DNA of 64,000 nucleotides. It comes from Methanosphaera sp. BMS. GTDB lineage: Archaea; Methanobacteriota; Methanobacteria; Methanobacteriales; Methanobacteriaceae. The notes beneath the pieces were generated by a model. That model was not told the origin of the DNA, did not search any database, and saw nothing but the letters and a program-made list of their open reading frames with translations. The position numbers and the translations under genes are program-made. The stretch is taken from the NCBI RefSeq assembly GCF_003268005.1, contig NZ_CP014213.1:248001-312000 (forward strand), written 5' to 3'. How positions within the stretch are numbered: the stretch's first letter is position 1; every line of letters starts with the position of its first letter. Of the stretch, positions 1 through 64,000 are shown in pieces.

Positions 1-624
1 AATCTGTTTAATGGTTGTGATTCTTTGGAGACTTTATATGGACTCAATAACTGGGATACATCAAAAGTAACAACAATGGCTAGTTTATTCAATGGATGTT
101 CTTCTTTGGTGGATGTATCGGCATTGGGTAATTGGGACACGTCAAAAGTTGAAGATATGGAGTTTATGTTTAGTGGTTGTGAGTCTTTGGTGGATGTATC
201 GGCATTGGGTAATTGGGACACATCAAAAGTTAAATATATGGTTGATATGTTTAGTGGTTGTGAGTCTTTGGTGGATGTATCGGCATTGGGTAATTGGGAC
301 ACATCAAAAGTTAAAAATATGGATGATATGTTTAGTGGTTGTGAGTCTTTGGTGGATGTATCGGCATTGGGTAATTGGGACACATCAAAAGTTAAATATA
401 TGGTTGATATGTTTAGTGGTTGTGAGTCTTTGGTGGATATTTCGGCATTGGGTAATTGGGACACGTCAAAAGTTGAAGATATGGAGTTTATGTTTAGTGG
501 TTGTGAGTCTTTGGTGGATGTATCGGCATTGGGTAATTGGGACACGTCAAAAGTTAAAAATATGGATGATGTGTTTAAAGATTGTGATGAAATTATAAAA
601 TATCCAAAATGGCATAAAGGATAG
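1..624 (+). CDS. BspA-like (DUF285) repeat surface protein, 5' end outside the window
   Basis: The reading frame is already open at base 1, so only the C-terminal part is seen. It consists of about seven copies of a 27-residue repeat with core NWDTSKVxxMxxMFxxCxSL. This is the BspA-type leucine-rich-like repeat (DUF285) found in surface proteins of gut bacteria, Mycoplasma and some gut archaea. A short non-repeat tail ending in YPKWHKG closes the protein; no C-terminal membrane anchor or wall-sorting signal is visible. A surface binding role is inferred from the family. The DNA repeats are nearly identical, which favours length change by recombination, and transfer from gut bacteria is plausible. 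The signal peptide cannot be checked because the start is missing. Confidence 0.85.
   Translation, partial: NLFNGCDSLETLYGLNNWDTSKVTTMASLFNGCSSLVDVSALGNWDTSKVEDMEFMFSGCESLVDVSALGNWDTSKVKYMVDMFSGCESLVDVSALGNWDTSKVKNMDDMFSGCESLVDVSALGNWDTSKVKYMVDMFSGCESLVDISALGNWDTSKVEDMEFMFSGCESLVDVSALGNWDTSKVKNMDDVFKDCDEIIKYPKWHKG
118..600 (+). repeat. 81-bp tandem repeat array coding for BspA-type repeats
   Basis: The block beginning tcggcattgggtaattggga recurs at 118, 199, 280, 361, 442 and 523, a strict 81-bp (27-codon) period. Differences cluster in the codons after DTSKV, where EDMEF, KYMVD and KNMDD variants alternate. In-frame gain or loss of units would leave the frame intact. Confidence 0.95.
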
Positions 625-1261
625 TTAATTCAAGTCAATTACGTATTTTATTCTCAACAATGTACATATACAACAACCAGCATAAAAAAATCAATACTTT
701 TAATCAATTAATAAACAATTAAGCCAAATTCTACCAATGTGATAAGTATCTTGGAGAAGGTGTAATTAAGGGGTATGTATATCTAAATGAGGAATAATTA
801 TCCGATGTGCATAGATACAAAGGCATACCATGGATGATTGAATTGTATAAAGTTCACAAGATTTACTTTATTTTCACTTTAAACTTTTTTAGTGATAATT
901 CTTAACAACCACTAATACTTTCTTATATGTATTTTCTAGTTTTTTTTACATTGATGGGAGGGTGTGCGACAATTATTTTTCTATATGAATTGTATATAGT
1001 TTAGCCTGATATTCTAAACAAAATAACAGCATAAATTATTATAATATGAACATAGTATAACAAAATCATGCTAAAGAACCCTGAAACGTAATTGTTGCAC
1101 ATTCTCTGATGGATGTATATCTTAAGTTTATCTATTTAAGTGTTTTCTGTATTATTTCAGTTCTTATGTATTCTTTTCTAACTTGGATGCAGAGTTCGTA
1201 CTATCATTCTATTGCTGTGCTTATAACAATATAGTTCTTCGAGAAAAGGTATTGATTTTTA
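625..1261. other. Intergenic region with a possible gene remnant and an inverted repeat
   Basis: There is no intact gene. From 723 to 905 one plus frame reads as ordinary coding sequence (for example YLGEGVIKGYVYLNEE, then RYKGIPWMIELYKVHK) with a single in-frame stop at 795 and no good start, which suggests a decayed gene of unknown kind. An imperfect inverted repeat, GTGTGCGACAATTA near 964 and TAATTGTTGCACAT near 1088, bounds about 140 bp. It could be the ends of a small mobile element (MITE-like). Confidence 0.35.
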
Positions 1262-2953
1262 TCATTGGATTTTTGTATTTTTCATCATGATTTTACCATT
1301 GTTTTGAATATTTATCCCATCATCCGAATGATTGTTACAAACAATGCTCTCTGTAATATTTAAAAAACCACTATTTGTTATGGCTCCGGCATTTTCTGCC
1401 GTGTTGGATGTTATGTTGCTGTTTTCTATAGTCATTTCTCCACTGAATGTGGTCATTTCCCTTAATGTAAATATGCTAGTATTTGCTATGGCTCCTCCGC
1501 TGTGGTTGGCGATGTTGTTGTCTATGATGCTGTTTGATATGCCTAAATGACCGGTGTTTGAGATGGAACCTCCATTATCAGCCTTGTTTTTTGTGAGGGA
1601 AGTATCACTTATTGATATTATCCCATACTTGAAGTTGTCTATTGCCCCACCATCCTCTTGAGCCTCATTATGAGTTAATATACAGTTTTTAATGGTAAGT
1701 TTACCTCCATTGCTTACTGCTCCACCATCAAATGATGTGTTATCTGCCAAAAGTGTATCTGTTATACTTACAATTCCTTTTTTCTCATTGTGTATTGCAC
1801 CACCACCTTCTACCGAATTATTTGATAAAAATGTGGATTCTTCAACCATTAACAGTCCGGTGTTGTTTATTGCCCCACCATATTCTACAAAACCCTCCTC
1901 TTGGGCAATGTTTTCACTTAGCTCACATTCGTTTATGGACATTGTACCCTCGTTCGTTATTGCACCCCCGTAGCTGGCCTTGTTGTTTTTAAGGGTTGTG
2001 TCTGTCAGATTCATCTTTGCTGTTTTTCTGTTATGTATGGCTCCTCCACAATATTCTGCAATGTTGTTTTTAAGGGTGGTATTTTCCATATTTATCTTGC
2101 CGCTATAATTAAATATGGCACCTCCCTTTCCGTAGAGAAGCATGTCACGTTTTTTGTTATAACTAAACTCTACTGTATTGTTGTGGAATTTTGAAGATTT
2201 TATATGAATTTTTCCACCCTTGTTGTATATTGCAGCTCCTTTTTTGGAGGTATTTTCATTTATTGTGGATTGTAGCACGTTCAAAAAACCATAATTGTAT
2301 ATGCAGCCTCCCCATCTTCCATTGTTTGATATGAGTGATGAATTCCCTATGTGCATAGTTGCTTTTTTGGTATTGTATATTGCTCCCGCTTTTTTAGCAC
2401 AATTTTTCGTTATTCTGGATTTTAATATTCTTAAACGACCATAATTATGTATTCCTCCTCCCCATCTCGCAGTATTGGAGATTATTTTTGAATTATATAT
2501 TGTCACTTTTGTTTTTTTGGCAGTATATATTCCTGCTCCTTTTTTTGCTTTGTTTTTCTTGATAATGCTATGGAAAATTTTTAAAGTACCATAATTGCGT
2601 ATTGCTCCACCCCAACGGGCAGTATTGTTTATGATCTTTAAGTTTATTATTTTTAAATTTGAGTTGCGGGCATTGTAAATTGCACCACCATTCTTATTGG
2701 AATAACCGTTTTTCAGGCTCATGTTATCAAGTGTTACATTTTTTGCTTTGACTTTGAAGATTCTTGTCAGTTTTTTGGCATCAATTGTATGTCCATTGCC
2801 GTCAATTGTAGTGTTGTCTTCTGTTATCGTTATCCCTTCGGGGAACATTTCATCTTCTTCTAGAATAATATCGTGTTCCAGTTTTATTGTTTTTTCTCTA
2901 CTATTTACTAGTTGATTTAAGTATGTAAAATTCCTTTTATCAAGTTTATTCAT
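1262..2953 (-). CDS. Adhesin-like beta-helix protein without signal peptide
   Basis: The protein has about 563 residues. An N-terminal cap (LNQLV ... IKLEHDIILEE ... EGITITEDNTTIDGNGHTIDAKKLTRIFKV) is followed by about 18 Pmp/beta-helix turns with GGAIxN, WGGAIRN or KGAAIYN motifs spaced by 20-30 residues. This predicts a right-handed parallel beta-helix. There is no hydrophobic N-terminus and no transmembrane segment, unlike typical methanogen ALPs. I chose the ATG at 2953 because it has a GGGGAT SD-like sequence upstream and aligns with the MNK start of the neighbouring paralogue; an alternative start lies five codons upstream. It is one of four cap-containing paralogues on this strand. Function is unknown; an adhesin role is inferred only from fold, and secretion is unproven. 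Confidence 0.85.
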   Translation of the reverse strand: MNKLDKRNFTYLNQLVNSREKTIKLEHDIILEEDEMFPEGITITEDNTTIDGNGHTIDAKKLTRIFKVKAKNVTLDNMSLKNGYSNKNGGAIYNARNSNLKIINLKIINNTARWGGAIRNYGTLKIFHSIIKKNKAKKGAGIYTAKKTKVTIYNSKIISNTARWGGGIHNYGRLRILKSRITKNCAKKAGAIYNTKKATMHIGNSSLISNNGRWGGCIYNYGFLNVLQSTINENTSKKGAAIYNKGGKIHIKSSKFHNNTVEFSYNKKRDMLLYGKGGAIFNYSGKINMENTTLKNNIAEYCGGAIHNRKTAKMNLTDTTLKNNKASYGGAITNEGTMSINECELSENIAQEEGFVEYGGAINNTGLLMVEESTFLSNNSVEGGGAIHNEKKGIVSITDTLLADNTSFDGGAVSNGGKLTIKNCILTHNEAQEDGGAIDNFKYGIISISDTSLTKNKADNGGSISNTGHLGISNSIIDNNIANHSGGAIANTSIFTLREMTTFSGEMTIENSNITSNTAENAGAITNSGFLNITESIVCNNHSDDGINIQNNGKIMMKNTKIQ

Positions 2954-3260
2954 ATAATCTATCCCCATTTAATGATTTATTTTGTTTATTTTCCGGATTA
3001 ATTTATTTCTAATTTCATATTCTCATTTATCATCGGATTAATCTTAATGTCTTTTAAATAGCTGTCGGCATAATATAAAACTTCAATTTTTTAATTTCTT
3101 CACTTTTGATATGTACATGTCAATCAATTATTTTTTTAATTCCACCTATCTTCTTCAATATATTAATTCCATAGTAAATAATTCATAATGATTTGGACCA
3201 ATCTCTTAATTTATTTAAGCATATCTTTAATAATATTGAAGTTTTCAAGTAGTGATTTTT

Positions 3261-3369
3261 CGGACAATTGTCCTACTTAGCAGGGGTGGTTACCACATCC
3301 TGCCGGAGTCCTTATTTAATCATGAATTAAAACATGTACTTCTAAAGAAGTAGAAGGATGTTATCATCC
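3261..3369 (-). ncRNA. Hairpin cluster downstream of the 3374-5479 gene; structured 3' region or IS605-type end remnant
   Basis: Four perfect or near-perfect inverted repeats lie within about 110 nt: GGATG/CATCC (3356-3369), TACTTCT/AGAAGTA (3337-3352), GCAGG-GTGG/CCAC-CCTGC (3280-3303), and the palindrome GGACAATTGTCC (3262-3273). The region is locally GC-richer than its surroundings. The first hairpin directly follows the stop codon of the 3374-5479 gene and may act in termination. The rest resembles the compact hairpins at right ends of IS200/IS605 elements, but no tnpB is adjacent. Transcription direction is assumed from the neighbouring genes. Confidence 0.4.
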
Positions 3370-3373
3370 CTCT

Positions 3374-5479
3374 TTAACTTATAAAACTGCTATAATCAAA
3401 GCCCTGTTTTTCAGTATAACCTATAAAATAATTGTATATTGCCCATAGAATTGTTGTCAATATCATTACTAATAGGATATAGATCATTCCTATTTTTAAT
3501 GCCAGAGTTATCGGAGCTTGCCATTCTAATGAAGATGGAATAAGAATATATGTTAATTCAGATAGTATCCATCCTAGAATTGTTATAGGTAAGATTAAAG
3601 CTCCAGATATACTTAAATATTTTGTTAAAGAATACAATGCAATTTTTGCTATTTCAATTTTGTATAGCTGTGATTTGTTGAAATTGCAGTTGTTCAATGT
3701 CATATCTTTTTCATTGAGAATATTTGACCTGGTCTTATAGTAATTGTCTTTGTAATCGCTATCAACAGGTGCAAAATTGTCTATAAACTCACAATCGGAT
3801 AGATGTAATTTATTAACATTAAAGATTGTGCCACATATTTTCTGTGCACTGTTGTCTTTAAATAATGTATTCCTGATATCTGTAACGCCCTTATTGCTAA
3901 TGCATCCGGCAATGTTTCTGGAATGATTGCCTGTAAATTCACAGTCTTCAATGTTTAGGGTGGCATTAGGCAGAACCTCTATTGCACCACCACCTTGTTT
4001 TACTTCATTAAATTTCCCATAGAAACATCCATTCTTGAATTTAATGTTTCGAAAAGTGACATTTTTACCAATAATCTGGAAGAATCTGGAAAGCTTCTTT
4101 GCATTAATCACATGATTTTGTCCATCTATGGTTAAATTATCTCTATTTATGATAATACCCTCTTTAAACTGATTTTTTTCATTATAATTCAGGACTATAT
4201 CACAATCGAGAGTAATGACATTTGAATCACTATCGTTTATTAAATCTTCCAGATAATTAAAGTTTTTGGAAGAATTTGATGTATCATTTTTGTTTTTGAC
4301 AGTGGCATTTTCAGTGGAGTCTATGAAGTTTTTCATACTCTCATCGTCAATTAATACCATGAAATTGTTATGAATAGCCTTATAATTCTTATTGAATCTT
4401 ATATTGGATAGATTCAAAATTCCATTTACATTATCAACAAAAATATTATCTGAAGAATTATCAATTATCGTATCATTAATGTTGACAAATGAGCGATTTT
4501 CAATAAATACATCAGAATTCTTTGCAGAATCATTTTTTATAATGCATTCTTGAATATTTGCTGAAAAATCACCTATAGAATCAAAGTATATGATATTTCC
4601 CTTTTCATCGGCTAAGTTATCTTTGAAACTACAATTTGAAAATGTATTGCTATGATTTGACCAAAGAACTCCTCCATTCATACCTGATTGATTAGCGATA
4701 AACTCACAGTTAATACAATTTAGATAAGGATCATAGTCGACATTTTCAATAGTGTTCTCATAATAAATATAACCGGATAATGCACCACCATATATTTTGG
4801 AACTATTTTTTATGAATTTACAATCGTTTATCTTAATATCCGAATAACCATAACTGATAGCTCCACCATGTTCTGAAAAATTTTCCTCAATTATGCTGTT
4901 GCTAATAGTTAAGCTCCCATAACTGCTAATTGCTCCTCCATGGGAAGACTCATTGTTGGTTTTATTTTTCAATAGGCTGCTATTTATTATTTTTAGTGTT
5001 CCATTCCAATTACTGATGGATCCACCCTCAGATTGAGCAGTATTATCTAATAATCTACTGTCTGATATTTCAACAGTACCTTCTTCATTGTGGATAGCAC
5101 CTCCGGAAGCAATTTCCGCATGGAGGATTCCCTTTTTACTTTCTGCAGTGTTATTTTGAAGTGTAACATCATTTAATATTAATTTACCGGTGTTGAATAT
5201 GCATCCACCATTTTCGGTTGAATAACCGTTTTGAAGAGTTATATTTTCAATCGTCACGTTTTGAGCATTGACTTTAAATATTCGAGTTAGTTTTTGGGCA
5301 TCAATGGTGTGTCCGTTACCATTTAATGTGAAATTATCCTCGGTTATTTCTATTCCTTCAGGAAAGATTTTCTTTTCTTCTTCCTCCATGATTATGTCAT
5401 AATCTAATTTGATGGATTTCGTTTTTCCATTAATCAGCTGGTTTAGGTTCTTGAAATTTCCAGTACATGTTTTATTCAT
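3374..5479 (-). CDS. Adhesin-like beta-helix protein, no signal peptide, C-terminal membrane segments
   Basis: The protein has 701 residues. It starts with the cap module (FKNLNQLINGKTKSIKLDYDIIMEEE ... GNGHTIDAQKLTRIFKV), continues with beta-helix repeats (GGCIFN, GGAIHN, GGAISS), and then carries a second cap module around residues 405-480 (LEDLINDSDSNVITLDCDIVL ... TIDGQNHVINAKKLSRFFQI). A shorter helix follows. The last about 100 residues contain two or three hydrophobic helices (YLSISGALILPITILGWILS, then IGMIYILLVMILTTILWAI). No N-terminal signal is present. The start has a good SD (TGGAGGT). The architecture is shared in full with the next gene upstream (5620-7947), so the two look like a tandem duplication. 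The topology is unclear: tail-anchored and cytosolic, or exported by an unknown route. Confidence 0.85.
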   Translation of the reverse strand: MNKTCTGNFKNLNQLINGKTKSIKLDYDIIMEEEEKKIFPEGIEITEDNFTLNGNGHTIDAQKLTRIFKVNAQNVTIENITLQNGYSTENGGCIFNTGKLILNDVTLQNNTAESKKGILHAEIASGGAIHNEEGTVEISDSRLLDNTAQSEGGSISNWNGTLKIINSSLLKNKTNNESSHGGAISSYGSLTISNSIIEENFSEHGGAISYGYSDIKINDCKFIKNSSKIYGGALSGYIYYENTIENVDYDPYLNCINCEFIANQSGMNGGVLWSNHSNTFSNCSFKDNLADEKGNIIYFDSIGDFSANIQECIIKNDSAKNSDVFIENRSFVNINDTIIDNSSDNIFVDNVNGILNLSNIRFNKNYKAIHNNFMVLIDDESMKNFIDSTENATVKNKNDTSNSSKNFNYLEDLINDSDSNVITLDCDIVLNYNEKNQFKEGIIINRDNLTIDGQNHVINAKKLSRFFQIIGKNVTFRNIKFKNGCFYGKFNEVKQGGGAIEVLPNATLNIEDCEFTGNHSRNIAGCISNKGVTDIRNTLFKDNSAQKICGTIFNVNKLHLSDCEFIDNFAPVDSDYKDNYYKTRSNILNEKDMTLNNCNFNKSQLYKIEIAKIALYSLTKYLSISGALILPITILGWILSELTYILIPSSLEWQAPITLALKIGMIYILLVMILTTILWAIYNYFIGYTEKQGFDYSSFIS

Positions 5480-5619
5480 TTAAATACCTCCACTGCAGGT
5501 TTTTTATACTTTAATTAAGTAATTATTCTTATTTAATGCTTTTAATTTAATGATAATGGTGTTTAAGGATAAAATCCTAAAACATCCATATCCATCTGTT
5601 ATCTAATAGTATGTTTTTT

Positions 5620-7947
5620 TCAATCAAACATGTCCATATATCTGTTTTCAAATCCGTGATTTTCCATATACTTATTTGTGAAGCGTCCTATTATAGCTAA
5701 AATTAATGATATTGCCATCGCAAATACGAAAACAATAATAAACAACATTATTATTTTCATAATGTATTCATTTGTGATAGTAGAAGGTAATACAAGGGAT
5801 AGTAGTAATAGGATAGGAAAACCAATAGAAAATCCAAATATTGAAAATGCAAGTGGAATCATGAGGATTTTTAAAGATTTTACTATTCCTGTTCTAAGAA
5901 GTTCTATAAAGAAATACTTCGTATTCTTGAATTCGCATCTGTTAATCGTTATTTTTGATTTATTGACGATATTTCCTCTACTTTTTAAGTAATAATCATT
6001 TGAAGATGAATCGCTTGGTGCAAAGTTGTTTTCAAAAATGCAATCCTTCAAATTCAATATGTTGGAGTTGAATATGCTGCCACAGATTCTTTGAGCATAA
6101 TTGTTTTTGAATATTGAATTATGGACGTTCATAATTCCTTTATTGTTAATACATCCTGCAAGATTATTTGAATCATTTTCAATAAATATACAATCATTAA
6201 TAGTTACTGAAGCTGTTGGTAATGTATATATTGCTCCCCCACCTTCAGTGGTTTCATTAACTTTACTTTTAAAGTAGCATCCGTTTTTGAATTGAATATT
6301 TTTAAGCGTAATGTTTGTTCCATCAATCTTGAATATTCTGGATAATTTATTTGCATCAATGATGTGATTTTGTCCGTCTATGACTAAATTATTTCCATGT
6401 AATTCTATTCCCTCAGGATACTGGAATTTTTCACTTTCATGCATGTGGATATCACAGTCCAGAGTGACTATTTCGGAGTCACCATTTATTAAATCTTCCA
6501 TATGTCTAAACCCATTATCGGGGTTGGAACTTTCATTTTTGTTTCTGATTACAGCGTTTTGAGTGGATTTTACATGGTTTGCAGTAACTTCATCGTCAAG
6601 CCATATGGTGCCGTTGTTCAAGATGGATTGCTTATCGTTTTCGAATGATATGTTGGATAGGTTTACTGTTCCATTTTGATTATCAATCACGTAATTATCA
6701 GAGATATTTCTGATATCCGTATCTTTGATGTTAAGTAATGAAGGATTTTTTATGTAAATATCACTATTTTCAGCAGATGAATTATCTATAAATGAATCAT
6801 CTATATTTAATGGTATGTCCATTGGAGGTTCAAAATAGATAATGTTTCCCTCTTCTTCAGCAATGTTGTCCTTGAAGTTGCATCCAATGAAATTGATATT
6901 GTCATTGGTATATATTGCCCCATATTTATTTGAATGGTTATTGACAATATCACAGTCGACACAGGTATTGGACAGTATGTTATCGCTTTTTTTAGGCATG
7001 TAATTATCAGTTACGAGATTATTGATTGCAGCACCATTTTCTTGTGAGAAATTATCTTTGAATGAACATTTTTTCACATCTATTGTTGAATTTTCAGAAT
7101 ATATGGCTCCTCCATTTTTAGCAGAGTTGTTTTCCAATACAGAATCCCTAACTTTAACGATTCCCCCACTGATATTGTAAACTGATCCTCCAATGTCTTT
7201 GGCATTGTTGGAGGATAAGTGACAATTCTCTAAGGTAATAGAACAATTATTACTAATTGATCCACCGACTTTTCCGCTATTGTTGTTTAATATGGAATCT
7301 TTCACTGTCAATATCCCCGTGTTTCCAATTGCACCTCCGGATTCGGCGGTATTCTTTTCAAAAACACTGTCTGTAATTTCCATCTCTGCTTTGTGTTCGT
7401 TGTGAAGGGCTCCGGATATGCTTGCACTATTTTCCATAAATTTGCAATGGGCAATGCTTATTTTCTTTTGATTGTAGATGCTTCCGCCATTGAGTTCTGC
7501 ATTATTTTTTTGCAGTAAAACATTAACTAATGTTAATTCACCATTGTTATTTATAGAACCACCATATTTCTCAGTAAATCCATTTTTTAAGGTAACGTTT
7601 GTGATTTTTACGTTTTCTCCGGTGATTTTAAATATCTGCGTCATCCCTTTAGCATCAATGGTGAACCCATTACCGTCTAATGTGAAGTCATTAACATCTA
7701 TCCCTATTCCTTCCAGATATTCTTCTGCTTCAGCTTCTTCCAACACTACATTTCCATCAAGTGTCATTGTATTTTTCCCGCTATGAATCATATGGTCAAT
7801 ATCTGTGAAATTGTACTTCTTTGATTGATTTGTATTTGTAAGATCCTCTGATGGATTATTATTTAAGTTCACAGCATTACATGATGTTTTTCTTTCATTT
7901 TTAGTATTATTTGATTGAAATATTTTTTTGTTATTATTTGATTTCAT
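5620..7947 (-). CDS. Adhesin-like beta-helix protein, no signal peptide, C-terminal membrane segments
   Basis: The layout matches the 3374-5479 gene: an N-terminal cap (FTDIDHMIHSGKNTMTLDGN ... DGNGFTIDAKGMTQIFKI), beta-helix repeats with GGSIxN and GGAIxN turns, a second cap (MEDLINGDSEIVTLDCDIHM ... VIDGQNHIIDANKLSRIFKI), and a C-terminal pair of long hydrophobic stretches. An Asn- and Lys-rich, polar 40-residue tail precedes the first cap, with no signal peptide. I chose the ATG at 7947 (MKSNNNKK), which has AAAGG about ten bases upstream. The longer form from 7977 has no SD. An unusually long ALP without secretion signal; a role at the cell surface is not supported by its N-terminus. Confidence 0.85.
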   Translation of the reverse strand: MKSNNNKKIFQSNNTKNERKTSCNAVNLNNNPSEDLTNTNQSKKYNFTDIDHMIHSGKNTMTLDGNVVLEEAEAEEYLEGIGIDVNDFTLDGNGFTIDAKGMTQIFKITGENVKITNVTLKNGFTEKYGGSINNNGELTLVNVLLQKNNAELNGGSIYNQKKISIAHCKFMENSASISGALHNEHKAEMEITDSVFEKNTAESGGAIGNTGILTVKDSILNNNSGKVGGSISNNCSITLENCHLSSNNAKDIGGSVYNISGGIVKVRDSVLENNSAKNGGAIYSENSTIDVKKCSFKDNFSQENGAAINNLVTDNYMPKKSDNILSNTCVDCDIVNNHSNKYGAIYTNDNINFIGCNFKDNIAEEEGNIIYFEPPMDIPLNIDDSFIDNSSAENSDIYIKNPSLLNIKDTDIRNISDNYVIDNQNGTVNLSNISFENDKQSILNNGTIWLDDEVTANHVKSTQNAVIRNKNESSNPDNGFRHMEDLINGDSEIVTLDCDIHMHESEKFQYPEGIELHGNNLVIDGQNHIIDANKLSRIFKIDGTNITLKNIQFKNGCYFKSKVNETTEGGGAIYTLPTASVTINDCIFIENDSNNLAGCINNKGIMNVHNSIFKNNYAQRICGSIFNSNILNLKDCIFENNFAPSDSSSNDYYLKSRGNIVNKSKITINRCEFKNTKYFFIELLRTGIVKSLKILMIPLAFSIFGFSIGFPILLLLSLVLPSTITNEYIMKIIMLFIIVFVFAMAISLILAIIGRFTNKYMENHGFENRYMDMFD

Positions 7948-8297
7948 GAAATCACAACCTTTAACACTAATTTTCATATTCGGTGTCGTATCATTGACTT
8001 ACCGAATATTACTATTTTTTTTAGAAATTCAGAAAATTGATTTTCTTGGTACTATTTTTAGTCAATATCTTTTAATAAGCTATGAAAGAATTTTCTTTAG
8101 TCAGTATCAGTAATGGTCCGTAAAAAAAATATTTTTTAAAGAGTTTTAAATTCTTTTTTAACTAAATAATTATCGGTTAATTCCTTATTGATTGACAATA
8201 AAAATTTATTATTATTAATAATGATAAATTCTCCGTTAAATTTTCCATCTCTAAATTAAACAATGAGTAATAAGGAGAAAATTTTTTTTAAATTTAC

Positions 8298-8321
8298 CCA
8301 AACCTTTATATACTAGTTTGG
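8298..8321. promoter_or_regulatory. TATA box flanked by inverted repeat CCAAAC/GTTTGG
   Basis: CCAAAC (8298-8303) and GTTTGG (8316-8321) are perfect inverted repeats, and the match extends with one mismatch to TTA(c)CCAAAC / GTTTGG(t)TAA. The 12-bp spacer holds CTTTATATACTA, a good archaeal TATA element. A dimeric repressor bound here would block TBP. The likely target is the small membrane peptide at 8439, giving a leader of about 100 nt. Confidence 0.6.
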
Positions 8322-8438
8322 TTAAACAATTAATTCCAAAAGATGTGTGGAAATTATTCTGTCAAAAAATACTATATTTTAATAAACAAAAAATAATTTC
8401 TCAAATCTTTTAAAAAAAAATAAAATGGAGTGTCTAAT

Positions 8439-8639
8439 TTGAAAAAAGATGAAAAAATCCTCATAATCACATTAGTATTCTTGGTAGCTGCTGTGTTAAT
8501 CATAACAAAGATGCCGGGAGAAGGTAATGGAAATAGTTACATAAGCAAATTAGTAAATTACATCCGTAATACTCCATCTAAGACAGACCTTAGCATAGCT
8601 AGGACAATCATTCACGAAAAACCTCGAATCTCGATATAA
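8439..8639 (+). CDS. Small single-span membrane protein
   Basis: The protein has 66 residues: a short charged start (MKKDEK), one hydrophobic helix (ILIITLVFLVAAVLIIT), then a basic soluble tail. I chose the TTG at 8439 because ATGGAGTG sits eight bases upstream; a GTG at 8430 overlaps that SD and is less likely. No family was recognised. The strong promoter with a palindromic operator just upstream argues that it is a real, regulated gene. It precedes the HTH-FHA regulator gene by about 260 bp, but that gene has its own TATA box, so they are probably separate units. Confidence 0.55.
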   Translation: MKKDEKILIITLVFLVAAVLIITKMPGEGNGNSYISKLVNYIRNTPSKTDLSIARTIIHEKPRISI

Positions 8640-8837
8640 TTTGATAGTTTCATAAATTCACAATTTAACAGTAACAATCTCAAACAATCTCAACAACAAT
8701 TCAATCAAATATTTACAAAGATTTTCTAAAACTTACCAAAAAAAGCATAAATTTACCAGTAACATCCAATACTTGCAAGTTTCTTAATCAAAAAATTATC
8801 GGATTGTTAAATTTAAAGTATAATAATGATTAATAAT

Positions 8838-8853
8838 AAGTATTTAAAAACTT
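8838..8853. promoter_or_regulatory. TATA-like element inside an imperfect palindrome upstream of the HTH-FHA gene
   Basis: AAGTATTTAAAAACTT is palindromic at 14 of 16 positions, with the AT core TATTTAAAA resembling an archaeal TATA box. It lies about 45 bp before the start of the HTH-FHA gene at 8899, so the predicted transcript start is close to 8875. Autoregulation by the encoded HTH protein is an inference. Confidence 0.4.
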
Positions 8854-8898
8854 GAAATGATATGATTAAATTTTAGAACCATTTATGGAGGTATAAAT

Positions 8899-9684
8899 AT
8901 GCCAAAAGATTTAGGAAAAAATGAAAACGCACCTGATGACTTTAGAAGGTTAACGGATGAGGAATTTAATGAAATGATGGGTATGTTAAAGGCGTTGGCT
9001 GGTGAAACCAGATATCTTATACTTGAAGTACTTGCTAAAAATCTTAGGGATAATGCACGTAGATATCGTTCATTTAACTACTATGCCCTGACGGTAGATG
9101 AAATAAATACCCAATTAAATAAGGGATATTCAATTGCAACTATACAGGATCATTTAAATCAATTAATGACGGTAGGACTGATTGGTAGAGTCTGCGAAGG
9201 AAATAATAGGAGTTATGCCTATTATTTTAATATGTTTGCAATTGACTGCTTACTATTTGAAAAGCAGATATTTTTAGAAGAAATGCAGAGCTTCATGGTT
9301 TTGAGTGATAAAATCCACGAAAAAATGACGAAGTGGGATTGTGTTATAACTGTCTTTACAGGTATGGATAAAGGTGAAATGTTAACACTCAACAAAGATG
9401 AAACCGGATATATAGGAAAAAATGCCGCTTATAATCCGGATAAATATGGTTCAGAATCATTACTGCTTTCATCAACTTATAAATCAGTTACCGAACGACA
9501 TATACCTCATCTGGAAGTATATTATAAGAATGATGAATGGTTTATGGTTGATAGATCAGAACATGGGACTTTCATATTCAATATGGAAGTAGAAAAGAAC
9601 ACTCCTGTAAAACTACCAAACAACACCTTTATTCAATTATCTAGAGGACCTACATCCGCAGTGTTATATGTCAGTTACAATTAA
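8899..9684 (+). CDS. HTH-FHA fusion transcriptional regulator
   Basis: The protein has 261 residues. Positions about 25-115 form an ArsR-like winged helix (LKALAGETRYLILEVL ... TIQDHLNQLMTVGLIGRV). Positions about 150-261 look like an FHA phosphothreonine-binding domain: GYIGKN in place of the usual YxIGR, VTERH in place of SxRH, then EWFMVDRSEHGTFIFN in place of the DLGSTNGTFVNG strand. The Arg and Ser of canonical FHA sites are replaced by Lys and Thr, so phosphopeptide binding may be weak or altered. A start with GGAGGT upstream is clear. The paralogue at 18709-19500 has the same two-domain layout. A role as a DNA-binding switch sensing a phosphorylated partner is inferred. Target genes are unknown, but both copies sit next to ALP genes. 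Confidence 0.75.
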   Translation: MPKDLGKNENAPDDFRRLTDEEFNEMMGMLKALAGETRYLILEVLAKNLRDNARRYRSFNYYALTVDEINTQLNKGYSIATIQDHLNQLMTVGLIGRVCEGNNRSYAYYFNMFAIDCLLFEKQIFLEEMQSFMVLSDKIHEKMTKWDCVITVFTGMDKGEMLTLNKDETGYIGKNAAYNPDKYGSESLLLSSTYKSVTERHIPHLEVYYKNDEWFMVDRSEHGTFIFNMEVEKNTPVKLPNNTFIQLSRGPTSAVLYVSYN

Positions 9685-9686
9685 CC

Positions 9687-9719
9687 TTTTTTTTATTATT
9701 TTTTTTACTAATTTTTTTT
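9687..9719 (+). terminator. T-tract terminator of the HTH-FHA gene
   Basis: Three runs of eight or so T residues follow the stop codon within 35 bases, without a hairpin, the usual archaeal intrinsic termination signal. Confidence 0.6.
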
Positions 9720-9892
9720 CATACTATTTCTAATCTATTAAATTAGGAAGGATTTGATCATTTATTGGATTGATTATTCAAACGACATTTTTCTTTAAAA
9801 ATAAAAAAGAAAAATAAGAAAGTATGCTCTCTAATTAAAATAGAAGAGGCAATGAAAAATTTATTTAAACTATAATCTTCCATATATTGATA

Positions 9893-10029
9893 ATTACTCT
9901 ATTTTTAACGCGTATTTAACGATGTAAGTAGGTACTTGCACTCGAAAAACTATATATTCTTTCTAAACTAATAGTATAAGTAGGTGAGAAGAAGTATCCC
10001 ACTAATAAAAAAAAATAAAAATAAAAAAG
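9893..10029 (+). ncRNA. Conserved leader or small RNA, copy 1
   Basis: This block is almost identical to 36905-37037; by eye I count three substitutions and one single-base indel over about 125 nt. The AT-rich promoter element AAAATTTATTTAAAC (ends 9870) is also conserved, with the same 22-nt spacing, so the conserved block begins where transcription should start. Predicted hairpins are GTAAGT-AGGT-ACTTGC (9924-9939) and a second near 9976-10006 ending in a CCCACT motif, followed by an A-rich tract. Here the block is followed by a secreted-protein gene at 10055, so it could be its 5' leader; the other copy has no gene behind it. Confidence 0.6.
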
Positions 10030-10054
10030 TATATGAATAGAAGAGATGATAAAA

Positions 10055-10549
10055 ATGAAAAAATTAAATCTAAAAAATATATTGATTATGGCATTAGCCT
10101 TAATGGCAGTAACCTGCACAGTAGCAGCAGTAAGTGCTGATGACGTAAGTGCCGCTACAAACACTGTTCAAAGCGGAACATTAACCCTAAATGATATACA
10201 ATTCAAAATACCAAACGGATTCACAGCAGTCGAAAGCGATCAAGACAACTCAGAAGCTGGTGATGCAGAACACATGGATGGAACACAAGTAGACACCGAA
10301 GTATCACAAGATTACATAAGTACAAATGGTGAAAAACTTGATATACAAGTAGGAAGCAGAGCAAACTCCAAAATAGATACATTAAACCTTCCAAATGCAC
10401 AGAAAAAAACCATTGCAGGAAAAGATGGATTCTTCTGGACAGAAATGGATGATGGTAAAACAGAATATAAATTCGAATACCTACAGGACGGTAAAATAGT
10501 TAAAATAGTAACCAACAATGAAGATGTGATAAACCAAGTATTAGCATAA
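10055..10549 (+). CDS. Small secreted protein with signal peptide
   Basis: The protein has about 164 residues. A basic start and hydrophobic core (ILIMALALMAVTCTVAAVSA) form a clear signal peptide, probably cut after VSA. The mature part is acidic and small, with IQFKIPNGFTAVES near its start and a C-terminal FEYLQDGKIVKIVTNNED. The IPNGF segment resembles IPEGYT in the secreted protein at 63057 and the xGLTFEV/GYKLEV strand of the anchored proteins at 29904 and 54614, so they may form one family. I chose the ATG at 10055 because AGATGAT lies four bases upstream; another ATG lies three codons earlier. Function is unknown. Its leader contains the duplicated RNA element. Confidence 0.75.
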   Translation: MKKLNLKNILIMALALMAVTCTVAAVSADDVSAATNTVQSGTLTLNDIQFKIPNGFTAVESDQDNSEAGDAEHMDGTQVDTEVSQDYISTNGEKLDIQVGSRANSKIDTLNLPNAQKKTIAGKDGFFWTEMDDGKTEYKFEYLQDGKIVKIVTNNEDVINQVLA

Positions 10550-10613
10550 ACACAAAAAAGTAAAAAAACAACACCCATGATATTAATGATTAAACTCCAT
10601 TAAATGTGCATAA

Positions 10614-10653
10614 GTTAATAAAAAACTTATTAACTCCTTACTTCCTTTTTTTT
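10614..10653 (+). terminator. Hairpin plus T-tract terminator
   Basis: GTTAATA (10614-10620) pairs perfectly with TATTAAC (10628-10634) around a 7-nt loop, and a run of T residues follows at about 10646-10653. It ends the transcript of the secreted protein gene. Confidence 0.55.
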
Positions 10654-10745
10654 AACAAGTAAATTCTTATTATAATCAAAAAAAATTATCTGATTTATAA
10701 TTGTCTTATAAAATTCAAATCTTTCATTTAACTATGACCTAAATT

Positions 10746-10760
10746 TTATCTGCCAGATAA
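10746..10760. promoter_or_regulatory. Perfect 15-bp palindrome between convergent genes
   Basis: TTATCTG-C-CAGATAA is a perfect inverted repeat with a one-base centre, typical in form of a dimeric DNA-binding protein site. It lies in the 340-bp gap between the ends of the secreted protein gene and tfb, so no promoter is obvious nearby. Function is unknown. Confidence 0.3.
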
Positions 10761-10887
10761 TGGATTGATATTCTATATATGTAAGTTTATTGTCAACTCA
10801 GTTTAGTGGACAAATATAATTACTTTCAAATATTTTGCATACATCATCATTTTCGATAAAAAAATAAATGATTAAATTAAAATCATA

Positions 10888-12111
10888 TTAAGTATCCACT
10901 TGAATATTTAATATCTTATTTAACTCATTATACCTTTTACGAATAGTGGCCTCACTTATATCCGCTATATCAGCGACATCATGCTGGCTCTTACGTTCAC
11001 CGAGAAGATGACTGGCTATATATACTGCGGCTGCAGCTACACCTGTAGGATTACTACCGCTTATTAAACCATTTTCCCTGGCTTCAATGATTAAGTTTAT
11101 TGCCTTGGCTTGAACTTCACCTGAGAGATTCATTTTGCTGGCAAATTTTGGAACATAATCCATTGGAGTGAAAATCGGAAGTTTTATGCCTAACTCCCTT
11201 GCAATGAATTTGTATGTTTTATTTATTTCTGGTTTGGTTAAACTTGAAACGCCGGCTATTTCATTAAGGGTTATTAATATTTTCCATCTTCTGCATGCTA
11301 CAAATAATGAAGCGGCAACTACCCCTTCTATACTTCTTCCTCTAATCAGATCTTTTGCCTTGGCATTCCGATATATTACTGACGCTGATTCACGAATTGA
11401 TCTTGGAAGCTCCAGTCGTGAAGACTCACGATCCATTTCACCGAGAGCGAATGCAAGGTTTCTTTCAGTAGCTCCACTGATTCTACTTTTACGCTGCCAT
11501 TTTCTTAGCCTGTACCATTGTGCCCTGTTTTCTGTTGGAATTTCTCTTCCATAGCTGTCCTTGTTACGCCAGTCAATCATGGTGGACAATCCTTTATCGT
11601 GTATGGTGTAGGTAATTGGGGCACCTACTCTTGTAAGTTTGTCCCTCTGTTCGTGGTCATATGCTCTCCATTCAGGACCCATATCAACAATGTTGTCATC
11701 TAGTACTATTCCACATGCACCACACACAATTTCGCCATGTTCGGAATCATTTATCAAATGTGTGGATCCACATTCAGGACATTTGCTTTCCTTTTTCTCC
11801 ATCTCCACAACGTCTTTTTTCATCTGTAGTTTTGTATTAATACCTCTTTCTTTTTCCAGTTCTGCTTCCAGTTTTCCGGAATCGGTATTGTCTATTTTGA
11901 TTATTTCCTCAATGTCTAACTCGTTGTTTAACATAAAGTCTTGGTCCATGTCTTCATCCATCATGATATCTCTACTGTTTATTGTTGCTGTCATGAAATC
12001 ACTCCTGTCATCGGTTGTATAGTCATTGTCATAGTTTATGGCATTTTTGATTTGGTTAGTAGTTTTGTAATCTTGTTCAGTGTCAAAGTTTCTTATTTCT
12101 CTTTTTTCCAT
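10888..12111 (-). CDS. tfb: Transcription initiation factor TFB with long acidic N-terminal extension
   Basis: TFB bridges TBP/TATA and RNA polymerase in archaeal transcription initiation. The zinc ribbon has C111, C114, C130 and C133 (CPECG ... CGACG), followed by the B-reader-like segment ([11 protein letters not shown] ... RVGAPIT) and two cyclin folds (from about residue 205 to 405) ending in an HTH ([21 protein letters not shown]). The 407 residues exceed the usual 300-310 by about 100, all upstream of the zinc ribbon. The extension is acidic and Met/Asn-rich, with no known domain. The start at 12111 is supported by a strong SD (GTAGGAGAGG), so I believe the extension is translated; a start at Met97 would give the standard length. 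Confidence 0.93.
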
Positions 12112-12208
12112 AAATATCCTCTCCTACATAATATAATATCATTTTTTTTACCAACTGCATTGTTGTTTTTGTTAACTACAACTAATCCAACTTGTGGATT
12201 TTCATTTG

Positions 12209-12233
12209 AAGTACTATGTTTTAATTAGTACTT
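12209..12233. promoter_or_regulatory. Inverted repeat AAGTACT/AGTACTT in the tfb promoter region
   Basis: AAGTACT (12209-12215) and AGTACTT (12227-12233) are perfect inverted repeats around an 11-bp AT-rich spacer that reads AATTAAAACAT on the tfb strand and could contain its TATA box. It lies about 100 bp upstream of the tfb start. The arrangement matches the operator-over-TATA layout at 8298-8321. Confidence 0.45.
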
Positions 12234-12708
12234 GTAATATGGCTGATATAGCCAATCATTTAAATTTGGTGTTTTTATTTTTCATGATTTTTTTTAAAAT
12301 TTTTTTTTTAATTTTTAAACTATATCGAAGATATAATATATTTTTTAAGTAATATGAGATCATGTTTTTATTTATAAAATTTTTATATTTAAATAAATTG
12401 TAATTAATTGGATTTAAGAGTTTATTAATGGAGTTCATGTATTGATGATATTTTAATTGGGTGTTTAGTGGTAGTCTTCTATTTATTTTAATTATCATCT
12501 TTTATTTTCTGTTTTCATGAATAAAAATTGTATTTTGACTGTATATAGTTTAGTATTTAGTTATATATATACTTTTCGATAATTTTGAACAAGATTATTT
12601 GAATTTTTTTAATTATTTATTGATTTTTTTAAAGTATCTTCTTAAGTATAATCTACTGTGAAATTTCATTTCCATATGGTAATTTAACCTTGATTATATA
12701 AATAGGTT

Positions 12709-12726
12709 TTAAAGAAACTTCTTTAA
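12709..12726 (+). promoter_or_regulatory. Palindrome just after a TATA box
   Basis: TTAAAGAA-AC-TTCTTTAA is a perfect 18-bp inverted repeat that starts within a few bases of a good TATA element (ATTATATAAATAGG, about 12692-12705) and should overlap the transcript start. It points to a regulated plus-strand transcript that would include the small ORF at 12740. Confidence 0.45.
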
Positions 12727-12739
12727 TGAAATAGGAGTT

Positions 12740-12832
12740 ATGGATCTTTTTCGCACACAAAATAATGTAATGTATTCAATACTCCGTACACAGTTTAACT
12801 ATAAAAATACTATTGTTGGAGTTGTAAAGTAA
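12740..12832 (+). CDS. Possible 30-residue small protein
   Basis: An ATG follows AGGAG by only two bases and opens a 30-codon frame (MDLFRTQNNVMYSILRTQFN ... VGVVK). Length and composition alone do not prove coding. The upstream TATA box and palindrome are the main support. Its end may instead be the remnant of a longer gene. Confidence 0.25.
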   Translation: MDLFRTQNNVMYSILRTQFNYKNTIVGVVK

Positions 12833-12976
12833 ATTATATGTCCATAATTTAATAATTAAAAAATAAAATTATGGAGGTAGTATTTCTCTGTGATTAGTAT
12901 GCAAATTAATCATCTGTTGTTATTTCTATATGATTAATGTGCGTAGTTAATTAAAGTAAAAATATCCATATATCTT

Positions 12977-14251
12977 CTATTGGTGAATATATATCTGCAT
13001 AGTTGACAGTTTTGTATCCTGCATAATTATGCTTCCCTTCTTGTTATAAATTGTTCTCATGGGGTTTTCTTCTGTAATGTCTTCTTCATTTACAACTTCA
13101 ATATCTGTCAAGGAGGTTATTCCTTTAATATTGTATATTGATTCACCCAAATAATCAGCATCATTGCATTTAAATACGGAGTTATTGACGTTAACGTGTC
13201 CTGAGTTAATTATAATTCCTCCTTTTCGATATGCCCTGTTGAAGCCAAACATGCTTTCATTGATATCTGTTTGTCCTGAATTGTATATTACTCCTCCATT
13301 AGGTTCTGCTATATTGTAATTGAATTTAGATTTGTTAACAACTATCATTCCACGGTTAGTTATTGTTCCACCACGGCCTCTTGTCTCATTTTTTTCTATT
13401 CTTGAGTCTGTGAGGGTGATGATTCCATTTTTCTGATTCTGTATTGCCCCTCCGGTAAAATTTGCTCTATTGGAAATGATGTCTATGTCATTGAGGTTTA
13501 CTATTCCAGTTCCCTGATTGCTGATTGCTCCGCCTCGACCAGAAGTGATATTTTTTTCCAATATTGACTTTTCAACGTTCAATATTCCCCAATTCATTAT
13601 TCCGCCACAACTATGACTTCCCGTATTTTGACATATAATACTGTCTTCAATAGCTAATTTAACATTACTCAAGTCAATATCCTCTTCAATATACTTTATA
13701 TCATTTAATACTGAGCTTTTATGGGTGCGTCCTCCATTATGAATTGCACCTGCATCTTTCCAGGATATATTATCCTCTATAAGTGTACTTTTAACTGTTA
13801 ATTCTCCCCAATTAAAGATTGCACCACCATCAGTTTGTGAATTGTTGTTTGTGAATTCGCTGTCTTCGATATCAATTTTTCCGCCAATATCATTGTATAT
13901 TGCTCCACCATCCACATCTGCCATATTGTCCGTAAATGTACTGTTGTAGATTTTTATAGAACCCACATTCGCTATTGCCGCCCCACTATCCTCTGAATAA
14001 CCATTCATAAAGGTCATGTTTTTGATTATGATTTCAGATCCGGTTACCTTGAATATTCTCGTCATGCCTTGAGCATCTATGCTATAACCATTTCCATCTA
14101 TTACAATGGCATTTTTATCAAGTACTATTCCTTCAGAAAACCTCTCTTTTTCAACTTCTTCTAAAATGATATCATGTTCCAGTCGTATTTCTTTATTTTT
14201 TTGAATTAGCTGATTAAGGAATGTGAAATTATAAACATTATTTTCATTCAT
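12977..14251 (-). CDS. Adhesin-like beta-helix protein without signal peptide
   Basis: The protein has about 424 residues. It has the N-terminal cap (FTFLNQLIQKNKEIRLEHDI ... DGNGYSIDAQGMTRIFKV) and then about twelve beta-helix turns with GGAIYN, GGIMNW, GGVIYN motifs. No signal peptide and no membrane segment are visible. It is the shortest of the four cap-containing paralogues and most like the 1262-2953 protein. I chose the ATG at 14251 because GAGGG lies nine bases upstream; a GTG five codons earlier overlaps that SD. Function is unknown. Confidence 0.85.
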   Translation of the reverse strand: MNENNVYNFTFLNQLIQKNKEIRLEHDIILEEVEKERFSEGIVLDKNAIVIDGNGYSIDAQGMTRIFKVTGSEIIIKNMTFMNGYSEDSGAAIANVGSIKIYNSTFTDNMADVDGGAIYNDIGGKIDIEDSEFTNNNSQTDGGAIFNWGELTVKSTLIEDNISWKDAGAIHNGGRTHKSSVLNDIKYIEEDIDLSNVKLAIEDSIICQNTGSHSCGGIMNWGILNVEKSILEKNITSGRGGAISNQGTGIVNLNDIDIISNRANFTGGAIQNQKNGIITLTDSRIEKNETRGRGGTITNRGMIVVNKSKFNYNIAEPNGGVIYNSGQTDINESMFGFNRAYRKGGIIINSGHVNVNNSVFKCNDADYLGESIYNIKGITSLTDIEVVNEEDITEENPMRTIYNKKGSIIMQDTKLSTMQIYIHQ

Positions 14252-14774
14252 ATTGCAAACCCTCACTTGAGTATCATATAAACTAGTTAATAGCTTATAT
14301 TCTATTATGATATTATGATTAACAATATTCTTAAATATATTAAAGATTTTAATTTACTATAGTTATATATACATTTGATATGGGCATATGGGAGTATAAT
14401 ACTTTAAGTAAATGTTGTCATTTCATGTATTGTCTTCATAGGTATGAGTTATTTTCTGTCTTAGCATTTAATCAGAATATGTATAGCTGCTTGTCATTAT
14501 CCTTAAATAGTATATTTTCAATATTAATATTGAATATAATATAGTTTTATAATGTTTAAAGATGTAACTTATTTTTTTGTTGTGGATATAATTGTATCTA
14601 GATGAATTCTACTTGTTCATATCATTTTGCCATATCCTTTGATGTTGTCATGAAAATAATGGTATATGGTTTGGCACAGTTTTCATCATCAAAGAAGAAA
14701 ATGTGTTTATCAGGAATATGGTATTGTTTATACCATTATTCTTGATTGTTGTAGATTGCTTTGACAGTTGCACA
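14252..14774. other. Intergenic, no feature seen
   Basis: AT-rich sequence without a convincing ORF, RNA or repeat. It should contain the promoter of the 14251 gene near its left end. Confidence 0.5.
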
Positions 14775-15401
14775 TTAATTGAACTTATCATGACGAGCTT
14801 CCATGCATTCCGGTGTTTCATCTAAACATAACATTAATTCGATGATTAATGAATCAAGAAGTACCAGTGTTGATATCTCAAAAGCAGTACCCATAACTAT
14901 TAGGTTATCCTCATCAAATGAAAGTTCGTCCAGTCGTGTCTTTTCATCTTCGGAGCGTTTGATATCATTTAACTCATCAATGACTATGCTTTTGTCTGAG
15001 CGTTCATAAAGATTGTTATCTCTACATCCACACACCGCAAGTAGTCGCGTGTTGAACTCATCTTTAGTATCAACAAGTCTTTTAATCGAATTTCTTGTTC
15101 CGGATTTGGTTATGGCAATAACAACATCATCCTTTTTCAAAGCATTAACAATGCTTTCACCGATTACGCATACTTCAAAACCAAGGTGCATCAATCGCAT
15201 AGCGAATGATTTGGCCACAAAGCCACTTCTACCTGTGCCAAATAGGAATACACGACTGTTCTTTTCTTTTGCATCCAGGAGTATGTCTCTGAATTCACAT
15301 ATCTCATCTTCCTGATTTTTAACGATAAGGTTTAAATTGCTGATGTTTCTTTCAATCTCTTTTAATGATAAATCCATAATATTCAAACAATTTTTGGACA
15401 T
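14775..15401 (-). CDS. hxlB: 6-phospho-3-hexuloisomerase (SIS domain)
   Basis: The enzyme interconverts D-arabino-hex-3-ulose 6-phosphate and fructose 6-phosphate. In methanogens lacking the oxidative pentose phosphate pathway it works in reverse with hexulose-phosphate synthase to make ribulose 5-phosphate. The 208 residues form one SIS domain with the sugar-phosphate loop GTGRSG at 55-60, FAMRLMHLGFEVCVIGE after it, and AITKSGTRNSIKRLV near 96-110. The end (PECMEARHDKFN) matches the usual C-terminal RHxxxE-type tail. An acidic insert near 130-155 is a small variation. A good SD (AGAGGA) supports the start. No hexulose-phosphate synthase gene is in the window, so it is apparently monocistronic. 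Confidence 0.9.
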   Translation of the reverse strand: MSKNCLNIMDLSLKEIERNISNLNLIVKNQEDEICEFRDILLDAKEKNSRVFLFGTGRSGFVAKSFAMRLMHLGFEVCVIGESIVNALKKDDVVIAITKSGTRNSIKRLVDTKDEFNTRLLAVCGCRDNNLYERSDKSIVIDELNDIKRSEDEKTRLDELSFDEDNLIVMGTAFEISTLVLLDSLIIELMLCLDETPECMEARHDKFN

Positions 15402-15665
15402 AATTATTCCTCTTGTAAAGTAGTTTTCAAATTTTTCTTATGAATAAAAATTTTTTTTCTTGATATAATATTGGGACATGACTTTTTATATATGCTTTAA
15501 AGCAAGAAATTTATCTATTTGGAATCCCTCAATTATTCAAGTCATATTTTGTATTATCATTTGCTCATATAATAATGGATTTTATCAAAAAGGTTTTATT
15601 ATGGGGTTTAATCTGGATTGAACTTTCTTTTAGGTATGTGTTTATCTATTTAAAAGTATTTAAAG

Positions 15666-15673
15666 AAAAAAAA
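15666..15673 (-). terminator. T-tract terminator of the 15694-18246 gene
   Basis: A run of eight A on the plus strand gives a U tract about 20 nt after the stop codon on the transcribed strand. Confidence 0.4.
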
Positions 15674-15693
15674 TAAAAATAGGGGTTTAATTA

Positions 15694-18246
15694 TTATCTT
15701 TTAATTATGGCCACTCCGATAATGGCTATTAATGCTGTAGCTGCTATGGCTATTGGTATGGTGTTTGACTGATTTTTATTATGTTGTTTGCTATCTTGAT
15801 TTGAGGTATCTGCATTTGCTTTGTCGTTTGTGGTTTTGTCATCACTTACATTGTTTTCATCGGTATTATTGTTATTGTTATTGCTTAGTTTCACTTTTTT
15901 GTCAATGTCCTTTTTTGTTATGTTTATTGCAGATATTACATGATTGTTAATTATTTTTCGAGTATTGGTATTTGATTTTATATTCCTGTTTTTATCATTG
16001 TCATTAACGTTGTCCTGATTATCGACAAACTGATTGTCACTTATTATTTCATTGGGGTTACTGCTTGAATCTGTATTTGGATTGATTGATTCTGAATCAT
16101 TAAAGTCATCATCCGTAGTATTCACATCAGAAATATCTGATTCATTATCGGTAATTGTGGTATCGTTGGTGTTTGTGTTGTTTGTAGTGGTGTCTGTTGT
16201 ATTTTGGTTATCTGGTAAAGTATCTGTGTTGTTTGTGTTTTCTGTTGTATTTGTATTGTTGGTTTGATTGCCATAATTTGTAGTGTTATTTACGTCTGTA
16301 ATGTTTGATTCATTATCGGTAATTGTGGTATCGTTGGTGTTTGTGTTGTTTGTAGTGGTGTCTGTTATATTTTGGTTATCTGGTAAAATATTTGTGTTGT
16401 TTGTGTTTTCTGTTGTATTTGTAGTGTTGGTTTGATTGGTATAATCAGTGGTATCGTTTACGTCTGTAATGTTTGATTCACTGTCAGTTACATTGTCGGT
16501 GTCATTATCAGTTGCATTGCTTTCATCAGTAGTGTTACTGTCGGATATGTTTTCGTCTTCCTGATTGTCCAATTCACTTACAGTAAATGATGTTGTCATG
16601 GAATAATGTTTGATATATGGATTTCTATCATATGTTACAGTTAAATTGTATATACCTACATTCGGTGTGCATTCATAGCTAAAGAATCCATTTTCATCCG
16701 TATGTTCTATTGAAAATACATAATTGGATATATTTATGTTTACTTCATCATTAATTGCGTTATTATTGGTGTCTGTCAAGTGACCTGTTATGAAAACACT
16801 TTCACCAACGCTTATGTTTTTTATCTCGTCAAGTGTTATCACAGCTGATCTTGGATTGTATTGAACGTAATTTGTCTGATTATTTATCAATATTTCATCT
16901 ATTTCTCCTTGAGAATCTATTATGAATGTATTTGAGTCTATACTGATACTTCCATTAATATCATCGGTAGAATAATCTGCTATTGTCTGATTAAATATGT
17001 ACTCTCCGGGATAATCATATTCCAATACATCCGTAATATTCATGATTGTATTGTTTGACAATGTCATGGAAGCTCCATTATAGATTAACTTATCATACCT
17101 GTTATATCCGATGATGTTATTTTCAAGAGTTAAATTTGGTATACGTAGTATTTTGCCGCTTTCACCATCATAGATATAATTGGAGTATATGAGATAATCA
17201 GTACAGTTATTATCTTCAATTGTACAATCAATTATTGTCAGATTTTCATCATTATATGTAATGTAACCGGTATTATCCTTAAATATACAACCTTTAACTG
17301 TCATGTTTCCCATATTGTTAATGGAATTCATGCTGGATGCAGTGTTGTTTGAGAAGTTACAGTTTTCAACCAATGAATTGGCCGAACCACTTACTCCACT
17401 GTTATATAGGGCATAATTATTTTCAAAGCTGTTGTTTACACATATCACGTCTCCGGTATCGGAGTGTAACAGATAACCACATTGCTTATTGTTTGTAAAT
17501 CTTGAATTGGTCACAGTTAATGAGCCTTCACTATAAACTACACCAAAAATGGATAATGTATCATTGAATAATGTGTTGTCTATATTTAAATCTCCATGGT
17601 TATATATGGCTGAACCGCTATGTGCAATGGTCTTTGTAAATACAGAGCCATTAACGTTAAGTGTCTTATAGTTGTGTATGTTTCCATGGTTGGTGTTTAT
17701 CGCATAGAATAATTCATTTGTGCGATTGTAATTTTCATCAGTATACTCGCTAATGCCATTATCGATTAGTGTCTTGGTGATGTTGTCATATAAGGCCGTA
17801 CTTTTTACCGTAACATTGTTTAAGTTTAAAGTTACATAATTTTCAATATGCTTATTTAACTCCAATGTCACGTTATTTAAAGTAACTTCAACTGCATTTG
17901 AAAATTTAAGATTATTAACGGTTAATTTATTATTGTTTCCATTTATAACCAAGTTTAAATATTCATTATTAATATCCTTATCAATTGTAACATCATCTTC
18001 CAAATCAATGCTGTGACTTTGATTTGATTGGATACTGTTTAGGTTTGATATAACATTATGCAGTTTATCACTCGTATCGACGCTATGGCTTTGAGTAACG
18101 GCTGAATCAGTATTGCCCGTATCCACGTCTACTTCTTGAATATCATCGGGATTAGTATCAATAACATTATCCGATGTATCGTCTGCAGCACTAACGCATG
18201 TTACTGAAATCATGAGCAACAATATTAATAAGATGTACTTTTTCAT
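15694..18246 (-). CDS. Secreted, membrane-anchored adhesin-like protein
   Basis: The protein has 850 residues in clear order. A signal peptide (KKYILLILLLMISVTCVSAA) is followed by an acidic spacer, then irregular beta-helix repeats to about residue 440. An Ig-like strand set (ITLDEIKNISVGESVFITGH ... YNLTVTYDRN) follows, then a long Asn/Thr/Asp-rich linker (about 555-800) and a C-terminal membrane helix (TIPIAIAATALIAIIGVAII) ending in KR. This layout is that of a stalked surface adhesin anchored in the membrane and reaching through the pseudomurein wall. The linker has a 168-bp tandem repeat and is rich in N-x-T sites, so heavy N-glycosylation is possible. SD GGAGGTGA supports the start. 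Confidence 0.88.
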   Translation of the reverse strand: MKKYILLILLLMISVTCVSAADDTSDNVIDTNPDDIQEVDVDTGNTDSAVTQSHSVDTSDKLHNVISNLNSIQSNQSHSIDLEDDVTIDKDINNEYLNLVINGNNNKLTVNNLKFSNAVEVTLNNVTLELNKHIENYVTLNLNNVTVKSTALYDNITKTLIDNGISEYTDENYNRTNELFYAINTNHGNIHNYKTLNVNGSVFTKTIAHSGSAIYNHGDLNIDNTLFNDTLSIFGVVYSEGSLTVTNSRFTNNKQCGYLLHSDTGDVICVNNSFENNYALYNSGVSGSANSLVENCNFSNNTASSMNSINNMGNMTVKGCIFKDNTGYITYNDENLTIIDCTIEDNNCTDYLIYSNYIYDGESGKILRIPNLTLENNIIGYNRYDKLIYNGASMTLSNNTIMNITDVLEYDYPGEYIFNQTIADYSTDDINGSISIDSNTFIIDSQGEIDEILINNQTNYVQYNPRSAVITLDEIKNISVGESVFITGHLTDTNNNAINDEVNINISNYVFSIEHTDENGFFSYECTPNVGIYNLTVTYDRNPYIKHYSMTTSFTVSELDNQEDENISDSNTTDESNATDNDTDNVTDSESNITDVNDTTDYTNQTNTTNTTENTNNTNILPDNQNITDTTTNNTNTNDTTITDNESNITDVNNTTNYGNQTNNTNTTENTNNTDTLPDNQNTTDTTTNNTNTNDTTITDNESDISDVNTTDDDFNDSESINPNTDSSSNPNEIISDNQFVDNQDNVNDNDKNRNIKSNTNTRKIINNHVISAINITKKDIDKKVKLSNNNNNNTDENNVSDDKTTNDKANADTSNQDSKQHNKNQSNTIPIAIAATALIAIIGVAIIKR
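16141..16480 (-). repeat. 168-bp tandem repeat in the linker of the 15694-18246 ALP
   Basis: The block starting ttcattatcggtaattgtgg at 16141 recurs at 16309 with very few changes. A third, more diverged start (GTTTGATTCACTGTCAG) lies near 16469. One unit is 56 codons of Thr/Asn/Asp-rich linker, so unit number would set stalk length. Confidence 0.85.
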
Positions 18247-18478
18247 CGAATTTTCACCTCCATTACTATTAATAGAAAAAAAACATGAATAAATGTTTGT
18301 AGGATATGTTTTATATTTTTTACTAAATAACTTTTAATTAATTATCATAGACTTGAATCATGAAGATTTGCTTATTATTAATCTAAAAAGCGAAGGTATC
18401 CTATCCATTGATTATTAGATAAATTTGAAATATGATTTCCCATTACTAGAATCTTTTTTTTTAGAAAAAATATGATGG

Positions 18479-18492
18479 AGTATATATACTCT
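18479..18492. promoter_or_regulatory. Palindromic TATA box GAGTATATATACTC
   Basis: This is a perfect 14-bp palindrome whose centre is a TATA box. A transcript would start near 18510 and run with a leader of about 200 nt to the HTH-FHA gene at 18709. A self-regulating operator is plausible. Confidence 0.5.
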
Positions 18493-18559
18493 GAAAACTT
18501 TGAAATTTAACAGTATAATAAACAATCTCATACAAACAACTAATTTAGAGGTGAATATT

Positions 18560-18589
18560 ATGATAAAGCCACAAGTTATTTTGCTATGA
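18560..18589 (+). CDS. Possible nine-residue upstream ORF in the leader of the HTH-FHA gene
   Basis: A perfect SD (GAGGTGA, about 18548-18554) is followed five to six bases later by ATG and a nine-codon frame (MIKPQVILL) ending in TGA, with a second stop right after. Such a strong SD on so short a frame suggests a leader peptide or the stump of a truncated gene. There is no homology support. Confidence 0.3.
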   Translation: MIKPQVILL

Positions 18590-18708
18590 TAAATAGTATA
18601 AACGGAACAAAAAATATCAGATATGTATAATTATCGTTTAGTTTTTCAAAATTTGAAGATTCAACAAAATAAAATAATTTTAAACCACTATGGGGGAATA
18701 ATAAAGAA

Positions 18709-19500
18709 ATGATTGCTAGCAGTCCTACAATATCACAGGATGACTTTAAAATTATTACAGATAAGATTTCTGCCTTAAACAATTATAACCGATGGAAAAT
18801 ATTGGAGATACTAAGAATGAATGAGAAAAACAGAGTTGATCAATTTAACAAGATCAAATATTATGCAATGAGTACAAATCAAATCAGGGACAAACTTGAA
18901 GAGAAAAAAATCTTCATAACAACACAAATGATTGGAAGACATTTGAAAGATTTGAGAGAAGCCGGCCTGGTTGATCGCATCAGGGTAAAACATTGTAAAG
19001 GGGATGCAAATTCACAATCACCGTGTTATGTATATTACATAACAACAGATGCATTCACTGATTTGTTGTTATTGGTAAATTTCTTTAGGGAGGATATAAA
19101 CACTCTGGTTGATTTATATAAGTATACTAAAGAGTCAAAAATGCATAATGACTGTGTCATGACAGTATTTAATGGACAAGACAAGGGAAAAACGCTCGAT
19201 ATCAGTAAGGATGAGACTGCCTATATCGGTAGGATATCAGCTAACGGGCCCGATGACTGTTATTCTCCTGCATTGATTTTATCCAACAGTTACACTAAGG
19301 TATCAAGTATTATGGATCCTCATTTGAAGGTATATCATCAAAAAGGTAAATGGTACATCCTTGATGAATCCAGTGAAAATGAAACATACTGTTCCAATGA
19401 AAAATTACAGAAGGGTGTAGCCCGACAGCTTCCTAACAATTCAATTATTAAGTTATCCAAAGGAAAAGGATGTGCATTAATTTATTTCAACTATAATTAA
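18709..19500 (+). CDS. HTH-FHA fusion transcriptional regulator, second paralogue
   Basis: The protein has 263 residues and the same architecture as the 8899-9684 protein. The N-terminal winged helix spans about 15-100 (ISALNNYNRWKILEILRM ... IGRHLKDLREAGLVDRI). The C-terminal FHA-like domain spans about 148-263, beginning MTVFNGQDKGKTLDISKDET, with YIGRISANG keeping the canonical Arg, then PHLKVYHQKGKWYILDES. The strand that normally reads NGTFVNG is degenerate (ENETYCSNE). The last strand ALIYFNYN parallels AVLYVSYN of the first copy. The gene lies between two large ALP genes and has a palindromic TATA box and leader ORF upstream. DNA binding controlled by a phosphorylated partner is inferred. 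Confidence 0.75.
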   Translation: MIASSPTISQDDFKIITDKISALNNYNRWKILEILRMNEKNRVDQFNKIKYYAMSTNQIRDKLEEKKIFITTQMIGRHLKDLREAGLVDRIRVKHCKGDANSQSPCYVYYITTDAFTDLLLLVNFFREDINTLVDLYKYTKESKMHNDCVMTVFNGQDKGKTLDISKDETAYIGRISANGPDDCYSPALILSNSYTKVSSIMDPHLKVYHQKGKWYILDESSENETYCSNEKLQKGVARQLPNNSIIKLSKGKGCALIYFNYN

Positions 19501-19509
19501 TCATTATCC

Positions 19510-19517
19510 TTTTTTTA
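19510..19517 (+). terminator. T-tract terminator of the second HTH-FHA gene
   Basis: CCTTTTTTTATTTTATT begins nine bases after the stop codon. Confidence 0.5.
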
Positions 19518-19568
19518 TTTTATTAATCATGAATTGCTAAAATTCAATAAAAAGTAATAAATCGGGAG

Positions 19569-20009
19569 TTAATACTCCTCTAAGATTTTTTCAGTGATAA
19601 TTACGGCTGATTCAACCATCTTCGGACAAAACTCAGTAAACAGATTATTTTTCAGTGCATATTCAACACCCTCTTCTGTTGAAATGTCACAATTCAACAG
19701 GTCATTACAGATATATGATCCGTTTACCTCTTTAAATTCATCTAAAAATCTGTCACATACTTCATCAGACCTTAATTTACTTTCTTCATCATCCGCACGA
19801 CTTTTACCGTACTTCAATCCCAGTACCATCAATGCACCGGTACATGCACCACATACTTCTCCCTTACGCATACCACCACCGAAACATCCGCCTATCTTCA
19901 ATGCCTGTTCTTTCGTAACACCATACTCCTCGGAGAATGCTGCAAATACTGCCTGTGAACAGTGAAATTTCTCTTCAAAATACTTTAACGCCTCGCTACA
20001 ATGACTCAT
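19569..20009 (-). CDS. C_GCAxxG_C_C family putative redox protein
   Basis: The protein has 146 residues with the family signature: C17 (HCSQAV), C42 in GGCFGGGMR, C53 and C56 in GEVCGACTGAL, a C101/C107 pair, and C128 in EFCPKMV. Members are small proteins thought to be redox-active or metal-binding through the conserved cysteines. No precise reaction is established. An SD (TAGGTG) fits the ATG at 20009. The stop codon overlaps a small hairpin, GGAG/CTCC (about 19564-19578), that may help end the transcript. Neighbours give no functional hint. Confidence 0.85.
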   Translation of the reverse strand: MSHCSEALKYFEEKFHCSQAVFAAFSEEYGVTKEQALKIGGCFGGGMRKGEVCGACTGALMVLGLKYGKSRADDEESKLRSDEVCDRFLDEFKEVNGSYICNDLLNCDISTEEGVEYALKNNLFTEFCPKMVESAVIITEKILEEY

Positions 20010-20271
20010 ATTTATACACCTACAATTAGTATTGATACTCCAATTATCTACTTGTTAATTATTATCTTTATTGTTTAAATATATTCTTTTATGCAATTTA
20101 AACAAAATAAATAATGGGAAAATAAATGTAAAATTCATTCAACAACAATTTCTTTACTTTTTTGACTAATAATTGTTCATATAAAGAGATTGCTTGTAAA
20201 CCAAATCCTTTAATAGCTTTATATTGCAATAATGATATAACTAATAACATAAAATAGGAGAAAATGTAAAA

Positions 20272-23200
20272 ATGAACAGAAAAATTACAATGATGTTCAT
20301 AGTAACTACATTACTTTTGTTACTATTAGGTGTAGTAAATGCTAGTGAAGTATCAAATGATACTGCAGTTATCAGTGATACACAAGATATTAGTATTCAT
20401 GATACACCCATTATGGATAACACAGTAAAAGATACTATAACAGAACAAAAAGAAAGTAAAGAAATAACAAAAGAATATAAAAATCAAAAAACGGCAAGTA
20501 AGACGTATGACGTATCAAACTTTGACTCATTGCATTCAGCATTGACTAGTGATGAATATGATACTGTGACGGTTAACATTAAATCAAATATAATACTTTC
20601 CAGTGACACAACCTTAAATGAAGATATAAAAACACTTACAATTAATGGTAATGGAAAAACAATAAATGGAAAAGATCAGTATCAATTTTTAGATATTGAC
20701 TCCAACAGTAAAATAACCATAAAGAATATTGAAATAACTAACTGTTATGCAAGTAGTGGAGGAGCGATATCAAACTCTGAAGGTAATTTAACCATCATAA
20801 ACTCAACATTAAACAACAATTATGCATATGATGATGGAGGAGCAATATATGACGATGAAGGAACTTTAACAATCATAAACTCCACACTAAACAATAACAC
20901 TGCAAATGATGATGGGGGAGCAATATATAGTTATGGTACCGATTTGATTATTGGAAACACCACCCTCAAAAACAACAAGGCAAAATGGTATGGTGGAGCA
21001 ATATGTTTTGAATCATACACTGTTTGGTTTACAACTACTCATTATGCTGGGGGAATGCCTATTGGTCAAACTAGAACATTAGTGTCACGTTTTGGTTCAT
21101 TTGAATCAACAAATAACAAATATCTCAATAACACTGCGGGTAATGGTACTACTGGAAGTCGTGGAGGAGCAATTTACAATATATATTCAAATGAATCAAA
21201 AATAAAAAATGATTTGTTTGATAATAATGAGGCAGTATATGGTGGAGTGATTTTTAATACCGGAACTGGAGAAATTTCACTAACTAACAGCACATTTACA
21301 AACAATACGGCAGAAGAATTTGGAGGAGCAATACTTAATAATAACGGTACTATGTCAATTACAAAATCAGTATTAAACAATAATCATGCAGATATGTATG
21401 GTGGAGCAGTACGCAATTTTTATGGTAGGTTAAATATTACAGATTCAATTTTAAATAATAATTATGCAGAAGAACTTGGAGGTGCAATAATTAATGAGGC
21501 CGATTTACTTATTATTAACAGCACACTAAACAACAACTATGCAAATGATACTGGAGGCTCAATATTTAACTTTGGAGAGAATTTAACCATTAAAAAATGT
21601 ACCTTTAACAATAATAGTGCAAATAGTACTGGAGGAGCAATATACAATGGAGAAATTTTAACAATTATAAACAGTACCTTTAACAATAATAGTGCAAATA
21701 ATGGTGGAGCAATATACAATGCTGAAAACTTAACAATTACAAACAGTACACTAAAAAACAACATTGCAAACAGAAGCGGTGGAGCCATATACAGTATAAG
21801 TGATTATGTAACAATTAATGGTAATATGTTCCAAAGTAATAACGCTGGAAATGGGGCTGCTATATATAATAAACAAGAATATGAAGATGTTGGGGATATG
21901 GAGGATAATCCAGGGCCTTATGAGATTATAAATAATAAGTTTATAAATAACAATGCAACCAACAATGGAGGGGCAATATACAATGCCGCTAATAATGTGA
22001 ATATAACTCAAAATACGTTTACAAACAATTATGCAAAAAATGGAACATCCATATACAACAATGGATCATATTATTGGTATACTGAAACAAGAGTAAATAC
22101 AGGTTCAACCTATTTGTATTTCTATTCAGGAGCAGTCAGTGTAGCACCGGGAGAATCTTATCCTTGGAATGATTGTAAAGATTATGGGAACAATATTAAC
22201 ATAATTAATAATACATTTACAAATTCAGAAATAACACCAAAAACAATAATTAACACAAATGGTACAAACATCTCCATTATAAAAAATACATTCAATCAAA
22301 CAATCCTAAATAATACTGGAAATGCAATATATAATAATGGATCTGAAGTTATAATAAAGGACAACATTAATAACACGTTTTCATTACCTAATATCATATA
22401 TAATTCTGCATCAGAATCATCAATTACAGAGAATATATTCATTAATACAAAATTAATTCTTAATACAACAATCACAATCTCATCAAATAACACTAATCCA
22501 ACGGTAAATGAGAAAATTAAACTGACATACACATTAAAAGATAACTTTAACAACACACTCTCAAATGAAAAGATTTCCACAAGCATTAATGGAAAAAGTT
22601 ACAACATAACAACAAACAATAAAGGAATAGCAACACAGGAATACATACCAACAATTAGTGGAACACAAAAAATAACTGCAACATACAACGGAAATACAAA
22701 CTACAATAAAAACACGACGGCAATCAACATAACAGTCAAGAAAATTAACACAAAATTAACGCTTACTGTATCTAACACTACACCGATAAACAATACTCCA
22801 ATAAATGTCACGGCAACGTTAACGGATACAAACAATAAAAAGATTGCAAATCATAACATTACATTAAATATTGCTGGTAAAACATATAAAATAAAAACAA
22901 ACAGTAATGGTATGGCAACACAGTCTTATACACCTGTAAAAGTTGAAACTCAGACAATTACGGCTACATATAAAGGAACTAATCAATACAATAACAGTAC
23001 AGCATCAGCTAAGATAACAGTCAAGAAGATAAACACAAAACTAACGTTAAGTGTGTCAAATTCAACACCAGTTAACAACACGCCGATTACCATAACATCT
23101 ACATTAACGGATGCAAACAATAAAAAGCTTGCAAGTCAGAACATTACATTAAACATTAACGGTAAATCATACACTTTAAAAACAAATGCTAATGGTGTGG

Positions 23201-24318
23201 TAACACAATCATACACTCCAACGAAGATTTCAACTCAGACAATTACAGCTGCATACAAAGGAAACAGCCAATACAATAACAGTACCGCAACAACAAAGAT
23301 AACAGTTAAAAATAAGATTAACACAAAAACCACAACATCCACAGTAAAAGGAATCATAGGAGAAAAACTAACACTCAAGGCAACAGTAACTGATACAAGC
23401 AATAAAAAAATCAATGAAGGAAATCTAATCTTCAAATTAAATGGTGTGACAATCAAAGACAATGGTAAACTCACAGGCTCATCCAATCCACTTAAGGTTA
23501 AAGTAACCAATGGAGTAGCCACTGCTACAATAACACCTGACTTGGATATGAGAAATGCCGACAAGTTAACAGCATCATATATTGGTACAGCTATTTACAA
23601 TGCTTCAGCTAGCAGTGCTGTTAAGATACAGGTATCTCAGAGAAATGCCAGCATTGTAGTAAGCAGTAATGTCAAAACAATAAAACAAGGACAGGTATTA
23701 ACGTTAACAGCTAAGGTATACGATACCACAAACGGTAAAAAATCAACTAACCTTGCCAAGTTTGCTGATGAATTCGTATACTTTAAGGTAAACGGTATAA
23801 CCCTCAAAGACTCAAAAGGAAATATGCTTAAGGTTAAAGTGGTCAACGGTACGGCAACCACCAAGTACACTATACCGCTGGGATTATCCGGTGTAACTGA
23901 CGGTAAGACCATGACACCAAAAAATCACACAATACTTGCTGGTTTCTACAATAAAAACTACCAGGAAAATATCAGAAACACCAGTACATTCCAGGTTGAA
24001 AGATCAAACATCACCATTAGCATAGCTAATGCTACAGTAAACAATAAAACTCATAAACTATCACTAAAAGCAACTATTAAGGATTATCTTGGTAATATAG
24101 TAAGTGGTCCTAATAAGTGTGTGATTAAAATTAATGGAGTTAGCCTTAAAAATGGTACAGAACCGATGTATTACTATTCAACCAATGGAATACTAACCAT
24201 TAAAAATATTGATATTCCTGCATACAATAAATATGCTAGTATAGAAATAGTAACACAGGATAGGCTGGCATATAAGAGTCAACGTAACACTACAAGTGTT
24301 ATTAAGGTTGTTAAATAA
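20272..24318 (+). CDS. Very large secreted adhesin-like protein with C-terminal Ig module
   Basis: The protein has 1348 residues. Signal peptide (ITMMFIVTTLLLLLLGVVNA), Ser/Thr/Lys spacer, then a long parallel beta-helix region (about 100-720) dominated by GGAIYN/NNTANDDGGAIY turns. Three Ig-like repeats of about 95 residues follow (LTLTVSNTTPINNTPINVTA type, about 735-1015). A conserved 330-residue C-terminal module begins near TTTSTVKGIIGEKLTLKATV and ends VTQDRLAYKSQRNTT. That module recurs at the C-terminus of the 48101 ALP and at the N-terminus of the 42710 protein. There is no C-terminal membrane helix, so wall binding through the Ig module is an inference. SD AGGAG fits the start. Confidence 0.9.
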   Translation: MNRKITMMFIVTTLLLLLLGVVNASEVSNDTAVISDTQDISIHDTPIMDNTVKDTITEQKESKEITKEYKNQKTASKTYDVSNFDSLHSALTSDEYDTVTVNIKSNIILSSDTTLNEDIKTLTINGNGKTINGKDQYQFLDIDSNSKITIKNIEITNCYASSGGAISNSEGNLTIINSTLNNNYAYDDGGAIYDDEGTLTIINSTLNNNTANDDGGAIYSYGTDLIIGNTTLKNNKAKWYGGAICFESYTVWFTTTHYAGGMPIGQTRTLVSRFGSFESTNNKYLNNTAGNGTTGSRGGAIYNIYSNESKIKNDLFDNNEAVYGGVIFNTGTGEISLTNSTFTNNTAEEFGGAILNNNGTMSITKSVLNNNHADMYGGAVRNFYGRLNITDSILNNNYAEELGGAIINEADLLIINSTLNNNYANDTGGSIFNFGENLTIKKCTFNNNSANSTGGAIYNGEILTIINSTFNNNSANNGGAIYNAENLTITNSTLKNNIANRSGGAIYSISDYVTINGNMFQSNNAGNGAAIYNKQEYEDVGDMEDNPGPYEIINNKFINNNATNNGGAIYNAANNVNITQNTFTNNYAKNGTSIYNNGSYYWYTETRVNTGSTYLYFYSGAVSVAPGESYPWNDCKDYGNNINIINNTFTNSEITPKTIINTNGTNISIIKNTFNQTILNNTGNAIYNNGSEVIIKDNINNTFSLPNIIYNSASESSITENIFINTKLILNTTITISSNNTNPTVNEKIKLTYTLKDNFNNTLSNEKISTSINGKSYNITTNNKGIATQEYIPTISGTQKITATYNGNTNYNKNTTAINITVKKINTKLTLTVSNTTPINNTPINVTATLTDTNNKKIANHNITLNIAGKTYKIKTNSNGMATQSYTPVKVETQTITATYKGTNQYNNSTASAKITVKKINTKLTLSVSNSTPVNNTPITITSTLTDANNKKLASQNITLNINGKSYTLKTNANGVVTQSYTPTKISTQTITAAYKGNSQYNNSTATTKITVKNKINTKTTTSTVKGIIGEKLTLKATVTDTSNKKINEGNLIFKLNGVTIKDNGKLTGSSNPLKVKVTNGVATATITPDLDMRNADKLTASYIGTAIYNASASSAVKIQVSQRNASIVVSSNVKTIKQGQVLTLTAKVYDTTNGKKSTNLAKFADEFVYFKVNGITLKDSKGNMLKVKVVNGTATTKYTIPLGLSGVTDGKTMTPKNHTILAGFYNKNYQENIRNTSTFQVERSNITISIANATVNNKTHKLSLKATIKDYLGNIVSGPNKCVIKINGVSLKNGTEPMYYYSTNGILTIKNIDIPAYNKYASIEIVTQDRLAYKSQRNTTSVIKVVK

Positions 24319-24339
24319 ACTTAATCTCCCCTAAACTCC

Positions 24340-24348
24340 TTTTTTTTT
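24340..24348 (+). terminator. T-tract terminator of the large ALP
   Basis: A run of nine T residues begins about 20 bases after the stop codon. Confidence 0.5.
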
Positions 24349-24469
24349 ATTGAATTATATTTTGAGCAATAATATATTCAAATCTATTTTCCATGTCTTA
24401 TTTTACACTTGCAATCAATGTCTGGGTTAAAAGTTAGTTTACCTGCATTAAAAAAGGTTTGAAGGGTGG

Positions 24470-25222
24470 TTATATGTTTATCACATCAAAGCTTTTTAAA
24501 TCAAGCAGGTCAAATGTGAGCACATTAGGGCTTACGCATACCTCACCTATGCCTGTTATTAGCTTGTATGCTTCAAATGCCTCCATACATCCGATGATAT
24601 TTGGTGTTGGACCTATTACCGGTGGCACTCCACTTGTTACCTTTTTAAGGCTTTGCAGGCATTCATCATCCAGTGGCCTGTTTTGTGATGGCAGGTTGAA
24701 CATTTCCTCATAGCTTTTGGAGTCCGGAAGGAATACGCTTACCTGTCCGGATGTTGCATGTATTGCTCCGTGGATGAATGGGATTTTGTTTTCTCTGGCA
24801 TATCTTGAGACTATTACTCTTGTAAGTACGTTGTCCAATGCGTCTATTACCACGTCGGAGTCATCTATTATTTCTGCTATGTTGTCTGTGTCTACATGTT
24901 CGTTGAATGAGGTTACCTTGACGTATGGGTTTATCAATCTTACCTTTTCCTTTGCCACGCTGCTTTTTGACAGTCCCAGTTTGTCTAGTGTTGAGAGTGA
25001 TTGCCTGTTCAGGTTGGATAGATCGAATGCATCTTCATCTACCAGTCTAAGATGTCCTGCTCCCATTCTTGCCAGCATTTCTATGCATTCTCCACCGATT
25101 CCTCCACAGCCGATTACCGTTATCGTGGCTTTCTTGAATTTTTCCTGTTGTTTTTTATCCACTATACTCATTTGACGGGATGCTATTTCCCAGTATCCAT
25201 CTCCAATGTATCTTGTTGGCAT
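24470..25222 (-). CDS. ThiF/MoeB/HesA-type E1-like adenylyltransferase
   Basis: The protein has 250 residues. It has the ATP-binding loop GCGGIGG (38-44), the E1 signature DEDAFDLSNLNRQ (62-74), DALDN (128-132) and HGAIHATSGQVSVFLP (151-166). Such enzymes adenylate the C-terminal Gly of a ubiquitin-like sulfur carrier (ThiS, MoaD, SAMP). The two CxxC zinc pairs common in MoeB/ThiF are absent; C188 is the only cysteine near the usual catalytic region. The ATG at 25222 is preceded by AGGTGAT, which overlaps the stop codon of larE, leaving a five-base gap: translational coupling. Its partner may be involved in sulfur insertion with LarE. The exact substrate cannot be told from the sequence. Confidence 0.88.
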   Translation of the reverse strand: MPTRYIGDGYWEIASRQMSIVDKKQQEKFKKATITVIGCGGIGGECIEMLARMGAGHLRLVDEDAFDLSNLNRQSLSTLDKLGLSKSSVAKEKVRLINPYVKVTSFNEHVDTDNIAEIIDDSDVVIDALDNVLTRVIVSRYARENKIPFIHGAIHATSGQVSVFLPDSKSYEEMFNLPSQNRPLDDECLQSLKKVTSGVPPVIGPTPNIIGCMEAFEAYKLITGIGEVCVSPNVLTFDLLDLKSFDVINI

Positions 25223-25227
25223 GTTTA

Positions 25228-26232
25228 TCACCTTATTCTTCTTATTTTTCTAAGTATGTTTGTAAAGTCGTCATATGCTTGACTATAATTTTTGTAGTCA
25301 TGTCCTTCTATTAGTCCATCCTTTCTTATAGTGATGTGTTCTGTTTTTATCTTTTCTTCATCATATTCGATGTATTTCATGTTTTCTATTGTTTTTTCTA
25401 TGTTGATTTTATATGGCAGTTGGTATTTGAAGTTACCCTTGTCATAGTCCAACACAATCTCCTCAGTATCTTCAAGCTGCGTTAAGTTTAACAGAATCTT
25501 TTTGTATCCTTCACTTTTTAGTTTATCGTTAATCTCTTTATATTTATTGTCTGACATAATCCGGGATATGTCATCCACTTCAACTATAGCACTTGTATCT
25601 AAATTTCTAACCTTTACTACTTGACAGCCGGTTGCTTCTTTTACAATCTTTTCACATCTGTCAGTCTGATCTATCCGTTCGCGTGTAATTGGTGTATTCG
25701 TCTTTAGTCGTGTTGCAAGGCATGTCGTGTTTCTATGGTAGGGTATGTTGTTTTTTTCCAGGTATTCATGTATATCCCTGGATGTTAAACCCGCATCCAT
25801 CAGTGGCGTTTTAAAGTCGTTGTCATATGTAACGAGTATTCCGGGTCTGTCCAGTGTCAGGTCGCTTAAATTGTTTCCGTCGATGATGTAATCATAGCCT
25901 TTTTTTTGGGCTGTTTCTTTGATTTTTTCATACATTAACTGTCGACATATGTAGCATCTGTCGCTACGGTTTTCTAGTATTTCCTCATTTTCATGGAAGT
26001 TTATGTTTATTATTTCATGTTCCACTTTAAGGTTGTCTATTGAACTCTTTACGTTTTCTATGAAGTTTTCGGCAAATAATCCGTTGTCTATTGTTACAAG
26101 CAGGGTCTTTTCGGCTACTTCGCTTGAGATATGTGCCAGTAATGTTGAATCGGATCCGGATGAATATGCAAGCAGCACTTTTTTGTCTTTCAATGCATTT
26201 TTTACTTTACTTATTTTTTCTTCTAGATTCAT
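25228..26232 (-). CDS. larE: LarE-type ATP-dependent sacrificial sulfur transferase
   Basis: The protein has 334 residues. The PP-loop SGSDS (25-29) is the ATP pyrophosphatase site. DRCYIC gives C93 and C96, and TTCLATRLKTNTPIT gives C171. LarE enzymes donate sulfur to the pyridinium dinucleotide on the way to the nickel-pincer cofactor of lactate racemase and related enzymes. One class gives up a cysteine sulfur; another holds a [4Fe-4S] cluster on three cysteines. The CxxC plus C pattern here points to the cluster class (inference). larB and larC are not in the window. The gene is coupled to the downstream E1-like gene, an unusual partner. The start has no strong SD; the ATG at 26232 was kept for the fit to family length. 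Confidence 0.88.
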   Translation of the reverse strand: MNLEEKISKVKNALKDKKVLLAYSSGSDSTLLAHISSEVAEKTLLVTIDNGLFAENFIENVKSSIDNLKVEHEIININFHENEEILENRSDRCYICRQLMYEKIKETAQKKGYDYIIDGNNLSDLTLDRPGILVTYDNDFKTPLMDAGLTSRDIHEYLEKNNIPYHRNTTCLATRLKTNTPITRERIDQTDRCEKIVKEATGCQVVKVRNLDTSAIVEVDDISRIMSDNKYKEINDKLKSEGYKKILLNLTQLEDTEEIVLDYDKGNFKYQLPYKINIEKTIENMKYIEYDEEKIKTEHITIRKDGLIEGHDYKNYSQAYDDFTNILRKIRRIR

Positions 26233-26377
26233 TTTATCCTTAATCTCTTGGTGTTTGTTTAAAATTTTAGGATTATGATTTTCATAGACATACTTTGTTA
26301 TATAAAAGTATTTTTATGGTTATGTATTATTTATTTTTAATTATCTTAATTTTTTATTCACTTCTTCTTTACAGTAT

Positions 26378-26413
26378 AGTTTATATAACATTAAATATAT
26401 AACAATTGTTATA
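26378..26413 (+). promoter_or_regulatory. TATA box and palindromic operator of the barstar-like gene
   Basis: AGTTTATATA (26378-26387) is the TATA element. The perfect 16-bp palindrome TATAACAATTGTTATA (26398-26413) lies over the predicted transcript start. The same palindrome and the same TATA decamer occur at the promoter of the 26886 operon. Confidence 0.65.
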
Positions 26414-26426
26414 AAGATGTGATGAT

Positions 26427-26669
26427 ATGACAAAAATAGAATTAGACGGAAATAAAATTAATGAAAATGAAATTGAATACCTGAAAGAAAGCTTTGACTT
26501 GCCCGTTTTTGACGGTGATTATGAGGATATCTATCAATATCTGATAGGATTCTATTCAAAGACATTGATAACATTGAAAAATAGCAGTAATGTGGATAGT
26601 GACTTGATTGATGTCTTTGAAAGGGCATCCGACTATAATGAACTTGTCAAATTTGAAAAGTTGGATTAA
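26427..26669 (+). CDS. Barstar-like small acidic protein
   Basis: The protein has 80 residues and is acidic. IELDGNKINENEIEYLKESFDLPVFDGDYEDIYQYLIGFYSK can be laid over barstar (VINGEQI ... LPEYYGENLDALWDCLTG), and the end has the short strand LVKFEKL. Barstar is an intracellular inhibitor of the RNase barnase; family members in general act as immunity or antitoxin partners. No barnase-like toxin gene is adjacent, so it may be an orphan or have another partner. SD GTGATG lies just before the ATG. The operator upstream is shared with the amidotransferase operon, so the two are probably expressed together. The family call is by eye and moderately secure. Confidence 0.6.
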   Translation: MTKIELDGNKINENEIEYLKESFDLPVFDGDYEDIYQYLIGFYSKTLITLKNSSNVDSDLIDVFERASDYNELVKFEKLD

Positions 26670-26790
26670 TGTCCTTTTTACTATTTGCCGGCTTCTTTTT
26701 TAGTTGTAGGATGGATTTATTTAATCATTCCTGATTATAGGGAAACTATTTATTACTTTTTTCATTCTTTCCTTTATTTTTTCTTGCGAA

Positions 26791-26846
26791 AGTTTATATA
26801 TCATCATCAATATACTACTATTAACAAATATAACAATTGTTATATT
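26791..26846 (+). promoter_or_regulatory. TATA box and palindromic operator of the amidotransferase operon
   Basis: AGTTTATATA (26791-26800) is a TATA box, with the predicted start near 26822. The perfect 20-bp palindrome AATATAACAATTGTTATATT (26827-26846) follows directly. It contains the 16-bp palindrome found in front of the barstar-like gene. A repressor here would block early elongation or initiation. Confidence 0.65.
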
Positions 26847-26885
26847 ATTATTTTTTATAATTCAATACAAAAGGAGGATAATAAA

Positions 26886-27668
26886 ATGTGCGAAATATTC
26901 TGTTTAAACTCAAACAAACCACAGGAGATAAACAAATGTCTGGAATGCTTTTATAACCATTCCGAAAACCACCCACACGGATGGGGACTGGCAAACATGC
27001 AGCAGGGAAACATAATCATAGACAAGGAAGCCCAAAAAGCATCATGCAGCCAACACCTAAAGGACATACTCTCAAACCCACTTGTTAGCAAAAACGTATT
27101 TGCCCACATAAGACTGGCAACAGTCGGAGAGATAATATCACCAAACTGCCATCCATTCACGCAGATTGATGCAAACAACAGAACATGGATGCTCATACAC
27201 AACGGCACCATATTCGATTATCCTCCACTCGACAAATATAAAAAAATAGAAAAAGGAGACACAGACTCCGAAAGAATACTATTATACATAATAGATAAGA
27301 TAAACGAATTCGAAAAACAAAAACAGGCACCGGCAACGATAAAAGAAAGATTCAACATACTCTTAGAAATAGTAACCGACATATCCAAAAACAACAAGCT
27401 AAACTTGATGATACATGACGGAGACCTAACATATATACACTCCAACATGAAAGAAACCCTATACTACCTTAAGGGTGAAGACTACTTCATGGTAGCATCA
27501 ACGCCAGTCAATGACGAAGAAGGATGGAAGCAAGTAGAATTAAACAAACTCTTTGCACTGGTGGACGGAAACATAATCTTCGAAAGTAAAGAACATGAAA
27601 ACGAATTCATACAAACAAAGGAACATGAAGAATACCTCAATAAGTTTATCAATTCAATAAAGGAATAA
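26886..27668 (+). CDS. Class II glutamine amidotransferase-type Ntn hydrolase (EgtC/YafJ-like)
   Basis: The protein has 260 residues. The start at 26886 is set by GGAGGATAATAAA before the ATG and by the family rule that Cys2 becomes the N-terminal nucleophile (MCEIFC). Family motifs are present: HGWGLA (31-36), HIRLATVGEIISPNCHPFTQ, MLIHNGTIFDY and KGDTDSERILLYII. Relatives include YafJ and EgtC, which removes the gamma-glutamyl group in ergothioneine synthesis; others use glutamine. It is the first gene of a three-gene operon, followed after five bases by a GCS2-type ligase. That pairing (EgtA-like plus EgtC-like) favours a gamma-glutamyl hydrolase role, which is inference. An upstream extension of the frame to 26685 lies in promoter DNA and is rejected. 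Confidence 0.85.
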   Translation: MCEIFCLNSNKPQEINKCLECFYNHSENHPHGWGLANMQQGNIIIDKEAQKASCSQHLKDILSNPLVSKNVFAHIRLATVGEIISPNCHPFTQIDANNRTWMLIHNGTIFDYPPLDKYKKIEKGDTDSERILLYIIDKINEFEKQKQAPATIKERFNILLEIVTDISKNNKLNLMIHDGDLTYIHSNMKETLYYLKGEDYFMVASTPVNDEEGWKQVELNKLFALVDGNIIFESKEHENEFIQTKEHEEYLNKFINSIKE

Positions 27669-27673
27669 AAAAC

Positions 27674-29053
27674 ATGACCGAAACAAAAAACCAAATACAG
27701 AAAAGAATATACAATCAATTCATAAAGCCCACAAAGGCCAAGAAAAACTACATAGGAATAGAACTGGAAATGCCCATAGTAAACCTTGAAAAAAAGGCAG
27801 TTGACTTCAACGTAATACACCATGCAACCGAAAAATTCAAGAAAGAATTCACAGACTTCAACAAGCCATCAAAGGATTATGAAGGAAACACCTACGCACT
27901 CAAAAATCCAAAAACATCTGACATACTCTGCTATGACTGCTCCTACAACAACATAGAATTTGCAATGGGACCCGAAAAGGATCTTCACACAATAAACGAC
28001 CGCTTCAACGAGTATTATAACTACATGAAGGAATCACTCGAACAGGAAAATCATACGATAACGGGGATGGGAATAAATCCCTACAGAAAATATAACCATG
28101 AAATACCAATACCATCCGAAAGATACCTGATGCTCTACCATCACCTCAAATCATACAAAAACTACAAAAATCCCCCAATACAATTTCACAAATACCCGGA
28201 ATACGGAATGTTCTCCTCGGCCTCCCAGGTACAACTGGATATACGGGAAGATGAACTGATAAAGGCGATAAACACATTTACAAAAATAGAGCCCATAAAG
28301 GCACTGCTATTTTCAAACTCACTGTTATATGAGGAAAATCATGATATAACATGCTACAGGGACATACTATGGGAATACTCAACACATGGAATAAATCCAC
28401 ACAACATAGGAATGTACGACCAAACGCTAAAGGACATACCCGAATTGATAAGCTACCTGGAATCATTAAACATGTACTGTGTAATGAGAAACGACTCCTA
28501 CATAAACTTCCCATCAATACCACTCGATGAATACTACGCCAATGACGATATTGAAGGAGAAATATATCATGATGGAAAATATGAAAAAATAAACATAACA
28601 CCATCACCCGATGACATAGAATACCTACGGCCATTCAAATTCATCAACCTCACATTCAGGGGTACAATAGAATTCAGAAGCATCTGCACACAACCGGTAG
28701 ACGAATCAATGAGTGTAGCGGCATTCCACTTTGGATTAAAGGATAACCTTGATAAACTAAATCAGCTAATCGATAAATCCGGTCTATATGAAGAGTATAC
28801 TCCATCAAGGCTAAGAAAGCTACTCATACAATATGAAATACCCGAATTTCTGGATGAAGACGAGTTATATGATTTATCCAGAAAAATCGTTGATTTGGCA
28901 TCAGATGGGCTGAACACAAGGGGATTGGATGAAGAAAAGTTTTTAAAACCATTATATGACCGAATAAGACGAAGGACAAATCCGTCAAAAAATATAATAG
29001 ATTCACTGAAAGCCAACAAAACAATAGAAGAATTAATAAAAGAGTACGGATAA
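27674..29053 (+). CDS. Glutamate-cysteine ligase-like (GCS2/EgtA family) protein
   Basis: The protein has 459 residues. YIGIELEMP (27-33) supplies the acidic metal/ATP-binding pair E30 and E32. SSASQVQLDIRED (181-193) corresponds to the ASxQVxxD motif, and FRGTIEFRSICTQPVDES (328-345) to the G-T-E-R strand of GCS2 enzymes. These ATP-dependent ligases form a gamma-glutamyl amide, typically gamma-glutamylcysteine. The acceptor here is not predictable. The ATG at 27674 lies five bases after the amidotransferase stop, so the genes are co-transcribed and probably coupled. Methanogens of this group are not known for glutathione, so an unusual gamma-glutamyl product is plausible (inference). Confidence 0.75.
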   Translation: MTETKNQIQKRIYNQFIKPTKAKKNYIGIELEMPIVNLEKKAVDFNVIHHATEKFKKEFTDFNKPSKDYEGNTYALKNPKTSDILCYDCSYNNIEFAMGPEKDLHTINDRFNEYYNYMKESLEQENHTITGMGINPYRKYNHEIPIPSERYLMLYHHLKSYKNYKNPPIQFHKYPEYGMFSSASQVQLDIREDELIKAINTFTKIEPIKALLFSNSLLYEENHDITCYRDILWEYSTHGINPHNIGMYDQTLKDIPELISYLESLNMYCVMRNDSYINFPSIPLDEYYANDDIEGEIYHDGKYEKINITPSPDDIEYLRPFKFINLTFRGTIEFRSICTQPVDESMSVAAFHFGLKDNLDKLNQLIDKSGLYEEYTPSRLRKLLIQYEIPEFLDEDELYDLSRKIVDLASDGLNTRGLDEEKFLKPLYDRIRRRTNPSKNIIDSLKANKTIEELIKEYG

Positions 29054-29088
29054 TAGGATAATTATAGACAAAAAAGGAATTAAATAAA

Positions 29089-29769
29089 ATGACAAAAACT
29101 GATTACCCATCCGGTCCAACAACAAAGGCAAAAGTAAATTCAAGAGAATACAATGCAGAACTACTGGGAGAAAACAAACTGGGAAGTGTACATATACACG
29201 GACCATACGGAAACAACAACTCCAAAATAAAGATAGCCTGCCTAATAGGAATGCATCCCTATGAAAGCAAATCCCACAGGGCATTTTTTGAAACAATACA
29301 TTCAAAAGATGAATCATTAAACTACAAATACTACATATACAACATCAACGTAACAAAGGAAGATACAAATGATGAGGGAAGAATGGATGGACAACTGCTT
29401 GCACAGGAATACGTGGCAAACCACATAATAAACGGTGGCTATGACTTCTTTGTAGATGTTCATTCAAACAAGGGAACACGAGGACCGGGAAAATATGAAA
29501 TAACAAACTTCATATTCGCACCCGGATTTGACACAAAATCAGAACACTATATTCAAAAGATTCTCTCCACATGGAGTGACATAGAATACTACGCACCCGA
29601 ATATCGTACAAGTCCATCCTATATCACAGAACCAACATCAGCTAGCGGCATAGCAACAATAGTATATGAAACATACTCCTACGAAGACATGCAAAAAACC
29701 CTGGATAATGCCGAAAGACTAATTGAAATAATAGATACCCTGGATTTTACACTTGCAATCGAAGACTAA
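29089..29769 (+). CDS. M14-type zinc carboxypeptidase/deacylase-like protein
   Basis: The protein has 226 residues. GMHPYES gives H56-x-x-E59, VDVHSNKG gives H125, and VYETYSYED gives E194: the two His, one Glu zinc site and a late catalytic Glu of the M14 family, in the spacing of the succinylglutamate desuccinylase/aspartoacylase branch. It could cleave an N-acyl or gamma-glutamyl amide of a small molecule. It is the third gene of the operon, 35 bp after the ligase, with GGAAT as a weak SD. The set ligase, Ntn hydrolase and deacylase looks like one pathway of making and trimming an amide-linked metabolite. No signal peptide, so it acts in the cytosol. Confidence 0.65.
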   Translation: MTKTDYPSGPTTKAKVNSREYNAELLGENKLGSVHIHGPYGNNNSKIKIACLIGMHPYESKSHRAFFETIHSKDESLNYKYYIYNINVTKEDTNDEGRMDGQLLAQEYVANHIINGGYDFFVDVHSNKGTRGPGKYEITNFIFAPGFDTKSEHYIQKILSTWSDIEYYAPEYRTSPSYITEPTSASGIATIVYETYSYEDMQKTLDNAERLIEIIDTLDFTLAIED

Positions 29770-29903
29770 AACCCCATAAAGCATACAACCTAACAAATAT
29801 CTCAATGATGAACCCATTCAGGAAAGATTTCAAATAAGAATGATGAAAACTAATAATTAAAACGTGACAAGTTATTAATAAGTGGATATTGATAATAATA
29901 ATT

Positions 29904-30626
29904 ATGAGAACAAAAAACTTATTGATTATAGTCTTAATCATTCTAGCAGTAATAGGAGTCGCTGTTGGAGCATACTTCATGCTGACACCTCAAACGGAAT
30001 ACAAGAACGTTACAATAGACGGATTAACCTTTGAGGTAAAAAATGGCAGTGCCAATGTAACCAATGTGACGGCCAACTATTATATCTACAATGATACGGA
30101 AAACAACATAACAGTACTGTTATTTGACAGTGAAGGTATGGGATTAAATGACTTTGACGAGGCAACACAGTTTGCAGCAGTAAGGGACGCACTACAGATG
30201 AATAACCAAGCACAAAATGGCACCAATTACACATACAACTACACTCAAACAGTAAATCGCTATACCTATCTGACAAATTACACACACAAAAACCTATTTG
30301 TAATAACACAGGATAAAGGTGATATGGAACACATATTAAGCACCATTAAATTAGATGCCAATACCGGTAACAACACGACAGAAAATCAGACAAACAACAC
30401 AACAACACAGTCATCATCCGGCAGCCAAAAATCCTCATCAGGCAGCCAAAAATCATCTTCACAAAGAGAAGAGGATAAGATAACACAGGATGGATGGAAT
30501 CCAAAGGAACACGAGACATCCCGTGAAGATATGGGTGACGGATATGAAAAGGTACACTACGATGACGGATACTTCCGTGTTGTCCATAAAAAAAGTGGAA
30601 AAATAGAAACATATGGATATGGATGA
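29904..30626 (+). CDS. Membrane-anchored surface protein with Ser-rich stalk
   Basis: The protein has about 240 residues. An N-terminal uncleaved helix (LLIIVLIILAVIGVAVGAYFML) is followed by a small extracellular domain rich in N-x-T sites (YKNVTIDGLTFEVKNGS ...). A Ser/Gln/Lys stalk repeating SSGSQKS and a charged C-terminal segment (GDGYEKVHYDDGYFRVVHKK) follow. The paralogue at 54614 has the same order: helix, LTPQ, IDVNGYKLEV strand, Asn-rich domain, Ser/Thr/Lys linker, and short tail. I chose the ATG at 29904; an upstream TTG at 29889 is less likely. Function is unknown. It lies downstream of the amidotransferase operon with a 130-bp gap and a possible own promoter. Confidence 0.75.
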   Translation: MRTKNLLIIVLIILAVIGVAVGAYFMLTPQTEYKNVTIDGLTFEVKNGSANVTNVTANYYIYNDTENNITVLLFDSEGMGLNDFDEATQFAAVRDALQMNNQAQNGTNYTYNYTQTVNRYTYLTNYTHKNLFVITQDKGDMEHILSTIKLDANTGNNTTENQTNNTTTQSSSGSQKSSSGSQKSSSQREEDKITQDGWNPKEHETSREDMGDGYEKVHYDDGYFRVVHKKSGKIETYGYG

Positions 30627-30657
30627 TAGTTAATCCATTATCCATACTCTTTTTTTG
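30613..30657 (+). terminator. Hairpin and T-tract terminator overlapping a stop codon
   Basis: ATGGATA (30613-30619) pairs with TATCCAT (30639-30645), and inner TGGAT pairs with ATCCA. Seven T residues follow at about 30650. The stem contains the last codons of the 29904 gene. Confidence 0.65.
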
Positions 30658-30799
30658 ATTAATAATTATCATTTTTTTATCTTAGCATTTTTTTAATCAA
30701 ATATCCCATTCACATTTTGGAATATTTAATAAATAAATTTAAATATAACTTATGCCAAAATATAATTTACTTATAAAATATAATGGGAGTTTGATTGCT

Positions 30800-32014
30800 A
30801 TGGATGAAATAACAATATTAATAAATAAAACAAAGAAATATTTAACCAAATATGATTATGATAATGTATTAAAGCTATGTGATAAAATATTGGATATTGA
30901 TTCAAGGTCAAGATTTGGATTGGAATTCAAAGCCATATCATTATATCGTAAAAACGATTATATTAACTCATTAAAACTATATGAAAAGCTAAATAGATTA
31001 TATTATGAAGATGATGAAATATTATATAGTCTGATGCGATTGAACGATGAATTAGGTAACTATAAAAGTGCAAGAGAATATTCCAAAAAACTATGGAAGT
31101 TACATCACACTGATTCTCACTGCATTAAATACAAACATTTGTCCTTTAAGCTAAAGGACGTAAATAAACTGATAGAAAGGTTAACCAATAAAATAACCTC
31201 AATTGAGACGGAAGATAATCTTACATGTGCTTCAATTAAAAGATTGATTGTACTTTATGAGGAGAAGGCAGTTTATGAATATGTCAGTGGTGATTATGAA
31301 AAATCATTATCCGATTACCTGAAGGTTGTGGATTACCATAAGTCAATTCGCGATAGCATAGAATGCCATAAGGATAAAATAAACCGGTGGTATGAATTGC
31401 TCAGTGATAGCATAGATAAAACGGATGATAGCAAAGAAACGTTGGATATGCTATTTAATCTGGATGATACTATTAGCATATGGGTTGATAAACTTGAAAC
31501 AATGAACGCATTCTCACAATTTGCCGAACCCCTGGTTTACTCATATGTTTTACTGGATAAATATCCTGATAATCTGGAATTACTGCAAGTAACTGCCATG
31601 ATATCACGTTATAGTGATACGGATTATTCACGCGAATGCTATAAAAGGATAATCGAATTGGATGGCAAAAACAAGGATGCAATAATGACCTTATTGGATA
31701 TAAACAAATCCTATTATCTAAAAGATGAATCATTAACTCTGATTAATTCCAAATTACACATCAATGAGTTAAAAGAGGAGTTACTGCTAAGAAAAATTGA
31801 ATTGCTGGAAAGTATGACATTATATGATGAAGCATTAGAGGCATATGATGAATACTTGGCAATTGAAAAACCCGACGGATTAATCCATCATAAAAAAACA
31901 GTATTTGATAAAATCAGGTGTATGGAACAACAGGCAACAGATTATTTCATAGAAGGAAATCTTGATGAAGCATATGACATATTAAAAAAGTCAATAAAAC
32001 ATTCAATAACCTAA
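30800..32014 (+). CDS. TPR-repeat protein, N-terminal part of a frameshifted gene
   Basis: The protein has about 404 residues, mostly tetratricopeptide-like helix pairs (for example YDNVLKLCDKILDIDSRSRF, INSLKLYEKLNRLYYEDDEI, YSRECYKRIIELDGKNKDAI, YDEALEAYDEYLAIEKPDGL). TPRs are protein-binding scaffolds. I chose the ATG at 30800 with GGGAG about ten bases upstream, since the ATG at 30752 lies too close to a TATA-like stretch. The frame stops at 32014, but a -1 shift at the heptamer A AAA AAG (31984-31990) leads straight into the 32077-33102 frame without any stop. It is thus probably the first half of one protein of about 770 residues. Confidence 0.75.
   Translation: MDEITILINKTKKYLTKYDYDNVLKLCDKILDIDSRSRFGLEFKAISLYRKNDYINSLKLYEKLNRLYYEDDEILYSLMRLNDELGNYKSAREYSKKLWKLHHTDSHCIKYKHLSFKLKDVNKLIERLTNKITSIETEDNLTCASIKRLIVLYEEKAVYEYVSGDYEKSLSDYLKVVDYHKSIRDSIECHKDKINRWYELLSDSIDKTDDSKETLDMLFNLDDTISIWVDKLETMNAFSQFAEPLVYSYVLLDKYPDNLELLQVTAMISRYSDTDYSRECYKRIIELDGKNKDAIMTLLDINKSYYLKDESLTLINSKLHINELKEELLLRKIELLESMTLYDEALEAYDEYLAIEKPDGLIHHKKTVFDKIRCMEQQATDYFIEGNLDEAYDILKKSIKHSIT
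31984..31990 (+). other. A AAA AAG slippery heptamer at the junction of the two TPR frames
   Basis: In the zero frame the codons are TTA AAA AAG, the classic -1 slippery site known from bacterial dnaX. Slipping gives AAA AAA GTC AAT and joins the downstream TPR/zinc-ribbon frame. No strong downstream stem-loop is evident. Confidence 0.5.
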
Positions 32015-32076
32015 CACCGGATTCCACTAGGATAAGTACCGATGAATGGATTATTGAAGACTGGTATCGTAATGTA

Positions 32077-33102
32077 TTGGACAAGACTGTTAACAATACC
32101 TATGCTAACTCCCATGACTTCTTCAATGAATTATACACCATCAAAGGAAATACCATTGAGTTATGGATTGCCAAGATAAACTCATTACTTTCATGGAAAC
32201 ACTTTGGAAATCCAATACAACTATGTGACATCTTACTAACTTTTAATCCTGATAATCTTCAAATACAGCTAGCAAAAGCAGACATATACTACAGAACAAA
32301 AAGAATCGGCACGGCAATAGCCGCTTATGAAGAAATATTAAAAGAAAACCCTGATAACACAGAAGCATTAAACAGGAAATTCAATCTGCTTGTACGATTC
32401 CATAAATATAGACAGGCATATGTTCTTCTTAACTCGATGGAAATAACAATTAATGAGATACGATCCGACTTGGAAGACTTGGCAGATGCACTCTTTAACT
32501 CAAGAAAATACAAACAAGCACTGTACTGTTACAATATCCTCATGGAAAATGGCCGAAATATGCAAGTATACAAGAACATGAAAATCATATGGGATAAACT
32601 GGCAGATAAAGAAAGTCAGAATGCCAGTAAATTTTATCTTGACTGGATTGATGCCATTTGCTATAGACATAACGAGAATAAATGTCCAACATGTGGACAA
32701 AACTTAATACCAATAACCTACGGATATGTACAGGTTAATCCTGATGATGAAGACTTATATCTGGGCGGATGCTGTGTAAGTGATGACAGTCCAACCGATT
32801 ATTGTAATAATTGTCAAAAAGAAATCAACATGGGAGTATATGGAATAAGGCTATCCGATGAGGATTATGGCATATATTCATATGCACGGGACAAGATCAT
32901 ATGGCTAACGAAATACCTTGAAAGATATCCGAAAAAGACAGTAAAACAACTGCAAAAAGAAGCATATATGATGTTCGGATTAGATAAAAAGGAATTTGCC
33001 ACGTTCATTGAAAAACTGGAAGAAATTGAATATGTCACGGTGGATAAAAATCATGTAAAAATAGTTGATGGATATGATGAGTTTCATACCTTGTTTGTAT
33101 GA
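32077..33102 (+). CDS. TPR protein with zinc ribbon, C-terminal part of a frameshifted gene
   Basis: The protein has about 341 residues if counted from the TTG at 32077, but that codon has no SD, and the frame stays open back to the slippery site at 31984. It continues the TPR pattern (PIQLCDILLTFNPDNLQIQL, IGTAIAAYEEILKENPDNTE). A two-part zinc ribbon follows: CPTCG near 207-211 and YCNNCQKEI near 244-252. A C-terminal helical, winged-helix-like segment ends the protein. Separate translation is doubtful: it reads as the second half of the gene starting at 30800. Either a one-base deletion or insertion broke the gene, or the ribosome shifts frame. Confidence 0.7.
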   Translation: MDKTVNNTYANSHDFFNELYTIKGNTIELWIAKINSLLSWKHFGNPIQLCDILLTFNPDNLQIQLAKADIYYRTKRIGTAIAAYEEILKENPDNTEALNRKFNLLVRFHKYRQAYVLLNSMEITINEIRSDLEDLADALFNSRKYKQALYCYNILMENGRNMQVYKNMKIIWDKLADKESQNASKFYLDWIDAICYRHNENKCPTCGQNLIPITYGYVQVNPDDEDLYLGGCCVSDDSPTDYCNNCQKEINMGVYGIRLSDEDYGIYSYARDKIIWLTKYLERYPKKTVKQLQKEAYMMFGLDKKEFATFIEKLEEIEYVTVDKNHVKIVDGYDEFHTLFV

Positions 33103-33204
33103 TGGAATTATTAAGAATATTATTGGTGGGATACCAAAACATTTGTTTTCAAGGTATCCTCCCATTTTAAATCATATTGGTTATTTGTTCTTAATTTTGG
33201 GTAT

Positions 33205-36200
33205 TTATTTTCTTCGACATATTGATTTGTTGTATTCACAATTGAAACATCTGCTGTCATCACTGCACATGATGAAATTTCCATCTAATATTTTATCAAC
33301 AGTATTGTTTATGGATTTTTCAACATCAGTAATGTTCAAATCAGTAATTGCTATAGGTATGGCTTGTGAATATTTAACGGAGTAAATCATGACTTCCTTG
33401 ATATTGTATTTGTCGTATTCGGGTAGTTTTCTTATTGCCATCGCATAAGTAAATAATTGTTTATGGTATCTGTCTGTTAATATTTGGCTATTTCTCTCAT
33501 TTGTGGTTTTAAAGTCGATAATTGTTATATCATCACTATTTTTATCTTTAACAATTAAATCTATTTTTCCTTCAAGATCATAATCATCATAGGTAATGGA
33601 AAATGGCACTTCTGAACCTATTATTTCATATTTGTCTTTGTTTTCATCCCAATAAGTGTATATTGATTGTTCTATCTCTTTAAATTCATCATTTTCATTG
33701 TTTTCTAGATTTTGATTAAATAACTTTACTTGTTCTATGATTTCTTTAATTTCTTCATTGCTTGTTACTTGTCCTTGTCCCTCTTTTTGATATCTGATTT
33801 GTTTTTGATGTATAAGGTTAAGTATTGTGTGGGCCACTTGTCCAAATGTCAATGCTTTATTTTTTGAATTTTTAAATTGGTAATTATATCTAAGATTATA
33901 TTCCTGTGCACAGTTATCATACTCTGATAAATGGGTATAACTAAGTTTTAATCGTTCTTTTTCAGGTTCTTTTTCTTTAGCCTGTGTTTCTACCAAGTCA
34001 TTATAATTATCTGTTATTTCTTGGTATCTGTCATCGTCTATTGTTGATTCCATTATTTTTGGTACATTTCCTTCGTTGTCTTTGATTGAAGATAATATCA
34101 GTATGTCCTCTGCTCTTGTCGTTGCAACATAGAATACTCTTTTTGCTTCCTTATTTTCTTCTTCGATTACATCATCTTCAGTAACTGTATCATTTTCTAT
34201 ATGGTACGCTTTTTGTTTATACTCAAGATATTCCAGTGGTGTGTAATATGTTGGACTACCATGGACGTAATTTTTTTCAGCTTCTACACAGATATCGGTA
34301 TGTTTGGGGAATTTATCTTCCATGATTGATCCGATTATTACTACAGGAAATTCCAGTCCTTTGGATTTATGCACGGTCATAATCTGTACTTTGTCAATAC
34401 TATCGGATTCGATTGTTGATGTGGCGTAGTTATCAAATTCCTGGAATATGAACCATAGCAATCCATTTATACTATACTTTGTAACTATTTCTTCATAATT
34501 TGATATTGTTTCTGTTATTTGTCCTAGGTTTCTGAGTATTCTTTCGTTGTCTTCTGTAGGATTTTCCAAACGGTTTTCTAGAATTCCGGAATATTGTAAT
34601 ATGTCATAATATATCTCTAGGATTGATGGTTTTTCATAGAATTCCGTATTTGCATCATATAATTTTTCTTTGATATTATATAAGTTTTCAAACAGGTCTA
34701 AATCATGTTTATTTGTTATGCCAAGTTCTTCTAAATCATTTCTTGTCTTGCTACTTAAATCGAATCTTTCAACTTTATTTAATACTTCCTCTACAATCTC
34801 ATCATCCCTATTGAACACACCTTTAAATGTTTTCAATCTACTTGTCTTGCCAGTTAATTCTTTATAGACTTCCTTTTCTGCTTCCAATATATTTTCCTGG
34901 TATCTTTCTTCGATATCTGCAAGTATTTGACAGGTTGTGTCATCCAAGTTTAATATGTCCTGAACTTGACTGAATGCACTTAAGTTTAACCAATCCTTTT
35001 CCCAACTGCTTAAGATAATCTTGTCACTATCTTCTTTCATGTACCATAATAGGATTATCATGGCTTTAACTTCTGGATTACTCATAAGTGATTCATTTTC
35101 AGATAAATTATATGGGATATTGCAGTTGTTGAATGTTTCAAGTATCTCATTTATTCCTTTACTATATTTTACAGATGACATTAGAAGTGCAACATCACTG
35201 TATTGTTTAATCTTATCGGATTGACGTAGATGAAGAATTATTTTTGCTATTTTTTCTGCTTGAGTTTTGTTATCATCATTTATTAAGTAATACACTCCTC
35301 CTTTATCTTCTCTATCGGGGATGAGATTTTTTTCAATTTCCCTATCATCACATATCAATTCTTCATTATACTCTACCACTTCCGGACATGACCTGAAATT
35401 AGTTGATAATTTTTTCACAGATGATTTGTGGGGATTGTTCTCTTTACTGATGTTATCTGCAAAGTCAGTGAAATATTTAGGTACACTGCCACGGAAAGCG
35501 TAAATACTCTGATCATCATCACCTACCACTGTAAAGCTATCCGAATATTTTGATAAAGCAGTAAATATGTTATTTTGTATAGGATCTATATCCTGATATT
35601 CATCTATCAATATATTTTTAAACCTGGAATTTTTAGCTATTGATTCATTATTCTTTAATATGTCCATTACTTTAACTTGTAAGTAATTAAAGTCATATGA
35701 TGTTTCTTGCTCTAATAAATTAATGTATTCGGGATATGCCTTTGCTATTGCCAGGTATCTTGCATTGTATTGACTTTCCCTAAGTTCTTCATCGTTTCTT
35801 ACTTCATCATATGGGTATTCAAAATCATCACCTTCACCACAACTGGCAATTAAATCCTTATATTCCTGTGATACTGGACGATTTTCTTGTATATATTCTA
35901 CAAGTTCCGGAGTTTTCACGTTGAATGTGGTGTATTCATTGAATTTGTCTACTACGGCATGTAAGTTTTTACCACTCATATGTGCTTCTCTTGTAAAACC
36001 TAAATTCTTTTTATGCTTGCGTAGAAACATTAATTTACGTTCATTGTTGTTTTCACTTTCCAGAAGATTAATATCACTGCAACCATTTTCACTCAAAAAA
36101 TTAATACAGAATGAGTGGATGGTATTTATAAACATCTTATTAACAGTGCCTTCGTCGATTTCATCATCTTTACTTAACCTTTGTCTTAATTGATCGGCAG

Positions 36201-36396
36201 CTTTTCTTGTGAATGTAATTACAAGTATGCTTTCTGGATTGACATTTTTTTCTCGTAGCAAATATTTGATTCTTTCTATTAATACGAAAGTTTTACCTGC
36301 ACCGGGACCTGCACTAATCAGCAAGGATTTTCCATCGTATTTTACGGCATCTTTCTGTTCATCATTTAACTTTTTTTTAGGTATAACTTCAGACAT
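33205..36396 (-). CDS. UvrD/PcrA-type superfamily 1 helicase fused to a Cas4/AddB-like nuclease
   Basis: The protein has 1063 residues. The helicase part has Walker A GPGAGKT (30-36), ILVITFTRKAADQLRQRL, Walker B LIDEYQDIDPIQ, VVGDDDQSIYAFRG, and late motifs VQIMTVHKSKGLEFPVVII and KRVFYVATTRAEDILIL. The C-terminal PD-(D/E)XK nuclease has FGQVAHTIL, GKIDLIVKDK and IIDFKTTNE. Four cysteines in the order C (in YDNCAQEY), C1050, C1053, C1060 fit the 4Fe-4S site of AddB/Cas4 nucleases. It likely processes DNA ends in repair or defence. I chose the ATG at 36396: a TATA box (CATATATAAAAC) and GTGAG lie just upstream; the frame extends 25 codons further into that promoter. No partner subunit is adjacent. 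Confidence 0.9.
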   Translation of the reverse strand: MSEVIPKKKLNDEQKDAVKYDGKSLLISAGPGAGKTFVLIERIKYLLREKNVNPESILVITFTRKAADQLRQRLSKDDEIDEGTVNKMFINTIHSFCINFLSENGCSDINLLESENNNERKLMFLRKHKKNLGFTREAHMSGKNLHAVVDKFNEYTTFNVKTPELVEYIQENRPVSQEYKDLIASCGEGDDFEYPYDEVRNDEELRESQYNARYLAIAKAYPEYINLLEQETSYDFNYLQVKVMDILKNNESIAKNSRFKNILIDEYQDIDPIQNNIFTALSKYSDSFTVVGDDDQSIYAFRGSVPKYFTDFADNISKENNPHKSSVKKLSTNFRSCPEVVEYNEELICDDREIEKNLIPDREDKGGVYYLINDDNKTQAEKIAKIILHLRQSDKIKQYSDVALLMSSVKYSKGINEILETFNNCNIPYNLSENESLMSNPEVKAMIILLWYMKEDSDKIILSSWEKDWLNLSAFSQVQDILNLDDTTCQILADIEERYQENILEAEKEVYKELTGKTSRLKTFKGVFNRDDEIVEEVLNKVERFDLSSKTRNDLEELGITNKHDLDLFENLYNIKEKLYDANTEFYEKPSILEIYYDILQYSGILENRLENPTEDNERILRNLGQITETISNYEEIVTKYSINGLLWFIFQEFDNYATSTIESDSIDKVQIMTVHKSKGLEFPVVIIGSIMEDKFPKHTDICVEAEKNYVHGSPTYYTPLEYLEYKQKAYHIENDTVTEDDVIEEENKEAKRVFYVATTRAEDILILSSIKDNEGNVPKIMESTIDDDRYQEITDNYNDLVETQAKEKEPEKERLKLSYTHLSEYDNCAQEYNLRYNYQFKNSKNKALTFGQVAHTILNLIHQKQIRYQKEGQGQVTSNEEIKEIIEQVKLFNQNLENNENDEFKEIEQSIYTYWDENKDKYEIIGSEVPFSITYDDYDLEGKIDLIVKDKNSDDITIIDFKTTNERNSQILTDRYHKQLFTYAMAIRKLPEYDKYNIKEVMIYSVKYSQAIPIAITDLNITDVEKSINNTVDKILDGNFIMCSDDSRCFNCEYNKSICRRK

Positions 36397-36904
36397 TGTA
36401 CTCACGTATATTAAAATAATTGTTTTATCTTTAGTTTTATATATGATGTTAACTTCGTATAAGTTTTTCATATTTTAATCCCTTGGATGTTTTGTTAAAT
36501 TTTTATTATCAACAATTATGGGTAATCTATCTATCAGATTCTACTTTTTATTATCTTATAATCATGATTAATATTTCACATAGTTTGGAGTACAACCATC
36601 AAAATTTCACGGTCTATTTATTATTTCATTATGTTACCGATATACATTTGAATATTGCACTTGTTACATGTACATTATTCTTTGATGATGGATAATATCT
36701 ATAAGAATTATTAGCATATAATTTCACATCTTGGATCATTTTGGAAATATTTTTTGAAGACAATATATTACATGTTATTGTTCTGTTGAGAAAACCCATA
36801 ATTTTTGAAAAAATCAAAGAGAAATAATATGCAGTATAATGGTCTACTAAAATAGGAAAATTAAGTAAAAATTTATTTAAACAATATTATTATATAAATT
36901 AAGT
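36397..36904. other. Intergenic region upstream of the helicase and of RNA copy 2
   Basis: It holds the helicase promoter (TATA-like sequence near 36440 on the minus strand). From about 36868 it holds the plus-strand promoter element AAAATTTATTTAAAC of the conserved RNA. Nothing else was recognised. Confidence 0.45.
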
Positions 36905-37037
36905 ATTACTCTATTTTTAATCCGTATTTAACGATGTAAGTAGGTACTTGCACTCGAAAAACTATATATTCTTTCTAAACTAATAGTATAAGTAGGTGAG
37001 AGAAGTATCCCACTTATAAAAAAAAATAAAAAATAGA
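36905..37037 (+). ncRNA. Conserved leader or small RNA, copy 2
   Basis: This is nearly identical to 9893-10029, including the promoter element ending at 36882 and the 22-nt spacing. The first hairpin (GTAAGT-AGGT-ACTTGC) is unchanged. The second is better paired here (ATAAGT ... ACTTAT). No ORF follows in the next 380 bp, so this copy behaves as an independent small RNA or an orphaned leader. Both copies are on the plus strand 27 kb apart. Confidence 0.6.
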
Positions 37038-37329
37038 AAATAGTTATTGATTTATTTTCAGATCTGTTATTGGTCTTTTTAGCACATCAAATCATTAAAC
37101 CCTTACTTTTTAATTTCTTTCTTTTATGATTAATTATTTTTATATGATTTAATGTAAATGTTAAAATTATTGGATAAATTTTATTATTATCTAATGAATT
37201 AAATACTATGTTTGATATAACTATCATTATTCAAAAGATATTATTAAAATGGTGTTGTTCAAAATCTGGTTGAAAGATTTTGAAGTCACAATATTAGTCA
37301 AAACATTACATATAATACAAAAAAATGTA

Positions 37330-37437
37330 CAATTGATTATGTTTTGTTTATTCTTATGTGTTTCTTGCTTAAATAAAGGTTTCCCTTCATAGTAGCACAA
37401 GCTAGCCCCAGGAACCCCCCGGTTAAAAGTTTTCATT
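37330..37437 (-). ncRNA. Probable reRNA (omega RNA) scaffold of the TnpB element
   Basis: TnpB guide RNAs start within or just after the 3' end of tnpB and extend over the element end. Here the stop codon region is followed by a GC-rich structured stretch: a run of G, then TTCCTGGGGCTAGCTTGTGC with hairpin TAGC-TTGT-GCTA, enclosed by GGTT and AACC (about 37375-37420). The exact right end and hence guide start cannot be fixed without another copy. Confidence 0.45.
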
Positions 37438-38538
37438 ATATATTCTTAATCCTTCCTCTTTGATATTCAAGGCCGCATTATAATCCCTGTCATGTACGGT
37501 TTTACATTTAGGACAAGTCCAAGTTCTATCATTTAATGTCAACTCTTTATTTTCATAGTGACAATTATGACATAATTTTGAACTGGGATACCATGCATCT
37601 ATTCGGATTAATGTTCTACCATATCTATCTGCTTTGTATTGTAATTTGTTAAATAAGCTATTCCAACTTTTTGTTTGTATCTGTCTTGCAAGATTATGAT
37701 TTTTCATCATACCTTCAATGTTTAATGATTCAATTACAATTACTTGGTTTTCTCTAATTAATCTGGTGGATAATTTATCGTATTCATCATTTATTATATT
37801 ATGTATTCTTTTATATGTTTTACTTATTTTTATTTTGGTTTTTTTGTAGTTATTACTATCCTTTTTTTGTCTGGATAATTTCTTTTGTAAGAAAATGATA
37901 TGATTTTGTAGTTTTATAATCCGTGGCGACTGATTAAATACTGTATTATCACTCATAACAACAGTGTTCTTTATTCCCACATCTAATCCAATAACATTTT
38001 CACTGGCAGGTAACCTTTCTACAGTCACATCAGTATATACTACAGATACATAATAATTACCTGTATGTTCTCGTGTAATGGTTGCTGATAAAATCCTGCC
38101 TTCCGGATGTAGTTTATTTTTAGCTTTCACCCATCCAACTTTAGGTAAACGAATCTCATCCCCATAAAAACGAATAGTATTCCCATTATTGACACTAGTA
38201 TAACTTTTTTTATCATCTTTCTTACTCTTATAATGTGGAAATCCACCCCGTTTATCAAAAAACGCTTTGAAAGCTTCATCCAAATATTTAACTTCACGTT
38301 GCAACGCAGTAGAATCCACATCCCTAAGATAAGTATAATGAGTTTTATATTCCGATAAAACACGACAACACTCAACATAGCCATAATCAATACCCAACTG
38401 ATCATACATAAAGATACGACCATCCAAGAAATAATTCCAAACCTTACGACAACATCCAAAAGTCTGATTAATCAAAACTTCCTGACTATCAGAAGGATAC
38501 AAACGATAAACCACACCCATCATCAAAAAACAATCCAC
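37423..38538 (-). CDS. tnpB: TnpB (IS200/IS605 OrfB), RNA-guided nuclease, intact
   Basis: The protein has 371 residues. The RuvC catalytic triad is complete: D186 (GLDVGIKN), E270 (VIESLNIEGM) and D352 (HDRDYNAALNI). The zinc finger C323-x2-C326 ... C342-x2-C345 is intact. TnpB proteins are RNA-guided DNA endonucleases that keep the element at its site. No tnpA (Y1 transposase) is adjacent, so this is an IS1341-type element that needs help to move. Start is uncertain: a GTG at 38538 directly abuts GGGAG, and ATG codons five and six codons later are alternatives. A TATA box (ACATTTATATACTAG) lies about 60 bp upstream. Confidence 0.9.
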   Translation of the reverse strand: MDCFLMMGVVYRLYPSDSQEVLINQTFGCCRKVWNYFLDGRIFMYDQLGIDYGYVECCRVLSEYKTHYTYLRDVDSTALQREVKYLDEAFKAFFDKRGGFPHYKSKKDDKKSYTSVNNGNTIRFYGDEIRLPKVGWVKAKNKLHPEGRILSATITREHTGNYYVSVVYTDVTVERLPASENVIGLDVGIKNTVVMSDNTVFNQSPRIIKLQNHIIFLQKKLSRQKKDSNNYKKTKIKISKTYKRIHNIINDEYDKLSTRLIRENQVIVIESLNIEGMMKNHNLARQIQTKSWNSLFNKLQYKADRYGRTLIRIDAWYPSSKLCHNCHYENKELTLNDRTWTCPKCKTVHDRDYNAALNIKEEGLRIYNENF

Positions 38539-38877
38539 ACTCCCTACATCATAAACACAACATCCAACAATAATTGAACGTTACGATAAATATATCATAA
38601 CTAGTATATAAATGTTTCGATAAAACACGAAAAAACTAAAAAATAATACATAAAATAACATAAAAAATATAAACAATTCCAAAAAAAATATAACAAAAAA
38701 TAATAAATATAAACAATCCTAAAAAAAATATTATACAAAAAAATATACATACATTACATGAGACAAATATAAACATATTTTTTTATAAAGAAATATCTTT
38801 TTCAACCACATTTTCAACAGCCACTTAAAATAAAATTTTTTAATAATTTATAAATGATTAGGAGTCAAAAGAATAAA
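38539..38877. other. AT-rich intergenic region with a short direct repeat
   Basis: It holds the tnpB promoter at its left end and the leader of the next ALP at its right end. A stretch ATAAACAATTCC/TAAAAAAAATAT-type sequence is repeated at about 38667 and 38705 with a 38-bp period. Confidence 0.4.
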
Positions 38878-38906
38878 ATGTTAAATAAGAATGTATTCTA
38901 TTTGTA

Positions 38907-41180
38907 TTGGCTATTATTTTCTTGATTATTAGCGTATCTGCAGTATCAGCTGCAGGTGCATCCGTTGATGATGTAACATCATCTTCGGATATTTCACAAA
39001 ATGCTGGGGGAGATTCTCTTAACACTCAAACGATTGTTAAAGATGAATCCAATTTGAAAACAGCAGGTGTGTCTGATAATTTTGAAAGTGATGTCAATGC
39101 AAATGATAAAATAGTAAAAGATGAGCAGAACATTAAAACTGCTCCAAAAACAATAGTAATTACTAATAGTACAATTGACAGCTATTTCGATTACAGTGAA
39201 GACAGTCTTGGTTTAAAAAGCGGTGTTTCTGCCGGTGATACATTGGATTTCCTGGGTAATATTGACCGGCCTGGTAAAACCCTTGTAATTGATAAGCCGG
39301 TGAATATAACAGCTTCCAAAGCTAACAGTCGTATTTATTTAAATACAACTGCTCAATCCATGTTTGGGGATGATGATATTCCATGTTTCATGGTTACCAA
39401 AGGTGGATCATACTCAAATATCAGTGGTATATTCCTTTACAATACACAGCTTTATGTTAAAAATGCAAATCATATAAAAATAAACAATATTTCTACACAA
39501 GTACAAAATCAGAGAGTAGGTAGTGGTGTGGGTCAAACTTCAATCAGGGACAACTCATCATATATTATAGTTGAAAACTCCACGTTCACAACCGAAAACA
39601 ATGGTGGAAGTAGTAATTTTGTATTGGCATGGGCAAGTCACTGTACTATCCGAAACAATGTTGTAAGAGGTATTGGAGAGGTGGGTAATTTAATATACCT
39701 GACAACATATAACGTTGAGGGTGTAAATGAAAATATAACATCATCAAATACATTAAATTCCCACAATTTAATAGACAACAATACAATATATGGACCAGCA
39801 AACCCATCTTCCATACGTTGGGGAATTGTAATCTGTGGTAAGGAGAATATTGTATCAAACAATAAAATCTACTACAACGGTACAGGTATTACACAACAGT
39901 ATATGGCAGATGGAAGACCACAAAGTATTGACACAACAATCATAAACAATGAATTATATGGTTGTAAGTTATATTGTCCTGAAGGCGGAATAGTATATAA
40001 CAACACAGTTCAAGGTGAGTTAGTACCTGCAGCTAATGCTCAGATATACAATAATACAGCAAATTCCCTTACTTTATCATCCAATATGACATTTGCAAAC
40101 AATACAATTAACGGTAATGTAACAATACCACCAAATACAAAGAACATAACATTGTCAAATTGTACAATAAACGGTAATGTATCCGTAAAAACGGGTGATT
40201 CTTCAAGCTCTATTCCTGCAAACATTACCCTGGAAAACTTACAAATCAATGGTGCAATCACTCTAACCAGTAAAGAAGGTGCAGTAGATACATTAACAGT
40301 TAAAAACAATAACATCACCGATGGAATATACTTATCCAGTAAAAGAAACAATCAAATAAAAAACGTGCTAATAGAAAACAATAACATCACTAGCAATGCT
40401 GATTATGCTCTTATAATTAATAAAACAGTAACAAATGTGACTATACAGTATAATTATTTAAGATCAGCTAATGGTGAGGGTATTAATGCTATATCCATAA
40501 CATCCACGGATACAGATTCAATTATCATTAGAGATAACCCTTCTTCTCTATCAGATAACAATGTGAATATTCAATTAAGTGATACTGAATTAATTCCGGG
40601 GAAAACTACTGTGTTTACCGTGCAATTGTTTGATAATAAATTTAATAAGATAAATGTTGGAAAAGTGGTATTTAAAATCAATGGTAAAACAGTTAAAGAT
40701 GCCAATGGTAAAGTTATCTATGCAAAAGTAGTTAATGGAACAGCAAGTGTTGCTTATGATGTTCCAAAAACTTTTGTAGATAAAAATGTAACTATCCTTG
40801 TTAAATATGTGGGATCTTCCAAATATAATTCTACACAAATCGAAAAAACTGTTTATATTGATAAAAAAGAAGTGAAATTGAATGTTGAGATTAATGATAA
40901 TGTTCAAGAAACTTCAGTAATATCCTTAAAAGCAACTATTGAAAGTCTTGACAATTATACTGTTAATGAAGGTATAATAATATTTAAAATAGATGGTAAA
41001 ACAGTTAAAGATGCCAATGGTAAAGTTATCTATGTAAAAATAGTTAATGGAGTGGCATCAATTGAAAATTATGATATATCTTCATTAAAAATAGGTACTC
41101 ATGAAATTTATGCAATATATAATTCAATGTTATATGGAAAAATAGAATCCACTGCAACAAGTTTCAATGTAACAATTTAA
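38907..41180 (+). CDS. Adhesin-like beta-helix protein with frameshift at the signal peptide
   Basis: The frame gives 757 residues: signal peptide hydrophobic core (AIIFLIISVSAVSA), Asp/Ser/Asn spacer, a NosD-like beta-helix region (about 70-560), and two Ig-like domains with the near-identical phrase FKINGKTVKDANGKVIY (about 570-757). The natural start should be the ATG at 38878 (MLNKNVF), which follows AGGAG, but that frame ends after 15 codons. Adding one base near 38900 would join it to the long frame and give a perfect signal peptide. From the TTG at 38907 the charged N-region is missing and no SD is near. Either a recent null mutation, a phase-variable state or a sequence error. No C-terminal anchor. 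Confidence 0.8.
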   Translation: MAIIFLIISVSAVSAAGASVDDVTSSSDISQNAGGDSLNTQTIVKDESNLKTAGVSDNFESDVNANDKIVKDEQNIKTAPKTIVITNSTIDSYFDYSEDSLGLKSGVSAGDTLDFLGNIDRPGKTLVIDKPVNITASKANSRIYLNTTAQSMFGDDDIPCFMVTKGGSYSNISGIFLYNTQLYVKNANHIKINNISTQVQNQRVGSGVGQTSIRDNSSYIIVENSTFTTENNGGSSNFVLAWASHCTIRNNVVRGIGEVGNLIYLTTYNVEGVNENITSSNTLNSHNLIDNNTIYGPANPSSIRWGIVICGKENIVSNNKIYYNGTGITQQYMADGRPQSIDTTIINNELYGCKLYCPEGGIVYNNTVQGELVPAANAQIYNNTANSLTLSSNMTFANNTINGNVTIPPNTKNITLSNCTINGNVSVKTGDSSSSIPANITLENLQINGAITLTSKEGAVDTLTVKNNNITDGIYLSSKRNNQIKNVLIENNNITSNADYALIINKTVTNVTIQYNYLRSANGEGINAISITSTDTDSIIIRDNPSSLSDNNVNIQLSDTELIPGKTTVFTVQLFDNKFNKINVGKVVFKINGKTVKDANGKVIYAKVVNGTASVAYDVPKTFVDKNVTILVKYVGSSKYNSTQIEKTVYIDKKEVKLNVEINDNVQETSVISLKATIESLDNYTVNEGIIIFKIDGKTVKDANGKVIYVKIVNGVASIENYDISSLKIGTHEIYAIYNSMLYGKIESTATSFNVTI

Positions 41181-41190
41181 TAAAATTACC

Positions 41191-41207
41191 TTTTTTTTTA
41201 TTTTTTT
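41191..41207 (+). terminator. T-tract terminator of the 38907 gene
   Basis: Two T runs of nine and seven bases follow the stop codon by about ten bases. Confidence 0.5.
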
Positions 41208-41317
41208 AAATAAAATCCTACACTATATTCTCTTATTTTAATCCTAATTACTTATGTAAATTTAGATATATAATTGAAAAAGGGATAAAGTAATGTTTTT
41301 TAAAAAAAATAAGGGGT

Positions 41318-41755
41318 TTATTTCATTTTATGATCAACATTATCTCCATGATAATCATAATAATGACCATTTTTATAAGTTACGGCACGTTTGTATTTAC
41401 CATTCATCACAACCCAATTTCCACTATCATCTGGTGGTGCTAAAGTATTTCCTTTTGAATCTAATATGGAACTTCCTTCACCTGATGCCCGTGAAGATTG
41501 TTTGCTAGTTGATGATTTTTTAGTAGAACTTTGTATTGGTTTTTGACTATTTTTACTATCATTAATAGATGAATTATTGCTATCATTTTGGGTGCTATTG
41601 GTATTGTTTACACTTATGTTTTCCACGGATGTATTATTAGATTTGTTTTCTACATTTTTATTGAAATAATTACTTCCCATTATAAAAATCGTTAATAATA
41701 GAAGTATGACTATAATTATTATTGTTATCATCCTTTTATTTCTTATATAAATCAC
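41318..41755 (-). CDS. Membrane-anchored small surface protein
   Basis: The protein has about 145 residues. An N-terminal helix (MITIIIIVILLLLTIFIMGS) is followed by an Asn/Ser-rich stalk with many N-x-S/T sites and a basic Ser/Lys stretch. A C-terminal 45-residue end (DSGNWVVMNGKYKRAVTYKN) follows. The layout is like the 29904 and 54614 proteins, but without their middle domain. The GTG at 41755 lies one codon past the stop of the upstream gene (gap of three bases), so translation is probably coupled; the ATG nine codons in lacks a well-spaced SD. Function unknown. Confidence 0.65.
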   Translation of the reverse strand: MIYIRNKRMITIIIIVILLLLTIFIMGSNYFNKNVENKSNNTSVENISVNNTNSTQNDSNNSSINDSKNSQKPIQSSTKKSSTSKQSSRASGEGSSILDSKGNTLAPPDDSGNWVVMNGKYKRAVTYKNGHYYDYHGDNVDHKMK

Positions 41756-41758
41756 CTT

Positions 41759-42574
41759 TTAGTATGTCACATTTTTTGAATAGACTATTTGATCATGTTT
41801 TAAATCTTTAACTACTATTTCTGCTTTTATAGGCATTTTTGCATCCTTTTGACCATAATAATGTGAATCTAGTTGATATGTCTGGTTTTTCTTGATTTCA
41901 CTTTTAATTCCGCTATCATAAGTTTCACTTATTTGAGTTCCAAGTTCATCATACCAATATGTTTTAACGGAAACACTATCAAATGTCTCGGAAGAAGTTA
42001 ATTTACCGGTTATATTGACTTGGGGGTATCCATATTCTGATGTAGTTACAGCATTCAAATCAGTTATATTTATAGCATTAGCCCGGTCATTTACTTCCAT
42101 GTCCGATACAACAGTAATGGATAAAGATAACAATATTATCAATATTAATGAGACAATTGGAATAAGTTTTAAGTTCTTTTCAGGAACTTTTTTTATTTCT
42201 TTAGGTTCATCTCCAAAAAAATGACTATCTGAGTCTATCAAATTTGTATTATCCGATTTATCTTTCTCATAATAAGCTAAAATTAACGCTAAAGCAAAGA
42301 AAACAAATGGGTAAATCCCTGTATAATGGCCCAATATCAATCCTATAATGGCAATAATATATAATGCAAGAGTAATTTTATAATCCTTATTAAATAGAAT
42401 AATTCCTAATACTGCTATCAAACTAGCGACTATTATTGCAATTATTTTTAAGAGGTAACTATTTGTAATTTGATTAAAACTTAATGAGATGATTATTGAT
42501 CGGAATATAAATATAATACCTATGATTATTGCAAGATAATTTAAATTATATCTTTTAAAATCGCTGACTTCCAT
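41759..42574 (-). CDS. Multi-span membrane protein with extracellular FxLYD-like domain
   Basis: The protein has about 271 residues. Four hydrophobic segments in the first 120 residues are followed by a charged loop, a fifth helix (LIPIVSLILIILLSLSITVV), and a C-terminal beta domain. That domain (YPQVNITGKLTSSETFDSVS ... YWYDELGTQISETYDSGIKS) looks like the FxLYD type seen in archaeal and bacterial surface proteins. I chose the ATG at 42574 for its strong SD (AGGAGG) seven bases upstream; the frame runs 15 codons further without support. It forms an operon with the 41318 gene. Function is unknown. Confidence 0.75.
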   Translation of the reverse strand: MEVSDFKRYNLNYLAIIIGIIFIFRSIIISLSFNQITNSYLLKIIAIIVASLIAVLGIILFNKDYKITLALYIIAIIGLILGHYTGIYPFVFFALALILAYYEKDKSDNTNLIDSDSHFFGDEPKEIKKVPEKNLKLIPIVSLILIILLSLSITVVSDMEVNDRANAINITDLNAVTTSEYGYPQVNITGKLTSSETFDSVSVKTYWYDELGTQISETYDSGIKSEIKKNQTYQLDSHYYGQKDAKMPIKAEIVVKDLKHDQIVYSKNVTY

Positions 42575-42709
42575 ATTAAACCTCCTAATTTTTTTTAATA
42601 TAATTATAGTATATAACATTTTGAATATAAATAATTAATCTTAAAATAGATGAAGCAAAATAAATAACCAATAAATAAGTTGTCTTTAAAAAAAGTTATA
42701 TGATGAAGA

Positions 42710-45157
42710 TTAAGTCTCTCCACCATTATAATCATATGGTTCATACATTTTGACCCATTCTTTAGCTATTGGATTATATCTATATCCATCATACCATAAC
42801 GATTTTTCTTCATCAGTTTTTTTACGGTATGTCGCGGTTACTTTTAATGGAGTATAACCGGATATCAATTCATGTGATAAGTATTCTTCTGAAAAATCTG
42901 TAAACTCTCTTGCGATTATATTTCCATTAGAATTCTTGAAATAGAACGTCGCATTTAACAGTAGATTCTGTGCTTGACCATCTATGCCCATATAGATGTC
43001 CTCAACATATACATATGCTCCTTGTGGCCATTGCCAGTCTGGTCTATATTCATAAAATGATCCGAATCTATCAGTATAAACAAGTATTTCATCAGATTTA
43101 TCTTTATAGAAGTTTAATGTTAGGTTATATGTCTTCATTACAGTAAATGTATTTGAATTGGTACTTGTCAGATAGTTTTCATTTCCGGTTACAGTTGCTT
43201 CGACAGTATTTGTTCCGACTTTGGTGGTTTTATAGTTGAAAGTGTAATAACCATATTTATCTGTTTTTAAGTTGAATCGTTCGTTATTTATTTTGATTGT
43301 AATGTTGGCGTTTGCTATCATATTGTTTCTATCATTCATAACTCCACCGGATACTGTAATATATTCTCCTAATGATATGATATCTGGGAATGAATCTATA
43401 AATACAGATGATTCTCTCTTAAATACAGTGAATGTTTTTGATTTACTCACAGGGTTGTAGTATTCTGTTCCATTAAATTTGACTGTTATGTTGTTTTGTC
43501 CTGCCTTTTTTGTACAATAGATGTAGTGAAACTCTCCATATTCATCTGTTCGTGTGTAGTATGTTTCACCGTTGATGTTTAATATAACTCTAGTTAGTTT
43601 AAGTCTATTGTTGTCTTTATCTCCTAGATATCCATCAATTTCAGTATTTTCATCATAGTTTACATTCTTTACGGTATAATCTATTGTTGTAGGCATGTGT
43701 ATAACCGTGAATGTTGTTTTATTGCTTGTTTGAAGGTAATTGCTGTCTCCATCAAACGTTACTGTAATGCTATTGGTTGCTACTTTGTTTGTCTTATTTG
43801 AATATTTGAAATTTCCTTGGTTATCCGTATTGATTTTAATTGTTGCTCCGTTGAAGTTAACCGTGAGTGTTTTGTTGTTTAACACTTCATTTGATTTGCC
43901 TATAATTTTACCTGTAAGAGTTACATTCTTATTAAATTCTACTTTATCTATGGAATCCAGTTTTATCTGTGTGTCTTGTTTTATTATGTTGAATCTATTT
44001 GTGGTATTTCTACCGCTTTTGTATGCTAGTCTGTCCTGTGTTACAACTTCAAGTGTGTTGTATTTGTCCTGTAATGGTAATGGGGTATTTTTTATGTTTA
44101 GTTTTCCATTTGTCGAGTAGTAGTACATTGCTTGTGTTCCATTTTTTAGGCTTACTCCATTTATTTTAATTATGCACTTGTTTGGCCCTGATACATAGTT
44201 TCCAAGGTAATCCCTGATTGATGTGTTAAGGGAGAGTTGATGTTTTTTGTTGTCGATTGTCACGTTGTCTATCGTGATTGTTATTGGTGATCTTTCAACC
44301 TGGAATGTACTGGTGTTTCTTATGTTTTCCTGATAGTTTTTATTGTAGAATCCAGCGAGTATAGTATGATTTTTAGGTGTTAATGTCTGTGCATCTGTTA
44401 CTCCTGATAATCCAAGTGGTATTGTGTAATTTGTTATGGCTACTCCATTGGTGACTTTTGTTTTCAGTACTTCGCCCGTGGAGTTTTTAAGCGTTAATCC
44501 GTTTACTTTAAAGTATACGTATTCGTCCTCGAATGGGATTAGCTTTGTAGTTTTTTGATTGTTTGTAATGTCATAGATCTGTGCCTTAAGCGTTAGCTTT
44601 TGTCCCTGTTTTATTGTCTTTACATTGCTTGATACGATTATGGATGCATCTCTTTGCTTGATTTGTACTTTGGCTGTGTTGCTGCGTGAAGAATCATATG
44701 TATTTGTACCTGAGTATACTGCCGTTAGGTTCTGTGCATATCTCATACTTAGGTCTGCTGTTACGTTGACTGTTGCTAAGCCCTTTATCACATTTACCTT
44801 GAGTGGATTATCGGAGCCAGTTAACTTTTTATTGTCTTTAAGTGTTAATCCGTTTAATTTAAACAGTACATATCCCTCGTTGACTTTTTTGTTATTTGAA
44901 TCATATACCTTTGCATTTAATTCAAGTGTTTCACCTATTGTACCATTGTTTTTTGTTACTGTTGTTTTTGTAGGAGTTTTTATCTCTTCTTTTTTATTAG
45001 TTTTATATTCCTTTGTCATATCGTGTTCTAAATGATTATCAGCGTCTTTTATGACTTCTGATGTTGGGATATCATTGGATATTTCACTGGCATATGAAAT
45101 GCCTGTTAATATGACTATTAGTATTGTAAATAGGAATATTTTGTGAATAATTTTCAT
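42710..45157 (-). CDS. Secreted Ig-repeat surface protein with relocated Ig module
   Basis: The protein has 815 residues. Signal peptide (KIFLFTILIVILTGISYASE), short spacer, then from about residue 60 to 390 the module that forms the C-terminus of the 20272 and 48101 ALPs (TTVTKNNGTIGETLELNAKV ... VTQDRLAYKSGRNTT). There is no beta-helix. Three Ig-like repeats of about 90 residues follow, with the motif NITVKFNGTEYYNPVSKSKT. The C-terminal domain of about 130 residues is new to this window and rich in Tyr and Trp (YRPDWQWPQGAYVYVEDIYM). No membrane anchor. SD AGGTGGTGA is near the start. A surface role is inferred from architecture. Confidence 0.85.
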   Translation of the reverse strand: MKIIHKIFLFTILIVILTGISYASEISNDIPTSEVIKDADNHLEHDMTKEYKTNKKEEIKTPTKTTVTKNNGTIGETLELNAKVYDSNNKKVNEGYVLFKLNGLTLKDNKKLTGSDNPLKVNVIKGLATVNVTADLSMRYAQNLTAVYSGTNTYDSSRSNTAKVQIKQRDASIIVSSNVKTIKQGQKLTLKAQIYDITNNQKTTKLIPFEDEYVYFKVNGLTLKNSTGEVLKTKVTNGVAITNYTIPLGLSGVTDAQTLTPKNHTILAGFYNKNYQENIRNTSTFQVERSPITITIDNVTIDNKKHQLSLNTSIRDYLGNYVSGPNKCIIKINGVSLKNGTQAMYYYSTNGKLNIKNTPLPLQDKYNTLEVVTQDRLAYKSGRNTTNRFNIIKQDTQIKLDSIDKVEFNKNVTLTGKIIGKSNEVLNNKTLTVNFNGATIKINTDNQGNFKYSNKTNKVATNSITVTFDGDSNYLQTSNKTTFTVIHMPTTIDYTVKNVNYDENTEIDGYLGDKDNNRLKLTRVILNINGETYYTRTDEYGEFHYIYCTKKAGQNNITVKFNGTEYYNPVSKSKTFTVFKRESSVFIDSFPDIISLGEYITVSGGVMNDRNNMIANANITIKINNERFNLKTDKYGYYTFNYKTTKVGTNTVEATVTGNENYLTSTNSNTFTVMKTYNLTLNFYKDKSDEILVYTDRFGSFYEYRPDWQWPQGAYVYVEDIYMGIDGQAQNLLLNATFYFKNSNGNIIAREFTDFSEEYLSHELISGYTPLKVTATYRKKTDEEKSLWYDGYRYNPIAKEWVKMYEPYDYNGGET

Positions 45158-45509
45158 TTTGATTTTTCACCACCTCTTTTTCTTGTATAAATTATATATG
45201 CATAGCTTATATTTATATTGATGTTACAATCTTATTTTTCTTTATTATTCTTTATTTTGGATTTTTATTTAAATCCATTGGATTAAAACATGAGTTTTTT
45301 TTCATGGGATAAATTTAAAGTATATGTCTTTTGTCACGTATTAAGCTTTTTTATCTAAGAACTTTCGTTATTGTTGTTATTTTGCTTCTATGATATTTTA
45401 TTATATGTTATATTGGTTATTTAACTGTATACTCTAATTTAATTGATATATGATTCTATATTGGATTGAAAACTGCTCTAAAAATGCATGTCTGTCTAGG
45501 AGTATATGA
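45158..45509. other. Intergenic, no gene seen
   Basis: It contains the promoter region of the 42710-45157 gene. No other support for features. Confidence 0.4.
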
Positions 45510-46064
45510 TTTATCTATGCCGCTGATAAAGGAGCAGCACTATACTCTAATGGTAAGTTTTTCAGATACTCAAACAACATATTCACAAATAACCAGGCAA
45601 AAACAGGCCAAAGCGTATGTGTCGAAGGACCATATTACAGTTTATTCAGTGGATGGGACAATAACACCTATGAAAACAATTCATATTTAGACTATGGTGG
45701 AAATGCAGATTATACAATAAAACCTCATATTATAAGAGGTATGATAAAAATAGTTTCAATAAATCCTATCAAAAGTCCAAATAAAAAAACCATAATAACA
45801 AGCAACAACAAAGAAATACCAATAACAAACAACCAACTAACCCTTGGAGTACTAAACCAGATATTCAACCAAAACTTCACAAATGGACACCTACTTGTCT
45901 ACATTGATGGAAAACTAGTCTTCAACGCTACAACAACAGACGACCTATCACAACTAATCTACAACCTACTTGATTTGTTAAGTGGAAATCATGAAATCAA
46001 GGTAGAATTCACTGATAATGAAAATCAGACAAACACTTTCAAGGAAAATATTAATATAGAATAA
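45510..46064 (+). pseudogene. 5'-truncated adhesin-like protein remnant
   Basis: One frame is open from the TGA at 45507 to the stop at 46064 without a usable start. It begins in the middle of a beta-helix turn (IYAADKGAALYSNGKFFRYS) and continues through NNIFTNNQAKTGQSVCVEGP to an Ig-like end (VLNQIFNQNFTNGHLLVYID ... LSGNHEIKVEFTDNENQTNT). An internal ATG at 45741 could give a 107-residue peptide, but without signal peptide. It is best read as the C-terminal end of a lost ALP gene. The frame is intact, so truncation may be recent. Confidence 0.7.
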
Positions 46065-46555
46065 TAATTCTTTTATTAATTCATTCCCCTCTTTTTTTTG
46101 ATTTTTAATAGTGTGTGAGGCAATTATGAGAGTTTAACATAATCATCCCGATTATCCACAGAAAATTTTATTATTATCTTTCTAATTTTTAATTTAAATC
46201 TATTAATATTTTATATTATCTTTTTATTTATCTTCTTGTATTTAATTATCATTTTTTTTAATATAATAGAGTGTTCGAAATTCAATCCAACAAACAAAAC
46301 TTTATTTCCAGTATAAGTAAAAATTTTGACTTGTTTTTTTTAATTTAAATGCTATTTTTCACTAAATATTAAGGTGTATAATTGTCATATAGTTTCTTAG
46401 TATTTGTAACTATCTTTGTATATATTGTTATTATCCTCATAACAGTACTTTTTATTTTTTGTTATTATTATTTTAATATAATTTTTTTTAATAATAATTT
46501 TTAAATAGTTGGAATTATATAATATAAGTAATTAAAGTATAGGTGGGTATGTGTT
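46065..46555. other. Intergenic region with T-tract terminator
   Basis: T residues at 46092-46099 probably end the ALP remnant transcript. The right end contains the vapBC promoter (AT-rich, near 46500). Nothing else recognised. Confidence 0.4.
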
Positions 46556-46786
46556 ATGGTAATGACAAAAATAAGTAAAGGTTATAAAATAACTATTCCA
46601 CGTGTTATTCGTCGTGAATTAAACATTAGTGAAGTTGATAACATTGAATGGAAAATTAATGAAAATATGAATATTGAATTAATTCCACATAAAAAGAAGT
46701 CAATGATGGATTTAATAGGGATAATAAGTGATGAAGAGTTGGATGCTGTAGAATCCTGTGAAAAAGCATCAAAAGGAGAATTATAA
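46556..46786 (+). CDS. vapB: VapB-like AbrB/MazE-fold antitoxin
   Basis: The protein has 76 residues. The N-terminal swapped-hairpin AbrB domain is clear (MTKISKGYKITIPRVIRREL, then SEVDNIEWKINENMNIELIP). The acidic C-terminal tail (GIISDEELDAVESCEKASKG) would wrap the toxin. It neutralises the VapC nuclease encoded three bases downstream and represses the operon, the usual role. SD GGTGGG lies upstream. Confidence 0.9.
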   Translation: MVMTKISKGYKITIPRVIRRELNISEVDNIEWKINENMNIELIPHKKKSMMDLIGIISDEELDAVESCEKASKGEL

Positions 46787-46789
46787 CAA

Positions 46790-47179
46790 ATGATACTGGT
46801 TGATAGCAATTATATGATAGCTTTAATGAATAATAAAGAAAAAAATCATAAAAGGGCAGTAGAATTAGCATCCAGAGTAGATAACGATGAAAAAGTAATG
46901 CCAATATTAATGTTGTCTGAAGCTGTAACAAGTATAGGAAGTCGAAAAAAAGGTAAAGAAGCTAAATTATTATATGATACATTGATTGATAATTTTGAAA
47001 TATATTTTCCAACATTTAATGAAATAAATACTGCAATGCAGTGTGTACTTAAATATGATGGTACATTAGCTTTAGCCGACTGTTTAGCTATACTTATTAT
47101 GAAAAAAAGAGGAATAACTGAAATAGTTTCATTTGATGATGATTTTGATAAAGTAGAAGGAATTGTACGAATTCATTAA
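46790..47179 (+). CDS. vapC: VapC-like PIN-domain toxin ribonuclease
   Basis: The protein has 129 residues. The PIN acidic residues are in place: D5 (ILVDSNY), E44 (MLSEAVTS), D97 (LALADCLA) and D116-D118 (VSFDDDFDK). PIN toxins cleave tRNA or rRNA when freed from the antitoxin. AAGGAG of its SD lies inside the antitoxin gene end, so the two are coupled. A decayed IS630 transposase follows directly downstream. Confidence 0.92.
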   Translation: MILVDSNYMIALMNNKEKNHKRAVELASRVDNDEKVMPILMLSEAVTSIGSRKKGKEAKLLYDTLIDNFEIYFPTFNEINTAMQCVLKYDGTLALADCLAILIMKKRGITEIVSFDDDFDKVEGIVRIH

Positions 47180-47239
47180 CAGATCCTTTCTCTTTCTTAT
47201 GCAACAAGTATTGTCTTTAATTTCGTTCTCATTTAATTC

Positions 47240-47580
47240 TTATTTAATTAGTCTCCATACTTGTTCAATTGGATTTAAATGTGGTGAACGGATGGATAAA
47301 AAAGTTAAATCAATATTTAATATTTTTGCAATTCTTGCTATGAATTTGGATTTATGTGGTTTAAAATTATCTAAAACTAATTTTTATGGTTTTTTAAGCT
47401 TTTAATTTCTTTTGATTTTTAAATTCATGTAATAGCAGTTCTATTATTTGTCCATCTTTGTTTCTTCTTTTAGTTATATTGCTCAACAGTTGGTTTTTAC
47501 AGTTTTTTCTAATTTTATCTGCTAATTTGTCGGTAGTATCATTTTTGTTGTAACGTTTAATACATTGATTTTAGTTTTTC
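47240..47580 (-). pseudogene. Decayed IS630-family DDE transposase
   Basis: On the minus strand one frame reads LVLDNFKPHKSKFIARIAKI, then NIDLTFLSIRSPHLNPIEQV and WRLIK before a stop at 47240. This is the last part of an IS630 DDE domain: the second Asp in LDNxxxH and the Glu in LNPIEQVW. The upstream part (DKIRKNCKNQLLSNITKRRN ...) is in another frame, with several stops between, so the gene is dead. The N-terminal HTH is gone. No terminal repeats could be assigned. Confidence 0.75.
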
Positions 47581-47689
47581 CTGCCGTATCTAATAATATC
47601 TTAAAAGAAGTAATAAAATTTATCATTTTAGTTTGCTAATATACTATAATTTAATATTTTTTTGGATAGATTTGCATGTTCTCTATCCT

Positions 47690-47946
47690 TTTTGCTATTT
47701 ACAGTTTTTTGTGGGAACGTTTTGGTTTTGTGGGTTCAAAATAGGATATATGTTTGTGGGAACAATACTGATTTGTATGTACAAAATATTTAAATGTGTT
47801 CTTCTAACTGTTATATGCCTGTATATGTGTTAAATATTTATTCAGATACTCCTGATGATTTTACTGTTTACAATACAATATCACCCAGTATATACTATCT
47901 TATCGACACTACTAAAGATATTAAAAATACGTATCCTGGAAACTAA
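47690..47946 (+). pseudogene. Possible remnants of a surface-protein gene
   Basis: Fragments in plus frames read VCGNNTDLYVQNI and NIYSDTPDDFTVYNTISPSI, followed by YYLIDTTKDIKNTYPGN and a stop. Composition is that of the extracellular proteins in this window, but no start and no continuous frame remain. Weak evidence. Confidence 0.25.
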
Positions 47947-48100
47947 AAGAACAAGCAAATAATAAGACAATAATTATTTCAATTAAAATGATGAACAAAC
48001 AATTAATTATGGAATAAGTATCATAAACAAGATATGATATATTTAGGAGTGTTTCACATTATCAGAATACCAAAAAAAGGGTAAAAAATGGGGGGATAAG

Positions 48101-50815
48101 TTAATTTGCCACTCTGATAGTAGTGGTAGTGTTACGCTGGCTTTTATATGCCAGTCTGTCCTGTGTTACTATCTCGATTGTCTTATAGTTATTGTATGCA
48201 GGTATGTCAATGTTGTTAATCTTCAGGATACCATTGGTTGAATAGAAATATAATGGCTGAGTAGCATTTTTAAGGCTTACACCATTTATTTTAACCACGC
48301 ACTTGTTGGGACCTGCCACAATGTTGCCTAGATAATCCTTGATGGTAGCAGTAAGTGACAGTTTGTGTGTCTTGTTGTTTACCGTGGCATTTGCTATCGT
48401 TATGGTGATATTTGACCTTTCAACCTGGAAAGTGGATGTGTTTCTTATGTCCTCGACATAATTCTTGTTGTAGAAACCTGCCAGTATGCTATGATTCTTA
48501 GGTGTCATGGTCTTGCCGTCGGTTACACCGGATAATCCAAGCGGTACAATGTAGTTTAAAGTTGCAACGCCATTTACTATTTTTGCCTTAAGCATGTTGC
48601 CTTTGGAGTCCTTTAATGTGATACCGTTTACCTTGAAGTAGACGAATTCATCCGCATATTTGACGATATTGGTACTTCGTGTACCGCCGGTTGTGTCATA
48701 AATCTGTGCTTTAAGTATTAATGTCTGTCCCTGCTTTATAGTTTTAACGTTACTTGATACTACTATCATGGCAGTTCTTGGCTTAATCTGTGCTTTTGCC
48801 TGACCGCTATCGGATTTGGCATAAAGTGTTGATCCGACATAGCTGGCTGTTATCTGTGAGATACTTTTCATGCTTATATCGGCTGTTATAGTGGTTGTAG
48901 CAACCCCATTTGACACGTATACCTTAAGCGGATTGTTTGAACCGGTAAGCTTGCCGTTATCTTTGATTGTAACGCCGTTTAGCTTGAAGATTACATTACC
49001 ACCCTCAACGTTGGTGTTGGCATTGTCCTTCACGGTCGCCTTAAGGGTAATCCTGTCACCTATAAATCCGCTTACCGCTTGAACTGTTGTGGTCGTACTT
49101 ACAGCTTTAAGGCTATCTTCAAATCTGTTGTTTGTAATTACACCATTGTTTCCGTTATTTTCTATCGTGGATGGATACCTGGTTCCATAGTAGTTGACGT
49201 TACCGCTTGAGGTTACGCCTCTGCCATAGTTGTTGACGTTGTAACCTACATCACTGGATGGGTTGGCCGTGAAGTTATTGTATCTGATTTTGAAATTGTT
49301 GCCGTCATTGTATATTGCCGAACCGCTTTCTGCCCTGTTTTTAATGAATTTATTATAGCATACATCAACTGATGAACTGTTGATATATATTGCTCCTCCA
49401 ATGTTTGCAAGGTTATTGTTGAATGTGTTAAGTCTTATGGTGGTATTTTTGGCATTTTCTATTGATATTGCTCCTCCATATCCATCATATTCATTGGCAT
49501 TGTTTGACTCGAATACGTTGCTTGAGATGACCGTGTTTGCACTGTTATACAGGCATATTGCACCACCCTTGTATGCTCCGAGGCTCTTTTTAAACAGGTT
49601 GTTTGTAGCTGTCAGGCTTCCTTCGCTTTGAATTATTCCACCCCAGCCGAGCACTTCATTATTGTACGTTTTGGAATTGACGATTGTCAGGGTACCCTTG
49701 TTGTATATTATGGCGTCTCCACATGCATTATCTGTTATTGAACAGTTGTTTATGGTTGTCTTGTAATTGTTTGCTATCAGTGAATCTTCAAAGAATTTGT
49801 TGTTGGTTATCAATGAATTTGCAATGGATAGTTCTGCTTGATTGGCCCTGTTATAAATTATAATTCCATGGCCTTCGGCGTAGTTGTTGTTGAATTCACA
49901 GTTGTTGATGGTGGCCTTCTGCAGGTTAAGTATTGCCGCACTGGCGCGTGCTTCATTGTTTTTAAATATTGTATCTGTTACTGTTAATTCCTTCTGATTG
50001 TATATTGCCCCACTATCTGTTGCCGTGTTATCGGTTATTTTTGAATTCCTGACTATCAGGGTTCCGATGTTGTAGATTGCACTGCCGTTTTTTGCATTGT
50101 TGGATTGGAAGTTACTGTTTGACACGGTTAATGTCTGTCTGTTGTATAATGCAGATCCTGTGTTTCCCTTGATGTTTATAAAGCTACAGTTGTCTACAAT
50201 CATGTTTTGATAGTTGTTTATTATTGCATAATAATCGCCCGTGTATTTGATTACGTTTGAGTTTTTAAACACACAGTTTTTGATACTTAGATTTCCATGG
50301 TTTGAAATGATTGATTTGACGCTCATCCTGTCAAAGGTTATATCAGAGAAGGTTACTCTATGTCCGTTTGCTACTTGGAATACGTGGCTGTCATCCATTG
50401 CCTTTGATTCTCTTGTAAGAACGGTCTTATCATTTGATGTGATGGTAATGTTCTTGTAGAATATGTCCTGTGTTGTTGCTGCAAGAACATACTTATCTCC
50501 GGATAGGACGATCTTGTCATTATCCGCTGATACGCTTATGGCCTTCTGGAGTGAACGGTATGGCTTGTCGCTTGTACCAAGTCCGGTCGTGTCATTACCT
50601 GTCCTCTGGTTTACTATTATCTCCTTGTTTTGTGCTTGTTTAATGCTCTTATCATCCTTTACTATTGGGTTATGATTTGCTACTTCACTACTGTCCGTAC
50701 TGTCTACGGGACTTGTATCGTCACTAATTGCTGTGCTGTTGTCAGTAGCACTTACAACTCCCATTATAAATACGAGCAATAATAGAAGTAATGTTATCTT
50801 ATTAACATTCCTCAT
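48101..50815 (-). CDS. Large secreted adhesin-like protein with C-terminal Ig module
   Basis: The protein has 904 residues. Signal peptide (ITLLLLLLVFIMGVVSATD), spacer, then a DUF1565-like opening (NDTTGLGTSDKPYRSLQKAI) and beta-helix turns (about 85-565; GSAIYN, GGAICLYN, GGAIYI). The last 330 residues are the conserved Ig module (TTTVQAVSGFIGDRITLKAT ... VTQDRLAYKSQRNTT), very close to the C-terminus of the 20272 protein. No membrane helix follows. SD GGAGG supports the start. The codons of this gene look less AT-rich than those of its paralogues (many C-ending codons in the Ig part). Confidence 0.9.
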   Translation of the reverse strand: MRNVNKITLLLLLLVFIMGVVSATDNSTAISDDTSPVDSTDSSEVANHNPIVKDDKSIKQAQNKEIIVNQRTGNDTTGLGTSDKPYRSLQKAISVSADNDKIVLSGDKYVLAATTQDIFYKNITITSNDKTVLTRESKAMDDSHVFQVANGHRVTFSDITFDRMSVKSIISNHGNLSIKNCVFKNSNVIKYTGDYYAIINNYQNMIVDNCSFINIKGNTGSALYNRQTLTVSNSNFQSNNAKNGSAIYNIGTLIVRNSKITDNTATDSGAIYNQKELTVTDTIFKNNEARASAAILNLQKATINNCEFNNNYAEGHGIIIYNRANQAELSIANSLITNNKFFEDSLIANNYKTTINNCSITDNACGDAIIYNKGTLTIVNSKTYNNEVLGWGGIIQSEGSLTATNNLFKKSLGAYKGGAICLYNSANTVISSNVFESNNANEYDGYGGAISIENAKNTTIRLNTFNNNLANIGGAIYINSSSVDVCYNKFIKNRAESGSAIYNDGNNFKIRYNNFTANPSSDVGYNVNNYGRGVTSSGNVNYYGTRYPSTIENNGNNGVITNNRFEDSLKAVSTTTTVQAVSGFIGDRITLKATVKDNANTNVEGGNVIFKLNGVTIKDNGKLTGSNNPLKVYVSNGVATTTITADISMKSISQITASYVGSTLYAKSDSGQAKAQIKPRTAMIVVSSNVKTIKQGQTLILKAQIYDTTGGTRSTNIVKYADEFVYFKVNGITLKDSKGNMLKAKIVNGVATLNYIVPLGLSGVTDGKTMTPKNHSILAGFYNKNYVEDIRNTSTFQVERSNITITIANATVNNKTHKLSLTATIKDYLGNIVAGPNKCVVKINGVSLKNATQPLYFYSTNGILKINNIDIPAYNNYKTIEIVTQDRLAYKSQRNTTTTIRVAN

Positions 50816-51070
50816 TTTATACTTTCCTCCATTGTCTTTTTGTTATTATTGAAAGTATGATTATTATTATGTTCCTTTTGATATTAATTTTATACTATTT
50901 GATTAGGAAAATAAGGATTCCGTTTTTACATTATAATATTATTTACTAAAAAGAGTTTAATTCGTTTTTTAAGATTAAATATTAATCTACACGGCTTATG
51001 TTTTTAGAAGATTACATGTCGTGTAATGTAAAGTTAAATAATTTAAAAAAAGTAAAAATGATGGGGTTTA

Positions 51071-52681
51071 CTATCCATCTTCTGAAGGGACATCCTCATC
51101 TTCTGAAAGGTTATCCTCGTATGACTTGAACGGGTTGTCCTTGGTAGGATGCGTTTTTGCCTTTACGGTCAATCCCATTTCATCCTTCTCATATATAAGT
51201 TCCCTGAATACCGAAACCACTATCAGTGCCAGTATAATTGAAAATGGAAATGCCGTGATTATAAGTATGTTCTGAAGTGCATCCAGTCCACCATTTATAA
51301 GAAGTATCGTTGCAATACTTGCCAGTATCACTCCCCAAATAATCTTGGTCCTGTTTGATGCATTTTCATTTCCGTTCTCGGATAATATTGCCAGCACTAC
51401 CGTAGCCGAGTCAGCCGATGTTATAAAGTATATGATGACCAATATTATTGCTATAACCGATAATATAATGGATAACGGGTATTGGTTGAATACTCCAAAA
51501 AGCATCTGATCAACAGACATGCCGATGATTGGATTTCCGGGTGTTGCTATATCCATTGCCAGTGTTCCGAATACTGAAAACCATATGAATGAAAACAGTG
51601 AGGGTACCAGTAAGATATATGTTAGAAATTCCCTGATGGTTCTTCCCTTTGATATGTTTGCAATGAATACTCCTACAAACGGAGACCATGAAATCCACCA
51701 TGCCCAGTAATAAACCGTCCAGGTTTGGACCCAATCCTGTTGGGCTAAAGTACCTGATGCGGCAGTTCTGAAACTCAAACGGATAAAGTCATTCATGTAA
51801 GCACCAATGCTTTCAATAAAGAAATTTGCAATATCCAATGATGGACCTATTGATAGGGCAATCAACATCAGCAGAATAGCCAGTAGAATGTTTGTATTGG
51901 ATAAAATTTTAACTCCCCTGTTTATTCCCGAAACAGCCGATGATAAGAACAGGACTGTTGCTATTGCTATGATTATGATTTGGACATTAATTGACTGGAT
52001 TACTCCAAACAAATAATTCAATCCACTGTTAATTTGAACAGCACCCAAACCTAGTGATGTTGCAACACCCACAACGGTTGCAAATATGGTAAGGGCATCA
52101 ACTACGTAACCTAATTTTCCTTCAGTATACTTACCGAACAATGGCTTTAAAGTCGATGATATATTGGGAACTTCCTTTTTCCTGTATTTGAAGTATGCTA
52201 TGGCCAATGCAACCATACCATAGACTGCCCATGCGGAAATTCCATAATGGAAAAATGAATATTTCAATGCATCAAGCATTGCCTGCTGTGAATAAAGGCT
52301 TGCTTCAGGTGCACTTACCGCATAAAGGGATAATGGCTCGGTAGCTCCATAAAATACCAATCCTATACCCATACCTGCCGAAAACAGCATGGCTATCCAT
52401 GAAAATGTTGAATATTCCGGCTTTGAATCAGGATCTCCCAGCCGAATCTTACCCATAGGATGAAATATTACAACTATGCTTATTACCACACACAGGAATA
52501 CTACCATCAGATAAAACCATCCGAAGTGTATTCCCAGAAATTCCCTGATAAATGTGGTCGTTTGTCTGAAAGATTCTGGAAATGTCACTGCTAAAATCAT
52601 TATAAACAGGAACGGTATGACTGCCAGCCATAGAACCGGTTTATTAATGTTGTCTGTCTGTTTAATGTTACCCTCTCCCAT
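51071..52681 (-). CDS. BCCT-family betaine/carnitine/choline transporter
   Basis: The protein has 536 residues with about twelve membrane helices. The family signature is clear (TWTVYYWAWWISWSPFVGVF followed by IANISKGRTIREF), as are the glycine-rich AMLFSAGMGIGLVFYGATEP in TM3 and the Trp-rich aromatic box. These carriers import quaternary amines such as glycine betaine with Na+ or H+, or exchange them. In this organism the role could be osmoprotection or uptake of methylated amines. Acidic C-terminal tail. No SD precedes the ATG at 52681, and an AT-rich TATA-like stretch (TATAATATATAATA) lies within 30 bases, so a leaderless transcript is possible. Confidence 0.92.
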   Translation of the reverse strand: MGEGNIKQTDNINKPVLWLAVIPFLFIMILAVTFPESFRQTTTFIREFLGIHFGWFYLMVVFLCVVISIVVIFHPMGKIRLGDPDSKPEYSTFSWIAMLFSAGMGIGLVFYGATEPLSLYAVSAPEASLYSQQAMLDALKYSFFHYGISAWAVYGMVALAIAYFKYRKKEVPNISSTLKPLFGKYTEGKLGYVVDALTIFATVVGVATSLGLGAVQINSGLNYLFGVIQSINVQIIIIAIATVLFLSSAVSGINRGVKILSNTNILLAILLMLIALSIGPSLDIANFFIESIGAYMNDFIRLSFRTAASGTLAQQDWVQTWTVYYWAWWISWSPFVGVFIANISKGRTIREFLTYILLVPSLFSFIWFSVFGTLAMDIATPGNPIIGMSVDQMLFGVFNQYPLSIILSVIAIILVIIYFITSADSATVVLAILSENGNENASNRTKIIWGVILASIATILLINGGLDALQNILIITAFPFSIILALIVVSVFRELIYEKDEMGLTVKAKTHPTKDNPFKSYEDNLSEDEDVPSEDG

Positions 52682-53308
52682 TGGAATGTATTATATATTA
52701 TACACTGCCTTTTTTTTTAAGCATAAAACGTATTCGAATTGAAATAGTGATTAAAATTTATTACTTGATTATGAATAAACATATGAAATCACTATAAAAA
52801 TTGGAAAATATTCATAGTGTCTTCTATAATAGTCTATTTGAATAACATCTAATAAATAGTCTATGATAATTGATTTAATCTAAAACGTCGTCTACATTCT
52901 TTTTATGTAAAAAAAAATGGATGTGTGAAGAGTTTTTTTAATGAATGGATATATATCTTTAACGGGCTTGTCATATATGATGAAAACTGAATCCATATAT
53001 GCAGATATTTTTTAAAAAATTTTAACTATTCCTATAATTCAAAGTATTTCTTCAATGGCATTATTGAAGAGTTATGTTGAAAAACAATAATATTTTTTGA
53101 AATCCCTGTTTTTTCAAACATTAACTTATTTGTTATTCATTTATTTGCTTTTGAAAAAGATGATATATAAATTGGATAAATGATTTCATTTCAAATGTTT
53201 GGATTGTTTTTAAGAAAAATAATGTGAGTGTTGAATAAACATTTTGTTTGAGAAATTCTTACCTATAACTAGATTTGGGGGGTAAGGTAGAAGGATTTAA
53301 TCATCCTC
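52682..53308. other. Intergenic, no gene seen
   Basis: There is no convincing ORF or RNA across 620 bp. At 53283-53305 a hairpin (AAGGATTTAATCATCC-type) just after the stop of the 53309 gene repeats the pattern found after the 3374 gene. Confidence 0.4.
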
Positions 53309-54319
53309 CTATAACTGCTTTCCACAGTTTCCACAATGTTTTGCATCCTCTGGGTTTGCAAATCCACATGCAATACAGGTTTTTGTAGGCACCTGATTGG
53401 ATGAATTCTGATTGCCATAGTCCAATGGATTACTTTCTTGTTGATTGTTTTGCATTTGATTATCCTGCGGATAATAATTTGCTTCCTGATTATACTGTTG
53501 ATTATCATAGTTCTGCTGGTTGTATTGCTGGTATTGATTTTGTCTTTCAAACTGTTTGTTAAAGAGTAATCCATTACATCTTGCACTGAATAACATTAGA
53601 TACGTGTATAAAAATCCGATAGTAATGATGTTACCAATAACCGGAATAAATGAAACAAAACTACCTAATAATGACACTATAAAACCACAAACTGCTATAA
53701 TTAATGCCATTATGAATAAATTTAACAATCCTATCTGTTTAGCTATATTCCAGATATTATCTATCTGCAATGATTGGCTTATACTATTTGTTCTAGCCAG
53801 CGTACCTAGAATTACAGGCATCAATAATGAAATGATAAATATTACTACATAAAATACTATTGTAATAATAACTACTATTACAGCAATTGCAGATTCACTT
53901 GCGTTACTCATTAAAGCAGCAAATAAGAATACTACAACAAGGTATATTACAATAGGTATGAGAACATAGATTAATATGGTAATAAAACTTTTAAAACCCA
54001 TAACCAAATCATTTTTCACGTCAAGTTCTGGTAAACTGTTATTATGATTAATGGTATTTTTGATAACATCCAATGAAATACCTGAATCTAACAGAGCAAC
54101 CACTATAAGAACTACAAGTAGTAAAATAACAGATAACCCTGTAGTCATGTAAATTAAATCTGAAATATTATTAGGTTGGAGTAAATAACCCATACCCAGC
54201 AGGGTTATTAATCCTATGAGCAATCCAAGTATAATATTAGGTATTGCAAGTCTTATGAATCTATTTGTATCATTTATAGGATAATATATAGCATCTTTAA
54301 CAATATCTTCAAGGTCCAT
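53309..54319 (-). CDS. DUF4013-type membrane protein with C-terminal zinc ribbon
   Basis: The protein has 336 residues. Six or so membrane segments fill residues 20-250, with DNTRFIRLAIPNIILGLLIG-like first helix and LGTLARTNSISQSLQIDNIW in a loop: the DUF4013 pattern common in Methanobacteriales. A Gln/Asn/Tyr-rich linker (QYQQYNQQNYDNQQYNQEAN) leads to a zinc ribbon (CIACGFANPEDAKHCGNCGK). Function is unknown; the zinc ribbon would be cytosolic. SD TAGGAGG is strong. Confidence 0.85.
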   Translation of the reverse strand: MDLEDIVKDAIYYPINDTNRFIRLAIPNIILGLLIGLITLLGMGYLLQPNNISDLIYMTTGLSVILLLVVLIVVALLDSGISLDVIKNTINHNNSLPELDVKNDLVMGFKSFITILIYVLIPIVIYLVVVFLFAALMSNASESAIAVIVVIITIVFYVVIFIISLLMPVILGTLARTNSISQSLQIDNIWNIAKQIGLLNLFIMALIIAVCGFIVSLLGSFVSFIPVIGNIITIGFLYTYLMLFSARCNGLLFNKQFERQNQYQQYNQQNYDNQQYNQEANYYPQDNQMQNNQQESNPLDYGNQNSSNQVPTKTCIACGFANPEDAKHCGNCGKQL

Positions 54320-54613
54320 AACTTTTTCCTCCTATATAATTGTTGATAATTAATGCTTTGTAATTTATAACTTTATATATTTTACTTTTCTTAGAATCCC
54401 GTTATGTTTCAAGAAGAAATCAACTAATTATTTCTTGCATATTGTATTATCATCCTCATTTGCCATTTTTTTTTATAGGCGAGGTTATATGTCAATAGAT
54501 AATTCGCCTATTTAATCGATTTGATTTTAATTATTTCCAATATTATAACTCCAATTGTTTACATACATTAATAAATACATCCTATAATAAAACAATAATT
54601 AGAGGTAGATACT

Positions 54614-55342
54614 ATGAGACAAAATATCAAATTACTCATGATAGCAATTGTAATAATCGCATTGCTGGCTACAATAGGTGCATATATAGCATTAACACCT
54701 CAATATGAGACTATTGATGTCAATGGATATAAATTGGAAGTACCTAAGAGTGACGTGAATATTACAAGCGTAAATGACAATTTTAAAATATATGATGATA
54801 AGAAGGACAACATTACAATCAAATCCTATGCAATAAACAATGTCAACGAATCAAACTATACGGGAGCATTGGAGATAACAGAACAATTAAACTCGGACAA
54901 GGGACAAAACTGCACATACAATAACATAACACTACGCAATGATAGTGGTAACTACACCTACTTTGATGTAAACGACTATCAGATAATAGAAATAACAAGC
55001 AATAACCTGGATTCCATAACTCATCTTGTAAAAAGCATTAACAAAACCGAGATAAAGCCACAAGGTAATGTGACAATTAATCTAAAAAATATTACTAACG
55101 ACACGTCTAATGATACTGATTCACAGACATATACCCAAACCAAGAAGACAACTGCAAAGAAAACCACAAGTTCTAACACTAAAGCATCAAGTAGTTCAAA
55201 ATCAAAGTATACCGATGATGAAGTGTATGATGTTGTTATACCGGGTACTGGTGGAAAAACAACTAAAGCAAGAAGGACAGGTTTAACTGAGTATGGTAAT
55301 CGATATGAAGAGGTTGGAACAGGTAAGGCTATATATGTTTAA
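54614..55342 (+). CDS. Membrane-anchored surface protein, paralogue of 29904
   Basis: The protein has 242 residues. N-terminal helix (LLMIAIVIIALLATIGAYIA), then LTPQYETIDVNGYKLEV and an Asn-rich extracellular domain with many N-x-S/T sites. A Thr/Lys/Ser stalk and a short C-terminal segment (GLTEYGNRYEEVGTGKAIYV) follow. The order matches the 29904 protein, and TPQ after the helix is shared. SD AGAGGTAG is near the start. Function unknown. Confidence 0.8.
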   Translation: MRQNIKLLMIAIVIIALLATIGAYIALTPQYETIDVNGYKLEVPKSDVNITSVNDNFKIYDDKKDNITIKSYAINNVNESNYTGALEITEQLNSDKGQNCTYNNITLRNDSGNYTYFDVNDYQIIEITSNNLDSITHLVKSINKTEIKPQGNVTINLKNITNDTSNDTDSQTYTQTKKTTAKKTTSSNTKASSSSKSKYTDDEVYDVVIPGTGGKTTKARRTGLTEYGNRYEEVGTGKAIYV

Positions 55343-55720
55343 ACCTTTTCTTTTTCTTATTTTTATAACGACAATTGATTTTGATTAAATTAGTATCCAA
55401 AAATAGTAATAAATAGGGGATTAAATTATATGTTATGTTCGGTTACGGTTTTTAATGAACATCTTTACTGGGAGTTCATTTTTTAACAATCCGAATTATC
55501 TGATGAAGATAACAACTACTTTTTTGGGGGATTGTGATTTTTTTAAATCCATTAAATACGGATAAATTATTTTAATTTAGTATAATATAACTATCATATA
55601 TATTTTCTAAAAAAAAATACTTTGATTAGAAGATAATGAGTATACATACCTAATCGGACATACAACTAATCAATGATAAAATAATTTCTTTTTAGTAACT
55701 TACTTGAAGGTCATAAAAAA
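55343..55720. other. Intergenic, nothing beyond a T-rich terminator
   Basis: T-rich runs directly after 55342 probably end the upstream transcript. No other feature was supported. Confidence 0.4.
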
Positions 55721-56359
55721 ATGATAAAGATTGCATATTCCAATGTCAAGAAACTGGATTTGAAAAAGGCTTATCCTTTTACATCACCCGATAGGCAAAA
55801 AAAGATTTCAAGATACCGATTTGATAAGGATAAAAAACTAAGTTGTGGTGCATACCTTCTCTTAAAAAAACTATTGGATGAGATAAACATCACAGATGCC
55901 ATATTCAAAACAAAAAAATATGGAAAAGCCTACATCAGCAATTACCCGAATATCCACTTTAACCTATCACACAGCGGCAAATATGTAGCATGTGCAATAG
56001 CCGACACTCCCATAGGTGTGGATATAGAATACAACGATTGCGAGATTGACTTGAACATAGCAAAACACTACTTTTTTAACAGTGAATACAAAAGAATAAT
56101 CGAATCGGAAAATCCTTCAAATGAATTCTTCAAATACTGGGTTCTTAAGGAAAGCTACATGAAATATACAGGACTGGGATTTCACTTAAGTCTTGACTCC
56201 TTTGAAATAATCATGGAAAATGATGATATAAAACTTAAGGATGATAAAAACAATATAAAATTCAACTTGTTTGATGTGGATAATTATAAACTGGCATTTG
56301 CATCAAATCAATGCACAAATAAAATTAGGGAATATGATATAAGTGAGTTATATCATTAA
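55721..56359 (+). CDS. Sfp-type 4'-phosphopantetheinyl transferase
   Basis: The protein has 212 residues. HFNLSHSGKYVACAIADTPI followed by GVDIEY gives D101 and E103, and YWVLKESYMKYTGLGF gives W140, K143 and E144: the metal and CoA motifs of the Sfp/AcpT family. It moves phosphopantetheine from CoA to a serine of a carrier protein. Archaea lack fatty acid synthase of the usual type, so the presence of this enzyme suggests a carrier-protein pathway such as a nonribosomal peptide synthetase elsewhere in the genome (inference). No carrier protein is in the window. SD AAGGT precedes the ATG. Confidence 0.88.
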   Translation: MIKIAYSNVKKLDLKKAYPFTSPDRQKKISRYRFDKDKKLSCGAYLLLKKLLDEINITDAIFKTKKYGKAYISNYPNIHFNLSHSGKYVACAIADTPIGVDIEYNDCEIDLNIAKHYFFNSEYKRIIESENPSNEFFKYWVLKESYMKYTGLGFHLSLDSFEIIMENDDIKLKDDKNNIKFNLFDVDNYKLAFASNQCTNKIREYDISELYH

Positions 56360-56383
56360 TAATCTTTTTTTTAATATTCTTCT

Positions 56384-56683
56384 TTATTGTATGTCAAGTA
56401 TCTTATCAAAACCGGACATGGTCAATATTTCACGTATGGATGATGAACAGTTGATAATTGTAAACGGTATGTTTTGAGGTTGTAATTTCTTCTGTACCAT
56501 CACGAGTACACGTAATCCGGAACTGGAGATATATTCTAGCTTTTCACAATCTAATATTAATGAATCAAATTTTCCGAATTCATCCATTAATTCATTTTCA
56601 AAGTCAGGTGCAGTCACAGTATCAATATTCTCTTCAATCTTAACGGTTAATTTTTTATCATCATACTCTTTTAAAACTTTCAT
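56384..56683 (-). CDS. STAS-domain protein (SpoIIAA/anti-sigma-factor antagonist type)
   Basis: The protein has 99 residues. LILDCEKLEYISSSGLRVLV (42-61) is the core STAS loop with the phosphorylatable Ser (S54) as in SpoIIAA. In bacteria such proteins switch anti-sigma kinases; archaea have no sigma factor, so the partner must differ. No RsbW-type kinase or PP2C gene is adjacent. SD GTAGGT supports the ATG. The gene faces the phosphopantetheinyl transferase gene tail to tail with a 24-bp gap that contains a T-tract. Confidence 0.85.
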   Translation of the reverse strand: MKVLKEYDDKKLTVKIEENIDTVTAPDFENELMDEFGKFDSLILDCEKLEYISSSGLRVLVMVQKKLQPQNIPFTIINCSSSIREILTMSGFDKILDIQ

Positions 56684-56882
56684 AATACTACCTACTCATT
56701 TTATAATACATTTTGACAATTACTGTTTAATTCAGTATGTATTTATACTGATATTCATAGTTCTATTTTATATAAATATATGATTGAATATATTATTATA
56801 GTTTATTTTTATAGGGTATTTGTACCTTCAATCAAATGGCAAATAATATATATTTTTAAGATAATCTCGAAAATTCAAAAAT

Positions 56883-56890
56883 AAAAAAAA
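56883..56890 (-). terminator. T-tract terminator of the SpoIIM-like gene
   Basis: A run of eight A on the plus strand lies 16 bases past the stop codon of the minus-strand gene. Confidence 0.4.
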
Positions 56891-56905
56891 GGTTTAAAAG
56901 AAAAG

Positions 56906-57532
56906 TTAAATCATATTCAATAATGCAGGTGTAATGAATGTTTCTATAAATGCTGCTATAAGAAGCAATACAAACACGATTTCAGTACTTATGATTGCAT
57001 CCTTAATCAGTTCGTTACAGTCATCAATTGCCTTTCTAACACCACTTCTCGTAATTATTGCCTTGATAACCCTAATTTCACTAATAAATAACATCAATCC
57101 TCCGGCCATGGCAAAAATACTGGATGGTATTTCAAATATTCCATGAGGGATAACGCCCAACAGCAATAATATCGGATTTCCCTTGACGAATAATGTTATC
57201 ATATTCGTAGCATTGATGAAGGATATGTATAATGATGGGATAAACAGGAATAATCCTCCGATGATGGTTGTAAAATCATTGATGAAGTTGTGTATGAATA
57301 GGACTATAAAACCTGCAATGGATGAGTCTTTATATGCTTCGTTATTGCCATGGGATTGAATAACAGAGATATTCTTAGTTCCATCAAAATTCATTGTATT
57401 CGAATTGGTCATGGTTCCAATGAATCCTAAAACGATAAAGAGTATTATGCTTATAAGGAATATTCTTTTGTTTCTATTAAAATAACCTTTCAAATAATTC
57501 GTATCAAATATTTCCCTTAGATTTAATGACAT
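56906..57532 (-). CDS. SpoIIM/DUF95-type integral membrane protein
   Basis: The protein has 208 residues with about five membrane helices. GVIPHGIFEIPSSIFAMAGG (about 138-157) is the family signature (PHGxxE). Bacterial SpoIIM acts in engulfment; archaeal members are widespread, of unknown role. SD GTGGTGA fits the start. An inverted repeat (57756-57781) lies in its upstream region. Confidence 0.85.
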   Translation of the reverse strand: MSLNLREIFDTNYLKGYFNRNKRIFLISIILFIVLGFIGTMTNSNTMNFDGTKNISVIQSHGNNEAYKDSSIAGFIVLFIHNFINDFTTIIGGLFLFIPSLYISFINATNMITLFVKGNPILLLLGVIPHGIFEIPSSIFAMAGGLMLFISEIRVIKAIITRSGVRKAIDDCNELIKDAIISTEIVFVLLLIAAFIETFITPALLNMI

Positions 57533-57755
57533 ATTATTTTTTCACCACTTTTAATCATTTTATCTTACAGATAATTGCTTTATTGGATTAAACACTATTT
57601 TTTAACTCTTTAAGAAGGTAACTGGTTGGAAAAATTTACAATGTATCATGATTCATCCATAGAATAATGTTTTATCAATCCTAATATTTGCTTATTATTC
57701 GATAATTAACGTAGTTGGTATACTGTTGCCAAATATGTTAATAAACGATTAACCA

Positions 57756-57781
57756 TTACATAATATTATCTTGTTATGTAA
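57756..57781. promoter_or_regulatory. Inverted repeat TTACATAA/TTATGTAA next to a TATA-like element
   Basis: Perfect 8-bp arms surround a 10-bp spacer. On the minus strand a TATA-like TTTTAAATATTTT lies directly before it, so it could be an operator for the SpoIIM-like gene about 220 bp downstream. The long leader is a weakness of this reading. Confidence 0.3.
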
Positions 57782-57963
57782 AATATTTAAAAGTATCCGT
57801 TTTTTCCTTAACGGGTAAATCCATGAACATAACTATTTTATCTAGAAAATATGGGATATGCTCACATATCCTAAAAAAAAGATAATGATTAATTCTAAAA
57901 TAATAAAATGGGGGTGATTAATGGGATATTCAATCACATTTATTGAAAGCTAAACAATTTACT

Positions 57964-59187
57964 TCAGTCCCTTCTAAAAAGATCCCTGGTATAAACCTTA
58001 TCCACAACATCCCCCAGGATATCCGCGTCGAACCTGTTTGCTAGGATAACATCACTTTCACGCTTGAAACGTTCAATGTCATTGACAACTTCCGACCGGA
58101 AGAATTCACTTCCATCCTCCAATGTTGGTTCATATACAATTACAGGGATTCCCTTTGCCTTTATACGCTTCATAACGCCTTGAATAGCAGATGCACGGAA
58201 ATTATCACTGTTACTTTTCATGGTAAGCCTATAAACCCCTACGGTATTTGGATTTTTTGAGATAATCTGATCGGCAATGAAATCCTTACGTACTGAGTTG
58301 GAATTTACAACAGCCTCAATCATGGTCTGTGGAACATCCTTATAATTGGCCAAAAGCTGTTTTGTATCCTTAGGCAAACAGTACCCTCCATATCCGAATG
58401 AGGGATTGTTGTAATGACCGCCGATACGAGGATCCATACAAACACCATCTATAATCATCTGCGTGTCAAGACCCTTTGTCTGGGCATAAGTGTCAAGTTC
58501 ATTAAAGTAACTTACCCTTACAGCAAGGAAAGTGTTGGCAAATAGCTTGATGGCCTCGGCCTCTGTGATATTTGCCAAAAGTACAGGTATGTCCTCTTCA
58601 GGTGAAGCAGCTCTTTGCTGTTCTTCTATGGCTCCCTCCAACAGTAAATCAGCGAACATCTGTCCTTCCTCTTTCTGGTTGTCATCACATCCGACAACTA
58701 TACGGCTTGGATGAAGATTGTCATAGAGTGCCTTGGATTCACGAAGGAATTCCGGACTGAATATGATATTGTCCACTCCATACTTTTGACGGACGGACTC
58801 GGTATATCCTACGGGTATTGTGGACTTTATAACCATCAGCACATCCGGATTTACCTTAAGGGTCCATTCGATGGCATCCTCCACGGCTGATGTGTCAAAG
58901 AAGTTATAGACATCATCATAATTTGTAGGCGTAGCAATAATGACAAGCTCGGCATTCTTGTATGCGGATTCTTTATCGGTTGTCGTATGCAGATTCAATT
59001 CGCGTTTTCCTTCACGTGCCTCTTTGAAAAATCTTTCTATCTCATCATCCTGTATGGGACTGATGAACTGATTCAGCATCTCCGCCTTTGATTCTGTTGT
59101 TGTAATTGCTGTTACGTCATGTTTTTGAGCTAGTAAAACAGCAAGTGAAAGTCCCACATATCCTACACCTGCAACTGTAATTTTCAT
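57964..59187 (-). CDS. ugd: UDP-glucose 6-dehydrogenase-type nucleotide-sugar dehydrogenase
   Basis: The protein has 407 residues. The NAD loop GVGYVG is at 7-12, IATPTNY at 84-90, STIPVGYT at 122-129, FSPEFLRES at 143-151, and the catalytic Cys270 lies in [15 protein letters not shown]. It oxidises a nucleotide-bound hexose (UDP-glucose or a relative) twice to the uronate, with NAD. The product feeds polysaccharide, pseudomurein-associated sugar or N-glycan synthesis. The short form with [14 protein letters not shown] fits the E. coli-like Ugd branch, but substrate specificity is not certain. SD TAGGAG. Monocistronic as far as seen. Confidence 0.9.
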
Positions 59188-59305
59188 TCAAATAATCTCC
59201 TATTTATATGTTTTTTTTTAAAATTTTATTTCATTCTTTAAATTTTTTCAGAAAAAGACTTTGGAATTAATCTTATTGGCACTGGTTAATGACAATAAAT
59301 CCAGT

Positions 59306-59352
59306 GTTCTGACGGATGGACATGACAGTTTGTTGTCCGACATCCTATGAAC
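59306..59352 (-). ncRNA. Candidate structured leader upstream of ugd
   Basis: Three nested paired segments are visible: GTTC/GAAC (59306-59309 with 59349-59352), GGATG/CATCC (59314-59318 with 59341-59345), and GACA/TGTC (59319-59322 with 59334-59337). A direct repeat AAATCCAGTGTT occurs at about 59297 and 59380, just outside. The structure is about 120 bp before ugd and in the sense of its transcript. It could be a cis-regulatory leader or a transposon footprint. Confidence 0.35.
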
Positions 59353-59679
59353 AATTCATGTCTAATCCCTGAAAATTCAAATCCAGTGTTTTATGCTATT
59401 TACTTCAATCGTTTAGGTTATAAATTTCGAACTGAAAATATTCAAGTAAACATTAGAAGGTTTTCTTAAATAATCTATTAATAGTCTATTTTTTCTTCTT
59501 TAAAAAACTTTTTGAATAAAACAATATTGCGGATTATACGGCTTTTGTCATAAATGGGTAATATTAATCCACAAAAAGCAAATGCCGTAATGTTATAATT
59601 TTTAGCAATCCGATTTTTTTCTAATCCTATACTGTCACATGTTAAAAGTATTATATTTTCAACTACAAAATATAATAAT

Positions 59680-60327
59680 ATGAAACGATTATTTATATTC
59701 GACTTGGACGGTATGATACTGGATACGATAGAGGATTCATTTAATTGCGTCAATCAGGTACTGGTGGAATTTAACATAGCACCCTACGAGGCTGACTATA
59801 GGACCATGCATTATCCCACATTTAGAAAATATCTCAATGACAACAATGCAGGGAAAAAAACGCAGGTATATTCAAGATACATAGAGGTATTTGCAAATCA
59901 CCCGCTGGATAATACCAAGGCATTTGATGGCATGACCGACGTACTGTGTAAACTTCAGCAATTGGGCGTAATTCTTGCAATATGTTCCAATCGTGATGAA
60001 AAGGTTGTAAAAAAGCTGACAAAGAGATTTTTCAAGGACATAGATTTCAAGTATATATCCGGTTTCAGAAGAGGTGTGCCAGATAAGCCTGATCCGTTCA
60101 GGTTAAATCAGATAATAGAAAGTGAAGGTGCAGAAAAAAGTGAGGTAATATACTTCGGAGATAAGGACGCCGATATCAAGGTAGCAGAGAATGCCGGAGT
60201 TGACCTTGTACTTGTAACATACGGGCAGGGAAGTCCCGAGGACTATGCCAGTACATACCCATTAAGAGTGATAGATAAACCGGAAGAGATAATGGAGCTA
60301 ATCAATGAAGGAATTATACATATTTGA
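59680..60327 (+). CDS. HAD-superfamily phosphatase, first of a tandem pair
   Basis: The protein has 215 residues. Motif I is FIFDLDGMILDT (Met replaces the usual Thr of DxDGT), then CSNRDEK (motif II Ser), K of DKPDPFR, and YFGDKDADIKVAENAG (motif IV). The layout is that of phosphoglycolate phosphatase-like enzymes with an alpha-helical cap. The substrate is not predictable. A TATA-like ATTATATTTT ends about 25 bases before the ATG and there is no SD, so a leaderless transcript is likely. The gene overlaps the next one by 23 bases. Confidence 0.85.
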   Translation: MKRLFIFDLDGMILDTIEDSFNCVNQVLVEFNIAPYEADYRTMHYPTFRKYLNDNNAGKKTQVYSRYIEVFANHPLDNTKAFDGMTDVLCKLQQLGVILAICSNRDEKVVKKLTKRFFKDIDFKYISGFRRGVPDKPDPFRLNQIIESEGAEKSEVIYFGDKDADIKVAENAGVDLVLVTYGQGSPEDYASTYPLRVIDKPEEIMELINEGIIHI

Positions 60328-60937
60328 CTTTGATGGAACACTGATTGACAGCTATCGTGATTCAATCAAATACTTCAACATAACCCTCAAACAATTTAAT
60401 CTTCCAACATTTGACATGGAATTGGAGGGCCTGGACTATCAAGTATTCAGGGAATTTCTGCATAAACAAGTGGAGGGATTTGAAGATGAATTCATGGACG
60501 CCTTTACCATCAACTATAAGGACAGTCCACAGCATAACACCTTCCTATATGATGGTGTCCTGGAAGTGCTTAAAAGACTGCAAAAGGAGGGCATAACTCT
60601 TGCAATATGTTCCAACAGGGATGAGGATAATCTAAAGCAAATGGTTGACGAGTTCTTTGTTGGGGTTGAATTCGCTTATGTTTCCGGTGAAATAAAGGGA
60701 CTTCCGAATAAGCCTGACCCTTACAGGTTAAACAGGATAATCATGGATGCGGGAATAGCCAAGGATAAGGTACTGTACTTTGGTGATAAGACGGCTGATA
60801 TAGATGCTGCAAAAGCAAGCGGCATTGACATGGTGCTTGTATCATATGGTCAGGGAAATAGCCTGGCATACAATGACAGCTATCCGTTGAAGATTATAGA
60901 CACGGTTTATGAAATACTGGATTTCCTATCATATTAG
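60305..60937 (+). CDS. HAD-superfamily phosphatase, second of a tandem pair
   Basis: The protein has 210 residues and a canonical motif I (FDFDGTLIDSYRDS), CSNRDEDN, KPDPYRLN and YFGDKTADIDAAKASG. It is clearly a duplicate of the preceding protein; both keep the phrase ILxxLAICSNRDE and the end DTxYxI/DKPEEI. The 23-base overlap with the upstream gene implies coupled translation. The duplicate keeps Thr in DxDGT, which the first lost, so the two probably differ in activity. Confidence 0.87.
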   Translation: MKELYIFDFDGTLIDSYRDSIKYFNITLKQFNLPTFDMELEGLDYQVFREFLHKQVEGFEDEFMDAFTINYKDSPQHNTFLYDGVLEVLKRLQKEGITLAICSNRDEDNLKQMVDEFFVGVEFAYVSGEIKGLPNKPDPYRLNRIIMDAGIAKDKVLYFGDKTADIDAAKASGIDMVLVSYGQGNSLAYNDSYPLKIIDTVYEILDFLSY

Positions 60938-61284
60938 GGTACTGATTAAAATTCATGGTTTTTATATATTCCGAGTGTTGGCATAAATTATGTTTTTTCA
61001 CTCTTGAGTAATACTTTTATACGCTTACATTTATTAGCATCTGTTTTAGTTAAAATTTAAAATAATTATATTATTAATACTTATCATGACTCCCCTTTGA
61101 ATACTTATCAGATGCTCGCATTTTATTTATATAGTATCTATGAATAATATAATAATATAATCATGTAATATGTTATGTCTTTATAATGGGGGACTGTTAT
61201 GAATGTTTATTGGGGAACATTTTGTTAGATATTATGTGATTATGTTTATTCAGTGATTATAGGGGAGGTGAACTAAGAGAGATT
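60938..61284. other. Intergenic region left of the broken tnpB
   Basis: A short direct repeat (AATACTTATCATGA near 61077 and GAATACTTATCAGATG near 61099) may belong to the left end of the IS605-type element. A strong SD at 61189 is followed by an eight-codon frame (MNVYWGTFC). No gene was supported. Confidence 0.35.
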
Positions 61285-62624
61285 ATGTCTGATGATTGTG
61301 TTTTATTAACTCAAAGTATTCTTATTCGTGGTCTTACTAAGAAACAATATAATGTTTTGGTGGATATTTCCTTGAAACTTAACTTTTTGAGAAATTGTGC
61401 TGTGGAAAAGACGCCATTTGTTAAATCTACTGACAGAAAGCATTTTAAGAAAATAAATTTTAAATCAATAATTAGCAAGGTCAAAGAGGAATTTAAGATG
61501 GAATATTCTTTTATTCAGGCTCAGTTAGCTAATACTACTATAAAAAAGCATGTTGAATCATTCAATGGCTATGTTGAGTTGAAAAATAAAAAAATTGATG
61601 GTGAATATGATCGAAAGGTTAATCCGCCTAAAAAACATGAGAATTATCGATTACATAATATCATAATTCCGAAAGAATCTATTACTTCTTCTAAAAAGAA
61701 GCTAAGGGAGGGTTTTATAGAATTACCATTAAGTAGGGAGTATAAGAAACTTTTGGAATCAAAGAATTGTAGACCTAGAATAAAAATTCCTGAGAATATA
61801 CGAGATAAAAAGATTATTCAAGTGGAAATTATTCCTATAAATAATGGAAAGATGTTTAAGGCAAATTTCACTTATGAAGCTGAAAAAGAGCCACTGGATT
61901 TGGATAAGGATAAAATTATGGGTATTGATCCTGGTGTAAATAATTTTGCAACAATTGTTACAACCGAAGGGCCTCACGTGCAATTGTGGACGGGAGAAAA
62001 TTAAAAAATCAAATATACTTCAAATGTAAGAAAACAGCACACTACCAATCAATTCTTGATAAGCAAGGACGTAAAACATCCAATAGAATCCGAAAAATAA
62101 ACCAAAAATTCAAAAACATACAAGACAACTTCCTCAACCAAACAGTAAACTTCATCATAAAAAAATGCAAACAACAAGATGTAGGTACAATTGTGCTTGG
62201 ATACAACAATAATTTCCAGCACAAGACCAATATGGGAAAAAAACAAAACCAAATATTTTCACACATAGCATTCAAACAATTCAAACAAAAACTAGAAACA
62301 CGATGCCAAATACACGAAATAGACCTGATAATACAGGAAGAATCATACACAAGCCAAAGTAGCTTCCTAGATGAAGATATACTACCAGAATACCAAGAAA
62401 AAAAAGACGCTGAAAATAAGGGGGATAAAAAGAAGGAAGATAAAGTTAAATATGAATTTAAGGGCAATAGAGTCCAACGTGGATTATACGAAACACAAAA
62501 TGGAAAAATTATTAACGCAGATGTAAACGCTGCAGCCAATATTATAAGAAAATGTAAGCATAGGTTCAATTTTGAGCTATTGTGTAAGTGGGTCCAGACT
62601 ACTCCGTATAAAATCAAATTATAA
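61285..62624 (+). pseudogene. tnpB: Zn-finger-less TnpB-type nuclease gene broken by a frameshift
   Basis: Two overlapping frames (61285-62004 and 61986-62624) together make one TnpB-type protein of about 440 residues. The first has RuvC-I GIDPGVNNFATIV. The second continues with VDGRKLKNQIYFKCKK, VLGYNNNFQHKTNMGKKQNQ, the RuvC-II Glu in IQEESYTSQSSFLDED, and the RuvC-III Asp in INADVNAAANIIRK. No CxxC zinc finger is present, as in one TnpB subgroup. The shift (-1) falls near 61984 between RuvC-I and the rest, so the product is inactive unless the ribosome shifts. A GGGGAGGTGA SD lies 14 bases before the ATG. Confidence 0.8.
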
Positions 62625-63056
62625 CCAAGACATCCAGATATATAATAGGTGCGGTATAAAAAAAATGTTTATCCCTTATTGTCATTATTGTTATTATCAT
62701 ATGTTTGTCGTTATTTGATTTGAACAAAGGCAAAAGAGAGTATTCCATGCAGTATGATTGTTTCTGGGTTTTAAATCTTTTATAATAAAAGAAAGAAAGG
62801 TTGTACTGTTTATTGTTTACTTGCTTTAAGGTGAAAAAAATGGTTGTATTATAAAATATATGTTTATGGAAGTTTTTTTTTCTTCTTGACTTATATGAGT
62901 AATACTTTTTTTTGTTTTAAAATACTTTTGGCCAAGTCTCATTCCATAAATATAAATTATAGCAACACGTATTGAAAAGTTTTTATATTCCTTAGAACAT
63001 AATTTATTATTATATCAAATCTTTTTAAATTAATTTGATGGGAGTGTTTGATTAAA
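62625..63056. other. Intergenic region; right side of the broken tnpB and promoter of the next gene
   Basis: The first bases after the tnpB stop may contain its element end, but I see no clear hairpin. A TATA-like element lies before the secreted protein gene near 62945. Nothing else recognised. Confidence 0.35.
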
Positions 63057-63503
63057 ATGAAATTCAAGTCCATATTTCTTGTCGGTATTATATTATTGGC
63101 CTTGTTAAGTGTTTCAGCTATTTATGCTGATGATACAATTGTTTATGGCAAGTCTTCATTCATTATTCCAGAAGGATATACGCTTATGGAGAAAGATAAT
63201 CAGATGGTAATGTATAACGAAGATAATGTAATAAGCATCTTTGAAGGTTCCATTAAGAATCCTGCTAAGGCTAAGGAAAATCGAATAAAGAATGGTTATA
63301 ACTTTGTCGATGAGAAGAATATTACCGTTGACAATATTAAAGTAAATCAGCAGAATTATAAAAGCAGTGGTTATAACTGTATGTTCTATACTTTTAAGAA
63401 AAATAATAAGAATTATATTATAGGATTGGTTATTGATGAAAATAAACCAATTCCTTCCGATGATGATAATCCGGCAATAGGCATTATTCGTTCTTTAACT
63501 TAA
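63057..63503 (+). CDS. Small secreted protein with signal peptide
   Basis: The protein has about 148 residues. Signal peptide MKFKSIFLVGIILLALLSVS, cut probably after IYA. The mature part starts with YGKSSFIIPEGYTLMEKDNQ and ends in a short beta-rich tail (YIIGLVIDENKPIPSDDDNP). The SSFIIPEGYT segment resembles IQFKIPNGFT in the secreted protein at 10055. I chose the ATG at 63057; a TTG three codons upstream sits too close to GGGAG. Function is unknown. Confidence 0.75.
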   Translation: MKFKSIFLVGIILLALLSVSAIYADDTIVYGKSSFIIPEGYTLMEKDNQMVMYNEDNVISIFEGSIKNPAKAKENRIKNGYNFVDEKNITVDNIKVNQQNYKSSGYNCMFYTFKKNNKNYIIGLVIDENKPIPSDDDNPAIGIIRSLT

Positions 63504-64000
63504 AAAAACCATTTATATTTCTTTTTCTCTTTTTTTAGGATAATATGTTGGTTGTCCTATGTTTAATTACCATGTTTATGAATTGATTATTTTTTAACCA
63601 TTAACTCATTTGATAATTCCATTTTAAATAATTAATTTTATGATTAATTATTCATGATGTATTCATATTAATCTATAATATACTGGCTGTTAATGATTAT
63701 ATTATCAATGCAGTAATTAAATATTAATAGTGGTCAATGTTAGATGTATATTTAATTATTTAAAGTAGCGGATTTGTGTGCAACAATTATGATGGTATAA
63801 ATACTTGTTCTTTAATGCTATTTTTTTTAATATTTCTTCTATAAATAACTGATTTGATTTATAGTTACTTTTTTAAGCTTATGCAAATATGGGAAGATAG
63901 GAGGAACGTGTTTATTTATTAAGTCAGATTCATTAATATTTTTTTGTTCTTTTATAGTTATATGTCATGTATTTTTTTTCCTATGATTTATGCTGTTGGG
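63504..64000. other. Intergenic region to the window end
   Basis: T-rich terminator-like sequence follows the stop (63510-63537). At 63777 the sequence GTGTGCAACAATTATG matches one arm of the inverted repeat at 964-1102. No gene was supported. Confidence 0.35.

Follow-up and report, generated by a model that had tools for sequence, protein, structure and literature searches.

A duplicated intergenic block in Methanosphaera sp. BMS as a probable regulated promoter module with a palindromic operator

In the Thermococcales, TrmBL1/Tgr serves many promoters from palindromic operators, activating from sites upstream of BRE/TATA and repressing from sites downstream (PMC4158304). The locus described here resembles that system in the placing of its operators and in the apparent use of one regulator for many promoters. 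It differs in that TrmBL1/Tgr belongs to the TrmB family, recognizes another motif and controls sugar metabolism, whereas here the candidate regulator is a TetR-family protein and the predicted targets are secreted proteins.

SlmA of Escherichia coli and Vibrio cholerae, a TetR protein, is a proven activator of transcription (PMC5519180), which is a possible parallel. The SlmA site GTGAGTACTCAC (PMC3116907) resembles GTAAGTACTTAC found here, but its consensus was not matched, the consensus here being GTAAGT/GCAAGT-N4-ACTTAC/ACTTGC. The TetR fold is common to both proteins; the archaeal TetR had weak PDB sequence matches, and the relation to SlmA is distant. SlmA occupies chromosome-wide sites for nucleoid occlusion, mostly off promoters, whereas here the palindrome lies at a fixed distance from BRE/TATA. 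Bacillus FadR controls fatty-acid genes. It has the TetR repressor architecture, as would the candidate here, and FadR-type TetR proteins were among the best solved sequence relatives of the archaeal TetR (5gp9, E 6e-9; 3whb, E 1e-4), at a distant level of similarity.

A TetR regulator with a palindromic operator and a regulon is thus a known kind of system. The regulator, motif and regulon presented here are apparently undescribed, as the first-pass annotation of this DNA had supposed for the element: no published description of any of them was found in the open-access literature.

The repeated block and its probable promoter module

The window, the 64-kb stretch of the Methanosphaera sp. BMS genome that was analyzed, contained a near-identical block at two sites, as first annotated. 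Alignment of 9893-10012 with 36905-37023 showed 97% identity over 120 nt (E 3e-51), and 96% over 136 nt; no further close copy was found in the 2.87-Mb genome. Compared in register, the copies were 100% identical at 9915-9989, and going upstream the identity fell to 91%, 74%, 61%, and 39%. The flanks had been called otherwise unrelated. This was so downstream, where the likeness ended after about 10035, but the 103 nt upstream of the block were 66% identical between the copies (shuffle maximum 53%). Because the identity fades gradually upstream and stops near 10035, the copies form a duplication with the core at its centre, either old or repeatedly homogenised, and do not represent an isolated insert. 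At genome position 1403097-1403167 there was a third module, more diverged than these two.

Comparison of different species showed that the stretch common to them was only about 43-70 nt and began just before the palindrome, not at 9893. Among 21 non-redundant Methanosphaera-type modules, the onset of conservation was about 9 nt before the palindrome. The order of the module was constant: palindrome, two bases and TCGAAAA, TATA box, about 25 nt, AAGTAG, leader hairpin, GGTGA, and ATG. This order indicates an archaeal BRE/TATA promoter fronted by an operator. The palindrome was 18 bp long with the consensus TGYAAGYNNNNRCTTRCA, and the BRE began one base after its end. It occurred in the forms GTAAGTAAGCACTTGC and in variants with both halves changed jointly (GTAAGC-GCTTGC, GTAAAT-GTTTGC, and GCAAGT-ACTTAC). 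The Methanobrevibacter counterpart of the A/T-rich element was TTTTAAGA. When loci were retrieved by the palindrome alone, each of the 18 had a BRE-like element and a TATA box at the same distance. Of 175 unique palindromes, a collection partly selected for BRE, 123 had the TATA box at exactly 10 bp. With BRE and TATA box at fixed spacing, transcription would start about 25 bp downstream. The probability that the repeated block is a regulated archaeal promoter with a built-in operator, most likely for a TetR-family regulator, was put at about 0.8. The features are listed in Table 1.

Table 1. Features of the two window copies, the copy 1 target and the candidate regulator (window positions unless marked as genome)
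Feature	Position	Strand	Remarks
A/T-rich element ATTTAACGA, copy 1	9914..9922	+	columns -9 to -1 conserved in 21 non-redundant modules
Operator palindrome TGTAAGTAGGTACTTGCA, copy 1 ("hairpin 1" of the first-pass annotation)	9923..9940		halves co-vary between species
BRE (TCGAAAA) and TATA box (CTATATAT), copy 1	9942..9957	+	fixed distance from palindrome
Inferred transcript start (~9978, AAGTAG) and 5' leader with hairpin (~9983-10003), copy 1	9977..10035	+	~25 bp after TATA; AAGTAG conserved; individual folds
167-aa secreted protein, copy 1 target	10046..10549	+	signal-peptide-like ORF; homologues behind module elsewhere
A/T-rich element, copy 2	36926..36934	+	identical to copy 1
Operator palindrome, copy 2	36935..36952		identical to copy 1
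BRE and TATA box, copy 2	36954..36969	+	identical to copy 1
Inferred transcript start and leader hairpin, copy 2	36989..37040	+	no gene after
TetR-family regulator, 210 aa	genome 1403486-1404115	minus	PF00440 TetR_N, 43.2 bits (cut-off 24)

A search of 139 Methanobacteriaceae genomes found the operator and BRE pattern in 65 and its reversed control in none; the pattern was limited to 3 of 17 genera (g1, Methanosphaera; g4 and g10, Methanobrevibacter-type). Counted by the palindrome alone, the maximum was 66 in one genome, the complete genome G095 had 19, and controls had 0. The window's genome had four core palindromes, three in the modules and one 55 bp behind a TetR gene. From these genome comparisons, the predicted promoter module occurs throughout the gut methanogens Methanosphaera and Methanobrevibacter, where it precedes secreted-protein genes. 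Five modules of the Methanosphaera genome G007 were on contig C2 (174 kb; L099-L101), which may be a second replicon.

A separate repeat was seen at 2-668 of the window, where an ORF contains an 81-nt unit in five or more tandem copies (82-85% identity).

Activation or repression

In eight outgroup genomes the palindrome occurred exactly once each, at the start of the TetR gene itself, and wherever readable it lay between the TATA box and the ATG. A site downstream of the TATA box has the geometry of autorepression, so the ancestral role was probably autorepression. In Methanosphaera and Methanobrevibacter, the palindrome directly upstream of the BRE at many secreted-protein genes would correspond to the geometry of an archaeal activator. 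A TetR protein bound next to the BRE would activate transcription from AAGTAG, which lies about 25 bp past the TATA box. The transcript would open with a short leader carrying a 5' hairpin, and a Shine-Dalgarno sequence and the gene for a small secreted protein would follow. A self-controlling regulator would in this way have become the switch of a regulon of secreted proteins, probably as its activator.

Activation is modestly favoured, because the operator is upstream of BRE/TATA, as are the activating sites of TrmBL1/Tgr, and the TetR-family SlmA also activates. Most TetR proteins are repressors, and the same promoter and operator could serve a TetR that blocks TFB when bound beside the BRE and is released by a ligand. 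The single base between palindrome and BRE and the autorepression geometry at the outgroup TetR gene agree with such repression. However, the sites at target genes never overlap the TATA box or the start site, and the palindrome-TATA distance is nearly constant, as contact with TFB/TBP would lead one to expect. In archaea, dual regulators activate from the upstream side (PMC4158304), and activation by a TetR protein is established for SlmA (PMC5519180). Repression of the regulon was therefore considered plausible but somewhat doubtful.

Predicted target genes and modules without a gene

Copy 1 is read as a complete module that would drive 10046-10549, in line with the first annotation, which had placed one copy before a secreted-protein gene. 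Homologues of the 10046 protein (43-77% identity) were found behind the same module in other species, and most targets of the Methanosphaera modules were such homologues. The protein had no Pfam match. Its AlphaFold model (mean pLDDT 75) gave weak PsbP/DcrB/Tsi3-like matches, none with E < 0.001, and a fold of this type is tentatively suggested.

An ORF started within 160 nt of the operator in 66 of 126 archaeal modules. By a simple hydrophobicity rule, used in place of a trained predictor, 58 of these 66 ORFs were signal-peptide-like, while among control ORFs from the same loci 70 of 286 were (p 6e-22). The target proteins fell into several families unrelated to one another (mean column identity 7%), and Pfam covers few of them. 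Other modules preceded a 61-residue zinc-ribbon protein and a further gene, tandem short peptides, or nothing recognisable. The zinc-ribbon protein and the second gene formed a conserved pair at L147, L158, L214, L216, and L232; the second gene of L214 was within a scanned set of which one member matches DUF2207_C. Tandem ORFs of 16-19 residues were found behind modules of Methanobrevibacter (L184, L188, L148, L143, L210, L246, L206, and L199), with a period of 84-101 nt and a Shine-Dalgarno sequence for each. The peptides included MAPTGCFSKLFRKIASLFN (six related copies in L184), MTFEEAVEEIWRYNGLI, and MGWTYRDACSNICSVIYIC, and are possibly signalling or antimicrobial.

The last third of the block is probably transcribed, as a leader that folds into a hairpin. 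The leader hairpin has statistical support, with a mean z of -1.22 over 142 modules against -0.68 for the promoter half; it was read from single folds, and sequence alignment of the leaders left the stems unaligned. It perhaps protects the 5' end. The leader hairpin of copy 2 (-6.3 kcal/mol) was stronger than that of copy 1 (-3.3).

Copy 2 had been annotated as having no gene after it, and indeed no ORF with a ribosome-binding site followed before 37400. On its sequence it is best called an orphan promoter without a gene. The gene behind module 3, as read from its sequence, looks like a frameshifted relic, and together with the orphan copy 2 this means that the species seems to be losing targets. 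A duplicated 10046 gene lost by deletion, with copy 2 as its stump, was also considered. This was rejected as no coding remnant was present downstream, although the gene may have been deleted completely.

Copy 2 possibly gives a short non-coding RNA. On that view it might have a function in the regulon through a transcript of about 80-150 nt that codes for no protein, instead of being an orphan of gene loss. Its promoter is intact with a 75-nt core identical to that of copy 1, it has the stronger leader hairpin, T-runs follow about 80-150 nt downstream of its predicted start, and other species have comparable ORF-less modules. Yet the sequence past the leader is unlike copy 1 and is not known to be conserved, the identity of the core could stem from recent conversion, and the decayed gene behind module 3 shows target loss in this species. 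A functional role of this kind is unlikely, and we retain the orphan promoter.

ORF-less modules with similar downstream sequence across species or copies, hairpins, and T-runs were seen at L172, L185, and L193; L141 and L240; L205 (five copies); L161 and L038; and L116 and L234. These downstream sequences are candidate small RNAs of the same regulon. A TnpB-type gene (IS605 OrfB, Cas12f1-like; 37423-38538, minus strand) has its end about 380 nt beyond copy 2, and a GC-rich tract (about 37395-37430) could mark where the TnpB-type element ends.

The candidate regulator and the remaining alternatives

The 210-aa TetR gene lies directly upstream of module 3 and its product carries PF00440, the TetR_N helix-turn-helix domain, at the N-terminus. 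Two of the four core palindromes of the genome adjoin this gene. Among 42 distinct loci of the TetR subfamily, collected by protein search alone, 27 had the palindrome within about 235 nt of the gene ends (expected 0.007 per locus); beside unrelated TetR genes of the same genus the count was 0 of 21. Of the 139 genomes, 46 had both motif and TetR, 19 the motif only, 14 the TetR only, and 60 neither, giving an odds ratio of 10 (uncorrected for ancestry). Binding of the palindrome by this TetR subfamily is highly probable. Three Bacillaceae loci (L135, L179, and L231), retrieved by the DNA pattern alone, had the same palindrome 19 nt behind a homologous TetR gene and before an ABC-2-type membrane protein gene, and the predicted TetR-operator pair is thus also present in bacteria.

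The same promoter module could be bound by a different regulator, with the TetR association secondary. Five Methanosphaera species with modules (G004, G006, G007, G015, and G018) had no member of the TetR subfamily above E 3e-12, and therefore another binder may act there; G007 is 99% complete in two contigs. G001, scored as TetR-less, had, at the end of a contig, a fragment of 69% identity, and 11 of 44 Methanobrevibacter motif genomes, many of them drafts, were without a clear TetR match. Against a different binder stand the contrast of 27/42 with 0/21, the single palindrome of each outgroup genome, always at this TetR gene, and the palindromes adjoining TetR homologues in the three Bacillaceae loci. 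A different binder throughout is improbable, and the TetR subfamily is kept as the candidate.

A TetR gene between two modules of G007 (L101:11131-11757) was rejected as a substitute. It had 20% identity and a different DNA-binding helix, and its own promoter carried another palindrome (L288). Other Methanosphaera TetR genes likewise had palindromes of their own ahead of the start codon (CTAACGAACGGTAGGTAG; TGACTATATAGTCA and variants; L288, L293, L297, and L302; L283, L285, and L291), so further TetR-operator pairs are directly readable.

The first-pass annotation had read the block as a structured small RNA or mobile leader that began at a predicted transcript start, 9893, and was transcribed from a conserved upstream promoter. 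The element TTTATTTAAA is indeed present about 23 nt upstream of the block at both copies (copy 1, about 9860-9869). However, among the compared modules it is common to the two window copies only, and no TATA column was conserved at that position across 21 modules; it may be an additional promoter of the window copies. The proposed RNA hairpin (GTAAGT-AGGT-ACTTGC) is read here as the palindromic DNA operator upstream of the canonical BRE/TATA CGAAAAACTATATA, and would therefore be untranscribed under that promoter; only the leader hairpin lies downstream. Of the small-RNA proposal, the leader is what survives, the core being a probable DNA operator and promoter. Although both window copies have the upstream element at the same distance and the whole fold of copy 2 beat shuffles (z -2.23), the RNA reading is very improbable, given that cross-species conservation begins at the palindrome with BRE/TATA in its middle, that the fold of copy 1 was no better than shuffles (z -0.71), that Rfam gave no credible match at the gathering threshold on the window or at a loose threshold around copy 2, and that the ends of the duplication fade.

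Nothing marks the block as mobile. An IS or MITE was rejected, the upstream fading being gradual instead of sharp and the modules keeping a fixed geometry to genes, with no gene-independent dispersal. Viral spread was also rejected: the single IMG/VR match was without BRE/TATA context and before a large ORF unlike the targets, and was taken as chance.

Little is known of how gut and rumen methanogens control the proteins that face their host or neighbours. With a precise DNA motif, a candidate regulator identified by name, and targets listed for each genome, the proposal is immediately testable, in organisms responsible for enteric methane. One site per outgroup genome compared with up to 66 in Methanobrevibacter would represent the growth of a regulon from a self-regulating gene, accompanied by a shift of the site from a repressing to an activating position. 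Our tentative and rather doubtful extension is that a TetR controlling only itself in an ancestor of the Methanobacteriales came, in gut and rumen methanogens, to activate as many as about 60 promoters. The regulon would then comprise secreted proteins, 16-19-residue peptides in tandem arrays, and short transcripts that are non-coding, copy 2 being one of these non-coding members. If this is true, the expanded regulon would be a possible surface, communication, or antagonism programme of these archaea.
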